Source of the DNA: Thauera carbonicopians
GTDB lineage: Bacteria; Pseudomonadota; Gammaproteobacteria; Burkholderiales; Rhodocyclaceae
DNA: 34,100 nucleotides
Direction of reading: 5' to 3'
Assembly: GCF_025699485.1 (NCBI RefSeq)
Contig: NZ_JANUXN010000029.1
Coordinates: 1-34,100, forward strand
A program made the position numbers and the translations under genes. Each line of letters starts with the position of its first letter. Within the stretch, counting starts at the first letter, position 1. Below the pieces are notes generated by a model, which searched no databases, was not told the DNA's origin, and was given only the letters and a program-made list of their open reading frames with translations. This document shows positions 1-34,100 of this stretch, in pieces.

Positions 1-162
1 AAGCGGCTGGGTTCGATGGGGCCGACCGCCGCCTCCTTCGCCACCGAGGCCGATGCCCAGGCCTTCGCCACCCAGCATGGCGGCAAGGTGCTGAAGTTCA
101 GTGAAGTCACGCCGGACATGGCCATCCTCGATGGCGGTGCGCTGCACGACCAATCCATGTAA
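1..162 (+). CDS. nosL: NosL, copper chaperone of nitrous oxide reductase (3' end only)
   Basis: The window opens inside a gene whose last 53 codons run in frame 1 to a TAA at 160-162. The visible residues include MGPTAASFATEADAQAFA, then HGGKVLKFSEVTPDMA, which is the typical C-terminal part of NosL. In that family the segment after the copper-binding region carries an M-G-P-x-x-x-x-F motif and ends in a short tail. NosL is a membrane-anchored periplasmic lipoprotein that delivers Cu(I) to NosZ for the CuZ centre. The start, the lipobox and the CxxC region lie outside the window. The gene is followed after 13 bases by three coupled genes, the last being a second NosL-like protein, so this is the 3' end of a nos cluster. 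Confidence 0.85.
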   Translation, partial: KRLGSMGPTAASFATEADAQAFATQHGGKVLKFSEVTPDMAILDGGALHDQSM

Positions 163-175
163 ACAAGGCCATCAC

Positions 176-451
176 ATGAGCGCAACGATCTACGACGCCC
201 TTCCCCCCGAAGCAGCCCCCGAGCTCGAACGGCTCGCCCGCCTGGTCTATGAAACGCGCGAGCACCGGCGCGCGGTGCTGCAGGCCGTCGGCGCAACGGA
301 CGAACAGGCCCTGCTCCAGCGCATCATCGACGGCGGCATCGACGAACACCCTGCCTACGAACACTACCTGGCGGCGCGCATCCTCGCCGATACGCACCAG
401 GCCGCGCGCGAAGCGATGGCCATCAGCCTGAAGGAGCTCAACCAGCGATGA
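176..451 (+). CDS. Small hypothetical protein of the nos cluster
   Basis: This is a 91-residue soluble protein with no signal peptide or membrane segment. It is mostly alpha-helical by composition (runs rich in Ala, Glu, Leu and Arg) and ends in KELNQR. I do not recognise a family. The ATG at 176 is chosen because it sits 13 bases after the nosL stop. An upstream in-frame ATG at 101 would overlap nosL heavily. The stop codon (TGA 449-451) overlaps the next start (ATG 448) as ATGA, so translation is probably coupled. The position between nosL and a second NosL-like gene suggests an accessory role in nitrous oxide reductase maturation or in its regulation, but this is context only. Confidence 0.75.
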   Translation: MSATIYDALPPEAAPELERLARLVYETREHRRAVLQAVGATDEQALLQRIIDGGIDEHPAYEHYLAARILADTHQAAREAMAISLKELNQR

Positions 452-828
452 AGCTGCATACGGCCATCCTCGAACACATCGGACGCGAACATGCGGACGC
501 GCTCGCCGCGCCCCCACGGCTCACCCAGGACGCGCTGACCATCACCCTGCGCAACGGCGTCACGCTGACCGTGCGCTACGCCGCGCCCGACGCCTATTCG
601 CTGCGCTGGAACAGCGGGCCGGACACCCTGGAGATGGGCATCAACACCGCTCCGACCCACCCCCACCTGTCCACTCGCCCCAACCACTTGCTCCGCAGCG
701 ACGGCACGGCGGCGGCCGACCCAATCACCCGCATCGACGCCAGCCCCGAAGCCAACGTCGGCGCGCTGATCACCGCCCTCATGCGCGATCCCCTCATCGG
801 CGCCACGCCTCCCGCCTCGCAGCCATGA
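448..828 (+). CDS. Hypothetical protein of the nos cluster
   Basis: A 126-residue protein with no signal peptide, no cysteines and no recognisable motif. The central part (about residues 25-75) has alternating hydrophobic residues, e.g. ALTITLRNGVTLTVRYA, suggesting a small beta-sheet domain, and it includes a YSLRW stretch. The C-terminal third is richer in Ala and Pro. It starts within the ATGA overlap with the upstream gene and ends in another ATGA overlap (825-828) with the downstream NosL-like gene. The three genes therefore form a tightly coupled unit. No function is assigned. The lack of metal-binding residues argues against a copper chaperone. Confidence 0.75.
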   Translation: MKLHTAILEHIGREHADALAAPPRLTQDALTITLRNGVTLTVRYAAPDAYSLRWNSGPDTLEMGINTAPTHPHLSTRPNHLLRSDGTAAADPITRIDASPEANVGALITALMRDPLIGATPPASQP

Positions 829-1457
829 ACCTCACCGGCCGCCGCCTCCTCCTGCTCGGTGCCGCGGTACTCTGCACGGCGACGGCCGGCGCGCTGTTCG
901 CGCAATTCGCTGCCAAGGGCAAAACGGCGGAATTCGTCCCGCCCGCCGAGGACATCTGCATCGTTGCGCCGGCGCGGGTGTCGGCCGCCCATCCCTACGA
1001 CCCCGCATCCGGCCTGGACATGCTTGCAGCGCGCCCGGTGCCGGCGGATGCGCGCTGCCCGGTGTGCGGCATGTACCCGGCACGCTTCCCGAACTGGGCG
1101 GCGCAGCTCATCTTCAGCGACGGCTCGGCGCATTTCTTCGATTCGCCGGTCGACCTCTTCGTCTTCCTGGACGAGCCGGCGCGCTTCGACGCCAAGCACA
1201 CCGCGGAAGACGCCGCCGCGCTCTACGTCGCCGACCACCGCAGCGGCAGCTGGCTCGATGCGCGCAAGGCCGTCTTCGTCATCGGCTCCGGCGTGCGCGG
1301 CCCGATGCGCGGCCCCGACCTGCCGGCCTTCGCCGAAGCGGCTGCCGCCCTGGCCTTCATCGCCGAACACGGCGGCCGCGCCCTGGCCTTCGACGAAATC
1401 GGCCGCAGCACGGTCCACGACTTGCGCAACGCCGCCCACGGCGGGCACGGACACTGA
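825..1457 (+). CDS. Second NosL-like copper-binding accessory protein
   Basis: A 210-residue protein with an N-terminal hydrophobic segment (residues 7-27) that works as a signal or anchor. There is a Cys at 17, but it is preceded by Val-Leu, so this is a poor lipobox. The NosL family signature follows: CPVCGM at 78-83, then a region equivalent to the F-x-D-G-x-x-x-x-F-D-S-P pattern (FSDGSAHFFDSP). In NosL such Cys and Met residues bind Cu(I). The C-terminus ends in a histidine-rich tail (HGGHGH) that could bind metal. It sits last in the nos-linked group and overlaps its upstream neighbour by 4 bases. A role in copper delivery to nitrous oxide reductase alongside the first NosL is likely. 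Division of labour between the two is not known. Confidence 0.8.
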   Translation: MNLTGRRLLLLGAAVLCTATAGALFAQFAAKGKTAEFVPPAEDICIVAPARVSAAHPYDPASGLDMLAARPVPADARCPVCGMYPARFPNWAAQLIFSDGSAHFFDSPVDLFVFLDEPARFDAKHTAEDAAALYVADHRSGSWLDARKAVFVIGSGVRGPMRGPDLPAFAEAAAALAFIAEHGGRALAFDEIGRSTVHDLRNAAHGGHGH

Positions 1458-1506
1458 CCGGGAAGGGCCAGGCTCCACGGTCGAGCACCCGCTGCCCGTC
1501 CGGCCA

Positions 1507-2583
1507 TCACCTGCGAATGCCCGCTCCCTTTCCGGCATCGAAGGCGGCCTTGACCTGCCGCACGCTCTTTTCCAGCAAGCCCAGGCCACCCGCCATCAGG
1601 TACCAGTTGGCGCCGTCCTGGTCGAGAAACACCACTTTTCCTTCCCGCCATGCCTTGCTGTTGGCAACGACCGGTGTGGCAGCCATCGTCTCGGCGGCCT
1701 TGGCCTCGCCGAATGCGGCATTGCGGTCCACGACGAACAGCCAGTCCGGCTCCCTGGCCATCACCTCGGACAGATAGCGCTCTTCGGCCGCCTGCCGCTC
1801 TTTCTGTGCGGCCTCCGCCGCCGCCCTGGCCTCGGGGCTGTCATCCGCCGGCGCGGCGGCCTGGGGCCTCCCGGTACTCAAGCCCTGGCCCTCGTCCGGC
1901 CGCAGCGCGGGACGAATGCCGACCAGTTCATAGACCATGCCGAAGCGGGCATCCGGCTGCTGGGGCATCACGCGGTTGCCCACGGCGAACATCACCAACC
2001 CTGTTCCCTGCTTGGCAGCCTGTTCGTGGAGCGCTCGGACTTCGCCCAACAGCGCATGCAGCCTGTCTCCGGCTTCTTTCTCGCGGCCGAAGGCCGCGCC
2101 GACGGTCAGGATGTTCTGGGCAACACTGGCCACCAGACTGGTATTGCTGACCGACAGGTCGACGATGGGGGCGATGCCTTTCAGTTCGTCGAGCTGTCCG
2201 CCGCCCCGCCCGTCGACGATGATGAGATCGGGCCGAAGATCCTTGATCCCGGCAATCCTCGGGTCAGCACCGCCATCCCGGGCTGCGGCGGGAAGCCGCA
2301 CATATCGATCACCGGAATATCTGGCGATCAGATGTGCGGGCCAGCGGACGGTCGACTCCCCTGAAGGTGGGGCCGGAACCGCTGCCAGATCGACTCCAAG
2401 GGCGTCGAGGGTATCCAGCGCCGCCAGGCCGAGCACCGCCACCTTGCGGGGCACGGCCGGAAGTTCGGCGACACCCTGTACATGCGGAACCTTGCGCGAT
2501 TCGGCTTGCACAGCCGAGGGGGCGCCTGAAAGCAGCGACAGGACAACACCTGCTGCGAGCATGCAACGGCTCGATCTTTTCAT
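1507..2583 (-). CDS. Periplasmic iron-siderophore/haem-type ABC transporter binding protein
   Basis: A 358-residue protein with a signal peptide (residues 1-27, cleavage after VQA). It resembles the FecB/CeuE/FatB-type periplasmic binding fold (Peripla_BP_2): KVAVLGLAALDTLDALGV at about 47-64, then RPDLIIVDGR at 117-126 and REPDWLFVVDR at 277-287, the usual strand pairs around the ligand cleft. No lipobox is seen. The ATG at 2581-2583 is preceded by AAGGAGA at good spacing. It is the last gene of a minus-strand group after a TonB receptor and a methyltransferase, with 49 bases separating it from the methyltransferase. No permease or ATPase gene lies nearby, so it must share transport components encoded elsewhere. 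An Ala/Glu-rich insert at about 231-268 is unusual. The ligand is inferred from context to be a ferric siderophore. Confidence 0.8.
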   Translation of the reverse strand: MKRSSRCMLAAGVVLSLLSGAPSAVQAESRKVPHVQGVAELPAVPRKVAVLGLAALDTLDALGVDLAAVPAPPSGESTVRWPAHLIARYSGDRYVRLPAAARDGGADPRIAGIKDLRPDLIIVDGRGGGQLDELKGIAPIVDLSVSNTSLVASVAQNILTVGAAFGREKEAGDRLHALLGEVRALHEQAAKQGTGLVMFAVGNRVMPQQPDARFGMVYELVGIRPALRPDEGQGLSTGRPQAAAPADDSPEARAAAEAAQKERQAAEERYLSEVMAREPDWLFVVDRNAAFGEAKAAETMAATPVVANSKAWREGKVVFLDQDGANWYLMAGGLGLLEKSVRQVKAAFDAGKGAGIRR

Positions 2584-2632
2584 GTCTTCTCTCCTTTGGA
2601 CTGCACAAAAGCGTTTGATCGATGAATCGCCG

Positions 2633-4051
2633 TCACGACCCGAGCCACTCGAGCCACTCGAGCCGCAGCATGTCTCCGGCGCTGCCATCCGGCACCGGAA
2701 TCGCCGAGCCGATTGCAGCGGCGGCCAGGATCGGGCCGTTGAACGGAGCCGGCGACCGGGCGAGCACGGCGTTGAGGCGTGATGCGCACTCGGCACCGCC
2801 GGCCGAGTGCAGATCAGGGCGCAGGAACTGCAGCCAGCCGGCCCAGGCCAGGATTTGCAGCAGCAGGTTGACGAAGCCCGGCCGCTGGGCATAGGCGGAC
2901 AAGCCGGCCAGATCGGCATAACTGCACGGGCCGTCCTGCAGCAGGGCAAGCAGCGGCGCGACATCCCCCATCGGCAGGCTCACCGGCCCGATGCGGCTCG
3001 AGAACGTGATGCTTCCCCGTACGGGAATCGGCCCGGCCGGCGCCGCGGGCAGCAGACAGACACGCTGTCCGAGCAGCCCGGCCTGGTGGGCCGGGTCGCT
3101 CAGCAGGTTGCCGCCGGGGCGCCGGCGCTGATAGATGTCGCAGCGCTGGGTCTGGTTGCGTGCGAGATCCTTGAAGGTTTCGACTACCGCCGCATCGGCG
3201 CCGCTGCGGCGCAGTTCCTCGAGCATGCCCTGTGTCGCCGGCGGCAGCGATGCGGAATCGACGTTCTCGCAGGGCGCTGCACTGCCGGCATATTCGCAAC
3301 CGGCTTCGGCAAGCTCGGCCATGACGTCGGCGGTGTGCAGCACGTCCCAGTGTTCATTGAGATATTCGTGAGCGAGAAAGGCCGCAGTGGCGTCGTCGAT
3401 GGGCTGCGTTGCAGGCAGCATGCCCGGATGATCCTGAAAATAGCCCGCGCCCGCGTCCGACATGCGCTGCAGGAAGGCCATCGCGCTGCGTGCCTTGTCC
3501 GCGCTGGTGCAGGACGAATCTGCGGCCACCATGCGCATCAGCCGCCGCGCAGCGGCGAACGATGCGAAGCCGGGATGGCTGAGATAAGACAGGTAGAGCA
3601 CGCCGCCCGGCTTGAGCTTCTGGGCGACGATGCGGCGAATGGCGGACCTGGCCTCGGCAGAGACCCACGAATACACGCCATGGACGACGAGAAAGTCACA
3701 TGCGGGAATGCCGCTTTCGGACGCTTCGAGCACCTGCTCGAAGCCCAGGCAGTGGAATGACGCATTGCCGACCCCGGCATCGCGAGCCAGGGCGCGCCCT
3801 TGTTCGATGGCCCGGGCATTGAAATCGATGCCGATGAAGCGTCCTTGCGGATTGGTGGCGGCCCCCACCACCACGTCCAGCCCGGAACCGCAACCCAGCT
3901 CCAGCCAGGTGTACGGCCGTGTCAGATCGGGCGCACGCCGCCCGAGCGCAGTCAGGATCGCGGCATTCCATGCGGGCATGGTTTCCCGGTGGAAATGCCA
4001 CGGATAGCCGGTGTCGGTGATGTAGCCCGGAGCAGAGGAAGACCTGGTCAT
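2633..4051 (-). CDS. SAM-dependent methyltransferase with C-terminal regulatory domain
   Basis: A 472-residue cytoplasmic protein. The N-terminal class I methyltransferase domain shows motif I LELGCGSG at 50-57, followed by the acidic end of strand 2 (FIGIDFNA at 72-79) and KLKPGGVLYLSY for the post-motif III region. The segment from about 200 to 300 and the C-terminal half resemble the MethyTransf_Reg arrangement found in a family of bacterial methyltransferases. The substrate is unknown. The gene lies between a FepA-type receptor (67 bases upstream) and a siderophore-binding protein, all on the same strand. It may therefore modify a siderophore or an uptake component, or simply be co-regulated by iron. 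The last residues, LEWLEWLGS, come from an in-frame tandem 9-bp repeat at 2642-2659. Confidence 0.8.
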   Translation of the reverse strand: MTRSSSAPGYITDTGYPWHFHRETMPAWNAAILTALGRRAPDLTRPYTWLELGCGSGLDVVVGAATNPQGRFIGIDFNARAIEQGRALARDAGVGNASFHCLGFEQVLEASESGIPACDFLVVHGVYSWVSAEARSAIRRIVAQKLKPGGVLYLSYLSHPGFASFAAARRLMRMVAADSSCTSADKARSAMAFLQRMSDAGAGYFQDHPGMLPATQPIDDATAAFLAHEYLNEHWDVLHTADVMAELAEAGCEYAGSAAPCENVDSASLPPATQGMLEELRRSGADAAVVETFKDLARNQTQRCDIYQRRRPGGNLLSDPAHQAGLLGQRVCLLPAAPAGPIPVRGSITFSSRIGPVSLPMGDVAPLLALLQDGPCSYADLAGLSAYAQRPGFVNLLLQILAWAGWLQFLRPDLHSAGGAECASRLNAVLARSPAPFNGPILAAAAIGSAIPVPDGSAGDMLRLEWLEWLGS

Positions 4052-4118
4052 GTGATGAAATGGCGTGCAGGCGCTGGTCCGCCGAACGGCATCGGCAGAA
4101 CCCAGCGCATCCGGAAAA

Positions 4119-6416
4119 TCAGAACGATGCCGTGTAGGTCACGTAGTAGGCGCGGCCCGGCTCGTTGTAGGTCTTCGCCCCGGCGCCGGTGGAAACGACC
4201 CGGTCCTCGAAGGGAACCGACGAGTCCGTCGGACTGTTGGCGGAAGCCAGACGGGCGGCCCGCTTGATTTCCTTGTCGAACAGGTTGCTGATACCGAAAC
4301 CCACTCGGTGATTCTTGTTGATCTCCCACGTGCCGTTCAGGCCGAACAGCGCATAAGCCCCCCGCTCCCGGACTGCATCGCCGATCATCGGCCAGCCGTG
4401 GTAGCTGACCGTGCGCGGCTTGCGACGGCCATAGAAAGTGCCCGTCAACTGCATCGAGAACTGCTCCGTGGCCTGCCATTGCAAGGTGCTGTTCAGGGTG
4501 TATTTCGGAATGATGGAGACCGGCTGGCCGGTGTCCTTGTTGTGGTTCTTCAGCATCCAGGTGAAGTTGTTGATCAGCCTCAGCGTGCTGCCGTTGTGCC
4601 CCAGCAGCGGAATGCTGAGGTTGCCTTCCCAGCCGTGGATCAGCACCTTGCCCGCATTGACCCACTCGTAATCGACCGGATTGTCGAGATCGGCGATGTC
4701 GTCGAGCGCCTCCGCCAGCACCTTGTTCTTGTAGTCGTTGCGGAAGTAGGTCAGCGAGCCGTCCCAGCCACCCGGACCGTCCCAGGCCAGGCCGATTTCC
4801 TTGTTGACGCTGATCTCCGGCTTCAGATCGGGATTGCCGCGCACGGTGCAGTCGTAGGAGTCGGGATCGAGGCCCATGCCGTTGTAGGGGCAGGTCGCGC
4901 CCAGGCCGGAGGCATAGAGAGGCGAAGTCTGATAAGGATTGGGCGCCTTGAACGTACGCGCGATGCCGCCCTTGAGGGTGAAGCCGCTGCCCAGTTCATA
5001 CATCGCGTTGAGGCTGGGGCTCCAGTTGGTGCCGAACTGGCTATGGTGATCCAGACGCAGCCCCGGCGTCAGCAGGAAAGCATCGGTGATCGCCATGTTG
5101 TCTTCGACGAAGACGGCCTTGGTCGTGTTCTTCAGCTCGACCTGTTTCAAGGGATCCGGCTGGCCTGTCGTCAGCAAGGCATTGTTGTCCGCTAGCGCCT
5201 GCCGGCGGTATTCGAAGCCGGTGGTCAGCATCTGGTCGATGCCTCCCAGCTGCAGCGGCGTGTTCAGCTCGCCGCTCAGGAAGTAGTTGTCCTGTTCCGA
5301 CTGCTGCAGCGACGTACCGCTGCTGCAGTTGCCTTCGCCCATGCCGCTGCTGCCCTGGCGGCAGTTGATCGTGCGCGTGTTCTCGTACTGGAAGGTAATG
5401 CGGGAATCGCCCAGCTCTCCCCATTTGCCGCGATGCGTGATGGCAGCTTGCTGGCGATAGACGCGGCGGGTTTCGGCGCCTTTGTCGGCCCACTCCTGCA
5501 TCACTCCGGTGGGGCCGAGGGTCGAGGATTCGCCGACGTAGATGTTGCCCTGGCGGCTGAAGCCGGCCTCGAACTCCAGGACCTGATCAGGCGTGAGGTC
5601 CCAGTGCACCAGGCCGTTGACGTCGCGGTTGCGGCGGCCTTCGCGGCCGGCATACCAATAGGGTTCCACTTCGCCGGTCGTGGCGTTGAGCTGCGTGCCA
5701 TTGATCTGCGGCTTGTCACCGTCGGTCTTGGCGGCGCTGCCGTAGAGGCGGAAGGAGAGATTCTCGGCGAGCGGACCGGAAAGATTGAAGCCCAGGCGGC
5801 GTGTGCCATTGCCTTCCAGGCTGTCTTCCGGCTTGCTCAGATAGGTGGTGACCGAACCGGAAAGGCTGCCGCCGGGCTTCTTGGTGATGATGTTGATCAC
5901 GCCGCCCGATGCGCCCGAACCGTAGCGGGCGGCCGCAGGGCCACGGATGACTTCGATGCGCTCGATCTGGTCGGCCGGAACCCAGTTGGAGTCGCCGCCG
6001 GTGTCACGGTCGCCGGTGCGGCGGGTGATGGCGCCCTGGCGCGAATTCACCGGCTTGCCATCGACCAGGATCATGGTGTTTTCCGCCCCCATGCCGCGCA
6101 GGTCGATCTCGCGCTGGTTGCCGTAGGCCCCGACCGAGCTGGTGCCCGACAGGCTGACGCCCGGCTGGGTCATCAGGATCTCGGCCAGGTCGTTGGCCGG
6201 CGGACGCTTTTCCAGGTCCTCGCTCGTGATGATCGAAACACCGGTCATCTGCTTCAAGGTTTCTTCCGCGGTGCCCAGCACACGGACTTCGGACAGGGTC
6301 GTCTCCGGGCTACCCGATGCCGCCTGCTGCGCGCAGACGCCATGGGCGAACAGAACAGAGCCGACAGCGAAGGCGAGCGGCGTGAGCTTGAGCGAGGTTG
6401 GAGCGGAAACGGGCAT
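4119..6416 (-). CDS. fepA: TonB-dependent ferric siderophore receptor, FepA/PfeA type
   Basis: An outer-membrane receptor of 765 residues (the usual length for FepA). A signal peptide ends near GVCAQQ. It is followed by a TonB-box region, a plug domain (about 45-165: TLSEVRVLGTAEE, then VDGKPVNSRQGAITRRTGDR and IERIEVIRGPAAARYGSGA) and a 22-strand-type barrel. The barrel ends in ...YYVTYTASF with the terminal Phe of outer-membrane barrels. Two pairs of Cys occur in predicted loops, as in enterobactin receptors. The ATG at 6414-6416 is preferred because AAGAGG lies 6 bases before it; an ATG two codons upstream (6420-6422) is directly adjacent to that sequence. It is divergent from a two-component system, as in Pseudomonas pfeA-pfeRS, so a catecholate siderophore is likely. 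The exact ligand is inference. Confidence 0.92.
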   Translation of the reverse strand: MPVSAPTSLKLTPLAFAVGSVLFAHGVCAQQAASGSPETTLSEVRVLGTAEETLKQMTGVSIITSEDLEKRPPANDLAEILMTQPGVSLSGTSSVGAYGNQREIDLRGMGAENTMILVDGKPVNSRQGAITRRTGDRDTGGDSNWVPADQIERIEVIRGPAAARYGSGASGGVINIITKKPGGSLSGSVTTYLSKPEDSLEGNGTRRLGFNLSGPLAENLSFRLYGSAAKTDGDKPQINGTQLNATTGEVEPYWYAGREGRRNRDVNGLVHWDLTPDQVLEFEAGFSRQGNIYVGESSTLGPTGVMQEWADKGAETRRVYRQQAAITHRGKWGELGDSRITFQYENTRTINCRQGSSGMGEGNCSSGTSLQQSEQDNYFLSGELNTPLQLGGIDQMLTTGFEYRRQALADNNALLTTGQPDPLKQVELKNTTKAVFVEDNMAITDAFLLTPGLRLDHHSQFGTNWSPSLNAMYELGSGFTLKGGIARTFKAPNPYQTSPLYASGLGATCPYNGMGLDPDSYDCTVRGNPDLKPEISVNKEIGLAWDGPGGWDGSLTYFRNDYKNKVLAEALDDIADLDNPVDYEWVNAGKVLIHGWEGNLSIPLLGHNGSTLRLINNFTWMLKNHNKDTGQPVSIIPKYTLNSTLQWQATEQFSMQLTGTFYGRRKPRTVSYHGWPMIGDAVRERGAYALFGLNGTWEINKNHRVGFGISNLFDKEIKRAARLASANSPTDSSVPFEDRVVSTGAGAKTYNEPGRAYYVTYTASF

Positions 6417-6532
6417 GGTCATCCTCTTCGTGACAGTAGGTACGGAACATGGAAGTCATGCTTTCCACCCTCCGCAGCCGGAACGGCACGCGATTCGTCA
6501 TCGAAACGACAAGCGCGTCCGTGGAAAATGAG

Positions 6533-6551
6533 GATGCGAACTATAATTATT
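6533..6551 (-). promoter_or_regulatory. Candidate Fur box before the siderophore receptor gene
   Basis: A 19-bp AT-rich element in a GC-rich region, about 120 bp before the receptor start. GATGCGAACTATAATTATT matches the Fur palindrome (AATGAGAAT-N-ATTCTCATT) at 12 of 18 positions by my count. An overlapping AATGAGGAT at 6527-6535 matches one half-site at 8 of 9. Overlapping Fur sites are common. The match is imperfect, so this is a candidate based mainly on the iron-uptake context. Confidence 0.4.
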
Positions 6552-6584
6552 TACTGTCTTGAGCATTTGTCGGAGCGCAGCCCG

Positions 6585-6627
6585 TTTGTGAGGGCTTACG
6601 GCAGCTTCGACATAATTTCCTCACAAA
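6585..6627. promoter_or_regulatory. 9-bp inverted repeat, operator candidate before the response regulator
   Basis: TTTGTGAGG (6585-6593) and CCTCACAAA (6619-6627) are perfect inverted copies separated by 25 bases, centred 75 bp before the response-regulator ATG. There is no T-run, so a terminator is unlikely. It may be an operator through which the response regulator controls its own gene or the divergent receptor gene. This is inferred from position and symmetry only. Confidence 0.4.
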
Positions 6628-6680
6628 TCCAATATATGACTGGATCCAGCAAAACCGGCACCAGTGGAACCAGCACAGTC

Positions 6681-7406
6681 ATGAAACGAAATCGCATCCT
6701 GGTCGTGGACGACCACGAGGACATCCGTTATCCGCTCGCCACCTACCTGAGTCGCTACGGTCTGGACGTGAGTACTGCCGCCGACGCTGAAGACGTACGT
6801 GCGCTGCTTGCCGAACGGCAGTTCGATCTCATCGTCCTCGATGTGATGCTGCCCGGCGAGGACGGCCTTTCGCTGTGCCGCTACATCTACGAGCACCTGA
6901 AGATCCCGGTGATCCTCCTGTCCGCGATGGTGGAGCCGGCGGATCGCATCGCCGGCCTCGAACTCGGCGCAGACGACTACGTTCCCAAGCCCTTCGATCC
7001 ACGCGAACTGCTGGCGCGCATCAAGACCGTGCTGCGCCGACTGGATGCAGTCGCAGCGCCGGCCGAACCGCCCCTCGGCGATGGCCACTATTACTTCGAA
7101 TCATGGGTACTGGATGTCGGCCAGAGGGAGCTTCGCCACAGCGACGGTCGTGCGATAGAACTCAGCCCGGTCGAATACCGACTGCTGCGTGCGCTGGTGG
7201 AGCACCCCAATACGGTCCTGAGCCGGGAACGCCTGCTGAGCCTGACCAACCGCGACGACAGCACGCCCTTCGACCGCAGCATCGATACGCAGATCAGCCG
7301 CCTGCGCCGTAAACTCGAAGACGACGCACGCAGGCCCCGGTTGCTGCGTACCGCCTGGGGCGACGGCTATCTGCTGTCCGCCGACGTCCGCCGGCTGCGC
7401 GCATGA
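6681..7406 (+). CDS. OmpR-family response regulator (PfeR-like by context)
   Basis: A 241-residue protein with a receiver domain: acidic pocket DD at 10-11, phospho-acceptor D54 in LIVLDVMLPG, and K103 in VPKPFDP. It is followed by an OmpR/PhoB winged helix (about 140-235: ELSPVEYRLLRALVEHP, then STPFDRSIDTQISRLRRKLE and TAWGDGYLL). It controls transcription after phosphorylation by the adjacent kinase, whose start overlaps its stop by 4 bases. The ATG at 6681 begins the normal receiver sequence. An in-frame ATG at 6636 would add a Gly/Ser/Thr-rich 15-residue leader and has no clear ribosome site. Because it is divergent from a FepA-type receptor, it is probably the ferric-siderophore response regulator, as PfeR is in Pseudomonas. 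Confidence 0.9.
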   Translation: MKRNRILVVDDHEDIRYPLATYLSRYGLDVSTAADAEDVRALLAERQFDLIVLDVMLPGEDGLSLCRYIYEHLKIPVILLSAMVEPADRIAGLELGADDYVPKPFDPRELLARIKTVLRRLDAVAAPAEPPLGDGHYYFESWVLDVGQRELRHSDGRAIELSPVEYRLLRALVEHPNTVLSRERLLSLTNRDDSTPFDRSIDTQISRLRRKLEDDARRPRLLRTAWGDGYLLSADVRRLRA

Positions 7407-8743
7407 AATTCGGCAGGCTCCTGCCCCGAAGCCTGGTAGGCCAATTGATCGGCCTGCTGCTTGCCGGCATCATCGCCGCCCACCTCATCGCGCTGCCGCT
7501 CGACGGCACGGGCACTGGCCGTGTTCTCCCCCACGCACGCGACAATGCGCTGGAACGCATCGCCACCGCTTACCGCGTCACCGAAGCCTGCGGCGATTGC
7601 GATGTCGCCGCCGTACTCGAAGCCATGACAAGCCACGACGCGGAATTCAGCTTGAAGGCCTCCGCACCAAGGGCATTCGGCGAGACGAATGCCGAGCTCG
7701 CTACGCAACTCACGACGCTCGCGGGGCTCCCCGCGAATGCCGCGGTCCATGTCTACCTGGAGGACAAGGCGCCTGATCCCGATACGCTATCGCTCACCCG
7801 CCGCCCGCACGCCGTCCTCGATGCGGCCCTACCGCTGGCCGACGGACGCTGGCTGGTGGCAAACCTGCGTCCCACAGCGCGCTATCAATGGTGGCGCCCC
7901 CTGCCGGTCACGCTGTTTGTCAGCGTCCTGCCGGTTCTGCTGATCGTCAGTCTGTTTGCACGGTACATCCTGCGTCCCACCAAGGCACTGGCCGATGCGG
8001 CCGAGCGGGTCAGCCGGGGGGAGCGCATCGATCCATTGCCGGTCAGCGGCCCCGCCGAATTGCGCGAAGCCACCGCAGCCTTCAATACCATGCAGGAACG
8101 CCTCACCCGCTTCGTCTCCGACCGAACTGCGATGCTGGCTGCCATCGGCCACGATTTCCGCACGCCTCTTGCATCGCTGCGCCTGCAGGTCGAACTGCTG
8201 GACGACGAGGCCGTGCGCCAGCCGATGCGCCGAATCCTGGATACGATGCGCGACATGATCGACGAGACCTTGCGCTTTGCCCGCGACGACAGTGTCCGCG
8301 AGCCGACACGGGAAGTCGACTTGTCCGTATTGGTCGTCCAGGCTGGCGAAGAACGGGTCTCGCTGGGGCAGCCGGTAAGCTGGCGCGTTCCTGAAACCTT
8401 GCCGTACCGCTGCCGGCCGCTTGCCCTGTCGCGCGCCCTCGGCAACCTGATCGACAACGCCGTCCGCTATGGCGGCAACGCGCACGTCAGCCTCGACCTC
8501 CACCCCGACGGCAGCAGGCTCTCCATCGCGGTGGACGACGACGGCCCGGGCATCCCTGAAAACTGGCTGGAGCGTGTGTTCGAACCTTTCGCCCGCCCAT
8601 CGGCGGCGCGTAGCCAGGACAGCGGCGGGATCGGCCTCGGCCTGGCCATCGCGCGCTCGTGCATCGCCGCCCATGGCGGAGAAATCCAGCTCACGAACCG
8701 CCCTGCCGGCGGCCTGTCGGCACGCATCACCTTACCCGCCTGA
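7403..8743 (+). CDS. Sensor histidine kinase (PfeS-like by context)
   Basis: A 446-residue inner-membrane kinase. It has one membrane segment near 13-33, a periplasmic sensing region of about 135 residues containing a CGDC pair, a second membrane segment near 173-193, and then a HAMP linker (ending SRGERIDPLPVSG...). The H-box is AAIGHDFRTPLASLRL with H250. The ATPase domain shows an N-box (NLIDNAVRYGG), DDDGPGIP and GGIGLGLAIA. The ATG overlaps the response-regulator stop as ATGA, so the pair is translationally coupled. It is EnvZ/PfeS-like in layout. The likely signal is the ferric siderophore or its receptor, inferred from the neighbouring FepA-type gene. Confidence 0.9.
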   Translation: MKFGRLLPRSLVGQLIGLLLAGIIAAHLIALPLDGTGTGRVLPHARDNALERIATAYRVTEACGDCDVAAVLEAMTSHDAEFSLKASAPRAFGETNAELATQLTTLAGLPANAAVHVYLEDKAPDPDTLSLTRRPHAVLDAALPLADGRWLVANLRPTARYQWWRPLPVTLFVSVLPVLLIVSLFARYILRPTKALADAAERVSRGERIDPLPVSGPAELREATAAFNTMQERLTRFVSDRTAMLAAIGHDFRTPLASLRLQVELLDDEAVRQPMRRILDTMRDMIDETLRFARDDSVREPTREVDLSVLVVQAGEERVSLGQPVSWRVPETLPYRCRPLALSRALGNLIDNAVRYGGNAHVSLDLHPDGSRLSIAVDDDGPGIPENWLERVFEPFARPSAARSQDSGGIGLGLAIARSCIAAHGGEIQLTNRPAGGLSARITLPA

Positions 8744-8844
8744 ACCCTCTGGCCACAGAGATCACAGCACAGGACGACGGCAGTCCGGCTTACCGGAAGC
8801 GGGACCGCTGGGGATGTCGTCCCGATCCACCAGGGTATGAAACG

Positions 8845-8867
8845 AAAAACGGAGGCTTCCGCCTCCG
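8845..8867 (-). terminator. Rho-independent terminator of the cytochrome c5 gene
   Basis: A perfect 7-bp stem (CGGAGGC 8850-8856 with GCCTCCG 8861-8867) and a 4-base loop are followed on the minus strand by five T (8849-8845). It lies 62 bases after the stop of the cytochrome gene and could also limit read-through from the kinase gene on the other strand. Confidence 0.8.
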
Positions 8868-8928
8868 CCTGTCTGTCGTGCACGATGCGCGAGCCATCCC
8901 GGCTCGCGCTATCGCACTCGGCCGTGAC

Positions 8929-9369
8929 TCACTGCGACTTCGCCACCATGAAGTCCACTGCGGCCTTGACGTCGTCGTCGGGCAGCGTCGCTGCGCCGCC
9001 GCGGGCCGGCATCATGCCTTTTTCGCCGGTGAAGCCTTCGATCGCGTGCTTGTACAGAGTCTCGGTACCCTGGGCGATGCGTGGTGTCCATTCGTCCTTG
9101 TTGCCGGGAACCGGCGCACCGGCGACACCTGCGGCATGGCACAGTGCGCAGGTCCTCTTGTAAACACTCTCGCCGCCGGCGTTGGCCGGGGCAGCGGCCG
9201 CCGGAGCAGGTGCGGGGGCCGGCGCGGGTGCGGCGGCAGCAGGCGGGGCGGCAGGCGCGGGTGCAGCAGGCGCCGGGGCGGAACCGGCGGAACTGCCGGA
9301 ATCCTGCCCGCCACAGGCGGCAAGCAGACCGGCAAGGACGGCAGCGAGAATCAGCGGGGTCTTTTTCAT
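8929..9369 (-). CDS. Cytochrome c5-type lipoprotein
   Basis: A 146-residue protein. The signal peptide carries a lipobox (LLAAC, C19), so it should be a lipid-anchored periplasmic protein. Residues about 24-65 form a low-complexity Ala/Pro tether. A class I cytochrome c domain follows, with CALCH (C74, C77, H78) for haem and MMPARGG near 119-125 supplying the axial Met. The tail is the usual c5 ending (LPDDDVKAAVDFMV). It carries electrons between membrane complexes and terminal reductases or oxidases. An FNR-type box lies about 100 bp upstream of its start, suggesting induction at low oxygen, in keeping with a denitrifier. The start is supported by GGAGAG upstream. It is monocistronic with its own terminator. 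Confidence 0.92.
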   Translation of the reverse strand: MKKTPLILAAVLAGLLAACGGQDSGSSAGSAPAPAAPAPAAPPAAAAPAPAPAPAPAAAAPANAGGESVYKRTCALCHAAGVAGAPVPGNKDEWTPRIAQGTETLYKHAIEGFTGEKGMMPARGGAATLPDDDVKAAVDFMVAKSQ

Positions 9370-9462
9370 TGGAACTCTCCGGTGGGTGTCGGACAAACGA
9401 TGCGGCACGGGGCGCGACGCATCGCACGTGGGAATGCTACGTGCCGAGCGGAGAGCCTGTGA

Positions 9463-9476
9463 TTGACAGGAATCAA
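9463..9476 (-). promoter_or_regulatory. FNR/ANR/DNR-type box
   Basis: TTGACAGGAATCAA matches the FNR-family consensus TTGAT-N4-ATCAA at 9 of 10 defined positions. Its centre is about 100 bp before the cytochrome c5 start and about 170 bp before gluQ on the other side. Control of the cytochrome gene by oxygen or nitric oxide is the simplest reading. Confidence 0.6.
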
Positions 9477-9640
9477 TTCGTCCTGCTAAAGCATTGGCTT
9501 GGCGCATGCAACCGGCCTCGCCGCCCGGGCCGCACCGACACCGTCGGCCCGGGTTGATGCAGAATCGGGAAGAATCGCCCGCGGGACGGCTCCGGCACTG
9601 CCACGGCGCCCCGGCCGCCCCGCACCCGCTCCATCTCGAC

Positions 9641-10657
9641 ATGAACGCCCTTTCCCGTCCTCCTTTGCCATCATCCCATGTCGGCCGCTTCGCGCCTTCG
9701 CCCAGCGGCCCGCTGCATTTCGGCTCGCTGGTCGCGGCGGCGGGCAGCTATCTGGAAGCGCGCCGCCACGGCGGGCGCTGGCTGCTGCGGATCGAGGACG
9801 TCGACACGCCGCGCACCGTGCCCGGTGCGGCCGAAGGCATCATCGCCACGCTGGCGCGCTTCGGCTTCGAATGGGATGGCGAGATCGTCTGGCAGAGACG
9901 CCGCAACGATGCCTACCGCGCCGCGCTGGAGCAATTGAAGGCTGCCGGCCACGCCTTTCCCTGCGCCTGTACGCGGCGCGAAATGGCGGATTCGGCGCTC
10001 GCCCGCGACGGTTCGCGGCGCTACCCCGGCACCTGCCGCAACGGCCTGCCGCCCGGGCGCACCGCACGCGCATGGCGGGTGCGGGCCGAAGGCGTGATCG
10101 GCTTCGACGACGCGATCCAGGGCTGGCAGCAGCAGGACCTCGCGCTCGATGCCGGCGACTACGTGGTGCTGCGCGCCGACGGCCTGTTCGCCTACCAGCT
10201 GGCCGTGGTGGTGGATGACGCCGATGCGGGCGTCACCGACGTCGTGCGCGGCGCCGACCTGCTCGATTCGACCGCCCGCCAGATCCATCTGCAAGGCCTG
10301 CTCGGCATGCCGCAGCCGGCTTACGCCCACCTGCCGGTCGCCACCAACGCCGCGGGCGAGAAGCTGTCGAAGCAGACCCTCGCCCGCGCCATCGACGAAC
10401 ATCCGCCGGCGGCGGCACTGTGCGCGGCGCTGCGCTTTCTCGGCCAGGCGCCGCCGGCCGGACTCAAGCGCGCCCCACTGGCCGAAGTCTGGCACTGGGC
10501 CTTCCGGCACTGGCAACTCGACGCCGTGCCACGGCGGCGCCACGCCCCCGCAACCACCATCGACCCACCGAGGACATCATGCACCCCAACGACCTCTCCG
10601 CCGACCGCGGTGCCATCCGCGAGCTGCTCGCCACCGCCCGCAGAATCGCGATCGTAG
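9641..10657 (+). CDS. gluQ: Glutamyl-Q tRNA(Asp) synthetase
   Basis: A truncated GluRS-like enzyme that attaches glutamate to the queuosine base of tRNA(Asp). It has the class I signature as SGPLHFGS (residues 22-29) and KLSK at 241-244. The zinc ligands are C108, C110, Y128 and C132, matching the C-x-C...Y-x3-C pattern of the family. The anticodon-binding domain of full GluRS is absent, as expected. The length of 338 residues exceeds the usual ~300. The last ~40 residues (Ser/Thr/Pro-rich, after LDAVPRR) read through the ribosome site of the next gene and overlap it by 79 bases, so the natural C-terminus could be disturbed. The start at MNALSRPP places the catalytic core at the normal distance. 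Confidence 0.9.
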
Positions 10658-11007
10658 GCATCTCGCCGAAGCCGCAGCGGCCGAGCAACGCGGTCGCACG
10701 CTACCTGCGCGATGCCGGCTATACCATCATTCCGGTGAATCCGGCCTACGACGAGGTGCTGGGCGAGAAGTGCTACCCCAGCGTGCGCGAAGCGCCCGGG
10801 CCGATCGACATCGTGGACGTGTTCCGCAAGCCCGACGAAGTGATGGCAGTGGCCGAGGACGCGATCGCCGCCGGTGCCGGCTGCCTGTGGCTGCAGCTCG
10901 GCGTGATCGCACCCGAAGCGGCGCAACGGGCTGCCGACGCCGGGCTGAAAGTGGTGATGAACCGCTGCACCGAAGTCGAGCACATGGCGCTGGGCCGGCA
11001 GGGCTGA
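10579..11007 (+). CDS. CoA-binding (YccU-type) protein
   Basis: A 142-residue Rossmann-like protein of the CoA_binding_2 family: [18 protein letters not shown] near residues 20-37 forms the nucleotide-binding turn, followed by [13 protein letters not shown] and [13 protein letters not shown]. The CLWLQLGV and later NRCTEVEH segments are characteristic. Family members bind CoA; the biological role is unclear. The ATG at 10579 follows GAGGA at a good distance. The gene begins inside the 3' end of gluQ (79-base overlap). Its TGA (11005-11007) overlaps the first degenerate repeat of the CRISPR mini-array. Confidence 0.88.
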
Positions 11008-11213
11008 AGACTGCCGTGCAGACAGCTCAGGAATAAAAGGCCTTTTGAAGCCCTTTGAAGGTAATTTTCACCGCCGTATAGGCAGCTTAGAAAAGCTCGA
11101 AACCTCGGTTCGGCTCGCTTGCAGTCTTCACTGCCGTATAGGCAGCTTAGAAAGATTCGAGCGTCGGGATGATGCCGTGGTGCGCCTTCACTGCCGCATA
11201 GGCAGCAAACGCG
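11006..11213 (+). CRISPR. Orphan type I-F CRISPR mini-array, 4 repeats and 3 spacers
   Basis: Four 28-bp repeats lie in exact 60-bp register (11006-11033, 11066-11093, 11126-11153, 11186-11213), separated by three 32-bp spacers (11034-11065, 11094-11125, 11154-11185). The repeat core CTGCCGTATAGGCAG with the 3' handle CTTAGAAA is that of type I-F systems (28-bp repeat, 32-bp spacer, 5-bp stem). The handle orientation indicates crRNA sense on the plus strand. Repeats 2 and 3 are near-identical. The first matches the consensus at 21 of 28 positions and the last has lost the 3' handle. There are no cas genes in the window. No leader is possible without overlapping the upstream gene, so expression would depend on read-through. 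It may be a relic or a guide source for Cas proteins encoded elsewhere. Confidence 0.88.
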
Positions 11214-11225
11214 CATATAGAAACC

Positions 11226-12383
11226 TCAATGCTTGCCGCCGTAGCCCGCCAAGCCGATCGCCAGGCGGACGATCTGGTACGACGCCCAGGTCAGGACGCG
11301 CTGCAGCAGCGACAGCCGGCGCCAGTCCGACGGGCGCAGTTCCACCGCGCCGGCCTCCATCTCGCGCGCCAGGCTGGCGCGCAGCCCGGCGGCGAAGGCC
11401 TCGTCGTCGACGACGACGTTGGCCTCGCGCGCCAGCAGCAGGCTGAAGGCATCGATGTTGCTCGAACCCACCGTCGCCCAGCGGCCATCCACCACCGCCA
11501 CCTTGGCGTGTAGCTCGCTGCGGTGGTATTCGAACAGCCGGATGCCGTGCTGCATGAAATACGGGTAGAGCGCGCGCGTGGCGTGGCGCTGCAGCGGGTG
11601 GTCGGCCACGCCCTGCAGCAGCAGGATGACCTCCACGCCGCGCTCGGCGGCATCGACCAAGGCCTGGCGGAAACGCCGGCCCGGAAAGAAGTAGGCATTG
11701 GCGATGACGACCTCGTTCCTGGCTCTGCCGATCGCATCCAGGTAGGCATTCTCGATCGCATGGCGAAAGCGCAGGTTGTCGCGCACGACGAAGGCGGCGC
11801 GGATGTCGCCGGCCGCCTCGGTCTGCGCCGGCGCGCCCAGCGGCTGATGCGAACGGCGGCGGAAGCTGACCCATGACAGCAGGCGCCACAGGCGCTGCGC
11901 GGAAGCGAGGATCGGCGCCAGGATCGGCCCCTGCACATGCACGGCGTAGTCGTAGCGCGGATGCGCCGGGCCGTCCGCATGGAAATCGTCGATGATGTTG
12001 ATGCCGCCGACGAAAGCCTCGCGCCCGTCTATCACCACCACTTTGCGATGCAGGCGGCGCAGGCGATGGCGGCGCAGCGACAGCGCACGCAGTTCGGGAC
12101 GATAGATCAGGACCTTGACGCCGTTTTCGAGCAGCCGCGGCAACAGGTGGGCGACGAAGCTGCGGCCGCCGAAGCCGTCGACCATCAGCCTGACCTCCAC
12201 GCCGCGCGCGGCGGCACGTTCGAGCGCGGCGGCGATGCTGCGCCCGGTCTCGTCCGGCTCGAAGATGTAGCCCTGCAGGAAGATCTCCTGTCCGGCGCGG
12301 TCGATCGCGTCCCGCAGCGCGGGGAAATACTGTTCGCCGTTTTCCAGCAGACGCACCGCGTTGCCGGACAGGAAGGCGATCAA
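11226..12383 (-). CDS. clsB: Cardiolipin synthase B, phospholipase D family
   Basis: A 385-residue enzyme with two HKD motifs: H112-x-K114-x4-D119 (LHRKVVVIDG) and H292-x-K294-x4-D299 (LHAKVAVVDG), each followed by a G-G/S-x-N-I type strand. It condenses phospholipids to cardiolipin at the membrane. Hydrophobic C-terminal residues (about 365-385) may associate with the bilayer. The start is a TTG (12381-12383) that overlaps the upstream stop as TTGA. No better start exists before the first conserved residues (SGNAVRLLENGEQYF). An open frame continues upstream but runs through the preceding gene. The neighbour order phosphatase-clsB matches ybhP-ybhO(clsB) of E. coli. The 3' end abuts the CRISPR mini-array. 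Confidence 0.9.
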   Translation of the reverse strand: MIAFLSGNAVRLLENGEQYFPALRDAIDRAGQEIFLQGYIFEPDETGRSIAAALERAAARGVEVRLMVDGFGGRSFVAHLLPRLLENGVKVLIYRPELRALSLRRHRLRRLHRKVVVIDGREAFVGGINIIDDFHADGPAHPRYDYAVHVQGPILAPILASAQRLWRLLSWVSFRRRSHQPLGAPAQTEAAGDIRAAFVVRDNLRFRHAIENAYLDAIGRARNEVVIANAYFFPGRRFRQALVDAAERGVEVILLLQGVADHPLQRHATRALYPYFMQHGIRLFEYHRSELHAKVAVVDGRWATVGSSNIDAFSLLLAREANVVVDDEAFAAGLRASLAREMEAGAVELRPSDWRRLSLLQRVLTWASYQIVRLAIGLAGYGGKH

Positions 12384-13129
12384 GCCAGCGGCTCCAGTTC
12401 GGCCGTCAGCGCTGCGTGGTCGGAAATCTGCGCCCAGGGCGCGCCGAAGTGCACCTCGGCGCGCCGGATGCGGAAGCCCCGCACATAGATGCGATCGAGA
12501 CGGAAGAAGGGCAGCGCGCTCGGAAAGCTGCGCGCCGGCCGCCCGTGGTCGTTGCCGAAGGCTTCGACCAGGCCGAGCCGGCTGGCCAGCAGGCGGTCGG
12601 CGTGGTTGCGCCAGTCGTTGAAGTCGCCGGCGATGATCAAGGGCTCGCCTTCGGGCGCGACGTGTTCCATGCGTTCGGCCAGCGTTTCCATCTGCCGCCG
12701 CCGGCTGCCGCCCATCAACCCCAGATGCACGCAGACGCAATGCACCGGCGTGTCGAAGCCCGGCAGCTGCACCTCGACGTGCAGCAGGCCGCGGCGCTCG
12801 AAGCGATGGTCGGACACGTCGTGGTTGGCCTGGCTCAGGATCGCATGGCGGCTGAGGATGGCGTTGCCGTGGTGGCCGTGGTCATACACCGCATTGCCGC
12901 CATAGGCCGTCTGCTGCCAGTTCTCCTCGGCGAGGAACTCGTGCTGCGGCAGCACGGGCCAGTTCGGGTGGCGCTCGGGGTGGCGCAGGTGCAGCCCCTG
13001 CACTTCCTGCAGGAAGACGAGATCGGAATCCAGCGTACGCAGGCGGTCGCGCAGTTCGTGCACCACCATGCGGCGGTTGAACTGCGAAAAGCCCTTGTGG
13101 ATGTTGTAGGTACAGATGCGCAGGTTCAT
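12380..13129 (-). CDS. Endonuclease/exonuclease/phosphatase family protein, YbhP-like
   Basis: A 249-residue member of the EEP superfamily with the standard active-site series: N in TYNIHKG (7-13), E in FLQEVQG, H in CVHLGL, D and N in IAGDFNDW, and the C-terminal SDHAAL. These residues bind Mg and attack phosphoesters. The substrate is unknown. A tie to membrane lipid metabolism is suggested by its coupling (4-base TTGA overlap) with clsB, an arrangement conserved in E. coli as ybhP-clsB. It has no signal peptide, so a cytoplasmic location is likely. The ATG at 13127-13129 begins directly with the first conserved strand (MNLRICTYN), which fits the family. Confidence 0.88.
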   Translation of the reverse strand: MNLRICTYNIHKGFSQFNRRMVVHELRDRLRTLDSDLVFLQEVQGLHLRHPERHPNWPVLPQHEFLAEENWQQTAYGGNAVYDHGHHGNAILSRHAILSQANHDVSDHRFERRGLLHVEVQLPGFDTPVHCVCVHLGLMGGSRRRQMETLAERMEHVAPEGEPLIIAGDFNDWRNHADRLLASRLGLVEAFGNDHGRPARSFPSALPFFRLDRIYVRGFRIRRAEVHFGAPWAQISDHAALTAELEPLA

Positions 13130-13288
13130 GAGCGGAAAAGTCCCCGGTCAGCATGCGGTCACGGGACATCATATGCGGCCCGCACGTGGAAATTAAAGCG
13201 TTTCCGCCACAAAAGCCTGCGCGGCAGCTGCGGGATCACGATGCCAGGCCTTTTCAGGCGCAACTGAACGATGCCGCACGGCGGCGCT

Positions 13289-14203
13289 TCAAATGCGCTC
13301 CCACGGCGGCAGCGGCTGGAAATGCCCCAGCAGGGCATCGAGAAAAACGCGCAGCTTGGGCAGGCGCACCCGGCTGGGCGTGTAGCAGGCGTACAGGTCG
13401 CGGCCGAACACGATGTCCGGCTCGTAATCGTCCAGCACCGTCTGCAGGGCACCGGCCGCCAGTTCCCGATGGCACAGGTAGGTCGGCAGGATGGCGATGC
13501 CATGGCCGGCGCGCACCGCATCGAAGATGCAGTCGATGTTGTTGAAATGGATGCGGCTGCGCACCGGCACCACGGTCTCGACGCCCTCGCCGTCGATCAG
13601 CACCCAGCGCTTGTTGTCGCCCAGCACGTAGCTCAGGCACTGGTGCTGCAGCAGATCCAGCGGCTGGCACGGGCGGCCACGGCGGGCGAGATAGTCCGGC
13701 GCGGCACACACCACCCGGCGCAGGCTGACGATGCGGCGCGCCACCGCGTCGTCCGGCGGCAGGCGCGTCATGCGCAGCGCGAGGTCGATGTTGTCGCCGA
13801 CCAGGTCGACGACGCGGTCGGTGAGGATCAGCTCGATCTCGAGTTCCGGATGGGCGGCCGCGACCTCCGGCAGCAGCGGCGCCACGCAATGGCGGCCGAA
13901 GGCGACGGTGGCGCTCACCCGCAGCGTGCCGCAGGGCCGGTCACCGAGATTGCGCACCGCGAGTTCGGTGCTGTCCACCGCCTCCAGCGCACGTAGCGCA
14001 TGCTGGCGGAACACTTCGCCGGCCGGCGTCAGCGCCAGCCTGCGGCTGGAGCGCTCGAACAGCCGCGCACCCAGGCGGCGCTCCAGTTCGGCCATCTGCT
14101 TGCTGACCTGGGCGCGGGTGCAACCCAGCGTGCGTGCCGCCGCCGCCATGCTGCCGCCTTCGGCGACGCGGACGAAGCAGTCCCAGGCAGGCAGCCAGTT
14201 CAT
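13289..14203 (-). CDS. LysR-family transcriptional regulator
   Basis: A 304-residue regulator. The N-terminal winged helix occupies residues 1-60 (FVRVAEGGSMAAAARTLG, then VSKQMAELERRLGARLFER). The substrate-binding domain (about 88-295) starts with GTLRVSATVAFGRH. The ATG at 14201-14203 is preceded by AAGGAG, which settles the start although the frame is open farther upstream. It is divergent from an MFS transporter gene. The 299-base gap holds two strong palindromes (14337-14348 and 14352-14368), so it probably controls the transporter and itself. The effector is unknown. It resembles the subgroup that lacks a conserved aromatic-effector signature. Confidence 0.92.
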   Translation of the reverse strand: MNWLPAWDCFVRVAEGGSMAAAARTLGCTRAQVSKQMAELERRLGARLFERSSRRLALTPAGEVFRQHALRALEAVDSTELAVRNLGDRPCGTLRVSATVAFGRHCVAPLLPEVAAAHPELEIELILTDRVVDLVGDNIDLALRMTRLPPDDAVARRIVSLRRVVCAAPDYLARRGRPCQPLDLLQHQCLSYVLGDNKRWVLIDGEGVETVVPVRSRIHFNNIDCIFDAVRAGHGIAILPTYLCHRELAAGALQTVLDDYEPDIVFGRDLYACYTPSRVRLPKLRVFLDALLGHFQPLPPWERI

Positions 14204-14336
14204 GACATCTCCTTGCCGCAACATCCGGCATCGTGGGTTCGGTTCAAACTTGCTCTCCTGTGGCACGCGGGGGAAACACGCCGCGCTATGGAACATGCTG
14301 CGTGCTTGCCGGCCGAGCGGACGGGGCGGGTCCGCC

Positions 14337-14368
14337 TTCGATATCGAAACCGTCAACGAATCGTTGAC
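14337..14368. promoter_or_regulatory. Tandem palindromes, likely LysR operator
   Basis: Two adjacent perfect palindromes lie between the divergent LysR and MFS genes: TTCGATATCGAA at 14337-14348 and GTCAACGAATCGTTGAC at 14352-14368 (8-bp arms around one base). The second contains TTGACA (14364-14369), which could be a -35 element for the plus-strand gene, and on the minus strand TTGACG (14356-14351). A third inverted repeat, TTTCCG...CGGAAA, spans 14391-14411. Confidence 0.6.
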
Positions 14369-14502
14369 ATGATGCATCGAATCGCGGGCTTTTCCGTATA
14401 CGATGCGGAAACTATCCTCACGCCATCTCCAGCCGCGCCGGCGCACAGACTCTGCAATCCGCCGAACGGCTCCACTTCCCACTCCTCCCCGGATCGCTCC
14501 GC

Positions 14503-15717
14503 ATGTTCCACTCCCTGCGCCAGCCCGGCGTGCTCGCCATCACCCTCGCCGCCGCCGGCATCCTCGCCATCACGATGGGCGCGCGCCAGTCGCTCGGCCT
14601 GTTCATCAGCCCGCTCAACAGCGCCACCGGGCTGGGCATCGCCTCGATCAGCCTGGCGCTGGCCGTCGGCCAGTTCACCTGGGGGGCGATCCAGCCCATC
14701 GCCGGTGCTGCCGCCGACCGCTGGGGGCCGCGTGCGGTGCTGGTCGCCGGCATCCTGGTGCTGGCGCTGGGCAGCGCGATCACGCCTTTCATGGATTCCA
14801 CCTTCGGCCTCGTGGTGTCGCTCGGCCTGCTGTCGGCGATCGGCTCGGGCGCGGGCAGCTTCTCGGTGCTGATCGGCGCCGCCGCGCAACGCCTGCCGGC
14901 GGAAGCGCGCGGCGCGGCCTCGGGCGTGATCAATGCCGGCGGCTCCTTCGGCCAGTTCGTGTTCGCGCCCCTGCTGCAGAAGCTGATCCAGGTGTTCGGC
15001 TGGATGGGCGCGCTGTGGTCGCTGGCGGTGATGACGCTCGCGGCACTGCCGCTGATCGGCAAGGTGGCCCGGAGCGACCATGCGGCTGCGCGGCCGGCAG
15101 AGGAAAAGGGCGGCCTGCGGCGCGCGGTGCGCGAAGCGATGGGCGATCGCAGCTATCTGCTGCTGCATGCCGGCTTCTTCACCTGCGGCTTCCACATCGC
15201 CTTCCTCGTCACCCACCTGCCGGGCGAGGTGGACCTGTGCGGCCTGCCGCCCTCGGTGGCGAGCTGGTCGCTGGCGATCATCGGCCTCGCCAACATCTTC
15301 GGCAGCCTGTACGCCGGCTCCTGGGTGGCGCGCTACCGCAGCCGCAACGTGCTGGCGCTGATGTACGCCTCGCGCGCAGTGCTGGTGGCGCTGTACCTGG
15401 TGATGCCGAAGACCGAATGGACCTTCTACCTGTTCGCCGCCGGGCTGGGCTTCACCTGGTTGGCGACGGTGCCGCCCACCGCCGCGCTGGTCGGCAAGCT
15501 GTTCGGCATCCGCTACCTCGGCACGCTGTTCGGCCTGACGCTGCTGTCGCACCAGATCGGCGCCTTCCTCGGCGCCTGGCTGGGCGGCATCAGCATCACG
15601 CTGACCGGCGACTACAGCTGGATGTGGTACGCCGACATTGCCCTGGCCGCACTCGCCGCGGTGCTGAACCTGCCGATCCGCGAAGCGCCGGTGGTACGCG
15701 CGCCGCAGCCGGCCTGA
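14503..15717 (+). CDS. MFS transporter
   Basis: A 404-residue integral inner-membrane protein with about 12 hydrophobic segments and a polar central loop near 190-215 (ARSDHAAARPAEEKGG). MFS signatures include the cytoplasmic loop 2-3 motif (GAAADRWGPRAVLV at about 68-81) and related residues in the second half. It resembles the oxalate/monocarboxylate-type or cyanate-type permeases of the NarK-like fold, but I cannot name a substrate. It is divergent from a LysR gene that probably regulates it, and is followed after 44 bases by a thioesterase gene on the same strand, so an organic acid or a CoA-linked catabolic substrate is a reasonable guess. Confidence 0.88.
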   Translation: MFHSLRQPGVLAITLAAAGILAITMGARQSLGLFISPLNSATGLGIASISLALAVGQFTWGAIQPIAGAAADRWGPRAVLVAGILVLALGSAITPFMDSTFGLVVSLGLLSAIGSGAGSFSVLIGAAAQRLPAEARGAASGVINAGGSFGQFVFAPLLQKLIQVFGWMGALWSLAVMTLAALPLIGKVARSDHAAARPAEEKGGLRRAVREAMGDRSYLLLHAGFFTCGFHIAFLVTHLPGEVDLCGLPPSVASWSLAIIGLANIFGSLYAGSWVARYRSRNVLALMYASRAVLVALYLVMPKTEWTFYLFAAGLGFTWLATVPPTAALVGKLFGIRYLGTLFGLTLLSHQIGAFLGAWLGGISITLTGDYSWMWYADIALAALAAVLNLPIREAPVVRAPQPA

Positions 15718-15761
15718 AGCTCGTCCCCCCAACCCCATTGCCCCAACCAAGGAGCATGCCC

Positions 15762-16190
15762 ATGAGCATCCTGCGCCCCGACATCGACGTCGCCCTGCTG
15801 AACGAGCGCGGCGGCGAATACCTGCCCGGCTACCTCGGCATCGAGATCCTGAGCGTCGCCCAGGGAACGCTGAGCAGCCGCATGCCGGTGAAGAAGCTGC
15901 ACATCGCCCCCAACGAGTTCCTGCACGCCGCCAGCGTGGTGGCGCTGGCCGACACCAGTTGCGGCTACGCCACCGTCGCCCATCTGCCGACAGGCGCGGA
16001 ATCCTTCACCACCATCGAACTGAAGAGCAACCACCTCGGCACCGTGCGCGAAGGCGCGATCCGCTGCGTCGCCACCGCCCAGCACCTCGGCCGCAACACC
16101 CAGGTGTGGGACGCGACCGTCAGCGACGAAGCCAGCGGCCGTACCATCGCGCTGTTCCGCTGCACGCAGATGATTCTGTGGCCGAAGTGA
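15762..16190 (+). CDS. PaaI-family hotdog thioesterase
   Basis: A 142-residue hotdog-fold protein. Conserved features of PaaI-type acyl-CoA thioesterases are present: an N-terminal EYLPGYLGIEIL segment, HAASVVALADTSCGYAT (about 51-67, the hotdog helix with catalytic Asp), TTIELKSNHLG (strand) and the final IALFRCTQMIL. These enzymes hydrolyse CoA thioesters of aromatic or short-chain acids in the cytoplasm. The ATG at 15762 lies 7 bases after AAGGAG. The ATG at 15756 is too close to it. It probably forms an operon with the MFS transporter 44 bases upstream. Confidence 0.85.
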   Translation: MSILRPDIDVALLNERGGEYLPGYLGIEILSVAQGTLSSRMPVKKLHIAPNEFLHAASVVALADTSCGYATVAHLPTGAESFTTIELKSNHLGTVREGAIRCVATAQHLGRNTQVWDATVSDEASGRTIALFRCTQMILWPK

Positions 16191-16278
16191 TTCGTGCTGC
16201 TGCGGGCGTGGGCAGCGACACCGCTCACGCCTTCGCCGGCGGCAGTTCGATGCGACGTATCGCCGATTCTCGAAAATA

Positions 16279-16365
16279 ACGACACGTTCTGAGGACATGT
16301 CGCCGGCAGCGACATATCACCCAAACGTGTCGCCGTTTCTCCGTTTCGGCGACATGTCGCGACAC
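16279..16365. repeat. Cluster of inverted CGACA/TGTCG elements
   Basis: Within 87 bases there are four CGACA (16280, 16310, 16350, 16360) and three TGTCG (16298, 16328, 16355) elements. They form a perfect palindrome, GCGACATGTCGC (16349-16360), and an inverted pair, CGACACGTT (16280-16288) with AACGTGTCG (16324-16332). The stretch lies between the thioesterase stop and the nadA terminator. Such density is far above chance; the function is unknown. Confidence 0.6.
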
Positions 16366-16375
16366 GGCCTGATGC

Positions 16376-16411
16376 AAAAAGGGCGGCTCCCGCGAGGAAA
16401 GCCGCCCTTTT
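16376..16411 (-). terminator. Terminator of nadA (possibly bidirectional)
   Basis: A 12-bp stem (AAAAGGGCGGCT 16377-16388 with AGCCGCCCTTTT 16400-16411) and an 11-base loop. On the minus strand the stem is followed by T (16380-16376), just after the nadA stop at 16431. The T-rich end in the other direction could also stop the thioesterase transcript. Confidence 0.85.
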
Positions 16412-16430
16412 CGTTCCTGCAGGTATGCGC

Positions 16431-17531
16431 TCAGGACACGGCCAGCATCCGGTCGAGGGCGATGCGGGCCAGTTCGGCCTCGTGCTGCGGCACCTTGATC
16501 TGGTTGACGACCTTGCCGTCGGCGAGGTTTTCCAGCGTCCAGGCCAGGTGCTGCGGGTCGATGCGCTGCATGGTCGAGCACATGCACACCGTCGGCGCCA
16601 TGAACTGGATGTGCTTCCCATGCGGCTTCATCTCCTCGGCCAGCCGGCTGACGAGGTTCAGTTCGGTGCCGACCAGCCAGCGCGTGCCTTCGGGCGCGGC
16701 GGTGATGGTGTTGATGATGTATTCGGTGGAGCCGACGTAGTCGGACTTGCGGCACACGTCGAGGCTGCTTTCGGGGTGCGAAATCACCAGGCCGCCCGGG
16801 TTCTTCTCGCGCCAGCGGTCGATATGCACCGGCTGGAACATCTGGTGCACCGAGCAGTGGCCCTTCCACAGCAGGATCTTGGCCTTGCGGATCTGCTCGG
16901 GCGTGAGGCCGCCGTATTCGAGGTCGGGGTCCCACACCACCATTTCGTCGAGCGGAATGCCTTTCTTGAAGCCGGTCCAGCGGCCGAGGTGCTGGTCGGG
17001 GAAGAACAGCACTTTCTCGCGCTTGGCGAAGGCCCAGTCGAGGATGGTCGGCGCGTTGGTCGAGGTGCAGACGATGCCGCCGTGCTCGCCGCAGAAGGCC
17101 TTCAGGTCGGCGGCGGAGTTGATGTAGGTGACCGGCGTGATCAGTTCGTCGGGCTTGTCCAGCACTTCGGTCAGTTCGCGCCAGCAGCGCTCGACCTTGG
17201 CCAGGTTGGCCATGTCGGCCATCGAACAGCCGGCGGCGAGGTCGGGCAGGATGGCGATCTGGCTGGGCTTGGACAGGATGTCGGCGACTTCGGCCATGAA
17301 GTGCACGCCGCAGAAGACGATGTACTCGGCTTCGGTCTGCGAGGCCAGGCGGGCCAGCTTGAGCGAATCTCCGGTGAGGTCGGCGTGCTGGTAGACGTCG
17401 GCACGCTGGTAGTGGTGGCACAGCAGCACCGCGCGATCGCCGAGGCGGGCGCGGGCGGCACGGATGCGCTCCTGCGCCTCGTCGTCGGCGAGCGCGTTGA
17501 AGCGGTCGAAGCTGATGGTGGCTACTTGCAT
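16431..17531 (-). CDS. nadA: Quinolinate synthase
   Basis: A 366-residue 4Fe-4S enzyme that condenses iminoaspartate with dihydroxyacetone phosphate to quinolinate in de novo NAD synthesis. The three cluster ligands correspond to C102 (AGCSMADMAN), C226 (KGHCSVHQMF) and C316 or C318 (TVCMCSTM), as in the E. coli enzyme. LCHHYQRADV near 37-46, DQHLGRWTG at 179-187 and VGSTEYI around 266-272 are family motifs. The ATG at 17529-17531 begins at the usual position; an in-frame extension upstream has no homology-like sequence. No nadB or nadC lies nearby. It is followed by its own terminator and lies 112 bases after a rhodanese gene on the same strand. Confidence 0.95.
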   Translation of the reverse strand: MQVATISFDRFNALADDEAQERIRAARARLGDRAVLLCHHYQRADVYQHADLTGDSLKLARLASQTEAEYIVFCGVHFMAEVADILSKPSQIAILPDLAAGCSMADMANLAKVERCWRELTEVLDKPDELITPVTYINSAADLKAFCGEHGGIVCTSTNAPTILDWAFAKREKVLFFPDQHLGRWTGFKKGIPLDEMVVWDPDLEYGGLTPEQIRKAKILLWKGHCSVHQMFQPVHIDRWREKNPGGLVISHPESSLDVCRKSDYVGSTEYIINTITAAPEGTRWLVGTELNLVSRLAEEMKPHGKHIQFMAPTVCMCSTMQRIDPQHLAWTLENLADGKVVNQIKVPQHEAELARIALDRMLAVS

Positions 17532-17643
17532 GATGCGGGTCCGGTTCCTGTAGGAAGGGATGCAGGCCTGTCGGCCTTCGTGACTCGGAGCAGCCTCACC
17601 CGGAGGGGTTCCGGTGGCGGGCGCCCGGATTGTAAGGAAAAGC

Positions 17644-18096
17644 TCAGCCCTGCTGCCAGGGCAGGCCGGCATGGCGCCAGCCGCCTACCCGGTTGCGCTG
17701 GCCGTTGGCGTCCTTGTCGCCTTCGAAGCCTTCAAGCACGTTATAGCAGTTGCTGTAGCCGGCTTCGACCGCCGCGCGGGCGGCACCGTCGGAACGGCCG
17801 CCGGAGCGGCACAGGAACATCACCAGCGCCTCGGCATCGACCTGGTGCTTGAGCTGATTGACGAAACTGGCATTGCGCTGCATGCCGGGCCAGGACAGCC
17901 ACTCGATCTCGACCGCTCCGGGCACCCGCCCGACCCAGTCGAGCTCGGCGCGCGTGCGCACGTCGACCAGCCTGGCACCCGGCGCCAGTTGCAGCACCTG
18001 CCAGGCTTCGGCCGGCGTCAGCGCGCCCTGGTAGGGCAGTTCGAGGTCGGCGGCGCGCCGACGGGCCAGCGCCAGCAGATCGGACAGGGTTCCCAT
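17644..18096 (-). CDS. Rhodanese-like sulfurtransferase
   Basis: A 150-residue single-domain rhodanese. The catalytic loop is LCRSGGRS with C96. CDC25-like features appear earlier: ARLVDVRTRAELDWVGRVPGA (about 41-61). The C-terminal helix and the strand GYSNCYNVLEGFEGD complete the fold, and the end (NGWRHAGLPW-like) is typical of this family. It transfers sulfur from a persulfide or handles related chemistry in the cytoplasm. There is no signal peptide. It is divergent from a cation-efflux gene, with 62 bases between starts, and lies upstream of nadA, an iron-sulfur enzyme, so a role in cluster or sulfur supply is possible but unproven. Confidence 0.88.
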   Translation of the reverse strand: MGTLSDLLALARRRAADLELPYQGALTPAEAWQVLQLAPGARLVDVRTRAELDWVGRVPGAVEIEWLSWPGMQRNASFVNQLKHQVDAEALVMFLCRSGGRSDGAARAAVEAGYSNCYNVLEGFEGDKDANGQRNRVGGWRHAGLPWQQG

Positions 18097-18158
18097 GCGA
18101 GCATCCGTCTAGAATCGTGTATCGCGCGAAGTATAGCGCGTCATTCCCAGGCTCCTGC

Positions 18159-19364
18159 ATGATCCACGCTCATCCGCACCCGCCCGCTGCCCGCTCCCCC
18201 TTGCCGCCGGACGGTGACGAGGCCCTGCGCAGCCGGGGCATCCAGCGCACCACGCTGATCGCCATCGCCACCAACGCACTGCTTTCGCTCGCGCAGATCA
18301 CCGTCGGCCTGTTCGCCAATGCCTTCAGCCTGGTGGCGGATGCGGCCCACACGCTGTCCGATCTGGTCACCGACGTGCTGGTGCTGTTCGCCGGCCGCCG
18401 CGGCGCCGACCCGGCCGACGCCAGCCACCCCTATGGCCACGGCCGCATCGAAACGGTCACGACGATGCTGCTCGGTGCCGTGCTCGCGGCGGTCGGCATC
18501 GGTTTCCTGTGGAGCTCGGGACTGCGCCTGCAGCACATGGACGCCTTGCCGGAACTGCATCCGGCCGCCCTCGCGATGGCCTTGCTGACCCTGGCCGCCA
18601 AGGAAGGCCTGTTCCGCTACACGCTGGCCGCCGCGCGGCGGCTGAAGGCGCCGCTGCTGGAAGCCAACGCCTGGCATGCGCGCTCGGACGCGGCGTCGTC
18701 GCTGGTGGTGGCGATCGGCATCGGCGGCAGCCTGGCGGGCTACCCCTTCCTCGAACCGCTGGCCGCCGCACTGGTGGGCTTCCTGATCATGGGCATGGGG
18801 ATTCGCCTGAGCTGGCAGGCCGTCCGCGAGCTGATCGATACCGGCCTGTCGGAAGACGAGCTGGCACGCCTCCGGGAAACCATCGAAGCGACGCCCGGCG
18901 TCATCGGCCTGCACGACGTGCGCACGCGGCGCATGGCCGGCCGGGTGCTGTGCGACGCCCACGTGCAGGTCGAACCGCGGCTGACGGTTTCCGAAGGCCA
19001 CCGGGTGTCGGACGAGGTTTACCTTCACGTGCGTGCCGCCCACCCCGAAATACAGGACATGCTGGTGCATATCGACCCCGAGGACGACGGTGGTTCACGG
19101 GCTGCGCCTGTCGGCCCGCTGCCCGCGCGCAAGGACGTCGCCGCCGCGGTCGGCCAGTTGCTCGGCCGCGATGCCCCCGCCCCCCTGCGGATACAGATCC
19201 ACTACCTGGGCAAGCGGATCGACGTCGAAGTATTGCTGCCTGCCGCCGCGGCTACCGCCGTGCCTGCCGGGCAGGCGGAAACGCTCTCCCGGCATACCGA
19301 AGCCTGGCTGGAAGCACATGCCGAATACCGCTCGATCCGCTTCTTCCAGCAGATAGCACCATGA
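18159..19364 (+). CDS. Cation diffusion facilitator transporter
   Basis: A 401-residue inner-membrane metal/proton antiporter. The N-terminus is His/Pro-rich. Six membrane segments lie between about 30 and 215. The metal-site signature in TM2 is D61-x-x-H64-x3-D68 (LVADAAHTLSD), and in TM5 NAWHARSDAASS gives the second H/D pair. The cytoplasmic ferredoxin-like domain follows (about 220-310), with HDVRTRRMAG and HIDPEDD at its end. An extra C-terminal region of about 90 residues is present compared with many relatives. Likely substrates are Zn, Fe or Mn; an HxxxD-type TM2 site is not decisive. The stop codon lies within the first NtrC site of the following glnA promoter. Confidence 0.9.
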   Translation: MIHAHPHPPAARSPLPPDGDEALRSRGIQRTTLIAIATNALLSLAQITVGLFANAFSLVADAAHTLSDLVTDVLVLFAGRRGADPADASHPYGHGRIETVTTMLLGAVLAAVGIGFLWSSGLRLQHMDALPELHPAALAMALLTLAAKEGLFRYTLAAARRLKAPLLEANAWHARSDAASSLVVAIGIGGSLAGYPFLEPLAAALVGFLIMGMGIRLSWQAVRELIDTGLSEDELARLRETIEATPGVIGLHDVRTRRMAGRVLCDAHVQVEPRLTVSEGHRVSDEVYLHVRAAHPEIQDMLVHIDPEDDGGSRAAPVGPLPARKDVAAAVGQLLGRDAPAPLRIQIHYLGKRIDVEVLLPAAAATAVPAGQAETLSRHTEAWLEAHAEYRSIRFFQQIAP

Positions 19365-19370
19365 TGGTGC
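19356..19370 (+). promoter_or_regulatory. NtrC-binding site 1 of glnA
   Basis: GCACCATGATGGTGC is a perfect NtrC-type dyad (GCACC-N5-GGTGC). It overlaps the stop codon of the cation transporter gene (TGA 19362-19364). Its centre lies 31 bp from site 2, three helical turns, which fits cooperative binding of two NtrC dimers. Confidence 0.85.
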
Positions 19371-19386
19371 ATTCAGCATGAGCAAG

Positions 19387-19401
19387 GCACCAACTTGGTG
19401 C
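19387..19401 (+). promoter_or_regulatory. NtrC-binding site 2 of glnA
   Basis: GCACCAACTTGGTGC is a second NtrC dyad in the same phase as site 1. It lies upstream of the sigma-54 promoter, about 50 bp before the expected transcription start. Confidence 0.85.
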
Positions 19402-19415
19402 ACAGCCCGAACGAA

Positions 19416-19432
19416 CTGGCACCGTCATTGCG
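19416..19432 (+). promoter_or_regulatory. Sigma-54 promoter of glnA
   Basis: CTGGCACCGTCATTGCG carries the -24 GG (19418-19419) and -12 GC (19430-19431) with exactly 10 bases between, matching TGGCAC-N5-TTGC. Transcription should begin near 19443, giving a leader of about 137 bases before glnA. Confidence 0.88.
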
Positions 19433-19579
19433 CATCGGCCCTTGTGGCACAATGAGCCACGGACAGGAACCCTGCCTGGCACGCTTGATGCTTACTCGAA
19501 CGACGAATTCCCGCTCACGGGTCCAGTACCGGTGTGCAAACCATTACGCAACCAACGCCTCATCTCATCAGGAGTGAAC

Positions 19580-20989
19580 ATGAACGCCCAAGACGTCATG
19601 AAGATGATCCAGGAAAACGAAGTCCGCTTCGTGGATCTGCGCTTCACCGATACCCGCGGCAAGGAGCACCACGTCGGCCTGCCGGTTTCCGCTTTCGAGG
19701 AAGAGCACTTCGAGCACGGCCACCCCTTCGACGGCTCCTCGCTGGCCGGCTGGAAGGGCATCCAGGCTTCGGACATGATCCTGATGCCGGAACCCGCGTC
19801 CGCCTACATCGACCCCTTCTTCGACGAAACCACGCTGGTGGTGACCTGCGACGTCATCGAGCCGTCCGACGGCAAGGGCTACGACCGCGACCCGCGCTCG
19901 ATCGCCAAGCGCGCCGAGGCCTATCTGAAGAGCACCGGCATCGGCGACACCGCCTTCTTCGGCCCCGAACCCGAGTTCTTCATCTTCGACTCGGTCGAAT
20001 GGTCGGTCGACATGTCCGGCGTCTACAGCAAGATCATCTCGGAAGAGGCCGCCTGGTCCACCGCCGACAAGTTCGAAGGCGGCAACACCGGCCACCGTCC
20101 GCGCGTCAAGGGCGGTTACTTCCCGGTACCGCCGGTCGATAGCCTGAACGACATCCGCGCCGCCATGGTGCTGGCGCTCGAAGCCTGCGGCGTGCCGGTC
20201 GAAGTCCATCACCACGAAGTCGCCAACGCCGGCCAGTGCGAGATCGGCACCAAGTTCAGCACGCTGACCAAGCGCGCCGACTGGACCCAGGTACTGAAGT
20301 ACATCGTGCACAACGTTGCCCACCAGTACGGCAAGACCGCGACCTTCATGCCCAAGCCCATCGTCGGCGACAACGGCTCCGGCATGCACGTGCACCAGTC
20401 GATCTGGAAGGACGGCCAGAACCTGTTCGCCGGCAACGGCTACGCCGGCCTGTCGGAAACCGCGCTGTACTACATCGGCGGCATCATCAAGCACGCCCGC
20501 GCGCTGAACGCGATCACCAACCCGGGCACGAACTCGTACAAGCGCCTGGTGCCGCACTACGAAGCGCCGACCAAGCTGGCCTACTCGGCCCGCAACCGCT
20601 CGGCTTCGATCCGCATCCCCTACGTTGCCAACCCGAAGGGCCGCCGCATCGAGGCGCGCTTCCCGGATCCGCTGGCCAACCCCTACCTGTGCTTTGCCGC
20701 TCTGCTGATGGCTGGCCTGGACGGCATCCAGAACAAGATCCACCCGGGCGATCCGGCCGACAAGAACCTGTACGACCTGCCGCCGGAAGAAGACGCGCTG
20801 ATCCCGACCGTGTGCACCAGCCTCGACCAGGCGCTGGAGTACCTCGACAAGGATCGCGAGTTCCTGACCCGCGGCGGCGTGTTCTCCAACGACTTCATCG
20901 ATGCCTACATCGAGCTGAAGATGGAGGAAGTCACCCGCATGCGCATCACCACCCACCCGGTGGAATTCGACATGTACTACAGCCTGTAA
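19580..20989 (+). CDS. glnA: Glutamine synthetase type I
   Basis: A 469-residue GSI-beta type enzyme: glutamate + NH3 + ATP to glutamine. Signatures include the beta-Grasp start [15 protein letters not shown], the [12 protein letters not shown] segment, the metal-site helix [31 protein letters not shown] and NRSASIRIP. The adenylylation site is Y398 in KNLYDLPPE. The ATG at 19580 is preceded by AGGAGTG. It is transcribed from the sigma-54/NtrC promoter and ends in a strong terminator at 21017. It is followed by a DUF4124 gene and by ntrB-ntrC, so enzyme and nitrogen regulators are clustered. Confidence 0.97.
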
Positions 20990-21016
20990 TCCGAGGATTA
21001 CTGCGCAGACAGGAGA

Positions 21017-21042
21017 GGACGGGCATTGCCCGTCCTTTTTTT
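21017..21042 (+). terminator. Rho-independent terminator of glnA
   Basis: An 8-bp perfect stem GGACGGGC (21017-21024) / GCCCGTCC (21028-21035), a 3-base loop and seven T (21036-21042), 27 bases after the glnA stop. Confidence 0.93.
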
Positions 21043-21123
21043 ATGGGGTCTAATCCAGCCACCATTCCATCAGGATGGCGCCGGTCCGACCCCGTCCGGC
21101 GCAGCGAACCGACGAACACGAGC

Positions 21124-21612
21124 ATGCGCCTGCTTCGAATCCTCCCGCTGACCCTGCTGCTTTACGCCGCCCTTCCCGCCCAGGCGGCGGTCTACAAGTG
21201 CATCGACGCCGAAGGCCGCGTGACCTACACCAACGACCCCAGCGCCGCGCGCGGCTGTACCGCGCTCGATACCGGCCAATCGGTATCGACCGTGCCCGCC
21301 CCGGTGCGCCGCCCGGCAGCGACGCCAAGCACCACGCCCTCCTCCTCGCCGTCGAACTTCCCCAGGGTCAGCCCCGGCGACCAGCGCGCTCGCGACGACG
21401 GCCGCCGACAGGTACTGCAGTCCGAACTGGAAAGCGAGGAGTCCGCACTGGCAAGCGCCGAAGCTGCGCTGGCCGAACAGGAATCGATCCGCCTCGGCGA
21501 TGAACGCAATTACCAGAAAGTGCTCGACCGTCTGCAGCCCTACAAGGACAAGGTCGAACTGCACAAGCGCAATATCGAAGCCCTGCGCCGGGAAATTTCC
21601 GGCCTGAGGTGA
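21124..21612 (+). CDS. DUF4124 domain-containing exported protein
   Basis: A 162-residue protein with a signal peptide (1-21, cleavage after AQA). The DUF4124 motif follows at the new N-terminus: VYKCIDAEGRVTYTNDP, where K-C and the aromatic Y-T-N are the conserved residues. A Ser/Pro/Thr-rich linker (about 58-85) leads to a charged coiled coil from about 95 to the end. The function of the family is not known; location is periplasmic. It lies between the glnA terminator and the ntrB promoter, an arrangement I associate with this lineage, but a link to nitrogen control is not shown by the sequence. Confidence 0.85.
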   Translation: MRLLRILPLTLLLYAALPAQAAVYKCIDAEGRVTYTNDPSAARGCTALDTGQSVSTVPAPVRRPAATPSTTPSSSPSNFPRVSPGDQRARDDGRRQVLQSELESEESALASAEAALAEQESIRLGDERNYQKVLDRLQPYKDKVELHKRNIEALRREISGLR

Positions 21613-21666
21613 CGCGGCGGCACGGCTGCGCACCATCTTCGGGCGCCACGCCCCGTCGCCACACAC

Positions 21667-21682
21667 TGGCGCGTATCTTGCG
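21667..21682 (+). promoter_or_regulatory. Candidate sigma-54 promoter of ntrBC
   Basis: TGGCGCGTATCTTGCG has GG (21668-21669) and GC (21680-21681) separated by 10 bases and differs from TGGCAC-N5-TTGC at one position. Predicted start of transcription is near 21692, 21 bases before ntrB. No complete NtrC dyad is visible close by; only a half site GCACC occurs at 21630-21634. Confidence 0.6.
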
Positions 21683-21712
21683 TGTCACCCTGGAGACAAA
21701 CAGGACGCGCAC

Positions 21713-22804
21713 ATGCCGAAGCATCCTCCACCCATCGTCACCGGCCCTTTCGCCGGCCTCGAGCTGCTGTCGTCAGCCGTCGTGCTGATCGACGAGAAGC
21801 TGATCATCCGCTACATCAACCCCGGCGCCGAGAACCTGTTCGCGATCAGCCGGCGCAAGCTGCTGGAGCAACCCCTGAGCCGCCTGCTCGGCACGCCGCC
21901 AGGGCTCTGCTCGGCGCTGGAAAGCGCCCTCCACACCAATTGGAGCTATACCGGCCAGGACATGACGATCTCGCGCGGCAGCGCCGAGCCGATCCGGCTC
22001 GACTGCACCGTCAGCCCGGTCGAGACCAACGGCGTCCGCCTGCTGCTGGAATTCCGCCCAATCGACGCCCAGTTGCGCGTGGCCCGCGAGGAGCAGTTGC
22101 TGCAGCAGCAGCAGGCCAACCGCGAGCTGATCCGCAACCTGGCGCACGAGATCAAGAACCCGCTGGGCGGCATCCGCGGCTCGGCGCAGCTGCTGCAGCA
22201 TGAACTGGACGACCCGCAGCTGCGCGAATTCACCGAAGTCATCATCGCCGAGGCCGACCGCCTGCAGGACCTGATGAACCGGCTGCTGAACTCGCATTCG
22301 ATGATGCGGCCGGCACCGCTGAACATCCACGACGTGCTCGAACGCGTGCGCCGCCTGATCCTGGCCGAATTCCCGGCACTCGAAATCCGGCGCGACTACG
22401 ATCTCAGCCTGCCCGACATCACCGCCGACCGCGAACAGTTGATCCAGGCCATCCTGAACATCGTGCGCAACGCTGCCCAGGCGCTGGAGGGCACCGGCGA
22501 GATCCATCTGCGCAGCCGGGTGGCCCGCCAGGTCACGCTGGCCAAGCGGCGCTACAAGCTGGCATTGGAATTGCAAGTGATCGACAACGGCCCCGGCATT
22601 CCGGCGGAGATCCACGACAAGATCTTCTATCCGCTGGTCTCGGGCCGGGAAGGTGGCAGCGGCCTGGGCCTGTCGCTGGCCCAGAGCTTCATCGAGCAAC
22701 ATCAGGGCATGATCGAGGTGGATAGCCGTCCGGGGCGCACCTGCTTCACGATCCTGCTGCCGATTTCCGATCGTGCGCTAGCCGCCGGCAGCGCACCAGA
22801 ATAG
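21713..22804 (+). CDS. ntrB: Nitrogen regulation sensor kinase NtrB
   Basis: A 363-residue soluble kinase/phosphatase that phosphorylates NtrC when nitrogen is scarce and responds to PII. The N-terminal PAS domain covers about 15-120 (VVLIDEKLIIRYINPGAENLF). The H-box is NLAHEIKNPLGGIRGSAQLL with H145. The ATPase domain has NIVRNAAQAL, DNGPGIP and GGSGLGLSLAQSF. There are no membrane segments, as usual for NtrB. It sits 10 bases before ntrC, forming an operon behind a probable sigma-54 promoter. Confidence 0.95.
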   Translation: MPKHPPPIVTGPFAGLELLSSAVVLIDEKLIIRYINPGAENLFAISRRKLLEQPLSRLLGTPPGLCSALESALHTNWSYTGQDMTISRGSAEPIRLDCTVSPVETNGVRLLLEFRPIDAQLRVAREEQLLQQQQANRELIRNLAHEIKNPLGGIRGSAQLLQHELDDPQLREFTEVIIAEADRLQDLMNRLLNSHSMMRPAPLNIHDVLERVRRLILAEFPALEIRRDYDLSLPDITADREQLIQAILNIVRNAAQALEGTGEIHLRSRVARQVTLAKRRYKLALELQVIDNGPGIPAEIHDKIFYPLVSGREGGSGLGLSLAQSFIEQHQGMIEVDSRPGRTCFTILLPISDRALAAGSAPE

Positions 22805-22814
22805 TGCATACGAC

Positions 22815-24236
<1,422 letters not shown>

Positions 24237-24340
24237 GATCCGCAAGCCGGGCCGCCATTGCGTCGCAATCACGCACCAGGCTCGTGCGCCCGGCACGGTT
24301 GACGGATAATGCGACCAGCCTAACCGTCAAGCGCCCGCCC

Positions 24341-25153
24341 GTGTCCGAAACCTCCGCCAGTACCGCCAGCCTCCTGTCCCATCTCGGCCCGCTCGCCTCG
24401 CGCTTCGCGGTCGCCTGGATCGATAGTTGCGCGTCGACCAACAGCAGCCTGATGGAACAGATGCCGGACGACGACGGCAGAGTCCATGTACTGGTCGCCG
24501 ACTGCCAGACGGCGGGCCGCGGCCGGCGCGGCCGCCAGTGGCAGTCGTGGCCGAATGGCAGCCTGACCTTTTCGCTGCTGTGGCGCTTCGCCGCCGGCAC
24601 GCCCGCCCCTGCCGGGCTGTCGCTGGCCGCCGGCTTGGCGGTCGCCCGCACGCTGGAGCGCATCGGCGTGTCCGGCGTGCAGTTGAAGTGGCCCAACGAC
24701 GTACTGGTCAACGGCGAGAAGCTGGTCGGCATCCTGGTCGAACTGCAGCCGGCGCGCGACCGCTCGCTGGCGGCGGTGATCGGCATCGGCATCAACCTCA
24801 GCCTGCCGCCCGGCGCGCAGGTCGAACATCATGCCGGCGTCACCGATCTGGCGCGCGCGCTGGAATCACCGCCGCCGTCGCGCCCGGCCCTGCTGGCCAA
24901 CCTGTTGACCGAGCTGCAGCAATTGCTCGATCTCTATGCCGTCGCCGGCTTCGCCGCGCTGAAGAGTGCATGGGAACAGCGCAACGCCTTCGCCGAACTG
25001 CCGGTGCGCATCAGCGGCGAGCACGCCGCGATCGACGGCATCTGCCGCGGCGTCGACGACGACGGCGCCCTGCTGCTCGACACTGCCGACGGCGTTCAAC
25101 GCATCCTGGCCGGCGACGTCTCGCTGCGCCCGCTCGGTGGAGAAGGCGCGTGA
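24341..25153 (+). CDS. birA: Biotin-[acetyl-CoA-carboxylase] ligase, monofunctional
   Basis: A 270-residue biotin ligase. The biotin/ATP loop is GRGRRGRQW (59-67), KWPND appears near residues 113-117, and the C-terminal SH3-like domain is present (ICRGVDDDGALLLDT). It makes biotinyl-AMP and attaches biotin to the carboxyl carrier protein. The N-terminal helix-turn-helix of E. coli BirA is absent, so it cannot act as the bio repressor. The GTG at 24341 is taken as the start because upstream codons have no family sequence. Its stop overlaps the GTG of coaX as GTGA. Confidence 0.9.
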   Translation: MSETSASTASLLSHLGPLASRFAVAWIDSCASTNSSLMEQMPDDDGRVHVLVADCQTAGRGRRGRQWQSWPNGSLTFSLLWRFAAGTPAPAGLSLAAGLAVARTLERIGVSGVQLKWPNDVLVNGEKLVGILVELQPARDRSLAAVIGIGINLSLPPGAQVEHHAGVTDLARALESPPPSRPALLANLLTELQQLLDLYAVAGFAALKSAWEQRNAFAELPVRISGEHAAIDGICRGVDDDGALLLDTADGVQRILAGDVSLRPLGGEGA

Positions 25154-25896
25154 TACTGCTGATCGACGCCGGCAACACCCGCATCAAATGGCGGCTGCAG
25201 GCCGCGGCGGGCGGCCTCGTCCACGACGAAGGCGCCGTTGCCCACGAAAACCTCGCGGCTCTCTCACACCTGCGCGCCCAGGCTGCCGAGCCGCTCCGGG
25301 TGGTCGGCAGCAATGTCGCCGGCAGCGAAACGGCCCGGCGCATCCGCGACGCGCTGGGCGTCGAACAGATCGAATGGCTGCGCCCCGGCGCACAGGCCTG
25401 CGGCGTGCGCAACCTGTATGCCGAGCCGGGCCAGCTCGGCGCCGATCGCTGGGCGGCGCTGATCGGCGCCCATGACCTGCACGCCGGCGCCTGCCTGGTG
25501 GTGATGGCGGGCACCGCCACCACGGTGGACCTGCTGTCGGCCGACGGCGATTTCCTCGGCGGCCTGATCCTGCCGGGCGTCGAGCTGATGCAGCAGTCGC
25601 TCGCCAGCGGCACCGCACAACTGCCGCTGGCCGCGGGCAGCTTCGCGACCCAGCCGCGCTGCACCGCCGATGCGATCCGTTCCGGCTGCCTGCAGGCCCA
25701 GGCCGGCGCCATCGAGCGCATGTTCCGCCAGGTCGCCGCACAACCCGGCGCACTGTGCCTGCTCGGCGGCGGTGCTGCCGATGCCTTTGCGGACCTCCTC
25801 GAGCTTCCGCTGAAACGCTTCGACAACCTGGTCCTGCACGGGCTGGCCACGATCGCCGCCGCATCCGGGCCCCAGCCGGCTGGAAACACGGCATGA
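25150..25896 (+). CDS. coaX: Type III pantothenate kinase
   Basis: A 248-residue member of the ASKHA fold that phosphorylates pantothenate in the first step of CoA synthesis. Signatures are LLIDAGNTRIKWRL at the N-terminus (P-loop-like DAGNT), LGADRWAALIGA, MAGTATTVDLL and GGLILPGVELMQQSL. The GTG at 25150 overlaps the birA stop by 4 bases; the stop overlaps the ATG of the SPOR gene. It therefore belongs to a run of coupled genes. Another CoA enzyme gene, coaE, lies 0.9 kb downstream. Confidence 0.93.
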   Translation: MILLIDAGNTRIKWRLQAAAGGLVHDEGAVAHENLAALSHLRAQAAEPLRVVGSNVAGSETARRIRDALGVEQIEWLRPGAQACGVRNLYAEPGQLGADRWAALIGAHDLHAGACLVVMAGTATTVDLLSADGDFLGGLILPGVELMQQSLASGTAQLPLAAGSFATQPRCTADAIRSGCLQAQAGAIERMFRQVAAQPGALCLLGGGAADAFADLLELPLKRFDNLVLHGLATIAAASGPQPAGNTA

Positions 25897-26750
25897 GCAC
25901 GCACCGCATCCTCATCATCATCCTGCTCGCGCTGAACGCGATCGCCTTCGCCGGCATCCAGGGCTGGCTCGGCGGCCCTCCGCCCCGCACCGAGCCCGAA
26001 CGCCTTGCGCAACAGCTCGATCCGGAGCGCATCCGCCTGGCTTCCGATCCTCCCGCTTCCGCCGCACCAGCAACCGGAGCCTCCACGGATACGGCGGCCT
26101 CGACGCCGGAAGCCCCCGCGGACACGACGGCCGAAGCCGACGCTGCGGAAATTCCTCCCCTTTCGATGGAGCCCGACAGCAGCGCCGACACCGCTGCGGC
26201 GGAAGCTCCCGCGGCAGAAACCGTTGCAGCCGAAACCCCAAGGGCTGAAGCTGCTGCTCCGGAAACTCCGTCCGCCTCGCAAGCGGCCGTCACACCTCCC
26301 GTGCCCACGAGCTGCGTCGCCTGGAGCGACCTCAGCGAAGCCCAGGCCGATGCGCTGATGCGCCAACTGCGAAACAGCGGCGCCAGCGCCGAGCGCCGCA
26401 AGATCGAAACACCCAGCTCATGGTGGGTGCGCGTCCCGCCCCAGGGCAGCCGCGAGCAGGCCGAAGAGCAGGCCCGGGCGCTTCGCGCCCTCGGCGTCCG
26501 GGACTTGTTCATCGTGCAGGAGCGCGGGCCGGCGCAGTATGCGATTTCGCTCGGCGTGTTCCAGACCGAGGCCCGGGCACGCCAGATGCTGGCCGAGCTG
26601 CGCGCCCAGGGTGTGCGCAATGCCGGCGTGGCGCCACGCATGAGCACCGCCCACCGGATCCAGGCCCAGCTCACCGCCGACGCGGCGCGCGAAGCCGAAA
26701 GCGGCGTGCGCGGCCTCGCTTCGCGACGCACGGCCTGCGCCCAGCGCTGA
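25893..26750 (+). CDS. SPOR domain-containing membrane protein
   Basis: A 285-residue protein with one N-terminal membrane segment (about 5-25). A long Ala/Glu/Pro/Thr linker (about 50-140, repeated A-E-T/A-P units) leads to a SPOR domain at about 175-250: [26 protein letters not shown], then [30 protein letters not shown] domains bind denuded glycan strands at the septum, so the protein probably acts in cell division or wall turnover on the periplasmic side. Its ATG overlaps the coaX stop as ATGA. It lies 19 bases before coaE and close to the cell-division gene zapD. Confidence 0.85.
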
Positions 26751-26769
26751 TATCCACCGCCTCACCACC

Positions 26770-27402
26770 ATGACCAGCACGCCGTCCTCGCCTCCCTTCA
26801 TCGTCGGCCTGACCGGCGGCATCGGCAGCGGCAAGAGTGCCGCCGCCGACCTCTTCGTCGCCCATGGCGCCAGCCTGGTGGATACCGACGCCATCGCCCA
26901 TGCGCTGACTGCAGCCGACGGCGCCGCGATGCCGGCCATCCGCGCACGATTCGGCGATGCCGTCGTTGCCGCCGACGGCAGCCTGGACCGTGCCGCGATG
27001 CGTGCGCACGTGTTTGCCCAGAATGAGGCGCGCCAGCAGCTCGAAGCCATCCTGCACCCGATGATCCGCGCCGAAAGCGCCCGCCAGTGCTCGGCCGCAC
27101 GCGGCAGCTATGTCATCCTGGCCGTGCCGCTGCTGATCGAGTCGGGCGGCTACCGAGCCCGCTGCGACCGGATCTGCGTGGTGGATTGCCCGCCGGAGCT
27201 GCAGATCGAGCGCGTCCGGGCCCGCAGCGGGCTCGAGGAAGCACAGATCCGCGCCATCATGGCCGCCCAGGCCAGCCGCGAGCAGCGGCTGGCCGCCGCG
27301 GACGACGTCATCGACAATGGCGGCTCGCTGGAACATCTGCATGCGCAAGTCGCCGCCCTGCATGCACGCTACGCCGCACTCGCCACCCGCCAGCCTGGCT
27401 GA
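26770..27402 (+). CDS. coaE: Dephospho-CoA kinase
   Basis: A 210-residue P-loop kinase for the last step of CoA synthesis. The Walker A is GGIGSGKS (16-23), then [11 protein letters not shown] with the Asp that contacts dephospho-CoA, HPMIRAES, and [10 protein letters not shown]. The C-terminal lid and adenine-binding part include [20 protein letters not shown]. The start at 26770 is 19 bases after the SPOR gene stop. It is followed by zapD and yacG, a grouping common in proteobacteria. Confidence 0.95.
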
Positions 27403-27501
27403 AGACCACGTCGACGCCAGGGCCTTGGCGCGAAGAGCCAAATGGGCTCTGTGCTATCATCGACGAAATTTACGAGGCACGATTGTTGCGGAAAATGTGC
27501 G

Positions 27502-28257
27502 GTGATTAGCTACGAATATCCTCTCAACGAGCGCATCCGCACCCTGCTGCGACTCGAGGACCTTTTCGTCAAGCTCGCGCACTTCGTCGGGCGCGACGCT
27601 CCGCAGGACCATCACGTCGCGCTGCAGACCATTTTCGAGACGCTCGAAGTCGCCAGCCGTGCCGATCTCAAGGTCGATCTGGTGCAGGAACTCGAACGCC
27701 AGCGCCAGATCCTGATGTCCTTCCGCAACAACCCCGATATCTCGGAAGAAGCCCTGTCCGGCGCGCTGTACGAGATCGAACAGGCCTCCACCGGCCTGCT
27801 GGCGATGGCGGGCAAGATCGGCCAGTACCTGCGCGAGAACGAATGGCTGATGAGCATCCGCAGCCGCGCAGCGATACCCGGCGGCGTCTGCCAGTTCGAC
27901 CTGCCCTCCTACCACTACTGGCTCAACCGCGACCCTGCCGCGCGCCGGCACGACCTCGACGCCTGGATGTCGCCGATGGCGCCGATCCGCGAAGGCCTGG
28001 AAATCGTGCTGCGCCTGCTGCGCGCCAGTGGCCGGCCGGAAACGCAGATGGCGCGCAGCGGCGCCTACCAGTTGACCATGGCCGGACGCAGCGCCCAGAT
28101 GCTGCGTGTGCGCGTGTCCCGGACCGATGCGGTGGTGCCCGAGATCAGCGCCAACAAGTATGCGCTGAACATCCGCTTCATGCTGCCCGAAACCGTCGCC
28201 CGCCCGCGTCTGGCCGAGCGCGACGTGCAGTTCGAGCTCACTTTCTGCAGTCTCTGA
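27502..28257 (+). CDS. zapD: Cell division protein ZapD
   Basis: A 251-residue protein of the DUF1342/ZapD family. It begins [22 protein letters not shown], the characteristic start, continues with a helical N-terminal part ([19 protein letters not shown]) and has the beta-rich part [19 protein letters not shown]. ZapD cross-links FtsZ filaments at the septum from the cytoplasm. The GTG at 27502 matches this start and follows GGAAAA at a fair distance; an ATG at 27442 would add 20 residues (with three Cys) that look like untranslated leader. An inverted repeat AGAGCC-N5-GGCTCT spans 27434-27450 just upstream. Confidence 0.93.
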
Positions 28258-28265
28258 GCGAGGCC

Positions 28266-28475
28266 ATGGGCGACACGCTACGCACCGTATCCTGCCCGAC
28301 CTGCGGCAAACCCGTGGTCTGGAGCGCCGAGAGCCGCTACCGGCCGTTCTGCTCGGCACGCTGCCGCCAGATCGACCTCGGTGCATGGGCCTCCGAAGCC
28401 TATCGCGTTCCCACTTCGCCGCCCGATGCAGGCGACGCCGAGGACTTCCTGCCCCCCGGGCAGACGCGCGACTGA
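28266..28475 (+). CDS. yacG: DNA gyrase inhibitor YacG
   Basis: A 69-residue zinc protein with four Cys: C10, C13 (CPTCG) and C29, C33 (CSARC), the full ligand set of the family. Next come [16 protein letters not shown] and an acidic tail ending in a PPGQTRD-like stretch. It binds GyrB and blocks DNA binding by gyrase. It starts 8 bases after the zapD stop. The coaE-zapD-yacG order is widespread and supports the call. Confidence 0.95.
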
Positions 28476-28542
28476 AATCCCTCCGGAGCGAAAAAACACG
28501 CGCCGCATCACCGCCGTCGAATCGGATGGAATGCCCCCATAG

Positions 28543-28653
28543 GAACGGCTTCAGCCGGGGGCGCCGAACCGCAAGGCACTTCTCGTAAGCGACTTCAGCC
28601 GCAATAGCAGCCACGGGAGCGCATTGCAGCCCTGTTCGCGGCTAAAAAGCCGC
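28543..28653. repeat. REP-like hairpin cluster
   Basis: Three related palindromes lie between yacG and the next minus-strand gene: CGGCTTCAGCCG (28546-28557), an imperfect GCGACTTCAGCCGC (28589-28602), and GCGGCT-AAAA-AGCCGC (28638-28653). The shared GCGGCTTCAGCCGC core resembles dispersed REP elements of proteobacteria. The last one ends at the stop of the Nudix/ThiE gene and may help end or stabilise its transcript. Confidence 0.55.
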
Positions 28654-29607
28654 TCACACTGGTACGGTCCCGCTCCACGCCCCGCGGATTGCGGCAATAC
28701 CATGTGCGCCGGCATCGCGCGCTTTTTCCATGTTCTCCGGCTGTAGACCGCCCAGAGCCAGTACCGGCAATGGCAGGCCGGCCGCCAATTCAGTGAAACG
28801 CGTCCAACCCAATCCTGCTTGGCCGGGATGGCTGGCCGTCGGCGCCACCGGGCCGAGCAGGGCGTAGTCCAGCCCCAGCCCGGCAGCCCGCTCGAGTTCC
28901 CCGCGGTCGTGGCAGGACGCGCCCACCCAGGAGCAATCCGGACGTTCATCCAGAGCCGCCAGCATGCGTGCGGGCAGATGCACGCCGTCGGCACCGACTG
29001 TCCTGGCCAGCTCCGGATCGCCATTGATCAGCACCAGGCCGCCGCAGCCGTGGACGCGCGCGACCACTTCGCGCGCGAAGCGCTCACGCTGCATGGCGTC
29101 GAATGCCGGTTCGCGCACCTGCACCAGCCGCAGCCCGCCCGCCAGCGCGCGGTCGAGCGCCGCGAGCTGGGCGTCGATGCCGATCTCGCCGGCATGGGTG
29201 ATCGCCATCAGGCGCGGCAAGCGCAAGGCCTTCAGGATCGGGCCGTTGGCCGGCAGCATCGGTTCGCGCGTGGCCTGCTCCGGCACCACCCAGTCGAGCA
29301 CGCTGTGCACCTTGCCATGCGGTTCGCCTTCCCAGGCCGAGACCTCGAAGAAGTGCAGGCGGACGTGGGCGTGCTCGTACAGGTGTTCGCGCAGCATCCA
29401 GGGCCGCAGATGGGTGACGCGGATGCCGAGCTCCTCGTCGAGTTCGCGGCACAAGGCCTGCGCCGGCGTTTCGCCCGCCTCGACCTTGCCGCCCGGAAAC
29501 TCCCAGTAGCCGGCATACACGGTGTCCGGCCCGCGCTGGCCGAGCAGGTAGCGCCCGTCGGCACGCAGCAGCACGCCGGCGGCCACCTCGACACGCTTGC
29601 GCGTCAC
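28654..29607 (-). CDS. Nudix hydrolase (MutT) fused to a ThiE/TenI-like domain
   Basis: A 317-residue two-domain protein. The N-terminal Nudix domain (1-130) has GGKVEAGETPAQALCRELDEELG-type residues at 39-61: the key E and REL-x-EE are present, so it should hydrolyse oxidised nucleotides such as 8-oxo-dGTP. The C-terminal domain (about 135-317) resembles thiamine-phosphate synthase/TenI (LVQVREP, INGDPELARTVGADGVHLPA, WVGASCHDRGELERAAGLGLDYALLGPV). The Mg-binding pattern of true ThiE (INDR) reads INGD here, so TMP synthase activity is doubtful. The start is a GTG (29605-29607) overlapping the upstream ATPase stop as GTGA. A longer open frame upstream lies inside the ATPase gene. Confidence 0.9.
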   Translation of the reverse strand: MTRKRVEVAAGVLLRADGRYLLGQRGPDTVYAGYWEFPGGKVEAGETPAQALCRELDEELGIRVTHLRPWMLREHLYEHAHVRLHFFEVSAWEGEPHGKVHSVLDWVVPEQATREPMLPANGPILKALRLPRLMAITHAGEIGIDAQLAALDRALAGGLRLVQVREPAFDAMQRERFAREVVARVHGCGGLVLINGDPELARTVGADGVHLPARMLAALDERPDCSWVGASCHDRGELERAAGLGLDYALLGPVAPTASHPGQAGLGWTRFTELAAGLPLPVLALGGLQPENMEKARDAGAHGIAAIRGAWSGTVPV

Positions 29608-30497
29608 CGTTCGGCTCCTTCGCCGTGCTGCGCGGCTTCGCCGATCTGGCCCGCGTAATCGCGCGCGAACTGCCAGGCGACCCGGCCCGAGCGGGAGCCG
29701 CGCATCAGCGCCCACTGCAGCGCCTCCTGCCGTGCCTCGTCGATGCGCGCCTGCGGCACATCGAAGCTGGCGAGCCAGTGCGCGACGATGTCGAGGTATT
29801 CGTTCTGGCTGAAGGGATAGAAGGAAATCCACAGCCCGAAGCGCTCGGACAGCGAGATCTTTTCCTCGGTCGCCTCGCCGGGATGGATCTCGCCGTCGAT
29901 GTGGCGGGCTTGCAGGTTCTCGTCGTGGTACTCGGGCATCAGATGGCGGCGATTGGAGGTCGCATAGATCAGCACGTTGTCCGCCATCGCCGACACCGAG
30001 CCGTCGAGCACGCTCTTGAGCGCCTTGTAGGCATCCTCGCCTTCCTCGAAGGAGAGGTCGTCGCAGAACAGGATGAAGCGCTCGGGGCGGCCTTCGATCA
30101 GTTCGACGATCTCCGGCAGATCGACCAGGTCGGTCTTGTCGACCTCGATCACGCGCAGGCCGCGATCGCTGTATTCGGCCAGCAAGGCCTTGATCAGCGA
30201 GGATTTGCCGGTGCCGCGCGCGCCGGTCAGCAGCACGTTGTTGGCCCGGCGGCCGGCGAGGAACTGCTGCGTGTTGCGGTCGATGCGTTCTTTCTGGTCG
30301 TCGACGTCCTGCAGGTCGGCCAGGCCGATGCGGTGCGGCGAGCGCACCGGCTTGAGCGCCGCACGGCCATGGCGCCGCTGCCAGCGGAAAGCCACCGCGG
30401 CACCCCAGTCGGGCGCCGTGGCGGGGCCGGGCAGCAGCGCCTCGAAGCGCTCCAGCAACCGCTCGGCGCGGCTCATCAGGTCTGACAGCTCAGTCAT
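29604..30497 (-). CDS. DUF815-family AAA+ ATPase
   Basis: A 297-residue cytoplasmic ATPase. The Walker A is GARGTGKSS (92-100), Walker B is FILFCDDLSFEE (D146, D147), and a sensor-like ATSNRRHLMPE follows. The helix-rich C-terminus contains SLSERFGLWISFYPFSQNEYL, a hallmark of the DUF815 family. The function is not established. It overlaps the fused Nudix gene by 4 bases and begins within the end of a 38-residue membrane protein gene (8-base overlap), so the three are an operon. Confidence 0.9.
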   Translation of the reverse strand: MTELSDLMSRAERLLERFEALLPGPATAPDWGAAVAFRWQRRHGRAALKPVRSPHRIGLADLQDVDDQKERIDRNTQQFLAGRRANNVLLTGARGTGKSSLIKALLAEYSDRGLRVIEVDKTDLVDLPEIVELIEGRPERFILFCDDLSFEEGEDAYKALKSVLDGSVSAMADNVLIYATSNRRHLMPEYHDENLQARHIDGEIHPGEATEEKISLSERFGLWISFYPFSQNEYLDIVAHWLASFDVPQARIDEARQEALQWALMRGSRSGRVAWQFARDYAGQIGEAAQHGEGAER

Positions 30498-30606
30498 CGT
30501 GTTCGTCCTTGTTGTCGCCGGCGTCTCCCCGCCGCGGCCAGGTCGCCCAGACGATGATCAGCAGCAGCACGAGTGCCAGACCTGCTTCGAGAAAGATCAC
30601 CCACAT
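30490..30606 (-). CDS. Small single-pass membrane protein, 38 residues
   Basis: An ATG at 30604-30606 opens a 38-codon frame: MWVIFLEAGLALVLLLIIVW forms one membrane segment, followed by ATWPRRG and a charged tail (DAGDNKDEHDD). The positive residues after the segment suggest the C-terminus lies in the cytoplasm. Its stop overlaps the ATPase start by 8 bases, so it is probably translated and coupled to it. I do not recognise a family. It may anchor or regulate the ATPase. Confidence 0.65.
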   Translation of the reverse strand: MWVIFLEAGLALVLLLIIVWATWPRRGDAGDNKDEHDD

Positions 30607-30681
30607 CGCAAACCTCGGGGCCGGGATGCTGCCACCGGTATACTGTTGTCCGAAAGTTTCGCAGTCTAACCGATCCCCTCC

Positions 30682-31923
30682 ATGATTCCGGCTCCCTCCC
30701 GCCTGGCACGCCCCGCGCTGCCCTTCCTGCTCGCCCTGCTCGGCGCCTGTGCGGCCCCGCAACAGGCACCCGATACCGAAGCACCGTGTCCGCCGCAACG
30801 CGCCTGTCCGGCCTGTCCCGCTTGTCCGCCGACGACGACGCCCACCCCGCCAGCCGACGCAACGGCAGAGCCTCCGCCCGCCGTCCAGGCAAGCTGGTCC
30901 GCCCTCCCCGGCTGGAGCGAGGACGATCCGGCCGAAGCCTGGCCGGCCCTGCTCGCCTCCTGCTCCAGGCTCGCCCGGCAGATGGACTGGCAGTCCGTCT
31001 GCGCAGCGGCATCCGCGCTCGGCAGGACGCCTTCCAGCCAGCAGGCACGGGCGTATTTCGAGCAGCACTTCGTCCCCTGGCAGTTGTTCAACGGCGGGTC
31101 CTCGGCGGAAGGCCTGGTGACCGGCTACTACGAGCCGCTGATCCGCGGCAGCCGCAGCCGCTCCAGCCAGTATGCGTGGCCGATCCATGGCGTACCGGCG
31201 GACATGCTGACGATCGAGCTCGGCGACGTCTATCCCGAGCTGAAATCCATGCGCCTGAGAGGGCGCATCGTCGGCAACAAGGTCCTGCCCTACTGGACGC
31301 GGGGACAGATGGAGGAGCGCGGCAATCAAGTGCCCGCCCCGGTGCTGCTGTGGGCGAACGACCCGATCGACCTGTTCTTCCTGCAGGTGCAAGGTTCGGG
31401 GCGCGTCCGGCTGCCCGACGGCAAGACCGTCCGCATCGGCTACGCGGATCAGAACGGGCATCCCTACCAGTCGATCGGCCGCTGGCTGGTGGCGCAGGGA
31501 GAATTGAGCCTGGACCAGGCGTCGATGGACGGCATCAAGCGCTGGGCGCGCGACAACCCCGGCCGTCTGCGCGAAATGCTCAATGCCAATCCGAGCTACG
31601 TCTTCTTTCGCGAACTGCCGGCTTCGGACGGCGGGCCGATCGGCGCACTCAGCGTTCCGCTGAGCGAAGGCCGCAGCATCGCGGTCGACCCGCGCTACGT
31701 ACCGCTCGGGGCACCGGTGTTCCTGGCGACGAGCTACCCGCTGAGCACGCGTCCGCTGAATCGCCTGGTGCTGGCCCAGGACACCGGCAGCGCCATCAAG
31801 GGCGCGGTACGGGCGGATTTCTTCTGGGGATTCGGCGAAAGCGCCGGACGGGAGGCCGGAAGGATGCGCCAACAGGGGCGGATGTGGGTGCTGCTGCCCA
31901 AGGGAATGAAGCCGCCCCGCTGA
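30682..31923 (+). CDS. mltA: Membrane-bound lytic transglycosylase A
   Basis: A 413-residue outer-membrane lipoprotein that cleaves peptidoglycan between MurNAc and GlcNAc. The lipobox LGAC gives C23. A Cys/Pro-rich tether (C36, C42, C45, C48 in CPxC-type repeats) and Thr/Pro linker follow. The MltA domain starts near 130 (VTGYYEPLIRGSR) and the 3D domain closes the protein: AVDPRYVPLGAPVFLAT, then LAQDTGSAIKGAVRADFFWG with D367 and the probable catalytic D379. It is divergent from the ATPase/membrane-protein operon; 75 bases separate the starts. Confidence 0.93.
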   Translation: MIPAPSRLARPALPFLLALLGACAAPQQAPDTEAPCPPQRACPACPACPPTTTPTPPADATAEPPPAVQASWSALPGWSEDDPAEAWPALLASCSRLARQMDWQSVCAAASALGRTPSSQQARAYFEQHFVPWQLFNGGSSAEGLVTGYYEPLIRGSRSRSSQYAWPIHGVPADMLTIELGDVYPELKSMRLRGRIVGNKVLPYWTRGQMEERGNQVPAPVLLWANDPIDLFFLQVQGSGRVRLPDGKTVRIGYADQNGHPYQSIGRWLVAQGELSLDQASMDGIKRWARDNPGRLREMLNANPSYVFFRELPASDGGPIGALSVPLSEGRSIAVDPRYVPLGAPVFLATSYPLSTRPLNRLVLAQDTGSAIKGAVRADFFWGFGESAGREAGRMRQQGRMWVLLPKGMKPPR

Positions 31924-31966
31924 ACGACCGCTCCTGGCACCTTTTCGGCGCCGGGAGCGGTTCGGG

Positions 31967-32716
31967 TCACTTGGACTTGGATGCGGTCTTGGGCTTCACT
32001 TCGGCAAGCGCCTTTTCGAGCTCCGCCGCCGGCATGTAGCCGCCGATGCGGGTACCGTCGGCCAGGAAGATCGTCGGTGTTCCGCTGATGCGCAATTGCT
32101 GGCCCAGTTGCACGTTCTGCGCCACTGCAGTGACGTCGCAGTCGGCGGCAGCCGGCTCCTTGCCGTCCAGCACCCAGCCTGTCCACGCCTGGGCCCTGTC
32201 TTTTGCGCACCAGATGTTGTTCGACTTGCTGGCCGAATCCTCACTGAGGATCGGATACAGGAAGGTGTAGATCGTAATGTCGTCCATGCCGGCCAGATCC
32301 TTGGCCAGGCGCTTGCAGTAGCCGCAGTTCGGGTCCTCGAAAGTCGCGATCACGCGCGAGCCCTTGCCCTTGACCTGCTTGACCGCACGCTCCAGCGGCA
32401 GCGAAGCGAAATCGATCGCGGACAGTTCGTTCAGGCGTGCCTGGGTGACGTCGCGGCGAGTCTTCATGTCGATGATGCTGCCATCGATGACGAACTCCGC
32501 CTTGGCATCGGTGTAGACGAGCTGGCCGTTCTTCAGCACCACTTCGTACAGCCCGCCATAAGGCGTTTTCGTCACCGACTCGACCGCGGGCGCACCGATG
32601 AAGCTTTCCATGCCCTTTTTTACCGCCTCCTCCGAGGCCTGCGCGAGCCCCATCGTCGTCAGGCCCAGCAGAAGTGCGATCGAACGCGCCATGGTACGTT
32701 GAGCAAACAAAGTCAT
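31967..32716 (-). CDS. dsbC: Thiol:disulfide interchange protein DsbC
   Basis: A 249-residue periplasmic disulfide isomerase/chaperone. A signal peptide ends at LAQA (about 27). The N-terminal dimerisation domain (about 30-90, VESVTKTPYGGLYEVVLKNGQLVYTD) precedes the thioredoxin fold with CGYC at 131-134 and the cis-Pro loop SGTPTIF. Two further Cys (near IWCAK and AADCD) form the usual structural disulfide. GGAG lies upstream of the ATG. It follows an UbiH-type gene by 18 bases and is co-transcribed with it. Confidence 0.94.
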   Translation of the reverse strand: MTLFAQRTMARSIALLLGLTTMGLAQASEEAVKKGMESFIGAPAVESVTKTPYGGLYEVVLKNGQLVYTDAKAEFVIDGSIIDMKTRRDVTQARLNELSAIDFASLPLERAVKQVKGKGSRVIATFEDPNCGYCKRLAKDLAGMDDITIYTFLYPILSEDSASKSNNIWCAKDRAQAWTGWVLDGKEPAAADCDVTAVAQNVQLGQQLRISGTPTIFLADGTRIGGYMPAAELEKALAEVKPKTASKSK

Positions 32717-32734
32717 CGATATCTCCGGATAGTT

Positions 32735-33898
32735 TCAGAACCGCCCATTGGCCGCATAGCGCGTCAAGGCGTTGGTTAGGACAGGCAGGCTGCCGGTGAG
32801 GTTCATCCCGGTATTGCGCAACGCAGCAAGAACCGGGTTGGGGTGATTGAAAAGACGGTTCAGGCCATGGGTGAGGTACTGCATCAGGAAAGGCTCTTCC
32901 GCCCGCGCGCGCGCATAGCTGCGCAGGATGGCGAGTTCGCCGATGTCCCGCCAGGCGGGCGTCCGCGCGAGCACCTCGGCCAGTGCCTTCGCATCCTGGA
33001 AGCCGAGATTGATGCCATGGCCGGACAAGGGATGGATCGCGTGCGCCGCATCGCCGATCAAGGCGATCCGCGGCTTGACCACCGACTCGATCCGCATCAG
33101 CCGCAGCGGGAACGCCGCCCGTGGCGTGATCAGGCCGAGCTCGCCCAGCGCATGCCCCCCCGCCGAAGCCACTTGCTCGCAGAAGACAGCTTCATCGAGT
33201 GCCAGCAGGCGCTCGGCGACCTCGTCCGGTGCCGACCAGACCATGGACATCCGGTTTCCGGGCAAGGGCAGCCAGGCCAGGATGCCGTCGTCGCGGAACC
33301 ACTGGAAGGCCGTCGCACGATGCGGCAGGGCGCAATCGAAATTCGCCACCACGCCGCGCTCGCCGTAGGCGGAGACGCTGGCCTCGACGCCGGCCTGCTG
33401 GCGAACCCAGGACTCCCGCCCATCGGCACCGACGACGAGGCGCGCCCGCAGCACTTTGCCGTCCTGCAGTCCCAGCGAAACCCCTTCGTCCGAAACCGTC
33501 AGGCTGGCCGGCGAGGCCGGGCAGAACAGCGTGACGTTGTGCTGCCGCTTCAGGCTTTCCCACAGTTCACGGTGAATACGGCTGGACTCGCCGATCCAGG
33601 CAAGCTCGGACAGACCGCTATCGTAGGCGGAAAAACGCAGCGCACCACCCGCATCGCCGAAGATCCGCATTTCGGCAACGGCTTGCAGGCGCTCGCGCTC
33701 CAGATGCTGCCAGACGCCGAGTTCGTCCATGAAGCGGATGCTCGCCGGGCTATAGGCATACACCCGCTGATCCCAATCCGCCGGCACGCGTGGCGCACTC
33801 GCCTCGATGACGGCCACCTTCAGGTGGGTGCGGCGCAATGCAACCGCGAGCGCCGCGCCAGCCAATCCGCCGCCGACGACAATCAGGTCGAAATTCAT
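32735..33898 (-). CDS. UbiH/UbiF/COQ6-family FAD monooxygenase
   Basis: A 387-residue flavoprotein hydroxylase for the ubiquinone ring. The dinucleotide motif is VVGGGLAGAALA (7-18). The middle motif VVGADGRESWVRQQAG and the FAD/ribityl motif GDAAHAIHPLSGHGINLGFQD (about 284-304) are complete. It works at the membrane in the ubiquinone pathway. Whether it acts on C5, C6 or another carbon cannot be read from sequence; several betaproteobacterial paralogues exist. It is the first gene of an operon with dsbC. Confidence 0.9.
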   Translation of the reverse strand: MNFDLIVVGGGLAGAALAVALRRTHLKVAVIEASAPRVPADWDQRVYAYSPASIRFMDELGVWQHLERERLQAVAEMRIFGDAGGALRFSAYDSGLSELAWIGESSRIHRELWESLKRQHNVTLFCPASPASLTVSDEGVSLGLQDGKVLRARLVVGADGRESWVRQQAGVEASVSAYGERGVVANFDCALPHRATAFQWFRDDGILAWLPLPGNRMSMVWSAPDEVAERLLALDEAVFCEQVASAGGHALGELGLITPRAAFPLRLMRIESVVKPRIALIGDAAHAIHPLSGHGINLGFQDAKALAEVLARTPAWRDIGELAILRSYARARAEEPFLMQYLTHGLNRLFNHPNPVLAALRNTGMNLTGSLPVLTNALTRYAANGRF

Positions 33899-33960
33899 TC
33901 AAGCATCCAGGCGTTGCCCTCAAGCCTGCCATTGTGCCGAATGGAGAGTTTGCCGTCACG

Positions 33961-34023
33961 CTTTGGCCAGTCCCGCCGGCTCGGCGCCGGTCCACCCACG
34001 TGCTTCACGTGCCAAAGTTTGGC
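33961..34023. repeat. Intergenic inverted-repeat region
   Basis: CTTTGGC (33961-33967) and GCCAAAG (34011-34017) are inverted copies. Between them two CACGTG boxes lie 3 bases apart (33997-34002, 34006-34011). GCCAAAGTTTGGC (34011-34023) is a perfect palindrome. The stretch lies between the ubiH promoter side and the rRNA terminator and could hold the operator of the ubiH-like gene. Confidence 0.45.
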
Positions 34024-34034
34024 GCTATAGACGT

Positions 34035-34072
34035 AAAAAAGCCCGACCACAGGATGTTGGTCGGGCATTTTT
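34035..34072 (-). terminator. Terminator of the rRNA operon
   Basis: GCCCGACC (34041-34048) and GGTCGGGC (34059-34066) form an 8-bp stem with a 10-base loop. On the minus strand the stem is followed by six T (34040-34035), directly after the 5S rRNA end. The plus strand also has a T-run, so it may work both ways. Confidence 0.88.
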
Positions 34073-34084
34073 ACGGAGTAGTTA

Positions 34085-34100
34085 GTCTGACGATGACCTA
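34085..34100 (-). rRNA. rrf: 5S rRNA, 3' end only
   Basis: The final bases read on the minus strand TAGGTCATCGTCAGAC, the 3' terminal sequence of betaproteobacterial 5S rRNA (the strand that pairs with GUCUG at the 5' end). A strong terminator follows at the expected distance. The rest of the gene, and presumably 23S and 16S, lie beyond the window edge. The exact 3' base is estimated. Confidence 0.78.

What the first reader, a model, noticed from the sequence alone, without database searches (positions are those of the whole stretch)
11006..11213. Orphan type I-F CRISPR mini-array between convergent genes
Four 28-bp repeats of clear I-F type sit in an exact 60-bp register with three 32-bp spacers, with no cas genes in 34 kb and no room for a leader. 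It lies between a CoA-binding protein gene and clsB, both ordinary chromosomal genes. Short cas-less I-F arrays can be relics, targets of Cas proteins encoded elsewhere, guides for a CRISPR-associated transposon, or riboregulators. The two central repeats are nearly intact and keep the stem and the 3' handle, so processing by Cas6f (Csy4) in trans is possible.
Basis: partly seen in the sequence, partly recalled or inferred. Interest (0 to 1): 0.75.

Follow-up and report, generated by a model that had tools for sequence, protein, structure and literature searches.

The report
Stray CRISPR mini-array inside a hairpin
A short, decaying CRISPR array far from its cas genes still carries memories of conjugative elements, and sister species show nought, one or three memories at the same host hairpin; the array itself is ordinary, its history is the interesting part.

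Summary
The array is real. Four 28-nt type I-F repeats with three 32-nt spacers lie at 11006-11213 in an exact 60-nt register. It is orphan only within the window. The same genome (a Thauera) has a complete I-F operon and a 51-repeat array on another contig, and R3 is letter-identical to that array's repeat. Spacer 3 matches topB and spacer 1 a DUF3158 gene, both of conjugative elements; on Tistrella plasmid pTM3 they lie 2.3 kb apart on opposite strands. None of the 50 main-array spacers matched a plasmid record. The window array has no leader, and the stems of R1 and R2 are damaged, so only spacer 3 sits between two intact Cas6f hairpins. Best reading: a non-growing, partly decayed trans array that may still supply one anti-ICE guide. 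The less ordinary part is its birthplace. The outer parts of R1 and R4 are host flank, the inner parts CRISPR sequence. T. linaloolentis has one different spacer here; T. butanivorans has only the hairpin; one other Thauera, without an I-F match, has the same stem at the same offset after the stop codon. This suggests that CRISPR units entered a look-alike host hairpin, though loss of an older array cannot be excluded. Riboregulation is not supported; the CAST reading was tested only indirectly.

The parts
10579..11007 (+). CoA-binding protein gene (142 aa); its stop codon overlaps R1 by two bases
Evidence: within an ORF, start as used; conserved in sisters.
11006..11033 (+). R1: left 4 nt are host flank, right 7 nt CRISPR handle; stem broken
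   Evidence: 9 of 28 mismatches; parts compared; fold
11034..11065 (+). Spacer 1; 28 of 32 to DUF3158 genes of conjugative plasmids or ICEs
11066..11093 (+). R2: 2 mismatches, one of them breaks the stem
11094..11125 (+). Spacer 2; no convincing target found
11126..11153 (+). R3: identical to the repeat of the genome's main I-F array; stem intact
11154..11185 (+). Spacer 3; up to 31 of 32 to topB (topoisomerase III) of conjugative elements, CC upstream in some
11186..11213 (+). R4: left part CRISPR, right 7 nt host flank; stem intact
   Evidence: 7 mismatches
11226..12740 (-). clsB-like gene (start uncertain), convergent with the array

Best explanation
It is a genuine, partly decayed type I-F array that works, if at all, in trans. 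Read-through transcription from the CoA-binding gene would give an RNA that the Csy4 of contig C33 could cut at R3 and R4, releasing one canonical crRNA (spacer 3, handle CUUAGAAA) that loads the Csy complex and targets topB of incoming conjugative elements. Spacers 1 and 2 are bounded by damaged repeats and are probably weakly processed or silent. Without a leader the array should not acquire spacers. It sits inside a host hairpin whose CTGCC/GGCAG stem matches the I-F repeat stem; CRISPR units most likely entered there by recombination across that short identity. Shown: anatomy, the complete I-F system elsewhere, spacer matches, the chimeric end repeats, the sister states. Inferred: transcription, processing, interference and the route of entry.
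For: Full I-F operon csy4-csy3-csy2-csy1, Cas2-3 and Cas1 on C33 beside a 51-repeat array; R3 identical to its repeat. Spacer 3: 31 of 32 in 3 of the 12 protospacers laid out, CC upstream in 4 of 12; 980 plasmid records match it at E up to 1, and 13 of the 15 listed are annotated as topoisomerase there, the other 2 having no annotation. Spacer 1: 9 plasmid records at 90-91%, 6 of 9 annotated DUF3158, 3 without a feature. Both hit pTM3, 2.3 kb apart on opposite strands, the pattern expected from primed acquisition (recalled). 0 of 50 main spacers, joined by N, match a plasmid record at E up to 1; such joining does not hide spacers 1 and 3. No target of spacer 3 in its own genome at up to 3 mismatches over 26 bases apart from the spacer itself. 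No leader. R3 and R4 stems intact. Sister states 0, 1 and 3 spacers; chimeric end repeats.
Against: No promoter-like site was found in 10300-11400 and no RNA data exist, so it may be silent. Both spacer-1 protospacers laid out have AC or TC, not CC, upstream, and 8 of 12 spacer-3 protospacers have CG; spacer 3 has a mismatch at position 2, in the seed, even in the best targets. Spacer 2 has no convincing target. Spacer 1 also matches one unannotated phage record about equally well (90.3% over 31 bases).
Confidence: 0.78

Rival explanations
1. Pure relic: the remains of an older, longer array that lost its leader and most spacers; T. butanivorans lost the rest by recombination between the first and last repeats; nothing is transcribed or used. 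(Overlaps with the best explanation, which leaves use open.)
For: R1 and R2 stems broken, no leader. T. butanivorans has exactly the product expected from recombination between first and last repeat. The tree puts the array-less sister inside the trio. R1 of both arrays has CTCAG in its right part, unlike the CTTAG of this genome's main array, which fits one shared older array.
Against: R3, spacer 3 and R4 are intact in sequence or stem. The left arm of R1 is host flank in all three species, and one Thauera without an I-F match has the same stem at the same offset, so the hairpin may predate the array.
Confidence: 0.45
2. De novo array: the adaptation complex integrated spacers off-site into the host hairpin, treating it as a repeat (neo-CRISPR formation).
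For: Hairpin with a repeat-like stem; nought, one and three spacers in sisters; no leader.
Against: Integration would duplicate the whole host site, but the inner parts (CTCAGAAA, CTTCA) are CRISPR sequence and not copies of the host arms.
Confidence: 0.1
3. Riboregulator of the CreTA or CreR kind, repressing a toxin or the cas operon.
For: Ectopic, degenerate repeats with the first more diverged than the second resemble the CreTA layout described in PMC9458426 (abstract and passages).
Against: Two of three spacers match mobile elements; none matches the window or the cas locus clearly better than shuffled spacers. The best of twelve comparisons was spacer 3 at the cas locus, 17 of 27, reached by 1 of 20 shuffles. 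There is no room for a toxin gene between the convergent genes.
Confidence: 0.04
4. Guide array of a CRISPR-associated transposon.
For: I-F repeats occur in such elements (recalled).
Against: The resident I-F system has Cas1 and Cas2-3, which I-F3 systems lack (recalled). No Tn7-type gene was searched for.
Confidence: 0.02

Closest known systems
Type I-F (I-F1) CRISPR arrays, as in Pseudomonas aeruginosa (recalled)
   Same: 28-nt repeat with CTGCC-n5-GGCAG stem, 32-nt spacers, CC upstream of some spacer-3 targets, mobile-element targets
   Different: no leader, no adjacent cas, four repeats, end repeats fused to host sequence
[quoted passage not shown] 2020; seen only as cited in PMC8616872)
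   Same: short, degenerate, cas-distant, same repeat as a complete system in the genome
   Different: nested in a host hairpin, with sister species showing 0, 1 and 3 spacers at the same site
Off-site spacer integration, neo-CRISPR (Nivala et al. 2018; seen only as cited in PMC11788318)
   Same: array birth at a non-array site without a leader
   Different: inner repeat parts are CRISPR sequence, not duplicated host site
CreTA ectopic repeats (PMC9458426, abstract and passages)
   Same: few, degenerate repeats, first more degenerate
   Different: no room for a toxin, no match to flanks beyond shuffles, spacers against mobile elements

Membership tests
Type I-F CRISPR array | 28-nt repeat of the I-F family | tested here: met
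   R3 identical to the repeat of the cas-linked array, R2 2 mismatches; Rfam CRISPR-DR4. R1 and R4 diverge.
Type I-F CRISPR array | regular 32-nt unique spacers | tested here: met
   60-nt register; no similarity to each other or to the 54 spacers of the other two arrays
Type I-F CRISPR array | spacers match mobile elements next to a CC PAM | tested here: inconclusive
   Spacer 3: CC in 4 of 12 protospacers laid out, CG in 8; spacer 1 matches but with AC or TC in the 2 laid out; spacer 2 no convincing target
Type I-F CRISPR array | leader at the 5' end | tested here: not met
   No similarity to the main leader, control positive. It is therefore filed as an isolated, non-growing array, not as an active locus.
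Type I-F CRISPR array | cognate cas genes in the genome | tested here: met
Type I-F CRISPR array | crRNAs made and used | not testable with these tools
   needs RNA sequencing and interference assays
CreTA / CreR regulator | spacer-like part matches a nearby toxin or cas promoter | tested here: not met
   (window and cas locus only, sites with CC)
neo-CRISPR by off-site integration | both repeats are copies of the host site | tested here: not met
CRISPR-associated transposon (I-F3) | I-F system without Cas1 and Cas3, linked to tns genes | tested here: not met
   Cas1 and Cas2-3 present; tns genes not searched

The most novel reading that the evidence does not exclude
A host hairpin whose stem mimics the I-F repeat works as a landing site at which excised CRISPR repeat-spacer units integrate by single crossover, so that leaderless daughter arrays are born away from cas and can later be excised again. 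The three related Thauera species would be snapshots with nought, one and three spacers.
Probability: 0.25. Interest if true: 0.6.

Novelty: new member of a known kind. Interest (0 to 1): 0.36.

Why it matters
How arrays arise away from cas genes is hard to see when no intermediate survives. Here an empty hairpin, a one-spacer and a three-spacer version are preserved at one orthologous site, with junctions that separate host from CRISPR sequence, so birth or loss of an array can be tested by sequencing more strains. The array also seems weighted to conjugative elements (2 of 3 spacers against 0 of 50 in the main array), but three spacers are too few to build on.

Tried and rejected
Pure off-site integration (neo-CRISPR) was disfavoured because the inner repeat parts are not copies of the host arms. 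Riboregulation was rejected on spacer matches. A chance repeat was rejected on shuffles. A conserved non-CRISPR unit was rejected because sister spacers differ. Spacer 2: nothing in phages at E up to 1, in 29 Thauera genomes at up to 3 mismatches apart from itself or in viral contigs by an exact 20-base stretch, and one weak plasmid hit (positions 4-27, 91.7%, E 0.7, a gluconokinase gene). Spacer 1: no viral contig by an exact 27-base pattern; 3 phage records, one unannotated at 90.3% over 31 bases (E 2e-3), two at 83.9%. Spacer 3 in phages: 5 records, partial matches only. The T. linaloolentis spacer matched 499 plasmid records; of the 12 listed, 5 are annotated as peptide synthetase there and 7 have no annotation under the match. 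It was not followed into its own genome. Anti-correlation between I-F and spacer-3-like topB across Thauera was considered and not claimed, because the list was cut and numbers are small. My first own-genome test for a spacer-3 target was badly made, since its pattern ran 8 bases into R4; one search repeats it on spacer bases alone. The 77-nt repeat at contig ends was followed: no plasmid match, weak relatives in 2 of 61 genomes besides this one, and the transposase of one relative has no match in this genome. Paper searches were made; I saw no array nested in a host hairpin among the listed titles and abstract starts, and the search for Thauera with CRISPR and type I-F found 0 papers. These searches do not show that it is absent from print.

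Full report
What is there. Four 28-nt repeats lie at 11006, 11066, 11126 and 11186 with three 32-nt spacers between them. R1-R4 differ from the genome's main-array repeat by 9, 2, 0 and 7 bases. They are the best four + strand hits in the window; the next has 11 mismatches, and the best of each of 20 shuffled windows had 9-12, so R1 counts by its register more than by its letters. Rfam recognises R3 as CRISPR-DR4. R3 and R4 fold into the full 5-bp hairpin; R2 has a broken pair and R1 does not form it. R1 begins inside the stop codon of the CoA-binding gene, and 12 bases separate R4 from the end of the convergent clsB-like gene. There is no leader-like sequence upstream, no promoter-like site in 10300-11400, and no room for another gene.

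Where its proteins are. The window is a whole contig (C21) of a 4.52-Mb, 48-contig genome. Contig C33 carries a 51-repeat, 50-spacer array next to csy4, csy3, csy2, csy1, a Cas2-3 fusion and Cas1. A second, five-repeat array lies between csy1 and cas3 on the other strand. Csy4 and Cas1 each have one match in the genome. Of 29 Thauera genomes, this one included, 5 have Csy4, one of them weakly, and 6 have I-F-like repeats by a pattern with up to 2 mismatches. T. butanivorans and T. linaloolentis have no Csy4 match; T. linaloolentis has no Cas1 match either, while T. butanivorans has Cas1, probably of another type.

What the spacers match. Spacer 3 matches a type IA topoisomerase gene (topB): 980 plasmid records at E up to 1, 13 of them over at least 80% of the spacer; of the 15 listed, 13 are annotated as topoisomerase there and 2 have no annotation. 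Of 12 protospacers laid out (10 from Thauera genomes, 2 from plasmids; further places were not fetched, and its list was cut), 3 have one mismatch, 1 has two, 1 three, 6 four and 1 five; 4 of 12 have CC immediately upstream, the I-F PAM (recalled), and 8 have CG. The single mismatch of the best three is at position 2. Spacer 1 matches a DUF3158 gene: 9 plasmid records at 90-91%, 6 of them so annotated and 3 without a feature. Two were laid out: 28 of 32, first 13 bases identical, with AC or TC upstream. It also matches one unannotated phage record at 90.3% over 31 bases. On one annotated plasmid DUF3158 lies among ssb, topoisomerase and other ICE-type genes; a second plasmid shows topoisomerase III near ssb and an ICE protein. 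Tistrella pTM3 carries both targets 2.3 kb apart on opposite strands; its record is unannotated. Spacer 2 has no convincing target. None of the 50 main-array spacers, joined by N, matches a plasmid record at E up to 1 (at 0.01). A control shows that joining with N does not hide spacers 1 and 3, although the weaker spacer-1 hits would fall near the limit of the longer query. The main array has weak hits to 50 phage records, 49 of them of Pseudomonas. This genome holds no target of spacer 3 at up to 3 mismatches over 26 bases apart from the spacer itself.

How it may work. If read-through RNA from the CoA-binding gene is made, Csy4 can cut at R3 and R4 and release a canonical spacer-3 crRNA. Spacers 1 and 2 have a damaged repeat on their 5' side. 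The array should not grow, since it has no leader. These steps are inference; no RNA was seen.

Where it came from. At the same site T. butanivorans has 44 nt from stop codon to stop codon with one hairpin, and T. linaloolentis has two repeats with one different 32-nt spacer. Comparing parts of the repeats: the left 4 nt of the first repeat in this genome and in T. linaloolentis match the T. butanivorans flank (1 and 0 mismatches) and not CRISPR (4 and 3); its right 7 nt match CRISPR (1 and 0) and not the flank (6 and 6). The last repeat is the mirror image: left 4 nt CRISPR (0 and 1 mismatches; flank 3 and 4), right 7 nt flank (1 and 3; CRISPR 6 and 7). So the arrays lie inside the core of a hairpin with host arms. 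A stem CTGCC-n3..6-GGCAG occurs in 4 of 25 orthologous loci of up to about 4 kb, only at this site in each: the three species above and G002, where CTGCC starts 3 nt after the in-frame TGA, the offset seen in T. butanivorans. G002 has no Csy4, no Cas1 and no I-F repeat match. My reading is that the hairpin came first. Against it, G017 and G013, as near in the tree, lack the stem, as do the other 19 loci, so G002 could also be a coincidence or an emptied site. In the clsB tree the trio, G002, G017 and G013 form a clade (100/99) whose inner order is open; this genome and T. butanivorans pair (100/100) with T. linaloolentis next (94/93), so the presence of an array needs at least two changes: one entry and one loss, or two entries. 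Against two independent entries, R1 of both arrays has CTCAG whereas this genome's main repeat has CTTAG, which fits a shared older array with later replacement of its inside. Pure off-site spacer integration is disfavoured because it would duplicate the host arms.

Comparison and verdict. By repeat, spacing and spacer matches this is a type I-F array; by lack of leader and linked cas it belongs with isolated arrays, a kind already described (Shmakov et al. 2020, seen only as cited in PMC8616872, passages). Off-site array formation is known from Nivala et al. 2018 (seen only as cited in PMC11788318, passages). Ectopic degenerate repeats with regulatory roles are described in PMC9458426 (abstract and passages). 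The array is ordinary; the hairpin nesting and the three sister states raise it somewhat.

Noticed in passing
L019-L025 (ends of contigs C11, C24, C25, C26, C43, C45, C47): Seven contig ends share 74-77 nt with the perfect hairpin GTTTGACTGCC-GTATA-GGCAGTCAAAC, whose core is the stem-loop of this genome's CRISPR repeat. Probably the end of a multi-copy insertion element (inference); weak relatives (76% and 72%) in two other Thauera genomes, one beside an IS110-like transposase by my reading of its sequence, no family search run.
   Followed up: partly
L018:7676-7943: A second, five-repeat I-F array on the opposite strand inside the cas operon, between csy1 and cas3, without a leader like that of the main array.
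   Followed up: partly
L072 and L076, about 1501-1524 in each: Single near-complete I-F repeats at unrelated sites in T. linaloolentis and in G003, both without a Csy4 match.
   Followed up: no
L083:1781-1812: The one spacer of T. linaloolentis reads, by my translation, as the AMP-binding motif YVIHTSGSTGR; whether it hits a gene of its own genome was not tested.
   Followed up: no
G008:C2:398784-404527: An I-F array with irregular repeat spacing (about 50-60 nt) and long interruptions, as far as a pattern with 2 mismatches shows it.
   Followed up: no
window:10773-11216 (-): A 147-aa open frame runs through the whole array because 60 nt is 20 codons; its repeated FLSCLYG peptides could be mistaken for a repeat protein.
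   Followed up: no
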